Assembly: GCF_900102315.1 (NCBI RefSeq)
Contig: NZ_FNBL01000001.1
Coordinates: 124,001-188,000, forward strand
Length of the DNA: 64,000 bases
Direction of reading: 5' to 3'
Source: Celeribacter baekdonensis
GTDB taxonomy: Bacteria > Pseudomonadota > Alphaproteobacteria > Rhodobacterales > Rhodobacteraceae
Part shown: positions 1 to 64,000 of the stretch, one piece after another
Layout: each line of letters starts with the position of its first letter
Position numbering within the stretch: position 1 is the stretch's first letter
Program-made: the position numbers and the translations under genes
Notes under the pieces: generated by a model
Told to the model about the DNA's origin: nothing
The model's input: only the letters and a program-made list of their open reading frames with translations
Database searches by the model: none

Positions 1-213
1 CACTTCGACAAAGGTGACATGGCTCAACCCGAGTTTGAGCGGTGAGACCACGGCGCGGTAGGCCGAGATCAGCCCCGCCTCTTCCATATTCTTGATCCGC
101 GCGGCCACGGGTGTTTTCGAAAGTCCAACCCGTTTGGCCAATTCTGTCACTGGAATCCGGGCGTTGTGTTGCAATTCGCGCAGGATTTTGCGGTCAGCCT
201 CGTCAATAATCAT
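1..213 (-). CDS. putR: Lrp/AsnC-family transcriptional regulator, probable putA regulator (C-terminus outside window)
   Basis: The reverse strand from an ATG at 213 reads MIIDEADRKILRELQHNARI and continues through a winged helix-turn-helix (PVTELAKRVGLSKTPVAARI) typical of Lrp/AsnC proteins, into the start of the effector (RAM) domain. The frame is open for 71 codons to the window edge, so the C-terminal half is missing only because the window ends. It is divergent from putA with 116 bp between start codons, the usual arrangement of the proline-responsive activator of putA. Family assignment is firm; the specific role as PutR is inferred from position. Confidence 0.88.
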   Translation of the reverse strand, partial: MIIDEADRKILRELQHNARIPVTELAKRVGLSKTPVAARIKNMEEAGLISAYRAVVSPLKLGLSHVTFVEV

Positions 214-329
214 TATTCGTCCTTTTTGCGGGATATTTTTGTACGATTTGTCTGCATCAATACGCGATTTTGGACGCAACGACCAGAGGAACGCAGATAT
301 TCAGGGTGAAACAAATTCCGGAGTGGACC
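214..329. promoter_or_regulatory. putR/putA divergent promoter region
   Basis: AT-richer 116-bp gap between two divergent genes. It carries a GGAG ribosome binding site at 320-323 that sets the putA start at 330. The motif CGTCC near 219 and GGACG near 274 form a spaced dyad that could be part of an Lrp-type operator, but no clear consensus is visible. Regulation by the Lrp-type protein is inferred from the divergent layout only. Confidence 0.5.
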
Positions 330-3300
330 ATGTTCGATCATAAGTTCGACACGTTTTCAGGGCGCGCCAAAATTGCACCTGAACAGGATGTTTTGAAAGA
401 CCTCATGCAACAGGGTGCCCTGACGGAGCCGGAACGCGTGGCGATTTCGAACCGGGCAGCCGGCTATATCCGCCGCATTCGGGCCGAGGCCAACCCCGGT
501 TTGATGGAAAAATTCCTCGCGGAATATGGCCTCTCAACCCAAGAGGGCGTGGCGCTGATGTGTTTGGCCGAAGCGATGTTGCGCGTGCCGGATGCCACAA
601 CCATCGACGCGCTGATCGAGGATAAAATTGCCCCCTCCGATTGGTCGAAACACATTGGCGAAGCCTCCTCTCCGCTGGTCAATGCCTCGACATGGGCTTT
701 GATGCTCACGGGCCGGGTGTTGGACGAACGCGATCCGGGCGTGGCGCGTGTGCTGCGCGCGGCGATCAAACGTGTGGGCGAACCGGTGATCCGCGTGGCC
801 GTGGGCCAGGCGATGAAACAGATGGGCCGCCAGTTCGTTTTGGGTCAGACCATCGACAAGGCGCTGGAGCGCGCCCGCGAGCGCGAAAAACAGGGCTACA
901 CCTATAGCTACGACATGTTGGGCGAGGCCGCGATGACGAAAGCCGACGCCACGCGCTATGCCAAATCTTACAGCGATGCGATCAAAAGCATCGCCAAGGC
1001 CGCTATCCATGGCTCGGTCGAAACCAACCCCGGCATCTCGATCAAACTCTCCGCCCTGCACCCGCGCTATCAGGTCGCCCAAGAGGCGCGCGTGATGGCG
1101 GAACTGGTGCCGGTCGTGCATGATCTCTCGGTGATGGCGAAACAGGCCGGGATCGGCCTGAATATCGACGCCGAAGAACAGGACCGTCTGGTCCTCTCGC
1201 TCAAAGTGATCGAAGCGGTGCTGACGAGTGCCGATCTCGCGGGCTGGAATGGCTTTGGCGTGGTGGTGCAGGCCTATGGCAAACGCGCCGGTCAGACGAT
1301 TGACTGGCTCAACGCGCTGGCCACGCATCTGGATCGCAAAATCATGGTCCGTCTGGTCAAAGGCGCCTATTGGGACACCGAAATGAAACGGGCGCAGGTC
1401 GAAGGTCTCGACGATTTCCCGCTGTTCACCAACAAGACCGCGACCGATGTCAGCTACATCGCCAATGCACGCAAATTGTTTGGCTATTCGGATCGCATCT
1501 ATCCGCAATTTGCCACCCATAACGCCCATTCCGTCGCTGCGATTTTGGACATGGCCGAGGGCCGTCCGTTTGAATTCCAGCGCCTGCATGGCATGGGGGC
1601 GCAACTGCATGATGTTGTGATCAAAGACGAAAAAACCCGCTGTCGGATTTACGCCCCGGTTGGCGCGCATCGCGATTTGTTGGCCTATCTGGTCCGCCGC
1701 CTGCTTGAAAATGGCGCGAACTCGTCCTTTGTGAACCAATTGGTGGACGAAGACGTCAGCCCGGAAGAGATCGCCGCCGATCCGTTCACCGCGCTGGCCG
1801 CCGCCACCCCTCCCTCTGGGTTGCGCACCCCGAAAGATATGTTTGCCACCGAAGGTCGGACCAATTCCAAGGGCTTTGATCTCTCGGATGAGGCCTGTTT
1901 GACTAAGATTTACGCGGCTCGCGATGTGCCCCTGCCCGAGGCCGGGCCGATCACCCTGCGCCCGGCCACAGGCGTGACCTGCGATGTTGTGAACCCGGCC
2001 ACAGGCGAGGTCGTGAGCGCGGTTTTGGAGGCGGATGAGGCCACCGCCCTGCGCGCTATCGAGGATGCGGCCACGTGGGATGCGCCCGTATCTGAGCGTG
2101 CGCAGGTGCTGCGCCGCGCCGCCGATCTTTACGAGGCCAACACCGGTCTGATCTTTGCCACTTTGGCGCGTGAGGCGGGCAAGACCTTGGCCGATTGCGT
2201 CGGCGAGCTGCGCGAAGCCGTTGATTTCCTGCGCTATTACGCCGGTCAGGCCGAGATGCGCGGCGACATGATGGATGCGCGCGGGATTTTCACCGCAATC
2301 AGTCCGTGGAATTTCCCTCTGGCGATTTTCTCTGGCCAAATCGGCGCGGCTCTGGCGGCAGGCAATGGCATCATCGCCAAACCCGCCGAAGCCACGCCGG
2401 TGATTGCCAGCATCTCCGTGTCGCTGCTGCATGAGGCGGGCGTGCCACAATCCGCTCTGCAACTGATCACCGGGCTTGGCTCCACCGTGGGGCGCACCCT
2501 GACCTCGGACGCGCGCGTGGGGGGCGTGGTGTTCACCGGCTCGACCGCCACCGCCCAATCCATCCGCCGCGCCATGGCGACCCATATGGACGCGGGTGCG
2601 CCCTTGATCGCGGAAACCGGCGGGTTGAATGCCATGTTGGTCGACTCGACCGCCCTACCCGAGCAAGCCGTGCGCGACATCGTGGCCTCGGCGTTCCAAT
2701 CGGCGGGCCAACGCTGTTCTGCACTGCGTTGCCTTTATGTCCAAGACGACATTGCCCCGCATTTTATCGAAATGCTCAAAGGCGCGATGGATGAGCTTTG
2801 CGTTGGCGACCCCTGGGTGTTGGCCACCGATGTCGGTCCGGTGATCAACCAGGCGGCCTATGACAGCATCAACGCCTATATCGCCGCAAACGCGGCCAAG
2901 GGCGCGCTGCTGCATCGCGGTGATGCGCCAGAATCCGGGTTGTTCGTTGCCCCGACCCTGTTGAAAGTCGGCGGCATTGCCGATCTGGAACGCGAGATTT
3001 TTGGGCCTGTGCTGCATGTCGCCACCTTCAAGGCGCATGAGTTGGACAAGGTGATTGCGGATGTGAACGCGCGCGGTTTTGGCCTGACTTTTGGGTTGCA
3101 CACGCGGATCGATACGCGGGTGCAAGAGATCGCGGATGGCATTCATGTCGGCAACCTCTATGTGAACCGCAACCAAATCGGTGCCATCGTTGGCAGCCAA
3201 CCCTTTGGCGGCGAAGGGCTTTCGGGCACCGGGCCAAAAGCTGGGGGGCCGAGCTACCTGACCCGATTTATCAAACCGCAGGCCGCGACCGAGGCGGGGG

Positions 3301-3761
3301 TTTGGGACACGCCCTGTGATCTGGAGGCGCTCAAAGCGGCGCTGGCCAAGACGTCACTTGCCAAGACCCAAAGCGGCGGGCTTTTGGCGGCCACCGAGAT
3401 GCCGGGGCCGACTGGCGAGGCCAACACCCTGCGCACCTACGCGCGCGCACCGATCCTGTGCATGGGGCCGGGACAGGCCGCCGTTGATGCACAAATCGCC
3501 GCCGTTGAGGCCTTGGGCGGGGTTGCGGTCCCATGCACAGGCACGATGGACCCCGCCGTTTTGACCACCCTCACCGGGTTTGATGGCGTGATCTATTGGG
3601 GAGGTGAGCCGCGCGCCTATGCCGAGGCGCTGTCGCTGCGTGAGGGCGCGATCCTGCCACTGATCACCGCCCTGCCCGATGCGGCCCATGTCGCCCATGA
3701 GCGGCACATGTGCGTCGACACCACGGCGGCGGGCGGCAACGCGGCGCTTTTGGCGGGATAA
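330..3761 (+). CDS. putA: Bifunctional proline dehydrogenase / L-glutamate gamma-semialdehyde dehydrogenase
   Basis: PutA oxidises proline to P5C with FAD, then P5C to glutamate with NAD, channelling the intermediate. The 1143-aa product has the FAD-binding PRODH barrel (LSALHPRY; RLVKGAYWD near residue 341) followed by an aldehyde dehydrogenase module (PWNFPLAIF near 659, catalytic Glu in AETGGLNA near 762, nucleophile Cys796 in SAGQRCSALR, PFGGEGLSGTGPKAGG near 957). A further C-terminal region of about 130 residues resembles the degenerate ALDH-like tail found in long PutA proteins. The first in-frame ATG is at 270, but the start at 330 has a GGAG site 7 nt upstream and gives the usual N-terminus. 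No ribbon-helix-helix repressor domain precedes it, so regulation must come from elsewhere, probably the divergent Lrp protein. Confidence 0.96.
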   Translation: MFDHKFDTFSGRAKIAPEQDVLKDLMQQGALTEPERVAISNRAAGYIRRIRAEANPGLMEKFLAEYGLSTQEGVALMCLAEAMLRVPDATTIDALIEDKIAPSDWSKHIGEASSPLVNASTWALMLTGRVLDERDPGVARVLRAAIKRVGEPVIRVAVGQAMKQMGRQFVLGQTIDKALERAREREKQGYTYSYDMLGEAAMTKADATRYAKSYSDAIKSIAKAAIHGSVETNPGISIKLSALHPRYQVAQEARVMAELVPVVHDLSVMAKQAGIGLNIDAEEQDRLVLSLKVIEAVLTSADLAGWNGFGVVVQAYGKRAGQTIDWLNALATHLDRKIMVRLVKGAYWDTEMKRAQVEGLDDFPLFTNKTATDVSYIANARKLFGYSDRIYPQFATHNAHSVAAILDMAEGRPFEFQRLHGMGAQLHDVVIKDEKTRCRIYAPVGAHRDLLAYLVRRLLENGANSSFVNQLVDEDVSPEEIAADPFTALAAATPPSGLRTPKDMFATEGRTNSKGFDLSDEACLTKIYAARDVPLPEAGPITLRPATGVTCDVVNPATGEVVSAVLEADEATALRAIEDAATWDAPVSERAQVLRRAADLYEANTGLIFATLAREAGKTLADCVGELREAVDFLRYYAGQAEMRGDMMDARGIFTAISPWNFPLAIFSGQIGAALAAGNGIIAKPAEATPVIASISVSLLHEAGVPQSALQLITGLGSTVGRTLTSDARVGGVVFTGSTATAQSIRRAMATHMDAGAPLIAETGGLNAMLVDSTALPEQAVRDIVASAFQSAGQRCSALRCLYVQDDIAPHFIEMLKGAMDELCVGDPWVLATDVGPVINQAAYDSINAYIAANAAKGALLHRGDAPESGLFVAPTLLKVGGIADLEREIFGPVLHVATFKAHELDKVIADVNARGFGLTFGLHTRIDTRVQEIADGIHVGNLYVNRNQIGAIVGSQPFGGEGLSGTGPKAGGPSYLTRFIKPQAATEAGVWDTPCDLEALKAALAKTSLAKTQSGGLLAATEMPGPTGEANTLRTYARAPILCMGPGQAAVDAQIAAVEALGGVAVPCTGTMDPAVLTTLTGFDGVIYWGGEPRAYAEALSLREGAILPLITALPDAAHVAHERHMCVDTTAAGGNAALLAG

Positions 3762-3798
3762 GAGCCGCAGCATTCCGCCGCCGCACCAAACACGTTTC

Positions 3799-3831
3799 CC
3801 CCCGCGCCCGAAACATGGCGCGGGGGTTTTC
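3799..3831 (+). terminator. Rho-independent terminator of putA
   Basis: A 10-bp perfect stem (CCCCCGCGCC at 3799-3808 with GGCGCGGGGG at 3817-3826), an 8-nt loop and a TTTT tail, 38 nt after the putA stop codon. Confidence 0.85.
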
Positions 3832-3858
3832 GTTTGGACCGCAATGTCACACACGAAA

Positions 3859-3890
3859 AAACCGCCGCTCCAATGTGAGGAACGGCGGTT
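3859..3890 (-). terminator. Rho-independent terminator of the ABC transporter operon
   Basis: Stem AACCGCCG at 3860-3867 with CGGCGGTT at 3883-3890. Read on the minus strand it ends in a run of six T, 25-55 nt beyond the stop of the ATPase gene. It may also act on the plus strand as a second stop after putA. Confidence 0.8.
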
Positions 3891-3914
3891 CTTTGGCTGT
3901 GTGATCTGATAGAA

Positions 3915-4637
3915 TTAGCCGATGGTCGAGAGGAACCGTTGCAGATCGGGGTCTTGCGGATTGTTCATCACATCTTCCGGCGCACCGATTTCGGCCAGAA
4001 CGCCTTTTTTGAAAAAGGCAACGCGATCAGAGACATCACGGGCAAAGCTCATCTCATGAGTGACGACGATCATCGTCATGCCCTCAGAGGCCAGAAGCCG
4101 CATGATGTCGAGCACTTCGCCAACAAGCTCCGGGTCAAGCGCCGAGGTGGCCTCGTCAAACAACATATAGGTCGGTTCCATCGCCAGCGCGCGGGCAATC
4201 GCCAGACGCTGTTGCTGACCGCCCGAAAGCTGCGACGGATAGTGGTTGAGCTTGTCGCCCAGACCAACGTGTTTGAGTTGCTTGGCGGCGATCTCTTGCG
4301 CGTCTTTGCGGCTGAATTTCGACACCACACGCGGCGCGAGGGCAACATTTTCCAGCGCGGTCAGATGCGGGAACGAGTTCCATTGCTGAAACACCGTGCC
4401 CAATTTCTGGCGCAGCTTGTTGATGTCGGTGCCCTTGGCATGCACCTCCACCCCATCGACGGTGACCTTGCCGCCATCAATGGTTTCGAGCGCGTTGATA
4501 CAATAGAGCAGCGTCGATTTGCCCGAGCCAGACGCGCCGATCAGCGAGACGACCTCGCCGTTGTCCACGGTCAGGTTGATGCCTTTGAGAACTTCCAGAG
4601 GGCCAAAGGATTTGTGCAGGTTTTCCAGTACGATCAT
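3915..4637 (-). CDS. Polar amino acid ABC transporter, ATP-binding subunit
   Basis: Energises amino acid uptake across the inner membrane. The 240-aa protein has a Walker A motif (GASGSGKST), a Q-loop region, the ABC signature LSGGQQQRLAIARAL and Walker B (MLFDEATSALDPE), closest in style to GlnQ/HisP-type ATPases. The start is the ATG at 4635-4637 inside the stop of the upstream permease gene (4-nt ATGA overlap), so translation is coupled; reading further upstream in the same frame only gives antiparallel shadow sequence of the permease. Last gene of a four-gene operon (binding protein, two permeases, ATPase). The substrate is not evident from sequence. Confidence 0.95.
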   Translation of the reverse strand: MIVLENLHKSFGPLEVLKGINLTVDNGEVVSLIGASGSGKSTLLYCINALETIDGGKVTVDGVEVHAKGTDINKLRQKLGTVFQQWNSFPHLTALENVALAPRVVSKFSRKDAQEIAAKQLKHVGLGDKLNHYPSQLSGGQQQRLAIARALAMEPTYMLFDEATSALDPELVGEVLDIMRLLASEGMTMIVVTHEMSFARDVSDRVAFFKKGVLAEIGAPEDVMNNPQDPDLQRFLSTIG

Positions 4638-5287
4638 GATTTTTGCCTCTGTTCGTAACGTGCGCCCAATCGCGACAGCGGGTAGGAGATGATAAAGTAG
4701 ATCAGGCCGACCAGCAGCATGATTTTGACCGACTCTTGGGTGCGGGTGTTGAGGATTTGCGAGGCGCGCAGCAATTCGACATAGCCGATGGCCGAGACCA
4801 GAGCGGAGTCTTTGATGGTCGCCAGTGCGACACCAAGCCAGGACGGAAACGCCGTGCGCAGGCCCACGGGCGTGGTCACATGGCGCATTTCCTGCCAATA
4901 ACTCATCCCCAAACACCGCGCGGCGGCACGTAGACCCGCAGGCACAGAGTCGATGCCCGAGTGTACAACCACAGCCACAAGCGAGGCGGTGTAGATGATC
5001 AACACGATCGTGCCCGACCAAAATGCCGGCAATGGAAAGCCCGCAATTGCCACGAAACTGTCAAACAGGATCAATTGGATCAGCAAAGGCACCGAGCGGA
5101 ACACATCCAGCACGGCCATGACCGCAAAGGTGATCAGCTTGTTGTTCAGCGACATCAGCCAGCCGAAGACCATGCCCAACAATGTGCCCAAAAGGATGGA
5201 GACGACAGAGATTTGAACGGTTTTCCAAGCCCCTTCCAGCAGGAAGATCAGATCGCTCCATTGAAGCGTGGTAAAGACATCCGTCAT
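4634..5287 (-). CDS. Polar amino acid ABC transporter, permease subunit
   Basis: 217-aa integral membrane protein with about five hydrophobic segments and the HisM-type EAA loop (AARCLGMSYWQEMRHVTTP) that docks to the ATPase. It overlaps the preceding permease gene by 4 nt (5284-5287) and the ATPase gene by 4 nt, so the three are translationally coupled. Two distinct permease genes imply a heterodimeric channel, normal for this transporter family. Confidence 0.94.
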   Translation of the reverse strand: MTDVFTTLQWSDLIFLLEGAWKTVQISVVSILLGTLLGMVFGWLMSLNNKLITFAVMAVLDVFRSVPLLIQLILFDSFVAIAGFPLPAFWSGTIVLIIYTASLVAVVVHSGIDSVPAGLRAAARCLGMSYWQEMRHVTTPVGLRTAFPSWLGVALATIKDSALVSAIGYVELLRASQILNTRTQESVKIMLLVGLIYFIISYPLSRLGARYEQRQKS

Positions 5288-5958
5288 GACTTTGCCCTTT
5301 CCGCTTTGAACAAGGGCCGTCCAAGAAGGGCCATCAACAGAAGCGCCATTTTCGCGATCAGATAGTAGATCACGGCTGTGGCGGCGAAGAATTCAAAAGT
5401 GCGGAAGGTGCGCGAGTTGAAATATTGCGTCTCGCCCGACAATTCACGCAGACCCGCCAACATCCCCAGAGAGGAGGCCAGAATGACCCAGGTGAACTGG
5501 TTCGTCATCGGCCCGTAAATGGCGCGCAACACTTGCGGCAACACCACATAGCGCATGGATTGAAACCGGGTCATGCCCAGCGTGCGCGCGGCCTTGTCCT
5601 GACCGGCGTTCACGGCATTAAAGCCACCGCGATAGGTCTCGGCCATATACCCCGCGCAATTGAAGGTCAGCGCGGCAACGACCGCCGTATAGGAGCTGAG
5701 AAAAATCCCGAACTCGCCAAGTCCCCAATAGAACACGAAAATTTGGAACAGCGAAGGCGTGTTGCGCGCAATTTCGACCCAGGTGGAGCCAAACCCGCGC
5801 AGAACGCGCAGTTGGCTGGCCCGAAAGAAATAGAGCACAAGGCCGATCATCAGGCCAAGTGCCATCGCGATAAGAGAGACCTGAAGTGTGACCAGAGAGG
5901 CTTTCAGAAGATCGGGAAGAGCCTGAATAACTGGTCGCCAGTGGAATTGATAATCCAT
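5284..5958 (-). CDS. Polar amino acid ABC transporter, permease subunit
   Basis: 224-aa membrane protein of the HisM/GlnP type. The N-terminal segments (ASLVTLQVSLIAMALGLMIG) and the EAA loop (AARTLGMTRFQSMRYVVLPQ) are clear. It pairs with the second permease just downstream, which overlaps its stop by 4 nt. It lies 69 nt after the binding-protein gene, with a hairpin in the gap that probably sets the relative level of the two messages. Confidence 0.94.
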   Translation of the reverse strand: MDYQFHWRPVIQALPDLLKASLVTLQVSLIAMALGLMIGLVLYFFRASQLRVLRGFGSTWVEIARNTPSLFQIFVFYWGLGEFGIFLSSYTAVVAALTFNCAGYMAETYRGGFNAVNAGQDKAARTLGMTRFQSMRYVVLPQVLRAIYGPMTNQFTWVILASSLGMLAGLRELSGETQYFNSRTFRTFEFFAATAVIYYLIAKMALLLMALLGRPLFKAERAKS

Positions 5959-5980
5959 CCAAATGACCCATAAGTTGGAC

Positions 5981-6003
5981 GGCGACAGGGGGTGCCTGCC
6001 GCC
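5981..6003. promoter_or_regulatory. Intercistronic stem-loop between binding protein and permease genes
   Basis: GGCGACAGG at 5981-5989 pairs with CCTGCCGCC at 5995-6003 around a 5-nt loop with one internal mismatch. There is no T-run, so it looks like an mRNA-stabilising or attenuating hairpin rather than a terminator. Such hairpins commonly let the periplasmic binding protein be made in excess of the membrane subunits. Confidence 0.55.
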
Positions 6004-6027
6004 GCCAAGGTTAAACGTACTCAGGGT

Positions 6028-6855
6028 TTAATAATAAACGCCAACGGTCGTCAGGTCAGGCATTTCGCCACCGATATGTGTCTCATAGAGATCACCGAGC
6101 GTGCCGTCGCGATAGGCGTGATTGATGTAGAGGTTGAGGTAGTTGATCCAGCCAAATTCGTTTCGCTGGGTCATAAAGCCGACGATATCCGCACCAAAGG
6201 GGGCCACGGGACCGGCTTTGAGGTTGGAAAAGCTATCCGATTGCAGAATGTTGGCGATGGCGGTGTCTGTGGCGATCCCGGCTTCGACGCGGCCTTGGGA
6301 CACGGCGAGGTAGGTGTCGTTTTCGGCTTGGAAGGTGGTGATCTTGCCTTTGCCGTCCGGCCAATTGGCGGCGCTGTAATCGGTCAGTTCGGATTCATAG
6401 GTCGTACCAACCGCGACACCGACATTGGCGTCTTTCAACTGGTCCCATTCGGTGATCTCGGAATCCGCGGGCAGCAGGGATTGGAACTGGAACACCATAT
6501 AGGGGATGGAGAAACCCACGGTCTGGGCGCGTTCAAGCGAGTCCGAAGAGGAGGCAATCGCCACATCGGTGCGGCCAGAGATCAGCGACGGAATACGTTC
6601 GGCCCAGGTAACGCCCACGACTTCGGCATCAACGCCCATGCGGCTTGCGAGATCTTTACAGATGTCGACATCCATGCCGGCCGGTTCGTTGTTGGCGTCA
6701 CGGTAGCCCATGGGCGGGAAGTCGAGTACAACGGCGCAGCGCAGCTTGCCCGAGCCCAAAACGTCATCGAGTTTATCGGCGGCGGCTGGCGTGGCCAAAG
6801 TGGCGCCCAAAAGGGCCAAAGCGCCAAATGCGCCGAGAACTGTGGTGTTTTTCAT
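6028..6855 (-). CDS. Polar amino acid ABC transporter, periplasmic substrate-binding protein
   Basis: 275 residues. The N-terminus MKNTTVLGAFGALALLGA...AAA is a signal peptide with cleavage near residue 26. The mature part has the SBP family 3 pattern: GKLRCAVVLDFPPMGYRD, AGMDVDICKDLASRMG, and the second-lobe hinge DVGVAVGTTYE-like stretch NVGVAVGTTYESEL. A longer frame starts at 6915, but the ATG at 6855 is preceded by AGGGA and begins exactly at the signal peptide. First gene of the operon; the promoter upstream contains a long dyad (6909-6953). The ligand is likely a polar or basic amino acid; this is inference from family. Confidence 0.94.
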   Translation of the reverse strand: MKNTTVLGAFGALALLGATLATPAAADKLDDVLGSGKLRCAVVLDFPPMGYRDANNEPAGMDVDICKDLASRMGVDAEVVGVTWAERIPSLISGRTDVAIASSSDSLERAQTVGFSIPYMVFQFQSLLPADSEITEWDQLKDANVGVAVGTTYESELTDYSAANWPDGKGKITTFQAENDTYLAVSQGRVEAGIATDTAIANILQSDSFSNLKAGPVAPFGADIVGFMTQRNEFGWINYLNLYINHAYRDGTLGDLYETHIGGEMPDLTTVGVYY

Positions 6856-6908
6856 GAGAGATCCCTGAAGTTTTGTTTGGTTATAAAGCCAGAATACAGG
6901 AGTGATTG

Positions 6909-6953
6909 CAGTCATATTACCCTAAAGGCGCGACCTTGTGGTCAATATGACTG
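6909..6953. promoter_or_regulatory. Large nested inverted repeat in the ABC transporter promoter (operator candidate)
   Basis: CAGTCATATT (6909-6918) and AATATGACTG (6944-6953) are perfect 10-bp inverted copies. Nested just inside the right arm, GACC (6932-6935) and GGTC (6940-6943) form a second small dyad. The element is centred about 76 nt upstream of the binding-protein start. A dyad of this size in a promoter is most simply an operator for a dimeric regulator, or two such sites. Confidence 0.55.
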
Positions 6954-7224
6954 AATTGAAGGTCAAATCTGGGCAATAGTATCACCCCAACCCCCAAAGT
7001 CTCGATTCGCAGCTCACTGAACTCAGCCTAACGCCCGTGGCTCGGTTTGGGAACCTTTGGCCTTTTATGGCGAAGAGGTTCATCCTGTTTGGTCAACACT
7101 ATGGTTGTCGAACACGTTCTGTGTCGCAACATCAAAGGCTTTCCCCGATGAAAAAGACTCCCGACAGGAAAAACACAACGACATTGCTCACAAGCAAAGC
7201 CGCACCAAAGAAAATATAGGCGAT
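6954..7224. other. Gene-free stretch at the edge of the low-GC islet
   Basis: Between the ABC operon promoter and the first islet gene there is no convincing coding frame. A minus-strand frame covering 7028-7426 is open, but its composition (frequent Cys, His and Arg, no domain) and its overlap with the better-supported 7225-7470 frame argue against it. GC content falls from about 7040 onward. Confidence 0.4.
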
Positions 7225-7470
7225 TCATGTCATCGTGGTGCGAGAGACCGACCTTGCTCGCAGCGATAGAAACAGCGTAACAAGGGTAAACAGCGCGACA
7301 AAGACATAGTCCAAGGTCCCGCCCGCACTTTGGCTGAGGGGCGCAAAGGGCCAATAGATATTGCTGTGAAACAGCCCCGTGTAGACAAACGTTGTCACCA
7401 CCAACGCTACGCTTTGAATTCCCCAAATCGCGATAAAACGCCCTACTCCCTTAAAAAACACAACACTCAC
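7225..7470 (-). CDS. Small two-helix membrane protein, unrecognised
   Basis: 81 residues with two strong hydrophobic helices (IWGIQSVALVVTTFVYTGLF and TLDYVFVALFTLVTLFLSL) and a basic C-terminus (LRARSVSRTTMT), suggesting an inner-membrane hairpin protein. I chose the GTG at 7470 because AGAGGAA lies 5 nt upstream; an ATG at 7509 in the same frame would add 13 residues. Base composition is lower in GC than the flanking chromosome. I do not recognise the family. It sits with the 7624-8199 gene in an islet next to tRNA-Leu. Confidence 0.5.
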   Translation of the reverse strand: MSVVFFKGVGRFIAIWGIQSVALVVTTFVYTGLFHSNIYWPFAPLSQSAGGTLDYVFVALFTLVTLFLSLRARSVSRTTMT

Positions 7471-7623
7471 CTCTTTCCTCTCAATATTCTTTGGATCAAG
7501 AACATCCATCTAAAATTCTTTTTGGTTCTGCTTAAAGAGGTCGCCTATCCAACCCCTGCGCGTTGCTGGTATCATTTCAATAGCCCCTGAGGCGGCCCAA
7601 AAATCGACGGACATTATAGACTG

Positions 7624-8199
7624 ATGGATACCGAAACGCGTTTGAACTACATTTGGCAGGCCCGCAAATCTGATCGGGACATTCCCAAGGAAGACAGGGC
7701 TTTGGTCCATGACATGTTCTGGGGAGACTTCGAGCACCAATTTGACGCTGGCGTATACGCTTATGCCTTGCTGTTTGATTGTGACGATAAGGGGCTGCAA
7801 CGCTACCGAACGGCATTCGCATATTTTCGCGAGAATGACTTTTTCGATGAGAGAGCGGCTGCCGTGATCACGGCTGTCTGTAATTACTGGCATTCGGCAA
7901 GTTATCTTGAACTGGAGCTCAGAGCCATTCTGCAGGAATGGCCTTGGGAGGAAGAAGATAACGTCTGCATCCGGGCGATGAGCTATTTCTCAGGATTAAC
8001 CTTTGAGACTAAGTCGCAAGAGAGATTGGAGTATTTGAAAAAAGTTGCATTTGAGCGGTTTGATAACGCTGATTGGTCCGAAGAGCTTGTGTTGAAAGAA
8101 ACGATCATTGATGCATGTTATGGTATACGAGCCTACCGTCGCGATTTATGCGAGACTATTCATACCAAGGAAGATCTGCTCGGGTTTGAGTTTCAATAG
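7624..8199 (+). CDS. Hypothetical acidic cytoplasmic protein (islet gene)
   Basis: 191 residues, rich in Asp/Glu, Tyr, Trp and Phe, with no signal peptide or membrane segment. Sequence such as HDMFWGDFEHQFDAGVYAYA and LELELRAILQEWPWEEEDN looks like a genuine helical globular protein, not random translation. Codon use (many AT-ending codons) and composition differ from the flanking genes, which points to acquisition by transfer. The size and acidity resemble immunity or antitoxin-like proteins, but no partner toxin is visible, so this is only a possibility. No strong ribosome binding site precedes the ATG. Confidence 0.6.
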   Translation: MDTETRLNYIWQARKSDRDIPKEDRALVHDMFWGDFEHQFDAGVYAYALLFDCDDKGLQRYRTAFAYFRENDFFDERAAAVITAVCNYWHSASYLELELRAILQEWPWEEEDNVCIRAMSYFSGLTFETKSQERLEYLKKVAFERFDNADWSEELVLKETIIDACYGIRAYRRDLCETIHTKEDLLGFEFQ

Positions 8200-8293
8200 G
8201 ATGCGACCCGCCTTGTTGCACATAAGTTACAACAGCACCAAGTGAGCACTCAATAGTAAAGCTTTGTTTTGGGAGTAATCCAGAGCAATTCTC

Positions 8294-8315
8294 TGGTGAC
8301 CAACTGGTGACCAAC
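8294..8315. repeat. Two perfect tandem copies of an 11-bp unit
   Basis: TGGTGACCAAC at 8294-8304 is repeated at 8305-8315, followed by the truncated start of a third copy (TGG). Each copy contains the odd palindrome GGTGACC. It lies in the islet 40 nt beyond the tRNA-Leu 3' end. Confidence 0.8.
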
Positions 8316-8322
8316 TGGCGGC

Positions 8323-8352
8323 TAAAAGAGGACTTGGTAGTCACCTCTTTTA
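8323..8352 (-). terminator. Probable terminator of tRNA-Leu
   Basis: TAAAAGAGG (8323-8331) pairs with CCTCTTTTA (8344-8352), a 9-bp perfect stem a few bases beyond the tRNA CCA end on the minus strand, ending in TTTTA within the stem. Confidence 0.65.
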
Positions 8353-8356
8353 ATAA

Positions 8357-8443
8357 TGGTACCCGTGGGCGGACTCGAACCGCCAAGCCTGTTACAGCGG
8401 GGGATTTTGAATCCCCTGTGTCTACCAATTCCACCACACGGGC
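8357..8443 (-). tRNA. tRNA-Leu (anticodon CAA)
   Basis: 87-nt gene on the minus strand. The acceptor stem GCCCGTG pairs with CACGGGT, the anticodon stem GGGGA/TCCCC holds the loop TTCAAAA with anticodon CAA (complement of 8407-8409), a long variable arm typical of Leu follows, and the T-arm contains GGTTCGAGTCC. The 3' CCA is encoded. It decodes UUG. Confidence 0.97.
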
Positions 8444-8520
8444 AAAAGTCCCGCGCACATCGGCGCGGTAAAGGGCATTTATCGAAGCTCGCGGGCGACG
8501 ACAAGAGGGATTTGTCAGAT

Positions 8521-9372
8521 TTATAACCGATCCGCAGAAAAAGTGTCACAAGAGGCCAAATCCCCGGTTTTATAACCGGTCGCAAACCAGGTTTGGCGCT
8601 GCTCGGAGGTGCCATGAGTAAAGGTGTGCGGCTGCGGCACGCGTCCGGCGTTCTTTTGCAACGTGTCATCGCCGATTTGTTTGGCCGCATTCAACGCCTC
8701 GCGAATGTCGCCATGCTCAATCGACCCAAAGGCCTCATCGGCCTTTTTCGCCCAAATCCCTGAATAACAATCGGCCTGAAGTTCGATCATCACCGAGACG
8801 GCGTTGCTTTTGTCCTCCTTGACCTGCGCGCGGTAGGCATTGGCCTGGCCCAAAATGCCCAATTCGTTTTGGACATGATGCGCCACTTCATGCGCGACCA
8901 CGTAAGCGGCGGCAAAATCGCCCTTCGCGCCCAGTGTGCGGCTCATCGTGGTGAAGAAATCGGTGTCGAGGTAGACTTTTTGATCCGAAGGGCAATAAAA
9001 CGGCCCGGTCGCCCCCGAAGCCGAGCCGCAGGGGCTTTGGGTCACGCCCTTATAGAGCACCAGAATCGGCGGTTGATAGCGCGCGTTCAATTGATCGGCA
9101 AAGACTCCGGTCCAAATCTCTTCGGTGTCGGCCAGGGTGACGGAGACGAATTGCGCCGCCTCTTCATCGGCGGCGGTGATTTGGGTGGTCTGGGTTTGGG
9201 TGCTGATGCCCCCTGCCCCTTCGAGCAGCGGCGTGACGTCGATGCCGAGGAAATAGCCGATCACCACAACCGCGATCAGGCCCAAGCCGCCGATCCCGCC
9301 CACGGCCTTGCCGCCGCTCATGGACCGCCGATCCTCAATGTTGCGCGACCCGCGCCGACCTTGCCATTTCAT
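8521..9372 (-). CDS. ypfJ: Neutral zinc metallopeptidase, YpfJ family
   Basis: 283 residues. After a short basic N-terminus there is one membrane anchor (GGLGLIAVVVIGYFLGIDV), then a periplasmic domain with the zinc-binding motif HEVAHH and a downstream glutamate-containing helix (MIELQADCYSGIWA), the hallmark of the YpfJ/zinc neutral metallopeptidase family. The segment CPSDQKVYLDTDFF is also family-typical. The ATG at 9372 follows GAGGGTGAGT; a GTG one codon upstream (9375) is an alternative. The physiological substrate of this family is not known. Single gene, divergent from the YqaA gene. Confidence 0.9.
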   Translation of the reverse strand: MKWQGRRGSRNIEDRRSMSGGKAVGGIGGLGLIAVVVIGYFLGIDVTPLLEGAGGISTQTQTTQITAADEEAAQFVSVTLADTEEIWTGVFADQLNARYQPPILVLYKGVTQSPCGSASGATGPFYCPSDQKVYLDTDFFTTMSRTLGAKGDFAAAYVVAHEVAHHVQNELGILGQANAYRAQVKEDKSNAVSVMIELQADCYSGIWAKKADEAFGSIEHGDIREALNAAKQIGDDTLQKNAGRVPQPHTFTHGTSEQRQTWFATGYKTGDLASCDTFSADRL

Positions 9373-9513
9373 CACTCACCCTCGGCCAAAATCAAAACTG
9401 TGCTCACAATAACGTCACCCATCACGCCGACAAGCCGAAAGCACCCGGCATATGCTTGACCCTTGGAGAAGAATGGGGCCTATAGACCGAGAACAAGCGG
9501 GGATTTTCGGCGC

Positions 9514-10092
9514 ATGCTAAAGCGGTTGTACAATTGGACGATGTCCTTGGCGGAAAGTCCGCATGCGCTTTGGGCCTTGGCGGTTGTCGCCTTTGTGGAA
9601 AGCTCGGTCTTTCCGATCCCGCCAGACATTTTGATGATTCCGCTGATCGTGGCGCGCCCGAAGGATGCGTTCAAAATCGCCGGAATCGCCACTTTGGCCT
9701 CTGTTTTGGGCGGGATGTTGGGCTATTGGATCGGCTTTGGCGCGTTTGAAACCATTGGTCGCCCGGTGTTGGAATTCTATGGCAAAGACGCCTATTTCGA
9801 CGAATTCGCCGTCAAATATAATGAATGGGGCGCCTGGGCCGTGTTGATCGCGGGGGTCACGCCCTTCCCCTATAAGGTGATCACCATCTTGTCGGGCACC
9901 ACGCAACTGTCCTTGCCGGTGTTCATCGTCGCCTCGATTGCCGCGCGTTCGATCCGGTTTTTCGTCGTCGCCGCCCTGTTGTGGAAATTTGGCGATCCGA
10001 TCCGCGACTTTATCGAACGCCGGTTGGGACTGGTGTTCACCGTGCTCATCCTCTTGCTTGTGGGCGGCTTTTACGCCGTGAAATTTCTATGA
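9514..10092 (+). CDS. yqaA: YqaA family (DedA-like / SNARE-associated) membrane protein
   Basis: 192-aa multi-spanning protein with the VTT/DedA-type pattern: ESSVFPIPPDILMIPLIVA in an early re-entrant region and AGVTPFPYKVITILSG in the second half, characteristic of YqaA-subfamily proteins. These are thought to move lipids across the inner membrane. The frame is open from 9463, but the ATG at 9514 follows GCGGGG and starts at the family-like MLKRLYNWTM. The stop overlaps the dsbB start by 4 nt (ATGA), so the two are coupled. Confidence 0.88.
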   Translation: MLKRLYNWTMSLAESPHALWALAVVAFVESSVFPIPPDILMIPLIVARPKDAFKIAGIATLASVLGGMLGYWIGFGAFETIGRPVLEFYGKDAYFDEFAVKYNEWGAWAVLIAGVTPFPYKVITILSGTTQLSLPVFIVASIAARSIRFFVVAALLWKFGDPIRDFIERRLGLVFTVLILLLVGGFYAVKFL

Positions 10093-10580
10093 CAGCTTTG
10101 ATTTCTCGTCTCACCCGCCTGCATTTGGCCCTTTTGGCCACGCTGGGATCGCTGTCGATCCTTTTGGGGGCGTTTGTATTTCAGGCCATGGGCTATGCGC
10201 CCTGCGCGATGTGCCTGTGGCAACGCTGGCCCCATGCCATCGTCATTGTCATCGGCGCGCTGTTTCTGGCGACCCGCCTGCGGCTTTTGCTGGTTTTGGG
10301 CGCGCTGGTGATGGTGGTCTCCTCTGGCCTTGGTCTGTTTCACGCCGGTGTCGAACAGGGCTGGTGGCCCGGCCCAAGCTCCTGCACCTCCTCTGGCCCA
10401 GGCCTGTCTGGCCTCTCCGGCATGGATCTTTTGCCCTCTGCGGGGGCGGCGAAACTTGTTCTGTGTGACGAGATCGTTTGGGACACATGGGGCCTTGGCA
10501 TCACCATGGCGGGCTGGAATTTCTTGTTCTCGCTGGTGTTTGTGGCACTTTGGATCATGGCGTGGACAAGGTCGCGCTGA
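10089..10580 (+). CDS. dsbB: Disulfide bond formation protein DsbB
   Basis: 163 residues with four hydrophobic helices. The first periplasmic loop carries the redox pair in GYAPCAMCLWQRWPH, as in DsbB, which passes electrons from DsbA to quinone. The second periplasmic loop has cysteines in SSCTSSG and LVLCDEI, the expected second pair. Translationally coupled to yqaA through an ATGA overlap at 10089-10092. Confidence 0.93.
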   Translation: MTALISRLTRLHLALLATLGSLSILLGAFVFQAMGYAPCAMCLWQRWPHAIVIVIGALFLATRLRLLLVLGALVMVVSSGLGLFHAGVEQGWWPGPSSCTSSGPGLSGLSGMDLLPSAGAAKLVLCDEIVWDTWGLGITMAGWNFLFSLVFVALWIMAWTRSR

Positions 10581-10722
10581 GCGGAGATCTTGCGCGGCGG
10601 CACGTTAAACCCGGCTTTCACGCGGATGCAGTTTTAACCATCCCGCCATTTTTTGTCGAAACCGCGCTCACAAATGTGTTTTCAGGATTGAAATCGCCGG
10701 GCTTTGTGCGAATCTTCAGGAT

Positions 10723-10914
10723 ATGAAACAAAAGAAACCCACCGCACCCATTGTGGTCCCCTTTCCCACCGCGCGCCGCAGTCGCAAGCGGGTGGGTGGG
10801 CCTTTGGCCGATCTGCGCGCCGAGGCGCTGCGGGATCGGTTTCGTCAGGTGTCGGAGGCCTCCTACACCGGCGACGCGACCACACCGCTTAAAAAGCTGT
10901 TGAAACGGTTTTGA
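10723..10914 (+). CDS. Small basic hypothetical protein
   Basis: 63 residues (MKQKKPTAPIVVPFPTARRS at the N-terminus), Arg/Lys-rich, no signal peptide or membrane segment. It begins with ATG at 10723 after TTCAGGAT, stands alone between dsbB and usg, and has codon use like the surrounding genes. I do not recognise a domain. It could be a small nucleic-acid-associated protein, but that rests on charge alone. Confidence 0.55.
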   Translation: MKQKKPTAPIVVPFPTARRSRKRVGGPLADLRAEALRDRFRQVSEASYTGDATTPLKKLLKRF

Positions 10915-10963
10915 GCCACGGCGGATCGTGCCCCGCCGCGCGCTTTGCTTTCAGGCATGGCCT

Positions 10964-11251
10964 TCAATGAATGGTAAATTCGCCGACGCAATTGCGCCAT
11001 TCGCCCGGTGAGATCAATTTGCGATGGGTGAAACGCACATGGTGCAACGGGCCTTCGATGGTCTCGTGCCAAAACGCGATGAATTTGAACAATTTCGGAT
11101 AATCCGGCGCAAGATCGTAGAGCTGCCATGAAAACGTATTCAGCACGCTTTGGTGATCCGGCATTCGGTAAGTGAATTCCGCCAAAGTCAGGCCATATCC
11201 CGTGAGCATCATCTCGGTGTCACTCATCTGGTTTTGCTGCGCTGTTGCCAT
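10964..11251 (-). CDS. usg: Usg family protein
   Basis: 95 residues. The core LTGYGLTLAEFTYRMPDHQS, the stretch WQLYDLAPDYPKLFKFIAFW and the C-terminal HRKLISPGEWRNCVGEF are the pattern of the alphaproteobacterial Usg family, originally noted upstream of trp genes and of uncertain function. The longer frame from 11353 is rejected because the ATG at 11251 has AGGAGA upstream and matches the usual length. Divergent from gyrA. Confidence 0.85.
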   Translation of the reverse strand: MATAQQNQMSDTEMMLTGYGLTLAEFTYRMPDHQSVLNTFSWQLYDLAPDYPKLFKFIAFWHETIEGPLHHVRFTHRKLISPGEWRNCVGEFTIH

Positions 11252-11500
11252 CAAGGTCTCTCCTGTTGCTTGGGTGTTTCCTGTACGTTTGCCTCCCTGA
11301 GACTCAGTCTGCCTGAAATTGGTTAATTGTCTATAAAAACAATATGTTGTCACTCTTCTGACTTGGCTGCCAAAGGCATCTCATCCGATGGGGTCGTTCG
11401 GACAAAATCATCCCCGGTTCCCCCATTGCACCCCACATCCCGTATGATGTAAGATGCCGCATAACATTATATAGATCGCACCAAACAACAGGCGGACACC

Positions 11501-14245
11501 GTGAGCGACACTCCAGAAACCCCTGAAAACGAAGACGAAACTCCGATTGTGCCGATGGCATGGGACGGGCCGAAGATTTCCATCACCCAGGAGATGAAAA
11601 GCTCCTACCTCGATTACGCCATGAGCGTGATCGTCAGCCGCGCGATCCCGGATTTGCGCGACGGGTTGAAACCGGTTCACCGCCGCATCCTGTTTGCGAT
11701 GCATGAGGCGGGCAACACCCATGACAAATCTTACCGCAAATCGGCGCGGTCCGTCGGCGATACCATGGGGAAATACCACCCGCATGGTGATAGCGCGATC
11801 TATGACGCCCTTGTGCGTATGGCGCAGCCGTTTTCGATGTCCCTGCCCTTGCTCGATGGTCAGGGCAACTTTGGTTCGATGGATGGCGATGCCGCCGCGG
11901 CGATGCGCTACACCGAAGTGCGGATGGACAAACCGGCCGCCTATCTTTTGGCCGATATTGACAAAGACACCGTCGATTTCACCCTGAACTATGACGGCAA
12001 AGACCGCGAGCCGACCGTGCTTCCGGCGCGGTTCCCGAACATGTTGGTCAATGGCGCGGGCGGGATCGCCGTCGGCATGGCCACCAATATCCCGCCGCAC
12101 AATCTGGGCGAAGTGATCGACGCCACTTTGGCGCTGATCGAAAACCCGGACGTGTCCTCCGAACGGTTGATGGAAATTGTGCCCGCGCCCGATTTCCCGA
12201 CAGGCGCAATGATCCTGGGCCGTTCTGGCGCGCGCAAAGCCTATCTTGAGGGCCGTGGCTCCGTGGTGATCCGCGCCAAGACCCGCGTCGAAGAGATCCG
12301 CAAAGACCGCTACGCCATCGTCGTGGATGAGATCCCCTATCAGGTCAACAAGGCGACGATGATCGAAAAAATCGCCGAGCTGGTGCGTGACAAGCGCGTC
12401 GAAGGCATCGCCCATGTCCAAGACGAATCCGACCGTGTCGGTGTGCGGGTTGTGGTCGAGCTGAAACGCGATGCAACGCCGGAGGTGGTGCTGAACCAAT
12501 TGTTCCGCTTCACCCCGCTGCAAACCTCGTTTGGGTGCAACATGTTGGCGCTCAACGGCGGTCGCCCGGAACAGATGACCCTGCGCCAGTTCTTGGAGCA
12601 TTTCATCACCTTCCGCGAAGAAGTCGTGGCGCGGCGCACCGCGTTTGAGCTGCGCAAAGCTCGCGACCGCGCCCATATCCTCTGCGGCTTGGCTGTGGCC
12701 GTGACCAATGTCGACGAAGTCGTCGCCACCATTCGTTCTTCTGCCGATGCGGCGGAAGCGCGGGCGAAATTGATGGAACGTCGCTGGCCCGCGATGGACA
12801 TCGCCGATTACATCCGGTTGATCGACGATCCGAGCCATAAGATGAACGACGATGGCACCTATAACCTGTCCGAGACCCAGGCCCGCGCGATCCTTGATCT
12901 GCGTCTGCAACGCCTGACCCAGATCGGCGTCAAAGAGGTCACCGACGAGTTGCAAGAGCTCGCCGGCAAGATCAAAGATTTCCTTGCCATCCTCGCTTCG
13001 CGCGAACGGATCATGGAGATCATTTCCAACGAGCTGATTGAGGTGAAAACCCTGTTCGCCGTGCCGCGCCGCACCGAGATTGTCGATTGGTCGGGCGATA
13101 TGGAAGACGAAGATCTGATCGAAAAAGAGGATATGGTGGTCACCATCACCGCCTCCGGTTGGGCCAAACGCACGCCTCTGGCCGATTACCGCGCGCAAAA
13201 ACGCGGCGGCAAGGGCCTGTCGGGCATGGCCACCAAGGACGAAGACGTGATCACCACGCTGTTTGTCGCCAACACCCACACGCAGCTTTTGTTCTTCACC
13301 GATGATGGCATGGCCTATAAGTTGAAAACCTGGCGCTTGCCGCTCGGTGGCCGGACCGCCAAAGGCAAACCGATCGTCAATATCCTGCCGATCCCGACCG
13401 GCGTGGGCATTGCGGCGATCATGCCGGTAGATCGCGACGAGTTGGATTGGGATGGGCTTCAGATCGTCTTTGCCACCTCGAAAGGCTCGGTGCGTCGCAA
13501 CCGCCTGTCTGATTTCACCAATGTGAAATCCAACGGCAAGATCGCGATGAAATTCGAAGGCGAAGAGATCGGCACCCGCCTGATCAACGCCCGGATTTGT
13601 GATGAAAATGATGATGTTATGCTGGTGACCTCATCTGGCCGCGCCATTCGTTTCCCGGTCACCGACGTGCGTGTGTTCAACTCGCGCGCCTCGACCGGTG
13701 TGCGCGGGATCAAACTGGGCGCCGACGATGAGGTCGTGTCAATGTCGGTGATCAAACACTTTGATGCCGAGTCCTCTGAACGGGTCGCTTACCTCAAAAT
13801 GCGTCGTCAAATGGCCGGTGCCGATGAGGTTGAGGCCACTGATGAGGATGAGGAAGCCGAAGAAGGCACGATCACCATGGAGCGGTTCGAAGAGATGAAG
13901 GCCGCCGAGGAACTGCTTGTGACCATTACACAAAATGGCTCCGGAAAACTCAGTTCTTCGCATGGCTACCCGGTGCGCGGACGCGGCGGCATGGGGGTCA
14001 CGGCGATGGACAAAGCGATGCGCGGTGGCGCGCTTGTGGCCTCCTTCCCGGTCGGCATCGAGGACCAGATCATGCTGGCCACCTCAAAAGGCCAATCCAT
14101 CCGCTGCCCGGTCCAAGGCATCTCCTTCCGCTCGCGCTCGGCAGGTGGTGTGAAAGTGTTCAACACCGGCAAAGGCGAAGAAGTCGTATCGGTGGCCTGG
14201 ATCGCCGAAAGCGATGAGGAAGAGGACGGTGCGGCGGAGGTATAA
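11501..14245 (+). CDS. gyrA: DNA gyrase subunit A
   Basis: 914 residues, GTG start at 11501 after GGCGG. The breakage-reunion domain is complete: the catalytic tyrosine is Tyr137 in AAAMRYTEV, and the quinolone-determining region reads [19 protein letters not shown] with Ser98 and Asp102 (E. coli Ser83 and Asp87), that is, the wild-type sensitive residues. The C-terminal beta-pinwheel follows, with the GyrA-box-like [10 protein letters not shown] near residue 565. A strongly acidic stretch ([15 protein letters not shown], about residues 775-790) is inserted between blades. Single gene with its own terminator. Confidence 0.98.
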
Positions 14246-14305
14246 GGCGCAAAAGCCCCTCACGGCAATGTGAGGACATCGCCCTATCTCCCTCATAGGA
14301 TAGGC

Positions 14306-14342
14306 AAAAAGCCGCTCGAACTTACGGTTCTGGCGGCTTTTT
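14306..14342 (+). terminator. gyrA terminator
   Basis: AAAAAGCCGC (14306-14315) pairs with GCGGCTTTTT (14333-14342) around a 17-nt loop, 60 nt after the gyrA stop. The T-run makes it a classical intrinsic terminator on the plus strand. Confidence 0.85.
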
Positions 14343-14430
14343 CTATGTGATTTTTGCTGAGTGATGTGTGCGTTTTTGCAGCACATGCATGCAAATCACC
14401 ACATATTTCCACACAGTTTATAAAAGTTAA

Positions 14431-14596
14431 CGCCCCCTCTAAAACGCGTCTGATGAGAGGGTGAGGCGATCTACGGCAATATCAAAGAGTTGGATGTCAC
14501 CTGCCTGAACGGCGAAGGCATTGACGGGTCCATCCTGCCCAGGATCAAGACGATCAAACCTGCCCACACGTCAGTCTGATGTGTGGGGTTTTTTAT
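14431..14596 (+). ncRNA. Candidate small RNA or trmFO leader ending in an intrinsic terminator
   Basis: The gap between gyrA and trmFO holds a transcription-unit-like structure of its own. A TATAAA box lies at 14419-14424. CCCTCT (14435-14440) and AGAGGG (14456-14461) can form a 5' hairpin. CCCACAC (14563-14569) pairs with GTGTGGG (14581-14587), followed by GTTTTTTA, a good terminator, 104 nt before the trmFO start. No convincing start codon opens a reading frame inside, although one frame is open for about 40 codons and closes in the terminator loop. It may be a free sRNA or an attenuated leader; the TSS is only a guess. Confidence 0.35.
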
Positions 14597-14699
14597 CGGT
14601 TTTAGGGGGCGCGGGCCGCGCTCCTTGGCCTCAAAGGATCAATGAAATGGCCCCTGCGCCATCTTTCCTTTCTCCCCGCTTTGATCTACATCCCGAAGC

Positions 14700-16049
14700 A
14701 TGACAGATAAAACACTTCACATCGTCGGCGGCGGCATGGCCGGGTCCGAAGCGGCATGGCAGGCGGCCCATATGGGCCTCAAAGTCGTGCTTCATGAAAT
14801 GCGTCCCGAAGTGGGCACATTCGCCCATCACACCGGGAATTTCGGCGAGATGGTCTGTTCCAACTCGTTCCGCTCGGATGATGACGAACAAAACGCCGTG
14901 GGCCTGTTGCATTGGGAAATGCGCGCGGCCAATGGCTTGATCATGGCGATGGCGCATAAACACCGATTGCCCGCGGGTGGCGCCTTGGCCGTGGACCGCG
15001 ATCCCTTTGCCGAGAGCGTCACGGCGGCGCTCAAAGCCCTACCCAATGTCTCTGTCGAATATGGCGAGATCACCGAATTGCCCAGCGAGGGCACTTGGAT
15101 TTTTGCCACGGGTCCGCTGACCTCGCCCGCGCTTGGCGAAGCGATTGCGCGCGAGACCGGAACCGACCGTTTGGCATTTTTCGACGCCATCGCCCCCATC
15201 GTCTATGCCGAGAGCATCAACATGGATGTGGCCTGGATGCAGTCGCGTTATGACAAGGGGGAGACCGAGGAAGAGCAAAAAGCCTATCTCAACTGCCCTA
15301 TGACCAAAGACCAATATGAGGCCTTTATCGACGCGCTTTTGGCGGCGGAAAAGACCGAGTTCCACGACGGCGAAACAGCCGGGTATTTCGACGGCTGCCT
15401 GCCGATCGAGGTCATGGCCGAACGCGGTCGCGAGACGCTTCGGTTCGGTCCGATGAAGCCGATTGGCCTGACCAATGCGCATCAGCCGGATGTCAAACCT
15501 TACGCTGTGGTGCAACTGCGCCGCGACAACAAACTCGGCACGCTTTTGAACATCGTCGGCTTTCAGACCAAGATGAAATATGGCGCGCAAACCGCTGTTT
15601 TAAAAATGATTCCGGGTTTGGAAAATGCCAGTTTCGCCCGTTTGGGCGGCATTCACCGCAACACGTTTTTGAATTCTCCGACGCTTTTGGATGATCAAAT
15701 GCGCCTCAAATCCCGGCCCAATATCCGCTTTGCCGGACAGGTCACGGGCGTTGAGGGCTATGTGGAATCCGCCGCCATGGGATTGCTCGCCGGTCGCTTG
15801 GCCGCAGCCGAACTTTTGGGCCAAAAGATGACCCCGCCGCCCGGCACCACCGCCATGGGCGCGCTCATTCATCACATCACGGGCGGGGCTGAGGCCAAGA
15901 GCTTTCAACCGATGAATGTGAACTTTGGCCTGTTCCCGCCGTTGGACGGGATGCGCGGAGGTCGAAAAGGCCGCAAAGAGCGCTATAAAGGCTATACAGA
16001 CCGCGCCAAAGACGCGTTCACAGCTTGGTTGGGCGCGGCGGAGGTTTAG
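14700..16049 (+). CDS. trmFO: Methylenetetrahydrofolate-tRNA-(uracil-5)-methyltransferase TrmFO
   Basis: 449 residues. Makes ribothymidine at tRNA position 54 using folate and FADH2. The N-terminal FAD motif is [18 protein letters not shown], followed by [15 protein letters not shown] and the family signature [20 protein letters not shown]. The C-terminal [13 protein letters not shown] is also typical. Alphaproteobacteria commonly use TrmFO in place of SAM-dependent TrmA. The stop is 10 nt before the start of the next small gene, so they are probably cotranscribed with gluQRS. Confidence 0.96.
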
Positions 16050-16059
16050 GAGGCTTGCC

Positions 16060-16263
16060 TTGAATTACATCCTCGCGATTTTCTTGCCGCCCCTGTCGAT
16101 CCTGCTGACGGGGCGGCCCTTTGTGGCCATTTTGACCTTTTTGATCTGGGTGCCTGCGCTGATCTTTTCGGGCGGATTGACCCATCCGATGTTCATCCTT
16201 CTGGCATGGATTTTGATTTTTCAAACGCGCGAGGATCGGCGTGATCGCAGGCATCGCCCGTAA
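16060..16263 (+). CDS. YqaE/Pmp3 family small membrane protein
   Basis: 67 residues with two hydrophobic helices (LNYILAIFLPPLSILLTG and AILTFLIWVPALIFSGG) and a charged tail, matching the Pmp3/YqaE (UPF0057) pattern of a helical hairpin ending in a short polar tail. The start is a TTG at 16060, supported by a perfect AGGAGG at 16048-16053, 6 nt upstream; no ATG or GTG fits. Its stop TAA shares one base with the ATG of gluQRS. Pmp3 proteins influence membrane potential in yeast; the bacterial role is unclear. Confidence 0.8.
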   Translation: MNYILAIFLPPLSILLTGRPFVAILTFLIWVPALIFSGGLTHPMFILLAWILIFQTREDRRDRRHRP

Positions 16264-17132
16264 TGCCCCCTGCGACGCGCTACGTCACCCGGTTTGCCCC
16301 AAGCCCCACCGGGCCTTTGCATCTGGGGCATGCCTATTCGGCGCTGACCGCCTATGAGCGCGCGCGGGCGCAGGGCGGGCTGTTCCTGTTGCGCATCGAA
16401 GACGGAGACATCACCCGCTGTCGCCCGGAATGGGAGGCCTTGATCTATGCCGATTTGCGCTGGCTCGGCCTGTCCTGGCCTGAACCGGTTTTGCATGTCA
16501 CGGCACGCGAAGACATCTACGCAAGTGCTTTGAGTCGCTTTGAGGAATTGGGCCTGATCTACCCCTGTTCCTGCACCCGCCGCGACGTGATGAACGCGCT
16601 TTCCGCCCCGCAAGAAGGCGCGCCGATGGGGCCGGATGGCGTGATCTATCCCGGCACCTGCCGTCACCGTGCGATGGCATCGTTTCGCCATGGCGAGGCG
16701 GTGCGGCTCAATATGCAAAAAGCCGTGGAATATCTGAGGGATGTGACGCGGTTCTCATGGGTGGAAACCGGTCCCGACGCCCCCGGCACCCATCATTTAG
16801 ATGCCAGAGAGTTGATCCATGGCGTCGGTGACATCGTGCTGGCGCGCAAGGAGATCGGCACCGCCGCCTATCACCTGTCCGTGGTCTTGGATGACGCGCA
16901 TCAGGGCGTGACCGAGGCCGTGCGCGGCGCGGATTTGAGGGAGGCAACCCAGATCCACCGCCTGTTGCAGGCGCTGTTGGATCTGCCGGAAATCGCCTAT
17001 CACCACCACGCGTTGATCCGCGATTCCCAAGGCATACGGCTTGCCAAACGCACCGATGCCAAGGCGATTTCGAAGTTTCGCGAAGAGGGGTTATCGCCTA
17101 GCGATGTCAAGGCAATGATCGGGTTAAGGTGA
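16263..17132 (+). CDS. gluQ: Glutamyl-Q tRNA(Asp) synthetase
   Basis: 289 residues. Attaches glutamate to the queuosine base of tRNA-Asp. It is a truncated GlxRS with the HIGH-like motif SPTGPLHLGHAYSAL, the zinc ligands CSC (in YPCSCTRRD) and Y..C (in YPGTCRH), and a KMSKS-region substitute RLAKRTDAK. It lacks the anticodon-binding half, which separates it from GltX. Coupled to the Pmp3-like gene by a one-base overlap (TAATG). Confidence 0.95.
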   Translation: MPPATRYVTRFAPSPTGPLHLGHAYSALTAYERARAQGGLFLLRIEDGDITRCRPEWEALIYADLRWLGLSWPEPVLHVTAREDIYASALSRFEELGLIYPCSCTRRDVMNALSAPQEGAPMGPDGVIYPGTCRHRAMASFRHGEAVRLNMQKAVEYLRDVTRFSWVETGPDAPGTHHLDARELIHGVGDIVLARKEIGTAAYHLSVVLDDAHQGVTEAVRGADLREATQIHRLLQALLDLPEIAYHHHALIRDSQGIRLAKRTDAKAISKFREEGLSPSDVKAMIGLR

Positions 17133-17160
17133 GTTATTTCATAGGTTTATGAGGCAAACC

Positions 17161-17520
17161 TCACGTCATGGGTGGCATCAACTCAACCACATCGCCATCG
17201 CGCACCGCGCGGTAAAAACACGACCGGCGATTGGTGTGGCAGGCAGGCCCGGTCTGGGCCACCGTCACAAGGATGCAATCGCTGTCGCAATCATAGCGAA
17301 AATCGACCAGCTCCTGCACATGACCCGAGGTCTCGCCCTTGATCCAAAACGCCTGACGCGAGCGCGACCAATAGGTCACCCGCCCCGTCTCCAAGGTTTT
17401 TTGCACCGCCGCCTCATTCATCCATGCCATCATCAAAACGTCACCGCTCGCGGCGTCTTGGGCGATGGCCGGGATCAGCCCTTTGTCATCATATTTGAGC
17501 GAAGCCGGGTCAAAGCGCAT
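17161..17520 (-). CDS. hisI: Phosphoribosyl-AMP cyclohydrolase
   Basis: 119 residues; third step of histidine synthesis. Diagnostic features are VLMMAWMNEAAVQKTLETG, TYWSRSRQAFWIKGETSGH and the metal-binding cysteines in DCDSDCILV and GPACHTNRRSCFY. It stands alone as a single-domain HisI without a fused HisE, normal for alphaproteobacteria. The ATG at 17520 has AAAGGA upstream; the frame reaching to 17586 overlaps the divergent neighbour and is rejected. Convergent with gluQ. Confidence 0.96.
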   Translation of the reverse strand: MRFDPASLKYDDKGLIPAIAQDAASGDVLMMAWMNEAAVQKTLETGRVTYWSRSRQAFWIKGETSGHVQELVDFRYDCDSDCILVTVAQTGPACHTNRRSCFYRAVRDGDVVELMPPMT

Positions 17521-17584
17521 GGCAGGTCCTTTCCATAGGCGGGTCTGTGACCTATCTAAGAGAGCAGTTGATGAAAGGCAAACC

Positions 17585-18052
17585 ATGTCCGCTCAAAGCA
17601 CCGTCGAACTGGCCAAGCTCTACTCTGGCAAACTCTTGGCTCTGGCCGCCGATATTCCGCTGACCGGGCGCCTTGAGACGCCACAGGCCAGCGTACGCGA
17701 GCGCGCGCCGCTCTGTGGCTCGACCGTGACCGTGGATTTGGATGTGGCGGACGGAAAAGTCCTGCGCTTTGCCCAAGACGTGAAAGCCTGTGCGCTGGGT
17801 CAGGCGGCAGCATCCGTGCTGGGCGCGCAGGTCATCGGGCGGACCGGAGCCGAACTGTCGCAAGCGCGCGACGAACTTGAGGCGTTTTTGAAACAGAACG
17901 GCCCGGTGCCTTCTGCGCCGTTTGATGGGTTTGAGGCACTTTTGCCCGCGCGCGACTATAAAAATCGCCACGCGTCGATCCTTTTGGCGCTCACCGCGGC
18001 CAAAAATGCCTTTGAATTGGCCGAAAAGGCTCAGGATTTAACGAACTCGTAA
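17585..18052 (+). CDS. IscU/NifU-like iron-sulfur cluster assembly scaffold protein
   Basis: 155 residues of the IscU-like fold. Two of the three canonical cluster cysteines are present (RAPLCGSTV and VKACALGQAAAS). The third position reads DYKNRHASILLAL, with Ser where IscU and SufU have Cys. The family in Rhodobacteraceae is often of this type, so the role as a full scaffold is uncertain; it may be a carrier or a divergent paralogue. The ATG at 17585 begins 64 nt from the hisI start on the other strand. Confidence 0.8.
   Translation: MSAQSTVELAKLYSGKLLALAADIPLTGRLETPQASVRERAPLCGSTVTVDLDVADGKVLRFAQDVKACALGQAAASVLGAQVIGRTGAELSQARDELEAFLKQNGPVPSAPFDGFEALLPARDYKNRHASILLALTAAKNAFELAEKAQDLTNS
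18038..18052. promoter_or_regulatory. Imperfect CtrA-type box upstream of the chemoreceptor
   Basis: TTAA at 18038-18041, a 7-nt spacer and GTAA at 18049-18052: one mismatch from the TTAA-N7-TTAA consensus, 40 nt upstream of the chemoreceptor start. It overlaps the end of the preceding gene. Confidence 0.35.
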
Positions 18053-18091
18053 GAGGCGTGGTCCATTGTCCTCTTGCAATTGGAGGCCTCA

Positions 18092-19498
18092 ATGATTCCG
18101 AATCCTGACTTTGAAAACGCGACATCTGCGGATCACAGAATGAGCTTGTTGGCCAAATATGCCGGTCGACTTGGCTTTGAAGTTGTGGATATCGCGGGAT
18201 TTCTTGACAGCGTCGATGAACAATCCAAAAGTCAGATTGCGGTTCTGGCGGATGTGCAATCCTCCGCCACCGACGTGATGACCGCCAATGGCGCGGTGCG
18301 CGACGCCTTGACGACGGTCACCAGTATCACCGATCAAACCCTCAATCGCGTTGAGGGGTCAGTGGGATTTGTGCGCGAAAGCGGCCAAAAATCTCAACAC
18401 GTGGCCTCATGGGTGAAAGACCTTTCGGAGCGTATGGAACGGGTCGCAAGTTCGCTGAGTGCTGTTGAGGCAGACAACACCAATATCGCCGACATTGCCC
18501 GTCAGGTGAATATTCTTGCCATCAATGCCAAAATTGAGGCTGCGCGCGCCGGTGACAGCGGGCGTGGCTTTGGCGTGGTGGCGGAGGCGATCAACGAATT
18601 GTCGCGCAAAACCGCCCGCGCCGCCGCCGGGATCGAAGAGAACATTGCCACCCTGTCCGAATGGGTCGGACGGCTGCGCGAAGAGGCGACAGGTGTCTCC
18701 ACTGACGCGAGTCATGTGATTTCCTCTGCGTCGGAAACGGATCTGGCGCTCACAGAAATCGCCCAAGGTGTGCGTAAAACCCATGACGCCACCCGGATCA
18801 TGGTCACTGAGGCCGACAAGGTTCGGGACGCTGTCGCGCGATTCCAACCCGCCTTTGACCAAATCGGCAAAGCCGCCAATGCCACCGCCGAGGGCATCCA
18901 TGTCGCGCATGAACGGGTCGACAAGTTGATCAACACCTCTGAAACCATTTTTCAAACCACCGTTGCTCTTGGCGGCGCGAGCGAAGATTTGGTCTTTATC
19001 AACAAGGTGCAAGAGGCCGCCTCTCGGATTTCAGCACTTTTTGCTGATGGCATCAATTCGGGGCGCATCAGCCGCTCAGACCTTTTTGACCAAAGCTACG
19101 TTGAACTTGCCAACACCAATCCACAACAATACATGGCGCGGTTCACGGCCTTTACGGATGAGGTCTTGCCTGCGGTTCAAGAGCCTATGCTTGAGTTTAA
19201 CCCCAAGGTGGTCTTTTGCGCGGCGCTTGATCCAAACGGCTATCTGCCAACCCACAATGTTAAATTCTCCGCACCGCAAGGTCATGATCCGGCCTGGAAC
19301 GCCGCCAATTCCCGCAATCGGCGCATTTTTAGTGATCGGGTGGGCTTAAAGGCTGGGCGTAACACCGAACCCTTCCTGCTCCAGGTCTATCGTCGCGATA
19401 TGGGAGCGGGCAAATTCATGATGATGAAAGATCTCTCTGCCCCGATTTTCGTGGATGGCAATCACTGGGGCGGGTTGCGTTTGGGATATACGTTCTGA
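18092..19498 (+). CDS. Soluble methyl-accepting chemotaxis protein with C-terminal sensor-like region
   Basis: 468 residues with no membrane segment. The chemoreceptor signalling hairpin lies early, at about residues 126-172 (tip segment ADIARQVNILAINAKIEAAR then GRGFGVVAEAINELS), flanked by heptad-rich coiled coil on both sides to about residue 290. The last 170 residues form a separate domain (MEFNPK-like LEFNPKVVFCAALDPNGYLP; ending DLSAPIFVDGNHWGGLRLGY) that resembles the C-terminal part of Cache-type sensors. Sensor after signalling domain is the reverse of the usual order. ATG at 18092 chosen for GGAGG at 18082-18086. An imperfect CtrA box precedes it. Confidence 0.9.
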   Translation: MIPNPDFENATSADHRMSLLAKYAGRLGFEVVDIAGFLDSVDEQSKSQIAVLADVQSSATDVMTANGAVRDALTTVTSITDQTLNRVEGSVGFVRESGQKSQHVASWVKDLSERMERVASSLSAVEADNTNIADIARQVNILAINAKIEAARAGDSGRGFGVVAEAINELSRKTARAAAGIEENIATLSEWVGRLREEATGVSTDASHVISSASETDLALTEIAQGVRKTHDATRIMVTEADKVRDAVARFQPAFDQIGKAANATAEGIHVAHERVDKLINTSETIFQTTVALGGASEDLVFINKVQEAASRISALFADGINSGRISRSDLFDQSYVELANTNPQQYMARFTAFTDEVLPAVQEPMLEFNPKVVFCAALDPNGYLPTHNVKFSAPQGHDPAWNAANSRNRRIFSDRVGLKAGRNTEPFLLQVYRRDMGAGKFMMMKDLSAPIFVDGNHWGGLRLGYTF

Positions 19499-19517
19499 CG
19501 TGATCCCACTTTCGATA

Positions 19518-19556
19518 GCCAAAAAAATCCGCCGCACTTCAAAAGAAGGCGGCGGG
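19518..19556 (-). terminator. Terminator of the 40-aa membrane protein gene
   Basis: CCGCCGC-A-CTTC pairs with GAAG-GCGGCGG around AAAA (one bulged base). On the minus strand it is followed by a run of seven T (complement of the A-run at 19521-19527). It could also slow plus-strand transcripts from the chemoreceptor gene. Confidence 0.65.
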
Positions 19557-19680
19557 AAGTACGATCTGAGACCCGCGGGGTTGATGGGATGAGGAACCAT
19601 CACTGACGGGAACAGGTAAATGTCAGACCCAAGATTGGGCTGCGGGTTGGGGATCAGATCTGAGGCAAACGAAGATGGCC
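19557..19680. other. 3' untranslated stretch, no gene seen
   Basis: No frame with a ribosome binding site is visible on either strand. It probably forms the 3' UTR of the small membrane protein message running toward its terminator. Confidence 0.4.
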
Positions 19681-19803
19681 TTACACCAAGGCCGGCAAGC
19701 TCAACCCACCCAAGAGGATGACCAAAAGGGCGATCGCACCGATCATGTCTTGTACCAGTGTTCCTTGCGACCGGGTGGCAACGGATTTGAGGTCCTTGAT
19801 CAT
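19681..19803 (-). CDS. 40-aa single-span membrane protein
   Basis: The frame MIKDLKSVATRSQGTLVQDM continues into one hydrophobic helix (IGAIALLVILLGGLSLPALV) that ends the protein. The ATG at 19803 has AAAGGA 8 nt upstream, and a terminator follows the gene, so it looks like a complete unit. Similar tiny proteins with a short polar N-terminus and C-terminal helix are frequent in Rhodobacteraceae; no function is known to me. Confidence 0.6.
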   Translation of the reverse strand: MIKDLKSVATRSQGTLVQDMIGAIALLVILLGGLSLPALV

Positions 19804-19930
19804 GTGAGCATCCTTTGAGACAGGTTGGTTAATGACTTGTTGCCACTTTGTTCTCATTTTTATGGGTCTGTGTAAAGAACTTTTTAAGAACATTCGCGAA
19901 CAAAATGAAAATTATCTGTGCTAAAATCTG

Positions 19931-24159
<4,229 letters not shown>

Positions 24160-24294
24160 CTATGGTTTAGGAGAGGTGCGCGGGGAGGTCCAGTCTGATA
24201 GATCCACGAAGAGAGAGAAAACACCAAAGCCACTCATTACATTCAGACAGGACCCGTCATCAAAGAGAGGCCTGAGCTGAGAACAGGTCGGGGG

Positions 24295-25014
24295 CTAGGC
24301 GCCCATGGCCATTTGTTCATCCATACCACCCGCAGAGGGTTCCGGATCGCGCAACACATAGCCACGGCCCCACACGGTTTCGATGTAATTGTCGCCATCG
24401 GTGGCATTGGCCAATTTCTTGCGCAATTTACAGATAAAGACGTCAATGATTTTGAGTTCAGGCTCATCCATACCGCCGTAAAGGTGGTTGAGGAACATTT
24501 CCTTGGTGAGCGTGGTGCCTTTGCGCAGCGACAGCAATTCGAGCATTTGATACTCTTTGCCGGTCAGATGCACGGGTTTACCGCCGACAGACACGGTTTT
24601 GGCATCAAGATTGACCTCGATCTTGCCGGTGCGAATGATGGATTGGGAATGGCCTTTGGAGCGGCGGATGATCGCGTGAATTCGGGCGACCAATTCTTCG
24701 CGATGGAACGGTTTGGTGAGGTAATCGTCAGCCCCAAATCCGAATCCTTTGATCTTGTTTTCGGTGTCATCGGCGCCAGAGAGGATCAAGATCGGCGTAT
24801 CAACACGGGCCAAGCGCAATTGACGCAGCACGTCATGGCCGTTCATATCCGGCAGGCCGAGATCCAGAAGGATCAAATCGTAATCATAAAGTTTGGCCAG
24901 ATCGATGCCCTCTTCACCCAAATCAGTCGTGTAGACGTTTAGATTCGCATGCGACAACATCAGTTCGATGCTTTTCGAGGTGGTGGGGTCGTCTTCAACC
25001 AGCAAAATCCGCAT
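24295..25014 (-). CDS. ctrA: Cell-cycle/motility response regulator CtrA
   Basis: 239 residues. Receiver domain with phosphoacceptor Asp51 ([13 protein letters not shown]) and acidic pocket EDD at 7-9, then an OmpR-type winged helix ([29 protein letters not shown]). The near-invariant CtrA N-terminus [12 protein letters not shown] is present. In Rhodobacterales CtrA is usually dispensable and controls motility, gene transfer agent and c-di-GMP genes. The upstream region contains CtrA-like half sites, consistent with autoregulation, and sciP lies next to it on the same strand. Confidence 0.97.
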
Positions 25015-25089
25015 ACCCTAAATCTCCGTTGCTATCTTCTAATAAGCGTTCTTGTTGCGTTCGCTCCTAAGGAAGATGGTCAAAAATGG

Positions 25090-25113
25090 TTAACTACACG
25101 TTACCAGTTTTAA
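25090..25113. promoter_or_regulatory. CtrA-like half sites in the ctrA promoter
   Basis: TTAA (25090-25093), 7 nt, TTAC (25101-25104), then another TTAA at 25110-25113. The first pair is one base from the TTAA-N7-TTAA consensus. About 80 nt upstream of the ctrA ATG, so it could serve autoregulation. Confidence 0.45.
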
Positions 25114-25131
25114 CCTTTTCGCATTTTCAAC

Positions 25132-25410
25132 TCAAGGTTGTCTATATTTTTGCACCGCAGTGGCCTTTAACGCCGCTTCCCCATACTCAGAAATGGCATT
25201 TTTCCAGGAATTGAACTCTTCTTCGGACAATCCATAGAGTTTCAGCGCCTCGGTTTGAGGAATCAATCCAAAGACAACCCCTTTGACAACAGAGGCTTTG
25301 CGTGAAGCCACCCAGCGACGCGTTTCCGCCGGAGGCAGGTCAGCACGGGTCATAATCGACCCATCCGGCAGGGTCACCGCGCGCGGTCCATCGACTTTTT
25401 TCAGATACAT
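25132..25410 (-). CDS. sciP: CtrA inhibitor SciP (DUF1153)
   Basis: 92 residues, the full size of SciP. The pattern LPPAETRRWVASRKASVVKG then LSEEEFNSWKNAISEYGE and the C-terminal VQKYRQP match the DUF1153 helix-turn-helix family. In Caulobacter SciP binds CtrA and blocks its recruitment of RNA polymerase in G1. Here it is directly upstream of ctrA on the same strand (117 bp gap). GAAGGG precedes the ATG at 25410. Function as CtrA antagonist is inferred from family. Confidence 0.9.
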   Translation of the reverse strand: MYLKKVDGPRAVTLPDGSIMTRADLPPAETRRWVASRKASVVKGVVFGLIPQTEALKLYGLSEEEFNSWKNAISEYGEAALKATAVQKYRQP

Positions 25411-25535
25411 GGGCTCACCCTTCGTTAAATTGCACCCCTCTTTTGCAACAACTCCCTTAATGGGGGGTGAAACCGCCCCTTGAGAATAGGTCGTATTTTC
25501 CTATATTATGTTCCTATTCCCGAAAGGATTTGTTC

Positions 25536-26681
25536 ATGTCTCATGACGGCGCTCTCCCGCTGAACTCTTTAGGCTTTGCCAAAGCCCCCCGTGACACCCG
25601 CGTCGTTGTGGCGATGTCGGGCGGTGTCGATAGCTCTGTGGTGGCCGCACAACTGGCCGAAGAGGGCTATGATGTCATCGGTGTCACGCTTCAGCTTTAT
25701 GATCATGGTGCCGCTTTGGCCAAGAAAGGCGCGTGTTGCGCGGGGCGTGACATTCATGACGCGCGGCGTGTGGCCGAAGAGATGGGATTTCCCCATTATG
25801 TGCTCGATTATGAGAACGTGTTCAAAGACGCGGTGATTGATGAATTTGCCGACAGCTATCTGGCGGGGGCAACGCCTGTGCCCTGCATCCGGTGCAACGA
25901 GCGGGTGAAGTTCAAAGACCTGTTGGAAACCGCCAAGGATTTGGATGCGGATTGCATGGCAACGGGTCATTATATCCAACGTGTGATGGGCGCAAACGGC
26001 CCGGAACTGCATTCGGCGGCGGATGCCAATCGCGATCAGAGCTATTTTCTGTTCTCGACCAAGCCCGAGCAACTCGACTACCTGCGCTTCCCGCTGGGTC
26101 ATTTGCCCTCAAAGGACGCGACCCGCGCATTGGCGGCGAAATACGGGTTGAGCGTGGCGGACAAGCCCGACAGCCAAGATATTTGTTTCGTGCCAAACGG
26201 CAATTACGCGCAGGTGATCGAAAAGCTGCGCCCAGGTGCCGCCGATCCCGGCGACATCGTCGATCCCGAGGGCAATGTTTTGGGCAGCCATAATGGGGTG
26301 ATTCATTATACCATCGGGCAACGGCGCGGGCTGGGCATCGGCGGTTTGGCCGATCCGCTTTATGTGGTCAAACTCGATGTCGATAAAAAACAGGTCGTCG
26401 TCGGACCAAAAGACATGCTCGCCACGCGCAAAATTCCCGTGCGCGAGATCAATTGGCTGGGCGATGAACCGTTTACCTCGCGCCCGGAGTGGCATGTCGC
26501 GGTGCGCGTGCGCTCGACCCGACCGCCGCGTGACGCGATCATCCGACCGATTTCCGACACCGAAGCCGAGGTCGAATTGTTTGTCGCCGAAGAAGGCGTG
26601 TCCCCCGGTCAGGCCTGTGTGTTCTACGACACGGACAGTGCGCGCATCTTTGGCGGCGGCTGGATTTGGCGGGGCTATTGA
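25536..26681 (+). CDS. mnmA: tRNA-specific 2-thiouridylase MnmA
   Basis: 381 residues. Thiolates U34 of Lys, Glu and Gln tRNAs. It has the PP-loop [11 protein letters not shown], the first catalytic cysteine in [14 protein letters not shown], the second in [11 protein letters not shown], and the C-terminal beta-barrel ([12 protein letters not shown]). The ATG at 25536 follows AAAGGA by 7 nt; an upstream in-frame ATG at 25467 would add a non-homologous leader that runs into the sciP promoter. The stop lies one base before the next start. Confidence 0.97.
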
Positions 26682-26682
26682 G

Positions 26683-27075
26683 ATGAGAGGGCTGGTGCTG
26701 GCCGTGATGGCGGCTCTGCCCACGGCGGCGCTGGCGGACCCGGCGGGCGAATGTGGCGGCGGCTCTCAGGTTGAGATCGCGGAGTGTGTGGCGCGGCAAG
26801 ATCAGGCGGCGGAGCAGTCGATGCAGACCATCCTCGGCTTTGCCCGCGCCTCAGCGACAGAGTTGGACGAGATCACCGGGCGCGCCACAGAGCGGCCTGT
26901 TGCCCTGCCCGCTTTAAATGCGGCACAAGCGGCGTGGGAATCCTACCGTGCCGCGCAGTGTGACTTTGTCGGCAGCACCTATGGCGGCGGATCAGGTACG
27001 GGGATCGCAATCCGGTCGTGCCGGATTGAGCTGACCCGCGCGCGTGAGGCTGAGCTGCGCCGCACTATTCAGTGA
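26683..27075 (+). CDS. Secreted LprI-type (DUF1311) protein
   Basis: 130 residues. Signal peptide MRGLVLAVMAALPTAALA, then a mature domain with the conserved pattern of the LprI N-terminal/DUF1311 family: an early CGGGSQVEIAECVARQDQ, a central WESYRAAQCDFVG and final SCRIELTRAREAEL, holding four cysteines likely in two disulfides. Some members inhibit lysozyme. It starts one base after the mnmA stop and is therefore cotranscribed. Its 3' end overlaps the convergent cytochrome gene by 11 bp. Confidence 0.8.
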   Translation: MRGLVLAVMAALPTAALADPAGECGGGSQVEIAECVARQDQAAEQSMQTILGFARASATELDEITGRATERPVALPALNAAQAAWESYRAAQCDFVGSTYGGGSGTGIAIRSCRIELTRAREAELRRTIQ

Positions 27076-27328
27076 GGTCCGGCATGATCGGCGTAGGCAA
27101 AAGGTAGGCCACCAAATCGGCGCGATCCTGGTCGGACCTTGTGCGGTGACTGGTCAAGAACAGCGTCAAATCCTCTGGCGTCACCTGCGTCAGATCAAGC
27201 AGGGCCACATCGCGATGACAGCGCGCACAGGATTGGGCGTAGACCATGGCACCTTGATCGGCATCGCCCACCGAATCGGCGTAAAGCGGCTGGGCCATCA
27301 GCATCATAAGAGCAAGAAAACGGATCAT
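27065..27328 (-). CDS. Small periplasmic c-type cytochrome
   Basis: 87 residues. Signal peptide MIRFLALMMLMAQPLYA, then a single haem attachment site CARCHRD. The remainder is too short for a full class I cytochrome fold, and only one C-terminal methionine (TPIMPDL) could act as the axial ligand. It could be an electron shuttle or a haem sensor; which partner it serves is not visible. Convergent with the LprI-type gene; the stop codons cross each other by 11 bp. Confidence 0.75.
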   Translation of the reverse strand: MIRFLALMMLMAQPLYADSVGDADQGAMVYAQSCARCHRDVALLDLTQVTPEDLTLFLTSHRTRSDQDRADLVAYLLPTPIMPDLTE

Positions 27329-27387
27329 ATTGGACCTCCTGTGAACAGAGTGTAGCGCAGGGAGGGGGATCTGTCGTTGATCTAGAG

Positions 27388-28530
27388 CTAACCTGCGATG
27401 CCGTCCAAAATCGCCCGTGCCGCACGCAGGCCGGGGGCGTCGCCGCCGCGACCAAGCCGGTCCATCGTCACTGAAAGCGCATCACTTTGCGCCTCTGGGT
27501 GCAGAAGGATCACACTTAGAGCCGGGGCGATTTTTTCAGGCACACAGTTCTGCGCCAAAAACTCCGGCACGACACGGGTTTCAGACACAAGATTGACCAA
27601 AGTCACCGTGTCGATCAACAATTTGCGCTCGACGATCTTTTGCGTCAGCCAATTCATCTTATAGGCGATAACCATTGGGGTGTCGTTTGCCGCCAACTCC
27701 AAGGACACCGTGCCAGAGGCCGCCAGCGCCATATCGGCGGCTTTGAAGGCGGCGCGTTTTCCGGCGCGGTCGGAGGCCTCGATCAGGATCGGAGCCACCG
27801 CCCAGTGCGATGTCATCTCGCGCACCAGATCCTCGACGCCCTGCGCCATTGGCAAAACGACCCGCGCGGTGGGATGGGTTTGGGCGAACACATCCAAAGC
27901 CGCGCCAAAAATTTGCGCCAACCGTGTGACCTCGCCTTTGCGCGATCCCGGCAGGACCAGGATCAAGGGCGCATCGTCGATCTGGTTGGTCTCACGAAAG
28001 GCCGTCACCTCCGCCTCGGTGGCGATTTCATCGGTCACAACCGGGTGGCCAACGAAATCACAGCGCAAGCCAACGCGGGTGAAATACGGCGGTTCAAACG
28101 GGAACAGCGCCAGGACCTGATCCACCCGTGCCGCCATTTTCGCCGCCCGTTCGGGCCGCCACGCCCAGACAGTGGGCGCAACGTAATGACAGATGCGAAT
28201 GTCAGAGCGGGCTTTGACGATATCGGCCACACGCAGACAAAAATCCGGGCTATCAATGGTCAAAACCACATCGGGTTGCCAGTCTAAAATGGCCTCGGCC
28301 ACCTCGCGAATGCGGCGTTTGAGGTGGAAATATTTCGGCAGAATTTCCATGATCCCCATCAAGGAAAGCTCGGACATCGGGAATTGGCTGACCAGCCCCG
28401 CCTCCACCATCATCGCGCCACCGACACCGCGAAATTCCACATCACAGAGCGTTTTCAGCGCATCCATACAAGACGCGCCCAATTTGTCGCCCGAGGCCTC
28501 GCCGGCGATGACAAAGACTTTCAGGCTCAT
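27388..28530 (-). CDS. lpxB: Lipid-A-disaccharide synthase
   Basis: 380 residues, GT19 glycosyltransferase joining UDP-2,3-diacylglucosamine and lipid X. Seen: VIAGEASGDKLGASCMDAL at the N-terminus, LTIDSPDFCLRVA, HYVAPTVWAWRPERA and ASGTVSLELA near the C-terminus. Its start overlaps the lpxI stop by 4 nt. Last gene of the lipid A operon here. Confidence 0.97.
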   Translation of the reverse strand: MSLKVFVIAGEASGDKLGASCMDALKTLCDVEFRGVGGAMMVEAGLVSQFPMSELSLMGIMEILPKYFHLKRRIREVAEAILDWQPDVVLTIDSPDFCLRVADIVKARSDIRICHYVAPTVWAWRPERAAKMAARVDQVLALFPFEPPYFTRVGLRCDFVGHPVVTDEIATEAEVTAFRETNQIDDAPLILVLPGSRKGEVTRLAQIFGAALDVFAQTHPTARVVLPMAQGVEDLVREMTSHWAVAPILIEASDRAGKRAAFKAADMALAASGTVSLELAANDTPMVIAYKMNWLTQKIVERKLLIDTVTLVNLVSETRVVPEFLAQNCVPEKIAPALSVILLHPEAQSDALSVTMDRLGRGGDAPGLRAARAILDGIAG

Positions 28531-29345
28531 AACGCTTTCAAGAACATGCCCGCCTCCGCAATCCGTGCTTTGACCGCATCGGCCTCCAAAACAATCACCT
28601 GCCCGGCCGGAATGACAATCCCGCCGATGCCCGCAGTACGCGCCGCCGTGATCGTGTCGGGGCCGATGGTGGGCATGTCAATGCGCAGGTCCTGGCCGCG
28701 TTTCGGGCCTTTGACAAACACCCCCGGCGCGCGGCGTAGGGGATTGGGGGTTTGAGCGACATAGGCCAACATCGCATCCGTGCCCTGCACCGTCTCGATG
28801 CCCAACATCTGGCCCCCGGCGCAGACCGCGCCTTGGCCGACATCCAAGGGTGACAACGCGTCCAAAACCGCCTTTGCCCGTGCCGCATCCGCCTCGTCCT
28901 GCGCGGTCGGTTTCCGCCCCCAAAGCGTGCCTTTTTCCAACACCAAATCCGGGCAAATCTCGGTGGCGGAGCGGATCATGAAGCCTTGGGATTCAAACAC
29001 AGCGATCACCTCGCGCAACAGCCCGTCATCGCCCTTGCCCAAAGACATGGCGAGTTTGACCGCGTGGCGATCCATCAGCACCGGATTGATTTTGGGCCGC
29101 GCCATCGCACCGGCAAAACTCACCGCCACAACATCGCGCGCTTTCAGTTCCTTGAACAGTTTGCCGAGTTTTTCGACCCGCGCCGTCACATGTTCCGCAC
29201 CTTCGGGCACTGGAATATCGGAGAAGGTGACATAGACCGGATGGACCAACGCATTCGCCAGCGTGGCGGGCAAGCTGCCCGATCCGGCGATGATGGCGGT
29301 GCGTTTGACCGGACGCCTATCTGTGTGCCTTTCCGGCGGGGTCAT
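28527..29345 (-). CDS. lpxI: UDP-2,3-diacylglucosamine diphosphatase LpxI
   Basis: 272 residues. The DUF1009/LpxI pattern is clear: AIIAGSGSLPATLANAL, MARPKINPVLMDRHAVKLAM, ICPDLVLEKGTLW, VKGPKRGQDLRIDMPTIGPDT and IVIPAGQVIVLE. LpxI replaces LpxH in alphaproteobacteria and attacks the alpha phosphate. I use the ATG at 29345, which has GAGGGT 8 nt upstream; the GTG at 29351 would place that site too close. It lies 10 nt from the lpxA stop. Confidence 0.95.
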   Translation of the reverse strand: MTPPERHTDRRPVKRTAIIAGSGSLPATLANALVHPVYVTFSDIPVPEGAEHVTARVEKLGKLFKELKARDVVAVSFAGAMARPKINPVLMDRHAVKLAMSLGKGDDGLLREVIAVFESQGFMIRSATEICPDLVLEKGTLWGRKPTAQDEADAARAKAVLDALSPLDVGQGAVCAGGQMLGIETVQGTDAMLAYVAQTPNPLRRAPGVFVKGPKRGQDLRIDMPTIGPDTITAARTAGIGGIVIPAGQVIVLEADAVKARIAEAGMFLKAL

Positions 29346-29355
29346 CGGCACACCC

Positions 29356-30156
29356 TCATTTCGGCGTCAAAAATCCGCGGTCGCTGTCACCCATGACAAA
29401 GGCCACCATGCGGGCAACATAATCGCTGTCGAAATCTTCGGACAGTCGCTGGGCACGGTCTTTGAACGCGCCTTCGCCCTGTTTGAGCATCTGAAACGCG
29501 GCGCGCAACTGGTTGATGTCATCGCGGGACACGCCTTTGCGTTTGAGACCCACAAGGTTGAGCCCGTCAAGTTCCGCGCGCGGACCTTGGACCAAAGCGT
29601 GGGGCAAAACGTCGGCGGTGACCATGGACAGCGCGCCAATGATGGCCCCCTGCCCGATCCGCACCCATTGGTGAATGCCCGACAGGCCGCCGACGATCAC
29701 ATCGTCTTCGATCACACAATGCCCGGCCACGGCGACCGAATTGACCAAAATCACCCGATCCCCGATCTGGACGTCATGGGCGACATGGGCGCAGGCCATG
29801 AACAGGCCATCGTCGCCCACGCGCGTCACCCCGCCACCGCCCTCGGTGCCAAGGTTCATCGTCACATATTCGCGGATGCGGTTGCGTTTGCCGATCACAA
29901 GGCGGGTCTCTTCGCCTTTGAATTTCAAATCTTGTGGAATCGCCCCGATCGAGGCGAATTGAAACACCGTGGTCTCGTCGCCGATCTCGGTCATGCCCTC
30001 GATCACCACATGGGATTTGATCACAACCCCTGCGCCCAGCCGCACCTTAGGCCCGATCATACAGAACGGGCCAATGTCACAGCCCGCACCAATCACGGCC
30101 CCCTCTTCAATCACAGAAGAGGGATGAATTTTGGCGCTTGGGTCGATGAGGCTCAT
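29356..30156 (-). CDS. lpxA: Acyl-ACP--UDP-N-acetylglucosamine O-acyltransferase
   Basis: 266 residues; first step of lipid A synthesis. A left-handed beta-helix of hexapeptide repeats (IHPSSVIEEGAVIGAGCDIG and on), the catalytic histidine in ACAHVAHDVQIGD, the GLSGIHQWVRIGQGA loop and a C-terminal helical domain beginning NLVGLKRKGVSRDDI are all present. 13 nt separate it from fabZ. Confidence 0.97.
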   Translation of the reverse strand: MSLIDPSAKIHPSSVIEEGAVIGAGCDIGPFCMIGPKVRLGAGVVIKSHVVIEGMTEIGDETTVFQFASIGAIPQDLKFKGEETRLVIGKRNRIREYVTMNLGTEGGGGVTRVGDDGLFMACAHVAHDVQIGDRVILVNSVAVAGHCVIEDDVIVGGLSGIHQWVRIGQGAIIGALSMVTADVLPHALVQGPRAELDGLNLVGLKRKGVSRDDINQLRAAFQMLKQGEGAFKDRAQRLSEDFDSDYVARMVAFVMGDSDRGFLTPK

Positions 30157-30169
30157 AGATCGCTCCTGA

Positions 30170-30634
30170 TCAGGTGTTGGACGCAGACAGATCCATCATC
30201 GCGGTAAATGAGGCCTCACAGGCCACCTCGCCGTCGACTTCGGCGCGGCCATCGAATTTCCACACTTTGCCACCACCGCGTTTGACCGTGACATGCATCT
30301 TGAGCTGATCACCCGGCACCACTTTGCGGCGGAATTTGCAGCCGTCGATGTTCATGAAAAACACGTTAAACACCTTATCGGCCAAATCCATATGCACCCC
30401 GACCAAAACAGCCGCCGTTTGCGCCATCGCCTCGACGATCATCACGCCGGGCATCACCGGCATCCCCGGAAAATGCCCGGTAAAATGCGGCTCATTGAAG
30501 GTGACGTTTTTGATGCCGGTGCAGCCGGTGCTGGTGTCGATGTCAATCACCCGATCCACCAACAAAAACGGATAGCGATGCGGCAAAATCCGTTGAATCA
30601 AATCAATATCGGCGGTTTTCAGGTGGTCCGTCAT
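30170..30634 (-). CDS. fabZ: 3-hydroxyacyl-ACP dehydratase FabZ
   Basis: 154 residues, hot-dog fold. [13 protein letters not shown] and the catalytic [19 protein letters not shown] are diagnostic. The frame extends to 30676, but the ATG at 30634 ([12 protein letters not shown]) has GGAAGAG upstream and gives the normal length. It sits between skp and lpxA, the usual lipid A order except that lpxD is missing from this position. Confidence 0.96.
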
Positions 30635-30794
30635 ATCTCTTCCCTCGGCCTTTGATCTTATCTTTATCTGTGTCACGCGACGCCGGGTCCAAGCATACGG
30701 GCCAGATCGGTCCCATGTGCCAGTCTGGCATAAAATTCGTCCCGTTTTCTACCAACAGCGCCCCGTGGTGACAAGCGGTGTGGACGCCCCCGGC

Positions 30795-31505
30795 TTAGTC
30801 TGCAGTTTTGGGTTGGGTGTCTTGCGTTTCAGCGTCTTCGGCGGGCGCGGCGGTCGGCTCTTTGGACTCTGCGGCAGTGGCGGCGTCACGCTGGGCTTGA
30901 ATCGCATCCAGCCGATCAATGACAACTTTTGTGACATCAATCGAACCGGACATCAGATACACCTGTTGCCGTTCAAACACCACCACCGCCCCAAGATCGC
31001 GCGCGACACGGGTCAAGACCGTGTTCATCTCGGTCTCCATCTCTTCCAACGCGCTGTCATAGAGGCGTTGCACCGCTTGCGCCTTTTCGTCCTGTTGCGC
31101 GCGCACCTCGGTGACTTTGGCGTCAAACTCGGCAGCGCGGGTGCGAAAGGCCTCTTCGCTCATCATCTTGCGTTGGTCGGAGATTTCCTGCTCTTCGGCT
31201 TCCAGATCGGCGTAGATTTGATCGTTCTCCGCCAAAAGAGCAGCGCGTTCCGCCTCGATTTCGGCTTCAAGCGCCACGCCCATCTCACTCTGCGCTATGA
31301 TCCGGGCCCGATCAAAGGCCAAAATCGGAAAGCTCTGCTCGGCCTGAGACTGCTGGGACTGAGTCTGCTCGGCCCGGGTCTGCTCAGACTGAGCCTGTGG
31401 TGTTGCACGGTTCGGGGCCTCTTGGGCCAAAGCCGCAGGCGCGCCCGTCAGGGCGGACAGCCCTGCCCCCAGCATTGCCAAAGACCACAGCCGCAAACCC
31501 GACAT
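30795..31505 (-). CDS. skp: OmpH/Skp family periplasmic chaperone
   Basis: 236 residues. Signal peptide to about residue 27 (GAPAALAQ), then a long Gln/Glu-rich spacer with SEQTRAEQTQSQQSQAEQ, the OmpH core (FPILAFDRARIIAQSEMG, then coiled coil to about 165, LGAVVVFERQQVYLMSG) and an acidic low-complexity tail. Skp carries outer membrane proteins to BamA. Its ATG overlaps the bamA stop by one base (TGATG). The Gln-rich spacer and acidic tail make it longer than E. coli Skp. Confidence 0.9.
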   Translation of the reverse strand: MSGLRLWSLAMLGAGLSALTGAPAALAQEAPNRATPQAQSEQTRAEQTQSQQSQAEQSFPILAFDRARIIAQSEMGVALEAEIEAERAALLAENDQIYADLEAEEQEISDQRKMMSEEAFRTRAAEFDAKVTEVRAQQDEKAQAVQRLYDSALEEMETEMNTVLTRVARDLGAVVVFERQQVYLMSGSIDVTKVVIDRLDAIQAQRDAATAAESKEPTAAPAEDAETQDTQPKTAD

Positions 31506-33850
31506 CAGAAGCTCGTGGAGATGGTCAGGTCGAAGCTCTGCTCTTTGTCATAGTCTTCCTTATCCAACGCCTTGGTAAAGTTGAACCGCAGCGGCCCCAA
31601 AGGTGTGGTCCAGAAGATCGACGCACCAATCACTGAGCGCCAGTTCGGATCATCACTCCCCGCAATGATGGCCGTTGTGTCGTCAAGCCCCCAGACGGAG
31701 CCATAGTCAAAGAATACGCCACCTGAGAGGCCGTATTCTTCTGGCAAGCCCAACGGGAAATCCGCCTCAAGGCGCGCCACAGCGTAATAATTGCCGCCCA
31801 AAGCCAGATCATTTGTGGTTGAACGCGGGCCGATGCCGCCCGTCTCAAAGCCACGAATGATCGACGGGCTGTTGAAATAGCGGTTGGACACGCGCGTGCC
31901 ATCGTCGCTTTCAATGATCCCGCCCTCAACGGTGGCGCGCAGGGTCACCTCTTCGTTCAGGACTTTCATTTCGCCGGTCAGTTCCGCCGAGGTGCGGGTG
32001 AAATCAACGTCACCACCGATCACACCGGCATAATCCTGACCAAATTTAAACAACAAGCCCGCATTCGGGTTAAGCCCGGTGCGGCGGGTGTCATAGCTAT
32101 AGCTGTAGCCCAGCGAATGGGTTATCAGCCCGCCTGCGTCAATGTCGGCTTGGATCTGAGACGGCAGATCGGCGTAATTGCTGTCAACTTCGCGGACTTC
32201 GCTCCATTCGCTACGGTAATTCAGCGTCAAAACACCGTTTTGCGAGATCGGGAAGGACAGGCGCGGCGAAAGATACGCCCGGCGCACGTCATGATCGGCA
32301 TAGCCCGGTTGCGAGCTGCTGATCCCGGCACCAAACCCAAAACCGACATCACGCCCGAGGAATGCAGGTTCGAAAAAGTTGAAGGACAGATTACCATCGT
32401 CAAGTTTCGTGGTCAGGTTGAAGGACAGGCTTTGCCCCCGACCCAAGAAATTTGCCTCGCTGAAAGAGGCCACAAGATTGGCCCCGTCCGAGACCGAGAA
32501 GTTGGCCCCAAAGGTGAAAGAGCCGGTCGGTTTTTCGGTGACATTGACATCGACCACAACCTGCTCACCAGAGGAGCCTTCGCGGGTGTTCACATCGGCA
32601 TTGGAGAAAAAGCCAAGGGCACGAATCCGGTCCGCCGCTTCGCGAATTTCGCGCGGGTTGAACGGGTCGCCTTCGACCACTTTGAACTGATGGCGGACAA
32701 CGCGGTCCAATGTGGTGGCATTGCCTTCGATGTCGATGCGTTCGACAAAGACGCGCGGGCCACGCACAAGGGCAAATTCGATGTCCAGTGTCTGAGCGCG
32801 ATCATTGCGGGTCACGCGCGGCTCGACTCGCAGGAAATCAATCCCTTTCTTCGTCGCCAGCGTTTCCATCCGGGCAATCACATTATCAATCGCCAAGGGC
32901 GAATAGGTCTGGCCGCTGCGGATATTGGCAACTTTTTGGAACTCTTCCGCATCCGCCTCATCAAGACCGGATACGGTGGAGATCGTGCCAAATTCGTATT
33001 TCTGGCCTTCGCGCACGTTGAAGGTCAGAAAATAGGCGTTGCGTTCGCGCGAAAACTCGGCGGCAACGTTCAACACCTGAAAATCGACATAGCCGCGCGA
33101 GGTGTAGAAATCCATCAACACCCGTTTGTCGAATTCAATGCGGTCTTCGGCATAGGTGTCTTTGCCGATGATAAAGCGGAAAATCCCCGCCTGTTTGGTT
33201 TCCAGCACGCGGCGCAGGCGCGAGTCTGAAAATTCACGGTTGCCGATAAAGCTCAGCCGTTCAATCTCAACGCCTTTGCCCTCGGTCACCTCAAACACCA
33301 CATCCACGCGGTTGTCATTGCGGCGAATGATTTTCGGGGTCACGGTGGCGACAAGTTGACCTTTGACCTCATAGGCCTGGGTCAAAGCGGCGGCATCGGC
33401 TTCGGCGGTGGCGGGCGAATAGACCCGGCGCACTTGCGTCGACAACATCGGCATCAACGCGTCATCAGAGAGTTTACGGTTGCCCTCAATCGAGATGCGC
33501 GACACCACCGGGTATTCGCGGACTTTGATCACCAAAGTCGATCCGCTTGGGACAAATTCGACGGTTTCAAACAGTCCGGAGCCCAAAACCTTTTGATAGG
33601 CGTCATTCAGCTCAGCGGCTGAGACGCTCTGACCACGAGCGATTCCCGCGTAAGACAGGATGGTGTCCGCCGAGACCCGCTGTGCGCCCTCGATCGAAAC
33701 GTTGGAAAAGCGATAGCTCTGCGCCTGTGCCGCTGCGGGAAATACGGCATAAGACACTGATGTTGCTGCAAAAGCTGCAAAAGAGAGGGCAAAGGCACGC
33801 GCGGCAATGCGCTGTTTGCGACGGGTCGACTTTTGAATAATGGACACCAT
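31505..33850 (-). CDS. bamA: Outer membrane protein assembly factor BamA
   Basis: 781 residues. Signal peptide through about residue 44 (AAAQAQ), then five POTRA domains (YRFSNVSIEGAQRVSADTIL; VSRISIEGNRKLSDDALM; IERLSFIGNREFSDSRLR; the fifth VERIDIEGNATTLDRVVRHQ) and a 16-strand barrel ending in a C-terminal Phe (DLTISTSF). The conserved IRGFE motif of loop 6 reads IIRGFETGGIGPR. The ATG at 33850 is chosen over 33874 because it begins a normal signal peptide. Confidence 0.97.
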   Translation of the reverse strand: MVSIIQKSTRRKQRIAARAFALSFAAFAATSVSYAVFPAAAQAQSYRFSNVSIEGAQRVSADTILSYAGIARGQSVSAAELNDAYQKVLGSGLFETVEFVPSGSTLVIKVREYPVVSRISIEGNRKLSDDALMPMLSTQVRRVYSPATAEADAAALTQAYEVKGQLVATVTPKIIRRNDNRVDVVFEVTEGKGVEIERLSFIGNREFSDSRLRRVLETKQAGIFRFIIGKDTYAEDRIEFDKRVLMDFYTSRGYVDFQVLNVAAEFSRERNAYFLTFNVREGQKYEFGTISTVSGLDEADAEEFQKVANIRSGQTYSPLAIDNVIARMETLATKKGIDFLRVEPRVTRNDRAQTLDIEFALVRGPRVFVERIDIEGNATTLDRVVRHQFKVVEGDPFNPREIREAADRIRALGFFSNADVNTREGSSGEQVVVDVNVTEKPTGSFTFGANFSVSDGANLVASFSEANFLGRGQSLSFNLTTKLDDGNLSFNFFEPAFLGRDVGFGFGAGISSSQPGYADHDVRRAYLSPRLSFPISQNGVLTLNYRSEWSEVREVDSNYADLPSQIQADIDAGGLITHSLGYSYSYDTRRTGLNPNAGLLFKFGQDYAGVIGGDVDFTRTSAELTGEMKVLNEEVTLRATVEGGIIESDDGTRVSNRYFNSPSIIRGFETGGIGPRSTTNDLALGGNYYAVARLEADFPLGLPEEYGLSGGVFFDYGSVWGLDDTTAIIAGSDDPNWRSVIGASIFWTTPLGPLRFNFTKALDKEDYDKEQSFDLTISTSF

Positions 33851-34119
33851 GACAGCTTTCTCGAAATTCCACAAAACGTTGTAGCTGAGTACCGGGATTA
33901 CGGCCCCTTGTCAAAAGCCTAGCCTCATGTGGCCGCGTTGTCCTGCTGTGGCATTTGCACGGGGCACCGATGCGCCAAATACGGTACCAAACACGGTGCC
34001 AAATACGGCACACAACAAGACGCAAAACAAAAGGGCCCCCGCGATGCGGCAGCCCATGCTTTCAAACCTTAAAAATATCGACGCGCGCCGGGGGCTGCCC
34101 CAAACGCTTTTGGCCCGTT
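33851..34119. other. Intergenic region upstream of bamA
   Basis: Contains the bamA promoter region and a triple 12-bp repeat (33975-34010). A minus-strand frame at about 33911-34057 encodes a 48-residue signal-peptide-like sequence (MGCRIAGALLFCVLLCAVFG) whose hydrophobic repeat is simply the translation of that DNA repeat; I do not call it a gene. Nothing else is supported. Confidence 0.4.
33975..34010. repeat. Three tandem 12-bp repeats
   Basis: CCAAATACGGTA, CCAAACACGGTG and CCAAATACGGCA follow one another without gaps, with two to three substitutions among copies. A slippage-prone microsatellite-like tract about 130 nt upstream of bamA. Confidence 0.8.
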
Positions 34120-34251
34120 TTACAGGAAAAACTGGCCAAAAAACGCGCCGGCGACCAGCGCCACGGAGATCGTTGCCGCGTACAAAAGACGATCCCAATT
34201 GAGATCGGCCAATTGCGAAAGGCTGCGATAGCTTGCACGGATTGCGGTCAT
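34120..34251 (-). CDS. 43-aa single-span membrane protein
   Basis: Frame from ATG at 34251: MTAIRASYRSLSQLADLNWD, then RLLYAATISVALVAGAFFGQ and a final FFL, stop TAA at 34120-34122. A polar, amphipathic N-terminus and one C-terminal transmembrane helix. GGGA lies 5 nt before the ATG. It lies between rseP and bamA on the same strand, inside an envelope-biogenesis operon group, so an envelope role is plausible but unproven. Confidence 0.6.
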   Translation of the reverse strand: MTAIRASYRSLSQLADLNWDRLLYAATISVALVAGAFFGQFFL

Positions 34252-34437
34252 CTCAGTCCCATCCTCTCTGTCTCAGGCCCAAATGCCGGGCCTTTTGGGT
34301 GTTTCACGCGCCACATCGGCGCCCTGACAGAGGGATACATTTCGAATATGGCAAGAGTTGGACCGTTTTCTCAATGCTTTGAAAAACAAGGGCGGTGAAA
34401 AAACGGTCGCCAAAGCACGCCTCGAAAGGGCGTTTGA

Positions 34438-35775
34438 TCACACGCAGAACAAATCCGCAGACAGCCCAAGCACCATAAAGCCGAGGATCACCACAAGACC
34501 CACGGTCATCATCACCCCCACGGCCCGATCCGGCAAAGGTTTGCCGCGCACCGCCTCATAGGCGTAAAACACCAGATGCCCGCCATCGAGCACCGGGATC
34601 GGGAACAGGTTCATCAGGCCAATGGCCGTCGACAGGGTCGCAATGGTCAAAAAGAACGAGGACACACTCACCGAGGCCGCCGAGGACACGACCTGTGCGA
34701 TCCCCACCGGGCCCGACAGGTTACAGGCCGAAATCATGCCAATCGACATATTGTAAATCGCCGACAAGGACAGCGAAATCACCGCCCACACTTGGCCCAC
34801 CCCGGCGCTGATCGCCTCGCCAAAGGAGACTGGCACAGAGCCGATGGTGAAATAGGTGCCGCCCGCGATGCCAATCATGTAGCGGGTCTCAAATCCGCCC
34901 TCGGGCAGCGGCAGATCGCGTTCGCGCGGCGTCATTTTGGCCTCGACGCTTTGACCATCGCGCAACACGGTCAATGTCGCTTCACCGCCTTTAAAACCGC
35001 TGAAATAGGCCAAAAGATCGCCAAAGGTCGCGATCTCCACCCCGTCAATCGCGGTGATCATATCGCCCTTTTCTAGCCCCGCATCTTTGGCGGCGGATTT
35101 CATGCTAAATTCGTCAATCCGCGCCGGAAACGGATGCGGTGCCTCGACCGTTTGCTCAACACCATCGCGCAGCACGGTATAGGGCAAGCTCATCTCATGC
35201 GGCAGGCTGGCGATAAAGTCGCTATAGCCCTCAAGGCCTTCGGGCACGGGGGTCCCGGCAATCGCCACGATTTCATCACCCGGTTCGATGCCAACCTCAA
35301 TCGGCATTTTGGAAATCTCGTCAACGATCAACACATCGCCGGATTTGCCCATGGTGAACAGCACAGCGACAAACACCAGCGCCGAAAAGATAAAGTTGAA
35401 CACCGGCCCCGCCGCAACCGTCAGCGTGCGCGCCCAAAGCGGCGCACCCGGCATGGTGTGGCGGGCCTCATCCGGGCTCAGGCCCTCAACCGCATGGGCG
35501 TCGGGGGCGGAGGCGGCATTGGCGTCACCTGCGAATTTCACATAACCGCCAAAGGGCAGCGCCGCGAGTTGCCATTGCGTGCCGCGTTTGTCCGTGCGCG
35601 ACCAGATCACTTTGCCAAAGCCCAGCGAAAACACATCGGCCTTGATCCCCGACCAGCGCCCGACGATGTAATGGCCGTATTCATGCACGGTGACGATGAT
35701 CGACAAGGCAATGATGAACACGATGACTGTATAAATGGTGCTGCCAAAGCTCATCAGGAGCGCGGTGAAATCCAT
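34438..35775 (-). CDS. rseP: RIP metalloprotease RseP (site-2 protease)
   Basis: 445 residues. Intramembrane zinc protease that clips anti-sigma factors and signal-peptide remnants. The active site HEYGH is in TVHEYGHYIVGR near residue 31, and the third metal ligand in PIPVLDGGHLVFY near 395. Two PDZ domains lie between (GIEPGDEIVAIAGTPV and GLEKGDMITAIDGVEI). Length and topology are normal. In the usual dxr-rseP-bamA order. Confidence 0.96.
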   Translation of the reverse strand: MDFTALLMSFGSTIYTVIVFIIALSIIVTVHEYGHYIVGRWSGIKADVFSLGFGKVIWSRTDKRGTQWQLAALPFGGYVKFAGDANAASAPDAHAVEGLSPDEARHTMPGAPLWARTLTVAAGPVFNFIFSALVFVAVLFTMGKSGDVLIVDEISKMPIEVGIEPGDEIVAIAGTPVPEGLEGYSDFIASLPHEMSLPYTVLRDGVEQTVEAPHPFPARIDEFSMKSAAKDAGLEKGDMITAIDGVEIATFGDLLAYFSGFKGGEATLTVLRDGQSVEAKMTPRERDLPLPEGGFETRYMIGIAGGTYFTIGSVPVSFGEAISAGVGQVWAVISLSLSAIYNMSIGMISACNLSGPVGIAQVVSSAASVSVSSFFLTIATLSTAIGLMNLFPIPVLDGGHLVFYAYEAVRGKPLPDRAVGVMMTVGLVVILGFMVLGLSADLFCV

Positions 35776-35821
35776 GGGCTGTCGATCCTCTGATCACTTT
35801 ATTTCTGTGGCGGTTTCCGCC

Positions 35822-36988
35822 TTAGAGTGTTTTTTGCACCGAGAAAGCGCGGGCTCTCGCCTCTTTATCTGCTTCCAGCACATTATCCAAGCTCAAGGCG
35901 TTGACCCGCAGGCTCACACCCGATGACATGTCGTTGAGGACCGTTTCCACAATCCGTGCCATGTCCAAAAATCCAATTTTTTCGGCGATAAAAAGGTCCA
36001 AAGCCGCCTCTTTTGCGGCATTGAACACGGCCCCCGCCAGTCCACCAATCGCCATCACCTCACGCGCCAGGCGCAGCGCCGGAAAGCGATTCTCATCAGG
36101 TGCTTCGAAATGGAGTGTGCCGACTTTGGCCAAATCCAGCCGCGCCACCGGCAAATCGCGCCGCTCGGGCCAATGCAGCGCATAACCGATGGCGTGGCGC
36201 ATATCCGGCGCGCCCAGATGCGCCATCAGTGCCCCGTCACGAAACCCGACAAGCGCGTGCACATAAGAACCGGGATGCACCAACACTTCGATTTGCTCTG
36301 GCTCAAAGCCGAAATATTCCCGCGTTTCAATCAGTTCCAGCGCCTTGTTGAACATCGAGGCGGAATCAATCGTAATTCTTTGCCCCATATCCCACGACGG
36401 GTGTGTGCAGGCCTCGGCCAAGCGCGCGGTTTTCAGTCGCTCCAAAGACCAGTCGCGAAACGGCCCGCCCGAGGCGGTGATGATCACCCGCTCGACCTCG
36501 GATTGATCCTCGCCCACCAGCGCCTGAAACACCGCCGAGTGTTCCGAATCCACCGGCAAAATCCGCGCGCCGTGGCTTTGGGCTGAGCGCATCAACAAAG
36601 GCCCTGCGGTCACAAGACTTTCTTTGTTGGCGAGCGCCAAGGTCGTGCCGTGGCGCAGCGCATGAAGACCGGGGGCCAAACCCGCAGCACCGACAATTGC
36701 CGACATGGTCCAATCGACCTCACGCTCGGCGGCCTCAAGCAGCGCATGTGCGCCCGCGGTGGCCTGAATGCCAGTGCCAGACAGAGCCTCGCGCAGCGCA
36801 GGCAAACAGTCCTCATAGGCCGTCACCGCGACCTCGGCCCCAAGCGCCCGCGCGTCATGCGCCAAAAGAGCGACATTGCGCCCGCCGGTCAGGGCCACCA
36901 CGCAATAAGCCTCGCGGTCACGTCGAATCAGGTCAATCGTGGACTGGCCGATGGAGCCGGTTGCGCCGAAAATGGAAATACGTCGCAT
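35822..36988 (-). CDS. dxr: 1-deoxy-D-xylulose-5-phosphate reductoisomerase
   Basis: 388 residues; second step of the MEP isoprenoid pathway. NADPH-binding ISIFGATGSIGQSTIDLI, ALANKESLVTAGPLLM, metal-binding PVDSEHSAVFQAL, and the flexible loop SGGPFRDWS are all present, with substrate-binding NKALELIET. 3 nt after the cdsA stop boundary, so tightly packed in the operon. Confidence 0.98.
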   Translation of the reverse strand: MRRISIFGATGSIGQSTIDLIRRDREAYCVVALTGGRNVALLAHDARALGAEVAVTAYEDCLPALREALSGTGIQATAGAHALLEAAEREVDWTMSAIVGAAGLAPGLHALRHGTTLALANKESLVTAGPLLMRSAQSHGARILPVDSEHSAVFQALVGEDQSEVERVIITASGGPFRDWSLERLKTARLAEACTHPSWDMGQRITIDSASMFNKALELIETREYFGFEPEQIEVLVHPGSYVHALVGFRDGALMAHLGAPDMRHAIGYALHWPERRDLPVARLDLAKVGTLHFEAPDENRFPALRLAREVMAIGGLAGAVFNAAKEAALDLFIAEKIGFLDMARIVETVLNDMSSGVSLRVNALSLDNVLEADKEARARAFSVQKTL

Positions 36989-36991
36989 GAC

Positions 36992-37723
36992 CTATCCAAA
37001 CAGCAGGTTGAGCAGGAAGGCCAGCGCACCGAGGGCCAAAAGCGCGTCAAACCGGTCCAAAACCCCGCCATGGCCGGGGATGATGTTGGAGCTGTCCTTG
37101 ACCCCCATCCGGCGTTTCAACCCGCTTTCCAAAATATCGCCAAGCTGTGAGGCGAAGGCCAGGATCACCGAGGAGGTGATGAAAAACCAATAGCGCACGA
37201 AACCTTCGGGCATGAATTGATGCGCATAGGCCGCCAAAATACCCACACCGATCCAGCCGCCTAAAATGCCGGACCAGGTTTTTTTCGGGCTGACGCGGGG
37301 CCAGAATTTCGGCCCGCCCAAGGTTTTGCCAACCAAATAGCCCATGCTGTCAGCGACGATCACCAAGCCGATGATGTAAAGCAACACCGTGCGCCCACCT
37401 TGGGAGGACAGTTGCAACAGACCCAGACAGCCAAAGACCAGTATGACGAAATAGCCGGCAAGCGCTGCGACATCGCCGGGGGCAAAGCCACCCTGCCCGC
37501 CTTTGTGGCGCGCCATGCGCAGCAATTCCCACGCCCCGATCACTCCCGCCACCACCACCAGCGCGCGAAACGCGTCATGCCCGGAGAACACCGCGCCCAA
37601 ACCGAGCGCGACCATCACGATCGCCGACAAGATCCGCGGTCGAAAATCGCGCCAGTTGCCTTTGGTCAGAAAACGAGGACCGGATTTTAAGGGGGATTTT
37701 GACTTTGTTGGGCGGTCCGTCAC
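36992..37723 (-). CDS. cdsA: Phosphatidate cytidylyltransferase
   Basis: 243 residues, multi-spanning. Makes CDP-diacylglycerol. The CdsA signature is split over KRRMGVKDSSNIIPGHGGVLDR with the essential acidic residues. The start is a GTG at 37723 overlapping the uppS stop (GTGA, 37720-37723); upstream in-frame codons belong to uppS antisense shadow. Coupled translation with uppS is usual in this gene order. Confidence 0.95.
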   Translation of the reverse strand: MTDRPTKSKSPLKSGPRFLTKGNWRDFRPRILSAIVMVALGLGAVFSGHDAFRALVVVAGVIGAWELLRMARHKGGQGGFAPGDVAALAGYFVILVFGCLGLLQLSSQGGRTVLLYIIGLVIVADSMGYLVGKTLGGPKFWPRVSPKKTWSGILGGWIGVGILAAYAHQFMPEGFVRYWFFITSSVILAFASQLGDILESGLKRRMGVKDSSNIIPGHGGVLDRFDALLALGALAFLLNLLFG

Positions 37724-38511
37724 GATTTGACCCCGCCAAAGCGACGATCCCGATGCGCAAACCGCGCCATGCAATCGGCAAAGACCTCTGCGGTGAAATC
37801 CGGCCAGAGCGTGTCGATAAACTCATATTCCGAATAGGCCGATTGCCACAAAAGAAAGTTGGAAATGCGCGCCTCGCCCGAGGTGCGGATCACCAGATCA
37901 GGGTCGGGCAAAACCCGCGTGTCGAGATAGCGCGTCAGCGTGGTTTCATCGACCGTTTCCGGGTCCAACACGCCGGTTTTGACATCGCGCGCCATCTCTT
38001 TGATCGCGCGGGACACCTCGTCACGACCGCCATAATTGATCGCAATGGTCAGATGCACCTTGCTGTTCTCGCAGGTCACCGATTCAAGTTCGTCCATCAG
38101 CGCAATCAGTTTGTTGTCCAACCTTGGCCGATCACCAATAAAGCGCACACGCACTCCTTCGGCGACCAAACCTTTGAGTTCGCTTTGAATATAGCGGCGA
38201 AACAGCGACATCAGACCCGAAACTTCGGTCTGGGTGCGTTTCCAATTCTCGGTCGAGAAGGCAAAGATGGTCAGGTATTTGACCCCCAGATCGGGACAGG
38301 CGCGCACGATCTCTTTGACCCGTTTGGCACCCGCATGATGACCAAAAAGACGCGGTTTGCCGCGCGACTGTGCCCAACGGCCATTGCCATCCATGATCAC
38401 GGCCACATGGGTGACGCGTTCTGCATTCGGCTCAGATTGAGCGCCAGGGGCACAGGTCTCTGTGCTCTCGGCTGTGCCTTCCGGCGTCTGGTCTGGCCTT
38501 ATTTCGGGCAT
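37720..38511 (-). CDS. uppS: Undecaprenyl diphosphate synthase
   Basis: 263 residues. Cis-prenyltransferase that makes the lipid carrier of cell-wall synthesis. Catalytic Asp and phosphate-binding loop in HVAVIMDGNGRWAQSRG, then FAFSTENWKR and the C-terminal PDLVIRTSGEARISNFLLWQ. The ATG at 38511 follows GAGAGG; its first 30 residues (MPEIRPDQTPEGTAEST...) are a polar extension not needed for the fold. A longer frame to 38655 has no support. Confidence 0.97.
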   Translation of the reverse strand: MPEIRPDQTPEGTAESTETCAPGAQSEPNAERVTHVAVIMDGNGRWAQSRGKPRLFGHHAGAKRVKEIVRACPDLGVKYLTIFAFSTENWKRTQTEVSGLMSLFRRYIQSELKGLVAEGVRVRFIGDRPRLDNKLIALMDELESVTCENSKVHLTIAINYGGRDEVSRAIKEMARDVKTGVLDPETVDETTLTRYLDTRVLPDPDLVIRTSGEARISNFLLWQSAYSEYEFIDTLWPDFTAEVFADCMARFAHRDRRFGGVKS

Positions 38512-38570
38512 CGCGCCTCTCTGTCTGAATGGCGGTCCTCTATACGACCACACTCTCGTCTTTACACTCA

Positions 38571-38593
38571 AAGCGCCCCCGAGGGGAGCGCTT
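38571..38593. repeat. Strong inverted repeat between uppS and frr
   Basis: AAGCGC CCCC at 38571-38580 pairs with GGGG (A) GCGCTT at 38583-38593 with one bulged base: ten pairs around almost no loop. No T-run on either strand follows, so it is an mRNA hairpin or protein site rather than an intrinsic terminator. Confidence 0.6.
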
Positions 38594-38667
38594 CTCCTTG
38601 AAGTCTGCCCATTTTTGAGCGCAGCGGCAGGGTTTTGCCGAAAGTCTGACGCCATCCCCCCCGCGCG

Positions 38668-38695
38668 CTAAGACGTCTTAGAAAAGACGCCTTAG
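38668..38695. promoter_or_regulatory. Hairpin overlapping the frr stop codon
   Basis: CTAAGACGTCTT (38668-38679) pairs with AAGACGCCTTAG (38684-38695), a 12-bp stem with one G-T wobble on the minus-strand RNA and a 4-nt loop. It includes the frr stop. No U-run, so probably an RNA-stability or partial-termination element between frr and uppS. Confidence 0.55.
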
Positions 38696-39255
38696 ACCTG
38701 CATGATCTCTTCTTGCTTGTGCTCAAGCATTTCGTCGATGCGTTTGATATGGGCGTTGGTGAGGTCTTGCACTTCGGATTCCCAAATCTTCTGGTCATCC
38801 TCGGACATGCCGTCGCCTTTGGCGCGTTTGATCTGTTCCATGCCGTCGCGGCGCACGTTGCGCACGGCGACGCGGGCGTGTTCGGCATACCCGCCCGCCA
38901 CTTTGGTCAATTCGCGGCGGCGCTCTTCGTTCAATTCCGGGATCGGCAACATGATGATCGTGCCGTTCAATTGCGGGTTGATGCCAAGACCGCTTTCGCG
39001 GATGGCTTTTTCGACCTTATTGACCAAACCTTTGTCCCAGACGTTGATCGTCACCATCCGGGGTTCGGGCACGTTGACCGTCCCCACTTGGTTGATCGGG
39101 GTCATCGACCCATAGGCGTCAACCATGATCGGTTCCAGCATCGAGCCAGAGGCACGGCCTGTACGCAGAGAGGCAAATTCCGTACGCAGATTGGCCAAAG
39201 CGCCATCCATACGTTTGGACAGATCGTCTGTATCGAGCATAAAATCTTCGGACAT
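38692..39255 (-). CDS. frr: Ribosome recycling factor
   Basis: 187 residues, standard length. [40 protein letters not shown], the hinge and [24 protein letters not shown] are the conserved RRF blocks. The ATG at 39255 ([11 protein letters not shown]) is the family start. Follows pyrH in the classical pyrH-frr-uppS-cdsA-dxr order. Confidence 0.97.
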
Positions 39256-39424
39256 TGGGTGTTTCCCCTTATTTCTCGCATCTTCCACCCCAAGAGACGG
39301 GGCGGGTCGCAGCGCTTATAGCCGGATCACTTGACGGCTGTATAGGTCTCGCCGCACGCAAATGTCATCAGCGGGGCGAAACCTGCGGTTGGCCGCGCCT
39401 GATCGACCTGCGTGCCAGTGCACA

Positions 39425-40162
39425 TCAGCTGACGGTGGTGTAAATCCCCTCGCCCGCCAAAATCGAGCGAAAGCCCCCCGGCGCATCCAGCGGGAACACG
39501 ATCAGCGGCAGGTCATTGTCGCGCGCCAAGGCAATCGCGGAGGCGTCCATGACCTTAAGGTTCTTGCGCAGCACCTCGTCATAGCTGACGTGATCATAGC
39601 GTTTCGCATCCGGGTTGGTTTTGGGGTCTTTGTCATAAACGCCATCGACGCCGTTCTTGCCCATGAAAATCGCCTCGCAGCTCATTTCATTGGCCCGCAG
39701 CGTTGCCGCCGTGTCGGTGGTGAAATAGGGGTTGCCGGTGCCGGCGGCGAAAATGCAAATCCGGCCTTTCTCAAGGTGTCGCACGGCGCGGCGGCGAATG
39801 TAAGGCTCTGCCACTTCGTTCATGGTGATGGCTGAAATCACCCGCGTGTTGATGCCGAGTCCCTCAAGGGCGGCCTGCATCCCGAGCGCGTTCATCACAG
39901 TGGCGAGCATGCCCATGTAATCGGCCGTGGTGCGTTCCATCCCCTGCGCCGAGCCTTGTAGCCCGCGAAAGATGTTGCCGCCGCCGATGACCATGCAAAT
40001 CTCGACACCCAGATCATGCACCGTTTTCACCTCGTTGGCGATCCGTTCGACCGTCGGCGGGTGCAGACCAAAGCCCTGCGTGCCCATCAGCGCCTCGCCT
40101 GAAATTTTCAACAGCACACGTTTGTATTTCGTGGCAGGATGACCCTGTTCCGCGTTGCTCAT
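39425..40162 (-). CDS. pyrH: UMP kinase
   Basis: 245 residues, amino-acid-kinase fold. [37 protein letters not shown] and [15 protein letters not shown] with [13 protein letters not shown] are conserved PyrH motifs. First gene of the minus-strand run and divergent from miaA with 146 bp between starts. tsf and rpsB, which often precede pyrH, are not present here. Confidence 0.97.
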
Positions 40163-40308
40163 CTGATGTCCCCGGCGTTATGTCTGTGATCATGTCTGAA
40201 ATCGGTGCCAAAATGAGCCAAAACCGGCAAAGGTTCAATGCAGCATCTGAGATATTTTTCCCGCTCCCCCTCTGGACAAGCCGCGCACAGAATGTCACCC
40301 GAAACCTC

Positions 40309-41196
40309 ATGACCCTGCCCTTTGACATATCGCCGGATCAGCCGGTGCTCATCGCCGGTCCGACCGCCGCCGGGAAATCCGCGCTCGCCCTTGAGATTGC
40401 GACCACCCAAGGCGGCGTGATCGTCAATGCCGATGCGCTGCAAGTGTTTGACAACTGGCGGGTTTTGACCGCCAGACCGGGGCCTGAGGACATGGCACAG
40501 GCACCCCATGCGCTCTATGGTCATGTGCCCGGTGATCGGGCCTATTCGGTCGGTCATTGGCTGCGCGATGTCACCCCCTATCTGAACGGTCCGGCGCGGC
40601 CCATCATTGTTGGCGGCACAGGGCTTTATTTTTCAGCACTGACAGAAGGCTTGGTCGAAATCCCCGCAACGCCCACCGACCTGCGTGACGAGGCTGATAA
40701 AAGGCGGGCGGATGAGGGCGGACATGCCGGGCTTTTGGCCGAATTGGACGCCGAAGATCCGCGCACCGCGGCCAAAATCGACCGGCTGAACCCGATGCGG
40801 GTACAGCGGGCGTGGGAAGTGTTGCGCGCCACCGGGCGGGGGCTGGCCGATTGGCAGGCCGACACACCACCACCGCTGTTGCCGCTCTCGGCCTGTTGCC
40901 CCCTCGTTTTGGACGCGGATCGCGATTGGTTGGCGGAGCGGATTGCGCGGCGATTCGCATTGATGCTTGATCAGGGGGCTTTGGAGGAAGCGCGGGCCAA
41001 TTTGGCCACATGGGACCCCGCCGCCCCTTCGTCCAAGGCCATCGGCGCGCCGGAATTGATCGCATATCTGCGCGGCGAGATGACACTTGCGACGGCAAAA
41101 CAGGCCGCAACCATCGCAACCCGGCAATATGCCAAGCGTCAACGCACTTGGTTTAGGGCGCGCATGAGCGCATTCCACAAGATATCGCTGCCATAA
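40309..41196 (+). CDS. miaA: tRNA dimethylallyltransferase
   Basis: 295 residues. Prenylates A37 of tRNAs reading U. P-loop [35 protein letters not shown], and [17 protein letters not shown] with the final [14 protein letters not shown] are typical. The frame is open upstream to 40180, but the ATG at 40309 gives the proper N-terminus just before the P-loop. No strong Shine-Dalgarno is visible. Confidence 0.95.
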
Positions 41197-41320
41197 CCAG
41201 CCCTAGGATAACATCAAGACACACCTACATCTCATTGAAATAGCTTAATATTTCCTTTGACTTCACCATTGTGGCGCTTAGTGTGGCAAAAGTTATACAA
41301 ATCGAACACATCGGATCACC

Positions 41321-42274
41321 ATGGCCGTTTCTGAGACACGCAAAATCTTCAAAACCCTTCCGTTGGGTGAAATGACCGCCTCTGCGCCCTCCGAGCGCGC
41401 GCCCCTGAAAACGGATTCAAAACCGATTTCCACCTCCCGCAGGGGCACATCTGCCGGGACCAAAATCCCCGAAATTCCCACCCCGCCCGCCTACCGGGTT
41501 CACCCGTTGGGCCGGGGCAGCGCCTCTTTGTCTGCCAGTGCGAAATGGCGCACCGAAGCCATGCGCAGCCATCGCAGCCCGACGCTGTTGTGGTTCACAC
41601 GCGGTCAGGGCCGGATCACCGTTTCGGGCGTGACCCGCGGCTTTGGTCCGCACAATCTGATCTTTTTGCCAACCCGCACCATGTACGGGTTTGAACCGAT
41701 CGGACAGGTGATGGGCCATGCCGTGCATCTGCCCGAAGACCCCGCTTTGGTTCTGCCGCAAGAGCCGCTGCACATGCGATTTCGTGAGGTGATCCAACAA
41801 AATGAGATCACCGGGATGATCGAGACGCTTCAACGCGAGATTGATCAATCTCAGCCGGGTCGCGAACGCGCCATGGCGCTTCAGGCCGGGATGATTTCCG
41901 TCTGGCTGGAGCGGCAAATGAGCATCATGCCCGAATATGACCTCACGCCTGATGCCTCGCGCCGATTGGCGGCGGCCTATACATCCTTGGTTGAAAACGA
42001 GCTCTATGACGGTCGCACGGTGACGCATTTTGCCGCTGAACTGGGTGTCACACCCGGCCATCTGTCGCGGGCGTGCAACATCGCCTGCGGTCGGTCTGCC
42101 TCTGCGATTTTGGCCGATCGGGTGCATTTCGAAGCGCGGCGGATGTTGGCCGAAACCGATCTGCCGATCAAAACGATTGCGCAGAAACTGGGGTTTCATT
42201 CGGCGGCCTATTTCAGCCGGGCATTTCACAAACACACCGGGCATTCCCCCCGAAACTTCCGCCAAAACGGATAG
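41321..42274 (+). CDS. AraC-family transcriptional regulator
   Basis: 317 residues. N-terminal cupin-like sensing domain (LLWFTRGQGRITVSGVTRGF, FLPTRTMYGFEP) after a 50-residue disordered Ser/Pro-rich start, and a C-terminal double helix-turn-helix: VTHFAAELGVTPGHLSRACN and IKTIAQKLGFHSAAYFSRAF followed by KHTGHSPRNFR. The effector is unknown. It stands alone; the divergent or adjacent target is not evident. A strong hairpin follows it. Confidence 0.9.
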   Translation: MAVSETRKIFKTLPLGEMTASAPSERAPLKTDSKPISTSRRGTSAGTKIPEIPTPPAYRVHPLGRGSASLSASAKWRTEAMRSHRSPTLLWFTRGQGRITVSGVTRGFGPHNLIFLPTRTMYGFEPIGQVMGHAVHLPEDPALVLPQEPLHMRFREVIQQNEITGMIETLQREIDQSQPGRERAMALQAGMISVWLERQMSIMPEYDLTPDASRRLAAAYTSLVENELYDGRTVTHFAAELGVTPGHLSRACNIACGRSASAILADRVHFEARRMLAETDLPIKTIAQKLGFHSAAYFSRAFHKHTGHSPRNFRQNG

Positions 42275-42306
42275 TCCCAAGGGGGTGCCAAAGTGAGGTC
42301 CCAAAG

Positions 42307-42335
42307 TTCACCGGCTTGCAGAACACGCCGGTGAA
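42307..42335. terminator. Shared hairpin between two convergent genes
   Basis: TTCACCGGC (42307-42315) and GCCGGTGAA (42327-42335) are perfect inverted copies around an 11-nt loop, between the araC-family gene and the convergent gene ending at 42356. No long T-run, so a weak or Rho-assisted bidirectional terminator. Confidence 0.55.
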
Positions 42336-42355
42336 ACTGAGTTGTCGTGACTGTG

Positions 42356-42898
42356 TTAAGTGTTCTCTTCCGCCTGTTCTGGCACCAACCACTCGGTTTG
42401 CAGCTCTGACACCTCGCTCACCACCTTATATGTAAAGGCCGTCACCAGCGCGTCGTAAAAGGCGATGCGCTTGGGGGCCACAATTGTAATGTCGCTTGGA
42501 GCGAGCGTCGCCCCCTCTTCGGCGGACAATTCAATCCACATTTTTTTCAACGGCTCTTCACTGTCCGGGCCGTCGATATAGACCCAGCCGTTGAGTTGGT
42601 TGAAGGCCCCGTCATTGCCCAAAAGCGTGGTGCCGGCATTGGAGATTTCGGTCACATCGACGGTGATATGGTAGTCGCCGCCCTCCTGAAGGTGATCAGC
42701 CAATCCTGAGGTGATCGCTATGGTCAAATCACCCGCAATTTCCGGCCAACGGTCCAGCGCATTGGCCTCAACCGCTTCAAGATTGGTCACAACCGTCACA
42801 TCCGCAATATCGAGCGGTGCTGCGCAGATCGGCGCAGCCATAAGAGAGGTGGCGGTAAAAAGCGCAAGAATAGCAGACTGTTTTTTATGAAAAGACAT
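42356..42898 (-). CDS. Exported hypothetical protein
   Basis: 180 residues. Signal peptide MSFHKKQSAILALFTATSLM...CA, then a predicted beta-rich periplasmic domain (DVTVVTNLEAVEANALDRWP; GDYHITVDVTEISNAGTTLL). AGGA precedes the ATG at 42898; the frame extends to 42985 without support. No cysteine except at the cleavage region and no catalytic motif that I recognise. Function unknown. Confidence 0.75.
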   Translation of the reverse strand: MSFHKKQSAILALFTATSLMAAPICAAPLDIADVTVVTNLEAVEANALDRWPEIAGDLTIAITSGLADHLQEGGDYHITVDVTEISNAGTTLLGNDGAFNQLNGWVYIDGPDSEEPLKKMWIELSAEEGATLAPSDITIVAPKRIAFYDALVTAFTYKVVSEVSELQTEWLVPEQAEENT

Positions 42899-43144
42899 TG
42901 TTTTTCCTATCATTTTCATGCTCGAAAGACATCCCCCGAGCCGTAGAAAGAGTAGATAGAGATCAGTAGAAAGATACAGGAACAAAGCCGCAATTGCGCT
43001 GGCACAACGTGGGACTCCTCGGCCAGCTCATGAGGTGGCTTCTTCAGCATAGCGCAGAAAACGCCCCAGCGGCGGGTTTTGGGAGCGACAAAAGACATCA
43101 GGGCGGCATCCGTCAAATGCCAAATCCCCCGGAGCGTTTTGGCG

Positions 43145-43756
43145 TCAGGACCCCCAAATCACCCGAACGTAATTCATCGTTTCTTTATAGGGCGGCACGC
43201 CGTTGTATTTGGTCACCGCCTCAGGCCCCGCGTTATAGGCCGCAAGGGCAAGGCGCCAATTGCCAAAGCGGTTGTACATCTGACGCAGGTAACGCGCGCC
43301 ACCTTCGAGATTTTGCGCCGGATCGTTGATATTGACCCCCAACCGACGTGCCGTTTCCGGCATCAATTGCGCCAATCCGGTTGCGCCCACAGGGCTTTTG
43401 GCGCGCGGGTTCCAGCCACTTTCCTGTTGCACGAGGCGCAGGAACAAATCGGTCGGCACCCCATGTTTGCGCGCGGCATTTGTCGCCACGGGCAACCATT
43501 CGCCCTTATAGGTTCCCATAAACGGCAGGCCAACAGTGGCGCCGCCGAACCGTTCGGGCTGTAAGGTGACGGAATTGGAATATTGATCCGCCGCACGGCC
43601 ATCCAAAACGTCCAGTTGCGAACCGAAAATCGCCAAACGGTTTTTGGTCGAAAAAATATCTTCGGCCCCGGCTGCGCCGACATAACCCGTCGCGCAAAGG
43701 AACCCAAAGAGGCCAACCCGAAGAGCCGCACCGCGACCACACCCCGTCACACCCAT
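43145..43756 (-). CDS. Lytic transglycosylase, SLT domain
   Basis: 203 residues. Signal peptide, then a goose-lysozyme-like SLT fold: catalytic Glu in LVQQESGWNPRAKSPVG, followed by GATGLAQLMPETARRLGV, GGARYLRQMYNRFGNWRLAL and AYNAGPEAV. Cleaves peptidoglycan with 1,6-anhydro formation. The open frame extends to 44392 antisense to ssb; ATG at 43756 (or GTG at 43759), downstream of AGGAATTGGAA, is the credible start. Divergent from ssb. Confidence 0.9.
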   Translation of the reverse strand: MGVTGCGRGAALRVGLFGFLCATGYVGAAGAEDIFSTKNRLAIFGSQLDVLDGRAADQYSNSVTLQPERFGGATVGLPFMGTYKGEWLPVATNAARKHGVPTDLFLRLVQQESGWNPRAKSPVGATGLAQLMPETARRLGVNINDPAQNLEGGARYLRQMYNRFGNWRLALAAYNAGPEAVTKYNGVPPYKETMNYVRVIWGS

Positions 43757-43927
43757 CACGCTCGTTCCAATTCCTGTGATCACTCTCGCGCAATATAGGC
43801 ACAAAACCCCGCCTTTCCAAGCGCCTCGGTGCCGCAGGCGGATTTTGGCTCTTTCCTTGCCGGCCCGGGTTTGGTGTAAGGTGCCTCCAACGTAAGATTC
43901 TGTAAAACATCTCTGGGAGTAGATCGC

Positions 43928-44455
43928 ATGGCCGGTTCGGTGAACAAAGTCATCCTCATAGGCAACCTTGGACGCGACCCCGAAGTGCGGACATTCCAAA
44001 ACGGCGGCAAAGTGTGCAACCTGCGCATTGCCACCTCCGAGACCTGGAAAGACCGCACCACGGGCGAACGCAAAGAGCGCACCGAATGGCATTCCGTGGC
44101 AATTTTCCAAGAGGGCCTTGTACGCATTGCCGAGCAGTATTTGCGCAAGGGCTCGAAAGTCTACATCGAGGGCAAACTCCAGACCCGCAAATGGCAGGAC
44201 CAATCCGGCCAAGACAAATACTCCACCGAGATCGTGCTTCAGGGCTTTGACGGCGTGTTGACCATGCTCGATGGCCGTGGCGAAGGCGGCGGTCAAGGCG
44301 GTGGCGGCCAAGGCGGTGGTTACGGCGGTGGCTCTGGTGGTTACGATCAAGGTGGCGGTTACGATCAAGGCCCCTCTGGCGGCTATGACCAAGGCCCGTC
44401 CTCGGGTGGCGGCGGTGGCCGTCCGGCGATGGACGACGACGAAATCCCGTTCTGA
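43928..44455 (+). CDS. ssb: Single-stranded DNA-binding protein
   Basis: 175 residues. OB fold: [51 protein letters not shown]. Then a disordered Gly-rich linker with repeats of GGYDQG (three to four copies, about residues 125-160) and the acidic tip MDDDEIPF that recruits partner proteins. Followed by a good terminator. Divergent from the transglycosylase gene. Confidence 0.97.
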
Positions 44456-44465
44456 TCCCCTTTCA

Positions 44466-44492
44466 AACCCCGCCCCCGTGGCGGGGTTTTTC
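44466..44492 (+). terminator. ssb terminator
   Basis: AACCCCGCC (44466-44474) pairs with GGCGGGGTT (44480-44488), 5-nt loop, then TTTT. 11 nt after the ssb stop. Confidence 0.85.
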
Positions 44493-44516
44493 GTACCACG
44501 ACCAAAGGTTTAAAAG

Positions 44517-44729
44517 ATGAAAAAAGTCCCGAAACCCACCACGGATGATGCCCTGATCCAAGAGTTCTTGGCCAAGGGCGGCAAGGTCAGCGTTGGCAAA
44601 ACCAAACCCATGCCGCATGACATCGGGTTGAGCAAAAACGTCTGGGGAGCGAAACTCACCAAAGAAGAAAAAGCCGCCAGAGATGGCGCGTTGCCGGAGC
44701 CGCCCAAGACCAAGACAGGCAAAAAATAA
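44517..44729 (+). CDS. Small hypothetical protein
   Basis: 70 residues, highly charged (MKKVPKPTTDDALIQEFLAK; VGKTKPMPHDIGLSKNVWGA; C-terminus KTKTGKK). It has AAAGG 9 nt before the ATG and begins only 25 nt beyond the ssb terminator, so it may use readthrough or its own promoter. Codon use is like its neighbours. Conserved-looking but no function recognised. Confidence 0.65.
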   Translation: MKKVPKPTTDDALIQEFLAKGGKVSVGKTKPMPHDIGLSKNVWGAKLTKEEKAARDGALPEPPKTKTGKK

Positions 44730-44757
44730 CAACAACATCCGGGCTGTGCGGGCTGGA

Positions 44758-45765
44758 TTACGGCGTGGACGAGACGTGGCGCGGGTTCATCACCCGATTG
44801 CGTCCAGCCTGTTTGGCCATGTAAAGATGATCGTCGGCCCGGCGCAGCGCAGCGCCCAAATCGGCATGGGCGCTGTAGCGCTCGACCCCAATCGACACCG
44901 TGACCCGTGCCTGAGCGGGCATTGCGGCCTCGCTGATCACCCGGCGGATGCGTTCGGCCACCCGCATCCCCATGTCTTCGGGCAGGTTCAGCAACACGAT
45001 GGCAAATTCTTCGCCACCGATGCGAAACAACATGCTGCCCTCATGTAAAACGTCGCGCATCTGCGCCGCGACGCTGCGCAATATGTCATCGCCCGCAAAA
45101 TGGCCGTAGCGGTCATTGATCTCTTTGAAATGATCAATATCGACAAACAACAACACCCCGCCCGAACCAAATCCGCCTTTTTGCTCCAGGGCCATAAAGG
45201 CGCGCCGATTGCGGCATCCGGTCAAGGCGTCATAATTCAGCGTGTCTTTTAATTGCGCCTGTAGACGACCGATGGTCACCAATGCGTAGCGCATGAACAG
45301 GATCGTGGTGATCAACGCCATGCCAAGACGAAACGAGAACCAAAAATCCTGTGCCGCCCAATAGGACACCGCGACGTCCAGCACCACAACCACAGCCCCC
45401 AACACCAGCGCCGTCCCATGGGCACAGAAAAAGAACCCCGCGATGGTGATGGGAAAGGCCCAAAAAGCCGCGGAAACCCCGTGGCCTGCGATCAAGATCA
45501 AGTCACCGAAATGGACCGCGCTCAAGACCATGACTGCGTTGATCGGCAGGGATCTGGATTTCATATGGGCCCAAAGATCAAGAGCGATAATCGCGCTCAA
45601 AGCCACGAAATAGGCGGACAGCCCGTAATTGCCTTTGATCGCATATTTCACAATCGCGACCGGCAGGATGAACAATGTGATCGTCGTGATATATTTTGCA
45701 ATCAAAGGCGCTCCAAGAGCACCCGGCGCTTTGAACCCGTCGATAAATCCCGATTTAACCGCCAT
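44758..45765 (-). CDS. Membrane-bound diguanylate cyclase (GGDEF)
   Basis: 335 residues. Five to six hydrophobic helices in residues 20-170 form a membrane sensor, then a GGDEF domain with YDALTGCRNRRAF, LLFVDIDHFKEINDRYGH, the active-site GGEEF in FRIGGEEFAIVLLN (about residue 250) and VTVSIGVERYSA. The inhibitory RxxD site before GGEEF is absent: the positions read HEGS. So it should make c-di-GMP without feedback inhibition. A perfect CtrA box overlaps its start codon. Confidence 0.93.
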   Translation of the reverse strand: MAVKSGFIDGFKAPGALGAPLIAKYITTITLFILPVAIVKYAIKGNYGLSAYFVALSAIIALDLWAHMKSRSLPINAVMVLSAVHFGDLILIAGHGVSAAFWAFPITIAGFFFCAHGTALVLGAVVVVLDVAVSYWAAQDFWFSFRLGMALITTILFMRYALVTIGRLQAQLKDTLNYDALTGCRNRRAFMALEQKGGFGSGGVLLFVDIDHFKEINDRYGHFAGDDILRSVAAQMRDVLHEGSMLFRIGGEEFAIVLLNLPEDMGMRVAERIRRVISEAAMPAQARVTVSIGVERYSAHADLGAALRRADDHLYMAKQAGRNRVMNPRHVSSTP

Positions 45766-45769
45766 TTAA
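45755..45769. promoter_or_regulatory. Perfect CtrA box over the diguanylate cyclase start
   Basis: TTAA (45755-45758), 7 nt, TTAA (45766-45769): an exact TTAA-N7-TTAA consensus, with the ATG of the cyclase gene (45763-45765) inside it. Because ctrA is in the same window, regulation by CtrA is plausible; the position over the start codon suggests repression or a leaderless message. Confidence 0.55.
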
Positions 45770-45819
45770 CCACCATTGGTGCGCACTCACATTTACGCTA
45801 GGTAAACTCTGTGGTAGGG

Positions 45820-45834
45820 TTTGATACTATCAAA
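45820..45834. promoter_or_regulatory. Odd-centred perfect palindrome upstream of the cyclase
   Basis: TTTGATA-C-TATCAAA, 15 bp perfect, 55 nt before the cyclase start. It resembles an FNR-type half-site pair (TTGAT..ATCAA), but the spacer is 3 rather than 4 bases. Could be an operator of another dimeric regulator. Confidence 0.4.
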
Positions 45835-46149
45835 AATTTTACAGGATTGTGCGTAAATATACGTCAAATTGCGTCTTTTCAGTCCTCTCCCCCCTTTGTC
45901 TGATATGTTAATGGGAATGCCCTCCTCTCCTGCACAGAGAGGCCCAAACCCTTTTGTCCAAATGGCACTCTGACCAGTCAAAAAGACCGATCAAGGCGGC
46001 ACAGGAGGGAGCGGATTTGTCGCAGTCAAAAACGGACAAAACCATCGAAACAAAATAGCCAGCCCTCAAAAACCAGACAGGCGCTCCCTACATAAAGATC
46101 GAAGGGTGCGCAAAAAGTGCCGCCCTCGCAGACATTTGAGGAGGATTTA
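45835..46149. other. Intergenic region between cyclase and universal stress genes
   Basis: Divergent promoter space of about 300 bp, AT-rich around 45830-45915. A GAGGA ribosome binding site at its right end sets the start of the stress protein gene. No further gene or RNA structure is evident. Confidence 0.4.
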
Positions 46150-46974
46150 ATGAAGCGTATTCTGGTGACCACCGATCTCTCGATCCGTTCGGACCGCGCC
46201 ATCGAGCGCGCAGCACAGTTGGCTGAACAACATGGGGCGAAACTCATCGTGCTCCATGTGATTGACGAGGACCTTCCCGTCACCGTGGCGACAAGAATGC
46301 GCGACGCAGCAAAAGAGACACTCGCAGCGGTCCTCGCGTCGCAACATGTGCCCGACAGTGCCGAGATCATGATTGAAACGGGTGATCCGGTTCAAACCAT
46401 CACCGAAAAAGCCGATGTCATTGATGCCGATCTTGTGGTGTTGGGGGTGCATAAACCGCGCCCGTTCTGGGACATGTTCTCGGGGACGACGATGGAACGG
46501 ATCGTGCGCGCCCTCACCCGTCCGGCGTTGCTTGTGACCTCTCCGGTCGCTGGGCCTTACGCCTCGGTTCTGTGCGGGATCGACCTGTCACCGTCCTGCC
46601 TGGCTGCGGCGCAGACCGCGCGCACCCTTGCGCCTGACGCCCAGATCACAAGTTTCCATGCCATCCATGTGCCCTATCGCGGTATGATCGCGCGCGATGC
46701 GAGCGAGAAACAGCTTGCCCCGTTTGTCAAGGATGCCTCCAGCCGATTGGAGGACTGGTGGAACGAGTCTGAGATCCCCGAAGGGATGCAAAAACCTGTG
46801 CTGAGCGTCGGCAGTCTTCACACCGTGTTCCAAGCGGCGCTGGACAGGTCTCACGCCGATCTTTTCGCGCTGGGGGCACATGGCAGAACACCGCTGTCGC
46901 CATCGCTTTTGGGTGGGTTCACCGAAGAACACCTGCGTAATCCTGTGATGGATGTCTTGGTCGTGCGCGGCTGA
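46150..46974 (+). CDS. Universal stress protein, tandem Usp domains
   Basis: 274 residues made of two Usp folds. The first has KRILVTTDLSIRSDRAIERA with VIDADLVVLGVHKPRPFWDM and GTTMERIVRALTRPALLV; the second has VLCGIDLSPSCLAAAQTARTL and DLFALGAHGRTPLS...LRNPVMDVLVVRG. Only the first has the G-2x-G-9x-G(S/T)-like ATP loop clearly. A stress-tolerance role is inferred from family. ATG at 46150, GAGGA 6 nt upstream. Confidence 0.92.
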   Translation: MKRILVTTDLSIRSDRAIERAAQLAEQHGAKLIVLHVIDEDLPVTVATRMRDAAKETLAAVLASQHVPDSAEIMIETGDPVQTITEKADVIDADLVVLGVHKPRPFWDMFSGTTMERIVRALTRPALLVTSPVAGPYASVLCGIDLSPSCLAAAQTARTLAPDAQITSFHAIHVPYRGMIARDASEKQLAPFVKDASSRLEDWWNESEIPEGMQKPVLSVGSLHTVFQAALDRSHADLFALGAHGRTPLSPSLLGGFTEEHLRNPVMDVLVVRG

Positions 46975-46982
46975 TCCAAAGC

Positions 46983-47011
46983 AAATGGCGCGGGACCACC
47001 GCGCCATTTTC
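46983..47011. terminator. Bidirectional terminator between usp and aroB
   Basis: AAATGGCGC (46983-46991) pairs with GCGCCATTT (47001-47009) followed by TTC; the A-run on the left serves the minus strand. It lies just after the stress gene stop and just before the aroB stop. Confidence 0.7.
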
Positions 47012-47018
47012 GTCCGCT

Positions 47019-48152
47019 TTAGCGTGCCGCCAATCCATCCGCCACGACCTTGACCACCGCGTCGCGCGGCACATCGGCGGTCACGAAACTGTCGCCAATC
47101 CCGCGCGCCAAGATGAACCGCAATTGGCCGTCCACGACCTTTTTATCCTGTCCCATCAGGTCAACCAAAGCCTCGGCCGAAGGCAATTCGCCTTCGATAT
47201 CGCTCAGATCGCATTTGGTGCCCATGGCCTTAAGATGCGCGCGCACCCGGCTGGGCGCTTCTTGCGAACACAGCCCCAGACGCGCCGACAATTCAAAGGC
47301 CAAAGCGCAACCAATGGCCACGCCTTCACCATGCAACAGCCGATCCGAATATCCGGTCGCCGATTCCAGCGCATGACAGAACGTGTGCCCAAGGTTGAGC
47401 AACGCCCGATCCCCCTGCTCCGTTTCATCGCGCACCACGATGTCGGCTTTCATCTGCACCGACCAACGCACCGCCTCGGCGCGTTTGACCATATCGCCCG
47501 CCGCCAAATCCGGCCCGTTGACTTCGAGCCAGTCAAAAAACGTCTCATCACCCAAAAGCCCGTATTTCTGGACCTCACCGTAACCCGCCAAAAAATCGCG
47601 CGCCGTGAGCGTGCCCAAAAGCGCAATATCAGCCAAAACCAGAGACGGTTGATGAAACGCACCGATCAGGTTTTTGCCGTGGCTGGAATTGATCCCGGTC
47701 TTGCCGCCGACCGAACTGTCGACCTGCGCCAAAAGCGTGGTTGGGATTTGCACGAAGCGCACGCCCCGGCGCAACACGGAGGCGGCAAACCCGGCCAAAT
47801 CGCCGATCACACCGCCGCCAAAGGCCACGACAATATCGCGGCGTTCGCATTTTTGCGCCAAAAGCCATTCAACCGCGCGGGTGAAATGTGGCCAGGCCTT
47901 GGTGCTTTCCCCGGCGGGCAGCGCCAGCGCTTCCATCTCGATGCCAGAGGCCGCCAATCCGGCCTCAAGGGAGGCCAAATGCAGCCCGGCGACGGTTTCA
48001 TCCGTGATGACAAAGACCTTTTTCTTTGTGCCCAACAGCGGCGCAATATGCGCGCCCGCCTGCGCCACAAGCCCCGCCCCGATGCGCACATCATAGGCGC
48101 GATCGCCCAAGGGCACATGCACGGTTTGAAAGGGTACAGATCCGTATGTCAT
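47019..48152 (-). CDS. aroB: 3-dehydroquinate synthase
   Basis: 377 residues; second shikimate-pathway step. NAD-binding AFGGGVIGDLAGFAASVLRRG, IPTTLLAQVDSSVGGKTGIN, metal ligands in YGEVQKYGLL and NLGHTFCHALE with HGEGVAIGCALA. Coupled to aroK by a 4-nt overlap at 48149-48152. Confidence 0.97.
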   Translation of the reverse strand: MTYGSVPFQTVHVPLGDRAYDVRIGAGLVAQAGAHIAPLLGTKKKVFVITDETVAGLHLASLEAGLAASGIEMEALALPAGESTKAWPHFTRAVEWLLAQKCERRDIVVAFGGGVIGDLAGFAASVLRRGVRFVQIPTTLLAQVDSSVGGKTGINSSHGKNLIGAFHQPSLVLADIALLGTLTARDFLAGYGEVQKYGLLGDETFFDWLEVNGPDLAAGDMVKRAEAVRWSVQMKADIVVRDETEQGDRALLNLGHTFCHALESATGYSDRLLHGEGVAIGCALAFELSARLGLCSQEAPSRVRAHLKAMGTKCDLSDIEGELPSAEALVDLMGQDKKVVDGQLRFILARGIGDSFVTADVPRDAVVKVVADGLAAR

Positions 48153-48697
48153 TGGTCTTCCTTCAAAATTCCACCATGCCGCGCCAGCGCGTCAATCACT
48201 TTATCGGCCATGGCTTCGATGCTCAAGTTCGGTTCGGCGTCCACGATGATCCCGGCTTTGGCATAAAACGGCTCGCGCGCTTTGACCAAGGATTTGAGTG
48301 TCTCGTAAGGGTTTTCCGTGCGCAGCAAAGGCCGTGTCGCTTTATGTCGCACCCGGTTCCACAGGATGTTCAAATCGGCCTTGAGCCAAACCGCCACGCC
48401 GTTTTGCGCGATGATGTTGCGGTTGATCTCGGCCAAAAACGCCCCGCCGCCGGTCGACAAGACCGCCTGTTGCGTCTCAAGCAGGCGCGCGATCACTTCC
48501 GCCTCGCGTTGGCGGAAAAACGCCTCGCCATCGCGGCTGAAAATTTCCGCCACGCTCATCGCCGCCGCTTTTTCGATCTCCGCATCCGAATCGAGAAACG
48601 GCACAGACAGGCGCGCGGCCATGGCTTTGCCGACCGCGGTTTTGCCCGCCCCCATCATGCCGACCAAGGCGACCGTTTTTTTTAGCCCTTTTGCCAT
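48149..48697 (-). CDS. aroK: Shikimate kinase
   Basis: 182 residues. P-loop VALVGMMGAGKTAVGKAMA, DSDAEIEKAAAMSVAEIF, FFRQREAEVI, STGGGAFL and RVRHKATRPLLR are standard AroK motifs. The ATG at 48697 follows GGGAGAG; the frame open to 48985 has no support. First of the aroK-aroB pair. Confidence 0.97.
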   Translation of the reverse strand: MAKGLKKTVALVGMMGAGKTAVGKAMAARLSVPFLDSDAEIEKAAAMSVAEIFSRDGEAFFRQREAEVIARLLETQQAVLSTGGGAFLAEINRNIIAQNGVAVWLKADLNILWNRVRHKATRPLLRTENPYETLKSLVKAREPFYAKAGIIVDAEPNLSIEAMADKVIDALARHGGILKEDQ

Positions 48698-49008
48698 CGT
48701 CTCTCCCACAAGAGCGTGTACAGTGGTGTCAGGCAGAGCATGAAGGCCCTTGTGCGTCTTGGCGTCGTCACCATGGCGTCCCCCCTGATCCTCATGGCAA
48801 CATCTTGCCGACAAAAATTTAGCCCCTTCAATGGCGTGATCTTGCCGGAAATACCATATATAAAACGGACAAAACCAGCCTGGGTTGGTAATCAGCCGCG
48901 AAACCCTGAAAAATGCAAACAAAAATACAGGCCATATCAACTCGGGCATATAAATGGGACTGATCGTCCTGTCATCGCCCACCACCCCCTGAACGGAGGC
49001 AGACCGCA
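48698..49008. other. Divergent promoter region between aroK and a plus-strand operon
   Basis: About 310 bp with two AT-rich boxes (around 48855 and 48947) that could be -10 elements for the two directions. GGAGG at 48995-48999 serves the next gene. No further gene seen. Confidence 0.4.
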
Positions 49009-49146
49009 GTGCGCAAATTCCTTTTTCGTCTTTTGGCCGTCATCATCTTACTTGGGATTTTGGGCTTCATCGGCTTCGCCTATGTTGGCGATCTCTCGCC
49101 GGAGCGGGTTGAACATTCGGTCCCCGTGCCGATTGATGACAAGTGA
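49009..49146 (+). CDS. 45-aa single-span membrane protein
   Basis: GTG start at 49009 with GGAGG at 48995-48999. The product begins MRKFLFRLLAVIILLGILGF, continues IGFAYVGDLSPERVEHS and ends VPVPIDDK: one N-terminal transmembrane helix and a short acidic periplasmic tail. Its stop is 13 nt before the start of the exported protein gene, so they are cotranscribed with xerD. Confidence 0.7.
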   Translation: MRKFLFRLLAVIILLGILGFIGFAYVGDLSPERVEHSVPVPIDDK

Positions 49147-49159
49147 GGGTGGTTTCTCC

Positions 49160-50755
49160 GTGATCGCCTCGTCCCTCAATGCCCGTTTCAGTGCCTCTTT
49201 TGGATGTGGCCTCTGTCTGTTGATTGCGCTTGCGGGTGCCGCACAGGCACAAACGCCAACTGTGCTCGCCGCCGACAAGCCGATCTCCGCCATCGACTGG
49301 CTCTCGGACACGTTGGACGCCCCGCGCGCGCCTGTGGCAACCGCGCCACAGCCCAGCGACATCGCAGAAAATGCCCTGCCCGAGAACGTCAGCGTCGCCC
49401 CACTTGACACCCCCGGCCCCGATGCGGCGGGGCTTTTGCCAAGTGCCGTGACCGGACTGCCGCGCGATCTTTGGGGGGCCTCGACCGCCACCGATCTGGC
49501 GCGCAGGATCACCACCATTTCGGCCCGTCCCGATCTTTTGCCCGCTTCGCGCCGATTGCTCAACACGCTGGTTTTGGCCGAATTGAACCCGCCGCTGCAA
49601 TCGCAAGCGGACGGTCGGCTGTTTCTGGCGCGCATTGATGCGTTGTTGAGTCAGGGTCTGTTGGACGAGTCTGACGCGTTGATGGAGCTTGCGGGGCTCT
49701 CATCTCCGGCCATTTTCCGACGGGCTTTTGATACAAAGCTACTGCTTGGCACCGAAGACGAAGCCTGTGCGCGGCTCACCCATACACCCGGCCTCTCGCC
49801 CACCCTTCAGGCGCGGATTTTCTGTTTGGCCCGTGGCGGCGATTGGGGGGCGGCGGCGTTGACGCTTGAAAGCGGTGAGGCTTTGGGCCTCATCCGCAAA
49901 GATCAAGGCGCGCTTTTGGCGCGGTTTCTTGATCCCGAATTGTTTGAGGGCGAGCCGACCCTGGCGATCCCCGATCACCCGACGCCTTTGACCTTTCGCC
50001 TGATGGAAGCGATTGGTGAGCCGCTGGTGACCTCTTCTTTGCCTCTGGCCTTTGCCCAATCCGACCTGCGCGCCACCACCGGATGGAAAGCCCGCGCCAC
50101 TGCCGCTGAACGGCTGGCCCGTGTCGGTGCGTTGTCTCCCAACCGCTGGCTGGGGATTTGGTCCGAACATCTGCCCGCCGCCTCTGGTGGGATTTGGGAC
50201 CGGATCGAAGCGTTGCAACGGTTTGAAACCGCGCTGAGCACCAATGATCCGGGGGCTGTGTCTCGCGCCCTGCCGCCTGCGTGGTCGGCGATGCAGGTGT
50301 CCGGGCTGGAACCGGTCTTTGCCGAATTGTTCGCGGCGCGCTTGGCGCTTTTGCCGCTCAATGGCGAGGCCGCCAACATCGCCTTTGAGGTCGCACTTTT
50401 GTCGCCCGCCTATGAAGAGATCGCGCAAAAATGGGCCCCGGCGCTGACTCGCGATCAGGCGTTTTTGAAAGGCATCGCGTTGGGCGATCTGCCAACGCTG
50501 CGCCCGAGTTCCGACATGGCCCGTGCCATTGCCTCCGGCTTTCGTGGCACGGGAGTCCCGGTCCGTTTGACCAGTTTGGTCAGTGAAAAGCGGCTGGGTG
50601 AGGCCATTTTACGCGCCATTGAGGTGTTGGAAGGCGGGGCTGCGGGGGATCTTGATGAACTCTCTGATGCGATCCAGTTTTTCCGCGCGGTCGGGCTTGA
50701 GGCCACGGCACGGCGCGCGGCTTTGGAACTGATGCTGTTGGAGCGCCGCGGATGA
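49160..50755 (+). CDS. Exported hypothetical protein, helical-repeat type
   Basis: 531 residues from a GTG at 49160 (GAGGG upstream); an ATG at 49136 is a possible alternative, overlapping the small gene. Signal peptide to AAQA, a Pro/Ala-rich linker, then a long run of alpha helices with TPR-like spacing (ARIDALLSQGLLDESDALME; AARTL-like and LARVGALSPNRWLGIWS). No catalytic motif. It is coupled to xerD by an ATGA overlap at 50752-50755 and has been noted as an unknown exported protein in this position in related genomes, to my recollection; function unknown. Confidence 0.75.
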   Translation: MIASSLNARFSASFGCGLCLLIALAGAAQAQTPTVLAADKPISAIDWLSDTLDAPRAPVATAPQPSDIAENALPENVSVAPLDTPGPDAAGLLPSAVTGLPRDLWGASTATDLARRITTISARPDLLPASRRLLNTLVLAELNPPLQSQADGRLFLARIDALLSQGLLDESDALMELAGLSSPAIFRRAFDTKLLLGTEDEACARLTHTPGLSPTLQARIFCLARGGDWGAAALTLESGEALGLIRKDQGALLARFLDPELFEGEPTLAIPDHPTPLTFRLMEAIGEPLVTSSLPLAFAQSDLRATTGWKARATAAERLARVGALSPNRWLGIWSEHLPAASGGIWDRIEALQRFETALSTNDPGAVSRALPPAWSAMQVSGLEPVFAELFAARLALLPLNGEAANIAFEVALLSPAYEEIAQKWAPALTRDQAFLKGIALGDLPTLRPSSDMARAIASGFRGTGVPVRLTSLVSEKRLGEAILRAIEVLEGGAAGDLDELSDAIQFFRAVGLEATARRAALELMLLERRG

Positions 50756-51693
50756 GTGTTGCGGCCCATGATGCGCGGTGGATTTCAGGATTTGCCGAGG
50801 CGCAGATGGCGGAACTGGGCGCGGCGGAGAACACACAGCTCTCTTATGGTCGCGATTTGATTGGGTTTTCTGACTGGTTGAGCGGGTGCGGACAATCGTT
50901 TGAAACGGCCGAGCGCGCCGATATTGAGGCCTATTTGATCGCTTGCGAGGCCGAAGGTCTGGCGCAATCGACCCGTGCGCGACGGCTGTCCTCGATCAAG
51001 CAACTCTACCGATTTGCCTATGAGGAAGGCTGGCGCGCGGACAATCCGGCGATCCAGATCAAAGGCCCCGGACGCAGCAAACGCTTGCCGAAAACCCTCT
51101 CTGAGGACGAGGTTGGCGCGCTTTTGACGGCGGCGCGCGAGATCGGCCGCGCGCCTGCAGATCGGCTGCGCAACACCTGTTTGATGGAGCTTTTATATGC
51201 CACCGGGATGCGGGTGTCCGAACTGGTGTCCCTGCCCGTCTCGGCGGCGCGCGGTGATCCGCGGATGCTGTTGATCCGTGGCAAAGGTGGCAAAGAGCGG
51301 ATGGTGCCCCTGTCAGCCCCGGCCCGCGCGGCGCTGACAGCGTGGCTTGTGGCGCGCGATCAGGCCGAAGACATTGCCAGGATCGAGAAGGGCAAAAAAT
51401 CCTCGGGGTTTGTCTTTCCCTCGCGCGGCAAACTTGGCCATTTGACCCGCATCGGCTTTTATCAGTTGATCAAAGACATCGCGATTCAGGCCGGGATCAG
51501 CCCGGACAAGGTCACGCCCCACACCCTGCGCCATGCCTTTGCCACCCATCTTTTGGCGCATGGGGCCGATCTGCGGGCGATCCAAACGCTTTTGGGCCAC
51601 GCCGATCTGTCCACCACCGAAATTTACACCCATGTCTTGGACGAACGCCTCAAGGACTTGGTGCTCACAAAGCATCCTTTGGCGGAGAAATAA
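50752..51693 (+). CDS. xerD: Tyrosine recombinase XerD-type
   Basis: 313 residues. N-terminal SAM-like core-binding domain (NTQLSYGRDLIGFSDWL; STRARRLSSIKQLYRFA) and the catalytic residues in order: Arg in LLYATGMRVSELVSL, Lys in RGKGGKERMVPL, HxxR in TPHTLRHAFATHLL, His in LLGHADLSTTEIY and the nucleophile Tyr in IYTHV. Resolves chromosome dimers with XerC at dif. No dif site was found in the window. Confidence 0.94.
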   Translation: MSVAAHDARWISGFAEAQMAELGAAENTQLSYGRDLIGFSDWLSGCGQSFETAERADIEAYLIACEAEGLAQSTRARRLSSIKQLYRFAYEEGWRADNPAIQIKGPGRSKRLPKTLSEDEVGALLTAAREIGRAPADRLRNTCLMELLYATGMRVSELVSLPVSAARGDPRMLLIRGKGGKERMVPLSAPARAALTAWLVARDQAEDIARIEKGKKSSGFVFPSRGKLGHLTRIGFYQLIKDIAIQAGISPDKVTPHTLRHAFATHLLAHGADLRAIQTLLGHADLSTTEIYTHVLDERLKDLVLTKHPLAEK

Positions 51694-51719
51694 CGGCGCG
51701 TACGTCACATCCCATCCGC

Positions 51720-52526
51720 TCATGCGGCCTCTTCGGTGATCACCTCAAACCCGTCCAGCCGATTTTGGCCAAAGGAGTGCAACATCGGCACGTCGGCGGC
51801 GTCACGGCCACGGGCGATCAGGACACGGCCAATGCGCGCCATGTTGTTGCGCGGGTCAAACACCCACCATGCCCCATCAAGATAGACCTCCATATAGGCG
51901 GCGAAATCCCCCGGCGCATAGGGCGGCGGCATGCCGAAATCGCCCAGATACCCGGTGCAATAGCGCGCCGGGATGTTCATGCAGCGGCAAAAGGCGATCG
52001 CCAGATGGGTGTAATCGCGACAGACGCCGACGCCCTCACGATAGGCCTCTGAGGCTGATCGGGTGGCGCGGGCTTGCAGGTAGTCAAAGCGGATGTGGGT
52101 GTGGACAAAGTCGCAAATCGCCTGAACCCGCGCCCCGCCGGGGGCGGTGTTTTGAAACAAGCGCCACGCCTCATCGGACAAAATATCCGTGTCGCAATAG
52201 CGCGATCCCAAAAGGAACGGAATGGCCTCTTCGGGCAGCAATTCGACCGGGATTTGCCCATCCAAGGGCGCAGCCACATCGGGCACGCCGCTGTCATGGA
52301 TGATCGTCTGAGTGCCAATGGTGAAAATGCCTGCGGGCGCGACCAGTCTTGTACACCAATTGCCAAAGCCGTCGCGATAAGCGGTCAGCGGTACGGCGGG
52401 GGTGGTGACGATATGGTCGGGATATTCCATGTCGCTTGAGCGCGAATAATGCACGTTCAAAAGCGCGATCATCGGGGTGGGTTGGGTGAGAAACAAATCG
52501 AACCGGGAACCCAACTGAATGCGCAT
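51720..52526 (-). CDS. Transglutaminase-like cysteine peptidase family protein
   Basis: 268 residues. N-terminal beta region (Bact_transglu_N-like) followed by the transglutaminase core with the nucleophile Cys in GVGVCRDYTHLAIAFCR. Where the catalytic His-containing D-F-H-A-W normally stands, the sequence reads GDFAAYMEVYLDGAWWVFDP, so the His position is Ala; the Asp in FDPRNN is retained. The family act as peptidases or amidases on peptidoglycan or proteins, so this copy may be inactive or use a different general base. ATG at 52526, AGGA 8 nt upstream. Confidence 0.85.
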   Translation of the reverse strand: MRIQLGSRFDLFLTQPTPMIALLNVHYSRSSDMEYPDHIVTTPAVPLTAYRDGFGNWCTRLVAPAGIFTIGTQTIIHDSGVPDVAAPLDGQIPVELLPEEAIPFLLGSRYCDTDILSDEAWRLFQNTAPGGARVQAICDFVHTHIRFDYLQARATRSASEAYREGVGVCRDYTHLAIAFCRCMNIPARYCTGYLGDFGMPPPYAPGDFAAYMEVYLDGAWWVFDPRNNMARIGRVLIARGRDAADVPMLHSFGQNRLDGFEVITEEAA

Positions 52527-52531
52527 GATCA

Positions 52532-52545
52532 ATGTCCTAAAAGGG
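52532..52545 (-). repeat. 14-bp leader repeat, copy 1
   Basis: ATGTCCTAAAAGGG, which includes the Shine-Dalgarno of the transglutaminase-like gene on the minus strand. An exact copy lies at 52874-52887 in the same relation to the next gene. Confidence 0.6.
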
Positions 52546-52674
52546 GCAATGGCGTCAACGCGACGGCCAGAGTGATTGGAACAGGCGCTTTCGGGCCCAT
52601 TTTTAAAATTTTGATCGTCACTTTGATCGTCACCATGCGGGCCATCAGACTTTTACAAACCCGATCGCCTGATC

Positions 52675-52866
52675 CTATTTTCGCTTTGGATGGAACCGTG
52701 TCCATGCCTTGCGCAGCTCCGCGCCGACCGGGGCATAAGATTCATCGAAAATCGAATGGCGCACCGGCGTTTGTGCCGGTTTTTCTGGCGTTGCAGTGGC
52801 CGCAGGAGCCGCTTTGGGTTTTGCTGCGCGTTTGGGCGTTTCGGGTTCGGATTTCAACGTGGTCAT
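52675..52866 (-). CDS. Small hypothetical protein
   Basis: 63 residues, Ala/Pro/Lys-rich N-terminal half (SEPETPKRAAKPKAAPAATA) and a structured-looking C-terminus (HSIFDESYAPVGAELRKAWT). ATG at 52866 with AGGA about 10 nt upstream, the same leader as its neighbour. The C-terminal part looks conserved-style, but I know no family. Not a strong call. Confidence 0.5.
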   Translation of the reverse strand: MTTLKSEPETPKRAAKPKAAPAATATPEKPAQTPVRHSIFDESYAPVGAELRKAWTRFHPKRK

Positions 52867-53195
52867 GTGACGGATGTCCTAAAAGGGAAAGGGGGGGCGG
52901 AATCGAAACAGAGAAACAGACGGGTCTTGAAAAAGAGAAAGGCGGTGCATCGCCTGTCTATGACAAGGGATGCACACGGCACAAAACGAGCAAACGGGGC
53001 GGAAAAGCGCAAAGGTGAGGTGCGCCAAGACAGGCCCATTTCAGGCCTTATTGCGCCAACCATACGCCTATCGGCGCGCAATAGCGAGCGTGGCGTTTGA
53101 CAAAGATGCGCTGTGACCGTCCAATCGCACAAACCACGCCAAATTCCACCTCAGCCCCCCTTGCGCGGCCCCCGGTCGCTCCCCATAACCATCTC
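52867..53195. other. Gap with second copy of the 14-bp leader repeat
   Basis: About 330 bp between divergent genes. It contains ATGTCCTAAAAGGG at 52874-52887 (copy 2). No credible gene on either strand and no strong hairpin; the plus-strand start of the next gene has no good Shine-Dalgarno. Confidence 0.4.
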
Positions 53196-54563
53196 ATGAC
53201 CGATATGACTGACCCCACCCCGCTTCTTGATGCCGCCTTTTGGATCACCGCCGCCGCGATTGCGGCGCTTTTGGTGATGTCGGCGTTTTTCTCCGGCTCC
53301 GAAACTGCGCTGACCGCCGCGTCGCGCGGCAAATTGCGCTCACAGGCCGATAAGGGCGAAAAAGGTGCCGAGCGCGCGTTGAAAGTGACCGAGGACAGCG
53401 AGCGGCTGATTGGCTCGGTGTTGCTTGGCAACAACCTTGTGAACATCCTTGCCACCTCTTTGGCCACCGCCTTGTTCACCAAAGTGTTTGGCCAAAACGG
53501 CGTGGCCTTGGCAACGTTGATCATGACGTTTTTGGTGCTGATTTTTGCCGAGGTGCTGCCCAAGACCTATGCCATCACCAACCCGGAATCTGCCGCCGCG
53601 CGCGTTGCCGCCCCGATTGCTTTGATCGTGACGATCTTTGCGCCTGTGGTCGGGTTTGTCCGGCTTTTGGTGCGCGGCCTGTTGCGGATGTTTGGGGTTC
53701 AGACCGACCCGGAGGCCGATGTTTTGGCGGTCAAGGATGAGATCGCCGGGGCCATAGCGCTGGGCCATGTTGAGGGCGTGGTGCAAAAGGAAGACCGCGA
53801 CCGGATTTTGGGTGCGCTCGATCTGGGCGAACGCACGGTCGAGGAGATCATGTTGCATCGCTCACAGATCGAGATGATCGACGCCGATCTGCCCCCCGCC
53901 GAAGTGCTCGCGCGCAGCCTCAAAAGCCCCCACACCCGTTTGCCGATCTACCGCGGCGACCCCGAAAACATCATCGGTGTGATCCATGCCAAAGATCTGT
54001 TGCGCGCCATGCATGCCGAACGCGAAGTGCACGAACGTCTGGGCCGCGAGAGCCAATCTCTCGACGGTGACACGCCGCTTGTGTTGATGGATTTCAGCGG
54101 TTTCGACGTGCTGGCCGTGGCGATGAAACCCTATTTCGTACCCGAAACCACCACACTTGACGACCAGATGCGGCAGTTTCTGCACCGTCATACCCATTTT
54201 GCCCTCGTGGTCGATGAATATGGCGCGCTTCAGGGCCTGATCACGCTTGAGGATATTCTCGAAGAGATCGTTGGCGAGATCACCGATGAGTTTGACCGCT
54301 CAGAGGCCAGTCCCGTGCGCTCGAAAGACACTGGCGATTGGGTGGTTGACGGCGGGATGACGATCCGCGATTTCAACCGCTCAACCGAATGTAACCTCCC
54401 CGATGAAGAGGCCAACACCATCGCCGGTCTGGTGATCCATGAGGCACAGATGATCCCCAATCCGGGTCAGGTGTTTTCCTTTCATGGCTACCGATTCGAG
54501 GTCGCCAGTCGCAAAGACAACCGCATCACCAAACTTAAAATCCGCCCTTTGGGAGACAGCTGA
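53196..54563 (+). CDS. HlyC/CorC family membrane protein
   Basis: 455 residues. N-terminal CNNM/DUF21 membrane domain with about three helices (WITAAAIAALLVMSAFFSGS; IMTFLVLIFAEVLPKTYA), a CBS pair (EVLARSLKSPHTRLPIYRG; LIVDEYG-like FALVVDEYGALQGLITLEDI) and the CorC_HlyC C-terminal domain (GDWVVDGGMTIRDFNRSTE). Likely a Mg/Co transport or efflux factor. The ATG at 53196 precedes MTDMTDPTPLLD; an ATG at 53205 is also possible. rlmJ starts immediately after its stop. Confidence 0.92.
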   Translation: MTDMTDPTPLLDAAFWITAAAIAALLVMSAFFSGSETALTAASRGKLRSQADKGEKGAERALKVTEDSERLIGSVLLGNNLVNILATSLATALFTKVFGQNGVALATLIMTFLVLIFAEVLPKTYAITNPESAAARVAAPIALIVTIFAPVVGFVRLLVRGLLRMFGVQTDPEADVLAVKDEIAGAIALGHVEGVVQKEDRDRILGALDLGERTVEEIMLHRSQIEMIDADLPPAEVLARSLKSPHTRLPIYRGDPENIIGVIHAKDLLRAMHAEREVHERLGRESQSLDGDTPLVLMDFSGFDVLAVAMKPYFVPETTTLDDQMRQFLHRHTHFALVVDEYGALQGLITLEDILEEIVGEITDEFDRSEASPVRSKDTGDWVVDGGMTIRDFNRSTECNLPDEEANTIAGLVIHEAQMIPNPGQVFSFHGYRFEVASRKDNRITKLKIRPLGDS

Positions 54564-55355
54564 ATGCTCTCTTATCAACACGGCTTTCACGCCGGAAATC
54601 TCGCGGATGTTCAAAAACATGCGCTCCTCGCCGTTATGCTTGACTATATGACGCGTAAGGACAAACCGATCTCTTACATCGAAACCCATGCCGGGCGTGG
54701 GCTGTACGATCTGACCAGCGCGCAATCGCAAAAGACCAAAGAGGCGGCGCAAGGCATTGAAAAAGTGGCGAGTTGGTTCAAACTCGATCACCCCTATGCC
54801 CGTGCGCGCAAAATCATTGCCGAGGCGCATGGCGCGACCACCTACCCTGGCTCTCCGGCGATTGCTCAGGCTTTGTTGCGTGCCAGCGATGCAATCCATC
54901 TGGCCGAATTGCACCCGGCCGAATTTGCCGCTCTCGATGAGAACACCAAGGCCAGCCCCGGCCAATCCGTGCTCAACGTCAAACAGATCGACGGGATGCA
55001 ATTTGCTCAATCCATCTGTCCGCCCGATCCCAAACGTGGTCTGATGTTGATTGATCCGTCCTACGAGATCAAAACCGAATTTGAGACCCTGCCAAGCGCG
55101 ATCTACAAGCTGCACCGCAAATGGAACGTCGGCATCATCGCGTTGTGGTATCCGGTGTTGAAAACCGGGCAGCATATGCCGCTGGTCAACGGCATGCTCT
55201 ACGCCAATTTCCCCGGATGCCTGCATCACGAAGTCCGCTTTCGCCCGGCGCAAAAGAACCATGGCATGATCGGCTCTGGCCTGTTCGTGATCAACGCGCC
55301 CTTTGGCCTCAATGAGGAAGCGGCGCGACTGACACGGTTGTTCAACGCGCTGTGA
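54564..55355 (+). CDS. rlmJ: 23S rRNA (adenine-2030-N6)-methyltransferase
   Basis: 263 residues. MLSYQHGFHAGNLADVQKH is the invariant RlmJ start; the catalytic DPxY motif reads MLIDPSYE, and ETHAGRGLYDL is the SAM site. Directly follows the CorC-type gene with no gap, so they are coupled. Sits before the convergent HerA-like gene. Confidence 0.95.
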   Translation: MLSYQHGFHAGNLADVQKHALLAVMLDYMTRKDKPISYIETHAGRGLYDLTSAQSQKTKEAAQGIEKVASWFKLDHPYARARKIIAEAHGATTYPGSPAIAQALLRASDAIHLAELHPAEFAALDENTKASPGQSVLNVKQIDGMQFAQSICPPDPKRGLMLIDPSYEIKTEFETLPSAIYKLHRKWNVGIIALWYPVLKTGQHMPLVNGMLYANFPGCLHHEVRFRPAQKNHGMIGSGLFVINAPFGLNEEAARLTRLFNAL

Positions 55356-55433
55356 GCCCATGATCGGGCGGGAGGGATGGCCCCCTTCCCGCCCAATCGT
55401 CATTGTGCCCAAATCCGCGCGTGACGTTTGGCC

Positions 55434-57050
55434 TCAGCGCGCTTTGAAAATCCCGCCCAAAATGCCGCGCACGATGCGTTTTCCAGTGGTACCTTTGAGC
55501 TCCTGGATCACCATTTTCGTCACCGTCTCGCCAATGCTGTTGGACTTTGAGGACCGGCGCGAGGATGTGCTGCGCTCATAGTTCTTGCCATCATAACGCC
55601 GGGCTTTGGCAAATTCGCGCTCCAATTTGGCGCGTTGGGTCTCTTCGGCCTTTTGCGCTTTTTGAGCGGCCTTCTCGGCCTCCAATGCGCGCTCGGCTTC
55701 CTCTTCGGCGCGCTCTGCCGCCTCGGCTTCTTCTGTCGCCGCATTGGCGCGTTTCAACAGGATTTCATAGGCGCTTTCGCGGTCCAGAATCGTCTCGTAT
55801 TTCCCGGCGATCGGCGAGGTGGTGATGACCTCTGTGCGTTCCTCAGGCGTGATCGGCCCAAGTTGTGAACTGGGTGGGCGAATGAGCGTGCGCTCGGACA
55901 TCCCCGGCACGCCTTTGGCCTGCAAGAACGAGGTCACCGCCTCGCCGGTGCCGACCTGTTTGATCGCTTCTTCGATGTCAAAGCGCGGGTTCGGGCGATA
56001 GGTTTCCGCCGCCCGCACCAAGGCCTTTTGATCGCGTGCGGTAAAGGCGCGCAGGGCGTGTTGGACACGGTTGCCCAACTGGCCGAGGATGTCTTCGGGG
56101 ATGTCATCGGGATTTTGGGTGACGAAATAGACGCCCACGCCTTTGGAGCGAATGAGGCGCGCGACCTGTTCGACCTTATCGACCAGTGCTTTCGGCGCAT
56201 CGTCAAACAACAGATGCGCCTCATCGAAAAAGAACACCAATTTCGGCTTGTCCGGGTTGCCGATCTCCGGCAGTTCCTCAAACAGTTCGGACAACAGCCA
56301 CAACAGGAACGTGGCATAAAGCCCCGGCGCAGACATCAACGTGTCGGCGGCCAAGATATTGATCCGCCCGCGCCCGTCCACATCGGTGCGCATCATGTCG
56401 GACAGCTCCAGTGCCGGTTCGCCAAACAGGTTCGCCCCGCCTTGGTTTTCCAACACCAACAGATCACGTTGAATCGCCCCGATCGAGGATTTGGACATAT
56501 TGCCGTAGCGCAGGGTCAACTCGTCGGCATGTTCGCCGCACCAGACCAACAGCGCCTGAAGATCCTTGAGGTCCAAAAGCGGCAGGCCCTGTTCATCCGA
56601 GACGCGGAAAGCGACGTTGATCACGCCCTCCTGCGCCTCGGACAGTCCCAACAGACGGGACAGTAACAACGGCCCCATTTCCGCCACCGTGGTGCGGATC
56701 GGGTGGCCTTGTTCACCAAACAGATCCCAAAACGTGACCGGGAACCGATCATAAACCAGATCAAGCCCGATGGTTTCGGCCCGCGATGTGAAGGCCCCGT
56801 GCAATTTGCCTTCGGCGTTGCCGGATTTGGCCAGCCCGGACAAGTCGCCTTTGACATCGGAGAGAAACACCGGCACGCCTGCGTTGGAAAAGCCTTCGGC
56901 GAGGATTTGCAGCGTGACGGTTTTGCCCGTCCCCGTGGCCCCGGCAATCAACCCATGGCGGTTGCCGTATTTCAACAGCAAATCCTGCGCCTCGCCATAG
57001 GCCTCGCCGCCGCCGCCGGTGAAAATGCGGTCCACAATACCTTCGCTCAT
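55434..57050 (-). CDS. HerA-like ATPase (DUF853)
   Basis: 538 residues. P-loop [20 protein letters not shown], Walker [21 protein letters not shown] and the sensor-like [20 protein letters not shown] match the DUF853 family related to HerA/FtsK motors. A long Ala/Glu coiled coil (about residues 430-490) and a basic C-terminal tail ([15 protein letters not shown]) follow. Its role is not established, perhaps DNA translocation. ATG at 57050; the longer frame to 57158 has no ribosome binding site. Confidence 0.9.
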
Positions 57051-57286
57051 ACCCAATGTTCCCCTTAGATGCGTGATTCTCTCAAGGTTTAGGAGAAACA
57101 CCTGACGTTTCAAAGCCGTATGATAAAGCGGCACAGTAAAAACCCAAGACAAACCCAAGGCAAACCCAAGACAGGGTCTCGTTGAGCCACCACGCCTTTA
57201 TCTGACACACACTCTGTCACGCAGAGTTTTCACTCAAACCGGTCTCAGGTTTAAGGAAACGCGCTTTAGAACAATACAATTTTAAC
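57051..57286. other. Upstream part of a gene-free stretch
   Basis: No credible coding frame. Contains a TACAAT box at 57275-57280 that would serve as -10 element for the small-RNA candidate starting near 57287, and the promoter region of the HerA-like gene on the minus strand. Confidence 0.4.
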
Positions 57287-57400
57287 CTCTTGCTGCCAGT
57301 CTCTCCTGTATTCGAACCCTGTCCTCTTCGGTTCGAATTGACTTCCTCCCTGTCAGACTGGCCGCCCGGGGTGCGCTTTTGCCCCGGTGCGGCCTCTTTT
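57287..57400 (+). ncRNA. Candidate small RNA with anti-Shine-Dalgarno motif
   Basis: Within a 750-bp gene-free stretch. -10-like TACAAT at 57275-57280; then hairpin 1 (ATTCGAACC with GGTTCGAAT, about 57310-57339), a single-stranded CTTCCTCCCTG at about 57342-57352, and a very strong terminator: GGCCGC-CCGGGG pairs with CCCCGG-(T)-GCGGCC (57360-57394), tail TCTTTT. No protein-coding frame explains this terminator. C/U-rich CCUCC motifs in or beside loops are typical of alphaproteobacterial sRNAs. The 5' end is a guess. Confidence 0.5.
57360..57400 (+). terminator. Strong orphan terminator
   Basis: Twelve base pairs (with one bulged T) and a TCTTTT tail; no upstream protein gene on this strand for more than 2 kb (rlmJ ends at 55355). 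Supports the presence of a non-coding transcript. Confidence 0.75.
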
Positions 57401-57439
57401 CTGTCAGGCCGCTCTGTCAGGTCGCTCTGTCAGGTCGCA
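57401..57439. repeat. Three tandem 13-bp repeats
   Basis: CTGTCAGGCCGCT, CTGTCAGGTCGCT and CTGTCAGGTCGCA lie end to end directly after the sRNA terminator. A degenerate fourth copy, CTGTCAGACTGGC, lies at 57350-57362 just before it. Confidence 0.75.
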
Positions 57440-57538
57440 AAATCAGAGCCCTCTCCCCGAAATCGGCCGGAATGGGCGGATCACATCCCTGTGAAAATTC
57501 TCGTTGACGAGGCCGATTCTCTGTCATACCGTTGTCGC

Positions 57539-57630
57539 AATAAGTCGGCCAAGTCCGACAGGGAGTGATAAGATCGCGAGATCTCTGGATCAAAAGATCA
57601 CAAAAGCCTCGGTTTTGCCGAGGCTTTTGT
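57539..57630 (+). ncRNA. Second candidate small RNA or leader
   Basis: TTGACG at 57504-57509 and TACCGT at 57527-57532 with a 17-bp spacer make a sigma-70-like promoter. The transcript would end at CAAAAGCCTCGG (57601-57612) paired with CCGAGGCTTTTG (57618-57629), a 12-bp perfect stem with TTTTG tail. The region contains small dyads (GTCGG/CCGAC; GATCGCGAGATC). No ORF. It may be a sRNA or an attenuated leader of the IalB-like gene, which starts 175 nt later. Confidence 0.4.
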
Positions 57631-57804
57631 TTTGACCAGTCTGCCCGGTTGTCTGCCCCGGGTGTCTGCCAGATGTATCTGCGGAATTCCGCCGCCCTGC
57701 GCATCCCTCCCCGGCTTCACGCGAATTTTTGCCAATCCCGCCTGACAGCCCCTCAGCGACGTGTTAAAGCAGGGGCGAATTTGCAAACAACATATGGACA
57801 GATA

Positions 57805-58431
57805 ATGCCTTCCATCGCCCGCAAGACCGCCACCTTCGCCACCGCCGTCCTGATTGCCTGCGGCGTTGCTCTTCCCGTCCTGGCGCAAGACGCAGCCCCC
57901 TCCCTCTCTGCCGGCACGCCGATTGATCCCGAAAGCAACATCGGGCGGCCCTACACGCTTGAAACACAGGGCGATTGGGAAATCCGGTGCGTCAAAGCGC
58001 CCGAAGGGTCGATTGATCCCTGCTCCATGTACCAGTTGTTGAAAGACGACGAGGGCAACGAAGTCGCGGAAGTCACCATGTTCCATGTTGGCTCTGACAC
58101 GGTCGAAGCCGCCGCCACCTTTACCACCCCGCTTGAGACGCTTTTGAGCGCGCAATTGGCGTTTTTCGTCGATGGCGAAAACGGCCGGCGCTACCCGTAT
58201 TCGTTTTGCACCAAAGTCGGGTGTTTCGTGCGCGCGGGCATGAGTGCCGCTGAAATTGAGCAGTTGAAAAAAGGCGTTGAGGGTCTGGTTGGCATCGTGC
58301 CGGTCGGGCGCCCCGATGAGCCGGTGAAATTGAAACTTTCGCTCAAAGGCTTCACCGCCGCCTACACCAAAGTGACCGAATTGAACGTCGCGGCGAAGGA
58401 TGGCAAAGGGCCAGAGGCCCCCGCCGAGTAA
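57805..58431 (+). CDS. Invasion-associated locus B (IalB) family periplasmic protein
   Basis: 208 residues. Signal peptide to PVLAQ, then the IalB fold with cysteine pattern IRCVKAPEG...DPCSMYQLLKDDEG and SFCTKVGCFVRAGMS. The segment YTLETQGDWEIRC is the family's entry motif. Named for a Bartonella invasion locus, but widespread in free-living alphaproteobacteria with unknown role. ATG at 57805; the frame open from 57565 is not used. Confidence 0.88.
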   Translation: MPSIARKTATFATAVLIACGVALPVLAQDAAPSLSAGTPIDPESNIGRPYTLETQGDWEIRCVKAPEGSIDPCSMYQLLKDDEGNEVAEVTMFHVGSDTVEAAATFTTPLETLLSAQLAFFVDGENGRRYPYSFCTKVGCFVRAGMSAAEIEQLKKGVEGLVGIVPVGRPDEPVKLKLSLKGFTAAYTKVTELNVAAKDGKGPEAPAE

Positions 58432-58451
58432 GGTCAAACCCAAGTCACAAT

Positions 58452-58489
58452 AAAAACGCCGCACAGATGAGGGTCTGCGCGGCGTTTTT
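58452..58489. terminator. Bidirectional terminator between ialB-like and fabF-like genes
   Basis: AAAAACGCCGC (58452-58462) pairs with GCGGCGTTTTT (58479-58489), an 11-bp perfect stem extended by CAGA/TCTG inside. T-runs are available on both strands. Confidence 0.85.
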
Positions 58490-58506
58490 GTGTGTGATAA
58501 CAGGGA

Positions 58507-59718
58507 TTAAGGCGCTTTTCGCAGCGCCAGCACCGCGTTCAACCCGCCAAAGGCAAAGGCATTGGACAGCGCCACATCGACCTGTGCATCGCGCGCCTCA
58601 TTGGGCACGACATCGAGGGCACATTCGGGATCAGGTTCCTCATAGTTGATCGTCGGTGCGATGATCCCGTCTTTGAGCGCCATGATACAGGCCAAAAGCT
58701 CCACAGCCCCCGTGCCGCCGATCAGGTGGCCGTGCATGGATTTGGTCGAGGAGATCATGATATTGTCGGCATGGGCCCCAAGCGCGTCGGCCACGGCAGC
58801 GCATTCGGTTTTGTCATTGGCCGCCGTGCCGGTGCCATGAGCGTTGATATAGCCGATCTCATCTTTGTTGATCCGCGCGTCGGTGATGGCGCCCGATATG
58901 GCCCGCGCCGCGCCCTGTTTCGAGGGCATCACGATGTCGGAGGCGTCCGAGGTCATGGCAAAGCCGATCACTTCGGCCAAAATCTCTGCCCCGCGTTTTT
59001 GCGCATGTTCCATCTCTTCGAACACAAACACCGCAGCCCCTTCGCCCTGCACCATGCCGTTGCGATTGAGCGAGAACGGACGACAGGCGTCTTTCGACAT
59101 CACCCGCAGCCCCTCCCAGGCCTTCACCCCGCCAAAACACAGCATCGACTCGGAGCCGCCGGTGATCATCGCCGTGGACATGCCACAGCGGATCATGTTG
59201 AACGCCTGCCCCATGGCGTGATTGGACGAAGCGCATGCGGTGGCGACCGTATAACATGGGCCTTTGATGTTATATTCCATCGACACATGGCTACAGGCGG
59301 CGTTGTTCATCAGCTTGGGCACAACAAAGGGATGCACCCGGTTTTTGCCCTCTTCATAGACCATGCGGTAATTGTCGTCCTGGGTGGTCAGACCACCGCC
59401 GGAGGTGCCCAAAATCACCCCGGAACGCAGTGCCAGTTCCCCGACAAACTCAAGGCCGGATTGGCCAATCGCCTGTTGTGCGGCGACCAAGGTGAATTGG
59501 GTGAACCGGTCATAGAGCGCCATTTGTTGGCGGTTGAATTGGCCTTCGGCGTCCCATGCATGGATCTGACCGCCGATTTTGATCGCCAGCCGGTCCACAT
59601 CACGGAAATTGAGCTCGCCAATGCCGCATTTCCCCTCGGCCATCGCAGCCAGGGTTGAAGGCACGTCCAAACCTAAGGCGTTGACTGTCCCGGCGCCGGT
59701 GATGACAACCCGTTTCAT
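58507..59718 (-). CDS. Beta-ketoacyl-ACP synthase (KAS II type), lipid A-linked
   Basis: 403 residues. Condensing enzyme with all catalytic residues: Cys in TVATACASSNHAMG, His in NAHGTGTAAND and His in SMHGHLIGGTGAVELL. It differs from ordinary FabF in stretches such as FNMIRCGMSTAMITGGSESM. It overlaps the acp gene by 4 nt and is next to lpxD, so it likely extends acyl chains on that ACP for lipid A rather than bulk fatty acids; this is inference from context. Confidence 0.88.
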   Translation of the reverse strand: MKRVVITGAGTVNALGLDVPSTLAAMAEGKCGIGELNFRDVDRLAIKIGGQIHAWDAEGQFNRQQMALYDRFTQFTLVAAQQAIGQSGLEFVGELALRSGVILGTSGGGLTTQDDNYRMVYEEGKNRVHPFVVPKLMNNAACSHVSMEYNIKGPCYTVATACASSNHAMGQAFNMIRCGMSTAMITGGSESMLCFGGVKAWEGLRVMSKDACRPFSLNRNGMVQGEGAAVFVFEEMEHAQKRGAEILAEVIGFAMTSDASDIVMPSKQGAARAISGAITDARINKDEIGYINAHGTGTAANDKTECAAVADALGAHADNIMISSTKSMHGHLIGGTGAVELLACIMALKDGIIAPTINYEEPDPECALDVVPNEARDAQVDVALSNAFAFGGLNAVLALRKAP

Positions 59719-59981
59719 GCTTTTTGATCTTCGATCAGCCCTTGGACCGCTTTGACAATGGCGGCGACAGACGAAATATCAAACTCCGATTGGTCGGGTT
59801 CGTTGGCATTGAACGGCACGGTGATGTCAAAGGCTTCTTCGATGGCGAAAATGCTTTCGACCAATCCCAGACTGTCGATCCCCAACGCCTCCAGAGTTTG
59901 ATCCAGCGACACATCAGAGGGGTCAAGCACCGCCTGCTCCGCGATGATTTCGATGATCTTTTCTTTCACATCCAATGCCAT
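59715..59981 (-). CDS. Acyl carrier protein, probably dedicated to lipid A acyl chains
   Basis: 88 residues. The phosphopantetheine site is Ser37 in LGIDSLGLVESIFAIEEAFD, where ordinary AcpP has DSLDTVE. The acidic helix II region is less regular, and a C-terminal ISSVAAIVKAVQGLIE follows. GAGGAGAG precedes the ATG at 59981. Coupled to the KAS gene by ATGA. The style recalls AcpXL-type dedicated ACPs of Rhizobiales, but the sequence is distinct. Confidence 0.9.
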   Translation of the reverse strand: MALDVKEKIIEIIAEQAVLDPSDVSLDQTLEALGIDSLGLVESIFAIEEAFDITVPFNANEPDQSEFDISSVAAIVKAVQGLIEDQKA

Positions 59982-60150
59982 GTCGCTCTCCTCACCTTGC
60001 CCCGTATCCGTGGAAATGATCGGTTTCTCTGTGCCGCAAACCTGCGGCTGTCTGCGCACCGATTTAGTCTGAATTGCCCGGCTTTGAAACAGGTTTTTGT
60101 GACAATTGCGTATCGTGTGTGCCCCAACCCCCTGTTCCGTTACGCCAAAA

Positions 60151-61233
60151 TCACCCTTCACCGCGCAGTTTGCCAATCAACCGTGGCAAGCGCCGCAGGG
60201 CTTTATACATGTCAACATGGGTCTGCATCGCCACCGCCGGATAGCCCATCATCGCTTTGCCCTTGGGCACATTGGACAAAACCCCCGTGCCCGCGCCAAT
60301 GATTGCGCCCGCACCGATGGTCAGATTGTCGGCCGCGCCCGCCTGACCGCCCATGACGCAAAAATCGCCGATCACGGTGGAGCCGGCGATGCCAACCTGA
60401 CCACAAAGCAAACAATGCCGCCCGACCACAACGTTATGGCCGATGTGGACCTGGTTATCGAGTTTACAGCCCTCACCGATCCGGGTGGCCCGGATCGTCC
60501 CTTGGTCAATCGTCACATTGGCCCCAAGTTCGACGTCATCGCCAATCACCACTGAGCCGACCGAGGCAATGCGCATCCATGGCTGCCCCGCCGCCTCGAC
60601 CGTCTCGCCCAGGCTTTCGCGGGCTTCTTCGACGGCGGATTTTTCCTGGGTCACAAAGGAAAACCCATCCGCGCCGATGACGCCGCCGGGCTGGGCAATA
60701 AAGCGGTCGCCAATGGTCGCGCGCGCGCCGATTTTCACGCCGGGATGGATCAACGCATCATCGCCAATCGTCACCCCCGCGCCAATCGACACCTGGGCGG
60801 CGATCCGGGCGTTTTTGCCGATGCGTGCGCCCGCGCCGATCACGGTCAGCGGGCCGATGGCGGCGCCGATCCCGATCTGCACACTCGGATCAATCACCGC
60901 CGTGGGATGAATGCCCGCCGCCAGCCCAAGGCCGGGATCGAAGGTTGCCGTCACCCCCGCCATGGCCAACCGCCCACGCGTGACCAAAATGGCGGCTTTT
61001 AGCCCGAAACTCTGCCAATCCGCGCCCTGCCACAATACGGCGGCCAAGGCGCGGGTCTGTGCCAGTGCGGGGGCAAATTTCGGGCTCATCGCCAGTGCCA
61101 GATCGCCCTCACCCGCATCCTGCGGCTCAGAGGCTTTGGTCACGATCACATCGCCCTGCCCCTCAAACGGTGCGCCAAGGCGGGCGGCAAGATCGGCGAT
61201 GGTGATGGCGGTGCCGGGGATGGGATTACGCAT
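60151..61233 (-). CDS. lpxD: UDP-3-O-acylglucosamine N-acyltransferase
   Basis: 360 residues. N-terminal uridine-binding domain (TIADLAARLGAPFEGQGDVI) and a left-handed beta-helix (IGIGAAIGPLTVIGAGARIG...), the catalytic His in LDNQVHIGHNVVVGRH and VMGGQAGAADNLTIGAG, then a C-terminal helix. Third step of lipid A synthesis. It is 30 kb from the main lpx operon. ATG at 61233 has GGAGG close upstream. Confidence 0.96.
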   Translation of the reverse strand: MRNPIPGTAITIADLAARLGAPFEGQGDVIVTKASEPQDAGEGDLALAMSPKFAPALAQTRALAAVLWQGADWQSFGLKAAILVTRGRLAMAGVTATFDPGLGLAAGIHPTAVIDPSVQIGIGAAIGPLTVIGAGARIGKNARIAAQVSIGAGVTIGDDALIHPGVKIGARATIGDRFIAQPGGVIGADGFSFVTQEKSAVEEARESLGETVEAAGQPWMRIASVGSVVIGDDVELGANVTIDQGTIRATRIGEGCKLDNQVHIGHNVVVGRHCLLCGQVGIAGSTVIGDFCVMGGQAGAADNLTIGAGAIIGAGTGVLSNVPKGKAMMGYPAVAMQTHVDMYKALRRLPRLIGKLRGEG

Positions 61234-61283
61234 GGGGCCTCCGAAAGATTGCTTTGATGGACATAAGCGCTTTGCGCGGGTTT

Positions 61284-61323
61284 GCAAAGCAAAGGGCGCC
61301 CAAAGATCAAACCAAGGACGCCC
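61284..61323 (-). terminator. Terminator of the L,D-transpeptidase gene
   Basis: Minus-strand stem GGGCGTCC with GGGCGCCC (complement of 61316-61323 and 61294-61301) followed by TTTGCTTT. Separates ldt from lpxD transcription. Confidence 0.55.
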
Positions 61324-61350
61324 CAAACCGATGAAGGTCTTGTGCCGTGA

Positions 61351-63033
61351 TCAGCCACCAACAGCGCGCAGTTGCACCCCTTTTTTCTGAAGTGCGGCCC
61401 AGATTTTGGCATCACGGCCATAGATGTCGCGGCGGTATTCCATCCCGCCTTTCGGCAGGGTCACAGCCGTGCGGTAGACCAAATGCACCGGAACATGGTG
61501 TTCGAGTTCCACCACGTTCTCGGCCCCCGTGGCCAAACGGGCCTTGAAGAATCCTTCGGGATCGGAGGTCTGTTTGGACAAAAGCGCATAGGCAAAGTCA
61601 AACGGCTGTTGCAGGCGGATACAACCGTGCGAAAACGCGCGGACCTCACGGCCAAACAGGCTCTTGGAGGGCGTGTCATGCAGGTAGATGTTGTATTTGT
61701 TCGGGAACATGAACTTCACAAGCCCAAGCGCATTGCCATCCGAGGGCGGTTGTTTGAGGTTAAACGGGAAGGTCTTGGTCGTGTATTGGCTAAAATCGAC
61801 ATTGGCGCGGCTTACAGTGCGGCCCCGGCTGTCGACCAGTTTCAAATGGCCCGCCGCATTCGGGTTGCGCTGCATCATCGGCAGGTATTCTTTGACCGCA
61901 ATCGACCGCGGCACGTTCCACGTTGGATTGATGACCATATGCTCCATTTCGTCGGAGAATTCCGGGCTACGGCGGTCGCCGGTGTTCTGACCAACCACGG
62001 AGCGGGTTTCAAAACTCACCTTGCCATGATCAATGATCTTGGCGGTGAAATCGGTCAGGTTGACCCAGATATGGCGATCGCCCCGGTCAAAATTGGTCCA
62101 GCGTTCGCGTTCCAAAGCCACAAGGATGGAGGCCAGACGGCTTTCGGGCGCAACGTTGATCTCTTCAATCGTCGCGGCTCCGGCCACACCGTCCGGGCTG
62201 AGCCCATGTTGCATTTGAAACAATTGAACCGCTTTTTGCAGGCTGGCGTCATAGCTGGTTGCGGCCGAGCGCGGCAGATAGCCCATCGCCATCAACCGAT
62301 TGCGCAAAATGATCACACCATTGCCCGTTTGACCGGGTTCATATTTCGATCCGGGCACGGTCTGGCCCCAACCACCCTGCCCGCCACTTTGCCCCAAGAC
62401 GCGCTCCAAATTGGCTTTTTCTTTCAAAAGCCGCGCGTATTCCGGCGAGGTTGGTTCGAGTTTCTTCAAATAGCCTTGCGGTGATGATTTGACGAAATTG
62501 GTCAACACCGACACGCCATCGCGATACGGCACCTGACGGACAATGCCACTGTCGATGCGCGAGGGAACCAACTGACCCGTTTGGATGTCGCGGGCATATT
62601 CAAGGAACAATTGCGCCATCGCCACTTCGGCCCGGCCCAGATCGCGATCCGATGTGATGGCGCGCAGATTGGCCTCCAACACTGTGGTGTCATAGGGCGC
62701 AAGTCCGTGGTTCGGAGCGGCCTGAACAGCGCGCAACAACGCTTGACGTCGGGCTTTGGCGCGCGATGAATTCTCTGCAAAAACAGGTTTGTACCCGGTC
62801 GAACGGTAGAATTCCGACAGGTCCTTCGAGGCGGATGCAGACTCGGCGATGGATTGCATCAAGGCGCTGATCTGTTGCGCGTGCAAGGGCGCGGGCACCA
62901 CCGTGATCACCGACGCGGCGGTCAGCGACAAAGCGGTGGCCATGGCCAAAGACCGCGCTCTGCGGCGCAGGTGGACCCTCGTCACCCTCGTCACAATGGG
63001 GGTGGAAAACCGGGAAAACGGGAAACGCGTCAT
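61351..63033 (-). CDS. Murein L,D-transpeptidase (YcbB/LdtD type)
   Basis: 560 residues. N-terminal signal sequence to LHAQ, a scaffold and peptidoglycan-binding region (VQLFQMQHGLSPDGVAGAAT), and the YkuD catalytic domain with HDTPSKSLFGREVRAFSHGC and the nucleophile Cys near residue 471 in SHGCIRLQ. Forms 3-3 cross-links. The mature size and domain order match E. coli YcbB/LdtD. Divergent from the DUF882 gene. Confidence 0.94.
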   Translation of the reverse strand: MTRFPFSRFSTPIVTRVTRVHLRRRARSLAMATALSLTAASVITVVPAPLHAQQISALMQSIAESASASKDLSEFYRSTGYKPVFAENSSRAKARRQALLRAVQAAPNHGLAPYDTTVLEANLRAITSDRDLGRAEVAMAQLFLEYARDIQTGQLVPSRIDSGIVRQVPYRDGVSVLTNFVKSSPQGYLKKLEPTSPEYARLLKEKANLERVLGQSGGQGGWGQTVPGSKYEPGQTGNGVIILRNRLMAMGYLPRSAATSYDASLQKAVQLFQMQHGLSPDGVAGAATIEEINVAPESRLASILVALERERWTNFDRGDRHIWVNLTDFTAKIIDHGKVSFETRSVVGQNTGDRRSPEFSDEMEHMVINPTWNVPRSIAVKEYLPMMQRNPNAAGHLKLVDSRGRTVSRANVDFSQYTTKTFPFNLKQPPSDGNALGLVKFMFPNKYNIYLHDTPSKSLFGREVRAFSHGCIRLQQPFDFAYALLSKQTSDPEGFFKARLATGAENVVELEHHVPVHLVYRTAVTLPKGGMEYRRDIYGRDAKIWAALQKKGVQLRAVGG

Positions 63034-63665
63034 GTCTGTCCTCGAACTTTGTCAGCAGTCAGTCGGACGAAGATAGCGTATTTTTTGACCGGTGTGAGGG
63101 GGGAATGAACCGCCAATGCCCTCCTGTGCCCAAAGCACAACAGTCGGCACCAAAGGGGAATGGATCGTATTTTTCCCCTTATTTGGCCGATTTTAACGTG
63201 GATATCCGGCCGCCTTCATAAAAGTTTCGCGCCCCTGTCCAAGACCTTTGCGGGCGTGATGGACCCCTCCCTCAATCCGCAAAAGACGTATTAAGTATGG
63301 TTCTCCTTACTATTTTGCGCAAAAACCCGCCGATTTCACCCTTTCTCGACAGGCTGGTCGAATCCAAGGCTTGGCCCAAGAATCACATTGTGCCATAAGG
63401 TTTTCAGATCATTCATGAGGGGATGATTTGAGTGTTTTTGGCGTCCGAAAAGACGGTCAAACGGTGCTTCCGCTCGCTAAAATGTGACTACAACCACATG
63501 GTCGATGGCGAAAAGGGGCGAGATTAAGTCTAATGTTGCTAGGCTTCGTCTGATTTTGATCAAAGTGTCGTCGAAAAAAATGGTTAAGAATGCCGCAATA
63601 AGCGGCGCGTGACAACGAAAGCCGCGTGAGGCGGGAACAGATCAGCGACGGGACGCTTTGAGAGA
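63034..63665. other. Divergent intergenic region between two cell-wall genes
   Basis: 632 bp, lower GC. Contains TTTGATCAAA near 63554-63563, a small hairpin GCCGC-AATAA-GCGGC (63592-63606) in the probable 5' UTR of the DUF882 gene, and short T/A-rich tracts. No coding frame of quality on either strand. It carries the two promoters; the length leaves room for a small RNA, but no terminator is visible. Confidence 0.45.
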
Positions 63666-64000
63666 ATGACCAACACTGCATCAAGCGGATTAACGCGCCG
63701 AGGACTTTTGCGCGGTTTCGCAGCCATCACATTGAGTGCCACCCCGGTGTATGCCAATGCCGCAGGATTTCTACGCGGCGCGGGCGACATTCGCCGCATC
63801 AATATGTATTCGGGTCGGACTGGCGAAAGCATCGACACGATTTATTGGATCGAAGGCGAATATATCCCTGAGGCCCTCAAAGAAATCACCTATTTCTTCC
63901 GCGACTGGCGCAACTCTAAAATCAAAGCTGTGGATGCCCGCACCGTTGACATCCTCGCCGCATCGCATGGCTTGATGGATGTGGACGAACCTTACATGCT
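63666..64000 (+). CDS. DUF882 (M15-like, YcbK) family protein, C-terminus outside window
   Basis: From ATG at 63666 the product reads MTNTASSGLTRRGLLRGFAA, then ITLSATPVYANAAGFLRGAG: a Tat-type signal peptide with twin arginine (RRGLLRG) and a cleavage near ANA. The mature part DIRRINMYSGRTGESIDTIY and ALKEITYFFRDWRNSKIKAV is the N-terminus of the DUF882/YcbK peptidase-like family, adjacent to the L,D-transpeptidase as is common. 111 codons are visible before the window edge; the catalytic zinc motif is outside. Confidence 0.9.
   Translation, partial: MTNTASSGLTRRGLLRGFAAITLSATPVYANAAGFLRGAGDIRRINMYSGRTGESIDTIYWIEGEYIPEALKEITYFFRDWRNSKIKAVDARTVDILAASHGLMDVDEPYM

Follow-up and report, generated by a model that had tools for sequence, protein, structure and literature searches.

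Two predicted adjacent small RNA genes in Celeribacter baekdonensis: an anti-Shine-Dalgarno sRNA and its probable sponge

What is encoded between the HerA-type ATPase gene and ialB of Celeribacter baekdonensis? The interval occupies positions 57051-57804 of the window, which is the whole 64,000-nt stretch of DNA that was analyzed. An earlier note on this DNA had proposed two small RNAs there, with an exposed anti-Shine-Dalgarno segment. The elements that it named are all present. They are two terminator-like hairpins (57360-57394 with a T-rich tail, and 57600-57630), TACAAT (57275-57280), a 9-bp hairpin (57310-57338), CTTCCTCCC (57342-57350), TTGACG-17-TACCGT (57504-57532), and three 13-mers (57401-57439). 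The interval very likely holds two adjacent sRNA genes, as judged from the kept position, the promoter sequence, the terminators, and a covarying 5' stem. In the best reading, to which we assign a probability of roughly 70%, the genes are separately transcribed, and sRNA2 is a predicted sponge of the anti-Shine-Dalgarno sRNA1 and probably of its siblings. It would work like CrfA of Caulobacter but is encoded beside one target. The features are as follows.

57050 (taken as the start codon), minus strand: HerA-type ATPase gene (PF05872), from Pfam
57051-57804: sRNA interval between the HerA-type ATPase gene and ialB
57271-57302, plus strand: putative promoter or activator block of sRNA1, with ACAATAC (57271-57277), TTAACC (57282-57287), and TG-N-CAGTCT (57294-57302)
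57309-57402, plus strand: sRNA1, anti-Shine-Dalgarno sRNA (SorX/SorY/alphaR8-like), from fold and conservation, ends inferred
57310-57338, plus strand: 5' hairpin of sRNA1, 9 bp, from covariation
57342-57364, plus strand: pairing core of sRNA1, CTTCCTCCCTGTCAGACTGGCCG, near invariant in 161 full-length copies
57360-57402, plus strand: terminator hairpin and T-rich tail of sRNA1, from fold and covariation alignment
57504-57532, plus strand: sRNA2 promoter TTGACG-17-TACCGT (TTGACG 57504-57509, TACCGT 57527-57532), from conservation
57538-57633, plus strand: sRNA2, predicted sponge RNA, from fold and conservation, ends inferred
57544-57565, plus strand: pairing core of sRNA2, GTCGGCCAAGTCCGACAGGGAG, a hairpin with a Shine-Dalgarno-like tail, complementary to 57342-57364
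57600-57633, plus strand: terminator of sRNA2, from scan and fold
57805 (taken as the start), plus strand: ialB (PF06776), from Pfam

Gene arrangement, conservation, folds, complementarity, and promoter and terminator conservation were computed. The interval contains two plus-strand units (sRNA1, approximately 57309-57402; sRNA2, approximately 57538-57633). Pfam, searched to E 0.1, gave no match for the two ORFs of more than 90 aa that lie wholly within it (92 and 95 aa). The stretch read upstream of ialB gave one sub-threshold Pfam match (16 bits against a cut-off of 27). In the 24 copies read, no start codon was seen kept at a fixed distance 3' of the AGGGAG tail of sRNA2. With no such start codon and no Pfam match to the inner ORFs, the reading of sRNA2 as coding was dropped. 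Just 5' of ialB, a promoter-like CTGACA...TGTTAAA (57742-57768) is conserved in most of 25 aligned regions.

In sRNA1, the covarying 5' hairpin is followed by an exposed CUUCCUCCCUGUCAGAC and then by the terminator. Its fold was better than those of all 200 dinucleotide shuffles (z -5.63). Among 24 aligned sequences, 7 of the 9 pairs of the 5' hairpin show changes on both sides that keep the pair, and over all consensus pairs of sRNA1 the count is 10 of 15. Six consensus pairs of the terminator are kept in 22 to 24 of the 24 sequences. The core pattern occurs in 198/295 family genomes; some siblings elsewhere in the genome also fit it, so this count is a maximum. The three 13-bp repeats that the earlier note had pointed out are present at 57401-57439, but even the two closest relatives retain them poorly. 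They resemble part of the sRNA1 core (CTGTCAG..CCGC).

A conserved block lies 5' of sRNA1 (57271-57302). It reads ACAATAC-N4-TTAACC-N6-TGCCAGTCT in the window, and the upstream consensus over 210 loci is A..ATACa.t.TTAACc.tt...tGCcAg..T. TTAAC is found in the 105-nt upstream stretch at 180 of the 210 loci, mostly 58-70 nt 5' of CTCCCTG. The TACAAT that had been taken for a -10-like box does fall inside this block; the likelier -10 would be CAGTCT (57297-57302), which is preceded by TG. The start site and the regulator of sRNA1 are assigned presumptively. TTAACC resembles a CtrA half site, which would tie sRNA1 to the cell cycle.

The promoter of sRNA2 is strongly conserved; it is followed by the core GUCGGCCAAGUCCGACAGGGAG, made up of a hairpin and a Shine-Dalgarno-like tail, and by a terminator. 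Its fold was better than those of all 200 dinucleotide shuffles (z -4.85). The TTGACG-17-TACCGT promoter, already proposed from the window, proved strongly conserved in sequence across loci, with TTGAC in 208/210 and, in 200 of these, TANNNT after a 17-nt spacer. The terminator has 13 pairs and a 5-nt loop in the scan, where it is listed on the minus strand, and a 14-bp stem in the plus-strand fold. The core pattern was found in 230/295 family genomes. A looser pattern, run over 289 genomes sampled across the class, gave 11 matches: 3 among the 4 family members and 8 among the 285 other genomes. Those 8 have off-core letters, and none contains the full GTCGGCC...GTCCGAC core. Small GATC-rich hairpins lie between the sRNA2 core and terminator (57566-57598) in the window and close relatives; this spacer is much shorter in several other genera. 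The terminator scan of the region gave no excess (4 sites versus 2.7 ± 1.8 expected), and the sigma-70 promoter scan of the region gave no site. The main support for both sRNAs is conservation, not these scans.

The earlier note had set conservation in relatives as a test that could refute its proposal. Conservation was found, and the proposal stands. A DNA search matched the region in 25/61 genomes, its own included, mostly from the same genus. The ATPase gene is present at 25/25 matched loci, and ialB as well at 24/25. The sRNA1 core is present in 24/25 matching intergenic regions, the sRNA2 core in 24/25, and both in 23/25. A scan of named genomes with the sRNA2 core alone found at least 119 loci, at least 102 of them with the ATPase gene. 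The 102 ATPase-linked loci listed comprise 51 from Roseobacteraceae, 42 from Paracoccaceae, 8 with no assigned family, and one titled Maritalea (Devosiaceae). Among the matches listed, 82/102 ATPase-linked loci have CTCCCTG of sRNA1 within 420 nt upstream of sRNA2, and 20/102 do not. Three loci without it (L204, L224, and L259) have apparent degenerate copies. The same scan also matched a few actinobacterial and other records that lack the locus, among the matches listed. The record titled Maritalea mobilis (Devosiaceae; L191) has the HerA-sRNA1-sRNA2-ialB locus, which elsewhere was seen in Rhodobacterales, and its name may be wrong.

The key feature that the earlier note did not contain is the complementarity of the two cores. 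With it, the pair is better read as an sRNA with its probable sponge than simply as two sRNAs. The sRNA1 core CUUCCUCCCUGUCAGACUGGCCG can pair almost perfectly with GUCGGCC(A)AGUCCGACAGGGAG, the sRNA2 core. The core-core duplex in the window is -34.8 kcal/mol. For the whole RNAs, net binding is -14.1 kcal/mol, versus -4.1 ± 2.3 with a shuffled partner, and 0/100 shuffles were as good. In a control, sRNA1 paired with itself gave -7.3 versus -2.6 ± 1.8 for shuffles (best shuffle -12.3), which is somewhat better but within the shuffle range. In the window's own genus, sRNA2 has an extra A, bulged in the duplex with sRNA1.

Core pairs were looked for at 244 loci in three partly overlapping sets. 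They were found at 210 (178 distinct core pairs) and were absent from 34, which include chance actinobacterial matches. The best duplex is -28 kcal/mol or better at 208/210 loci, and the weakest is -19.5. Among the matches listed, a duplex of -30 kcal/mol or better is formed with upstream DNA at 80/102 ATPase-linked loci, versus 4/102 with shuffled upstream DNA. Over 111 loci among the matches listed, the best duplex averages -33.8 with upstream, -24.4 with downstream, and -24.3 with shuffled DNA. In 125 aligned pairs free of length variants, all but one of the 18 positions show standard pairing at 115-125 loci. The remaining position is central, is paired in 18/125, and is where sRNA1 varies most over its 161 full-length copies. 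Core constancy is partly built in, because the search patterns themselves fixed or limited several of the other core positions. Two sRNA2 positions were left free by the scan, and both face U in sRNA1. The base before GGGA is G in 56 cases and A in 55, never C or T, and the loop base is a purine in 90/97, among the matches listed.

A reading as an inverted repeat only was dropped, because each core has a separate terminator and strong conservation extends to the promoter of sRNA2. The two genes could also encode unrelated sRNAs that match by chance, anti-Shine-Dalgarno to Shine-Dalgarno-like, and never meet in the cell. A match to a Shine-Dalgarno site by itself accounts for some 6-8 bp, and partners swapped between genomes bind almost as well (cognate pairs, -35.78; swaps, -35.62 ± 0.065, with 0/20 shuffles reaching the cognate value). 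The small advantage of cognate pairs reflects the near invariance of both cores. The complementarity, however, runs to approximately 19 nt and takes in the hairpin beyond the Shine-Dalgarno part. The free positions vary between A and G opposite U, and the mismatched column is the variable one. We consider a chance match quite improbable. AAG of sRNA2 accompanies CTTG of sRNA1 at 11/14 loci, versus 17/172 other loci, which is a compensatory association. A tree check had 2 pairs on supported branches and was underpowered for independence.

An Rfam search, proposed earlier as a check, found nothing in the region at gathering threshold. Below threshold, sRNA2 matched AbsR25 (31.8 bits, gathering 47, E 0.0019), and SpF25 and Phe_leader were also matched in the region. 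All three were set aside, as the alignments appear to rest mainly on the sRNA2 terminator. sRNA1 shares its layout and a CUCCCUG...GAC..GGCC string with SorX (RF02784) and SorY (RF02651) of R. sphaeroides. Its SorX score is 21.5 bits in the window and 39.1 in an orthologue (L020), below the gathering score of 46.6. For SorY (gathering 111), no match was listed in the window up to E 5, and an orthologue (L019) scored 29.5 bits. All recognized copies of sRNA1 are below the SorX and SorY gathering scores. Published work places SorX 3' of an OmpR-type regulator and describes SorY as limiting malate import. The transporters named as targets are a TRAP transporter for SorY and a spermidine transporter for SorX. 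sRNA1 differs from SorX in being flanked by the HerA-type ATPase gene and ialB. Against alphaR8 (mmgR, suhB, RF00519), sRNA1 scored 14.2 bits in the window and 27.4 in an orthologue (L019), below the gathering score of 41. PMC12559287 defines alphaR8 by a 10-nt single-stranded UUUCCUCCCU downstream of a hairpin, followed by a terminator. CUUCCUCCCU of sRNA1 matches UUUCCUCCCU at 9/10 bases and lies in the hairpin-terminator linker. In contrast to alphaR8/mmgR, the genes flanking sRNA1 are not for N-formylglutamate amidohydrolase.

The earlier note had also mentioned CcsR/cuckoo RNAs. These have CCUCCUCCC in hairpin loops, and they occur as tandem copies downstream of ccaF1, which we take to be a DUF1127 gene. 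They come from the same bacterial group and share a C/U-rich anti-Shine-Dalgarno motif with sRNA1. sRNA1, in contrast, lacks CCUCCUCCC, has its motif CUUCCUCCC in the hairpin-terminator linker, and is present as a single copy in the interval. Its flanking genes are for the HerA-type ATPase and ialB, with no DUF1127 gene. Membership in this family was rejected and is hardly credible. A known sRNA-sRNA pair of this bacterial group is StsR-UpsM of Rhodobacter sphaeroides, in which StsR, an sRNA that targets another sRNA, binds UpsM in the mraZ leader. sRNA2 could be the orthologue of StsR, being of similar size (StsR has 72 nt, and some sRNA2 copies look about that long) and likewise predicted to pair with an sRNA. 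The sRNA2 core, however, paired no better with DNA 100-800 nt upstream of a matched MraZ domain than with shuffled DNA (-25.9 versus -25.8 at 16 same-genus loci, in an indirect test by complementarity). We set this orthology aside as very doubtful.

The sponge reading extends to siblings of sRNA1. The SorX/SorY-type sibling core CCTCCCTGTTGGACY is found in 272/295 family genomes, a count that takes in some sRNA1 copies and can include one site twice. Further family sRNAs with the core CCUCCCUGUUGGAC occupy up to four distinct sites per genome (G301), among the matches listed. In genome G021, a SorX match scoring 89.9 bits sits 3' of an OmpR-type regulator, the position reported for SorX. The window's own genome has a SorY-like sibling (G000:C15:517579; 72 bits, gathering 111) that is also near mmgR/alphaR8 (38.5 bits, gathering 41) and lies downstream of a LysR-type gene. 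Net binding of sRNA2 to this sibling is -23.4 kcal/mol, versus -8.4 ± 3.1 for shuffles, with 0/100 as good, and is better than its binding to sRNA1 (-14.1). sRNA1 and the SorY-like RNA gave no binding signal (-1.0). sRNA2 is likely a sponge for sRNA1 and its siblings, going by these pairings.

One candidate target of sRNA1 is the start region of a TRAP-transporter DctP-type solute-binding gene (PF03480), where AUGACAGGGAGGAAACCCAUG matches the core. A search of the own genome for sRNA1-matching sites found 5 besides sRNA1 itself, one of them this start region, versus 6 for the reversed control, which is no excess, and the TRAP match is therefore a lead only. Of 37 genomes searched, 24, the own one among them, have GGGAG at their best TRAP locus, in the upstream 40 nt or, for alignments that began inside the gene, in the aligned stretch. 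The mean duplex there is -22.2 versus -12.8 for shuffles. GGGAG before this gene is an ordinary ribosome-binding site. Tandem DctP-type solute-binding genes (L311 and L336, G000:C15:489596-491919) lie on the same contig as the SorY-like sRNA, approximately 26 kb from it.

The closest parallel is in Caulobacter crescentus, where PMC12559287 reports from RIL-seq, probing, and mutants that CrfA sponges four alphaR8 siblings, SisA-D. SisA represses many mRNAs there, likely via its anti-Shine-Dalgarno core (PMC12559287). As described there, CrfA is a G/A-rich stem-loop sRNA that pairs with the CCUCCCU core of siblings sharing a hairpin, an anti-Shine-Dalgarno core, and a terminator, and sRNA2 resembles it in this. 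Extended pairing with the seed of sibling sRNAs, the mark of a CrfA-like sponge, was found by computation for sRNA2. The likeness is by description; unlike CrfA, sRNA2 has its core approximately 100-400 nt downstream of the core of one target and complementarity of approximately 19 nt. QrrX of Vibrio, one sponge for the Qrr sibling family (PMC12559287), is also like sRNA2 by description in having several siblings per sponge, in a different organism. The main text of PMC12559287 does not mention SorX or SorY.

sRNA2 has a near-perfect antisense copy of the active part of sRNA1 and therefore probably soaks up sRNA1 and its relatives. In the mechanism that we infer, both genes would be transcribed, Hfq may be involved, and there would be an inducing condition. 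The exposed UUCCUCCCUGUC of sRNA1 would pair with ribosome-binding sites, in the manner of SorY and SisA. The AGGGAG tail of sRNA2 would mimic a Shine-Dalgarno site, serve as a decoy, and nucleate on CUCCCU. Pairing would then spread into the GUCGG/CCGAC hairpin to give a duplex of approximately 19 bp, which may block or destabilize sRNA1. sRNA2 fits the shared sibling core CCUCCCUGUUGGAC and therefore probably titrates the whole SorX/SorY-like set.

The pairing could have another outcome, in which sRNA1 sponges or decays sRNA2, or the two are degraded together, and sRNA2 has targets of its own. The complementarity is symmetrical, and in Caulobacter CrfA is also lowered by SisA (PMC12559287). 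sRNA2 also persists at the 20/102 listed loci with no CTCCCTG upstream, which SorX/SorY-like siblings could explain. sRNA1, however, is built like anti-Shine-Dalgarno sRNAs whose targets are mRNAs, such as SisA (PMC12559287), and AGGGAG of sRNA2 is unsuited to pairing with ribosome-binding sites. We regard these reversed roles as rather unlikely and prefer sRNA2 as the sponge.

Sponges of anti-Shine-Dalgarno sRNAs are a known kind; the adjacent target, the long duplex, and the family-wide conservation make this one a variant. Among the titles and abstract openings listed in searches of the open-licence PMC literature, none reports that SorX/SorY-type RNAs of this group have a sponge. Published sRNA lists may already include the sRNA1 or sRNA2 transcript. 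We would give even odds to a broader reading, in which sRNA2 is a master sponge across Rhodobacteraceae/Roseobacteraceae and determines how much of each SorX/SorY/alphaR8-type sRNA in the cell is free. Transporter and photooxidative-stress control would then be gated by one sigma-70-like promoter, and the sponge would have been kept beside one target over the history of the family.

SorX and SorY have so far been treated as separate stress sRNAs of R. sphaeroides, and alphaR8 sRNAs elsewhere as carbon regulators. If the sponge reading is true, these sRNAs would share one antagonist, conserved across a large bacterial group with marine and photosynthetic members, and their regulation as described so far would be incomplete. 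Sponging of alphaR8-type sRNAs would extend to a second order besides that of Caulobacter. With sponge and target in one segment of approximately 350 nt, the locus would be a ready test bed.
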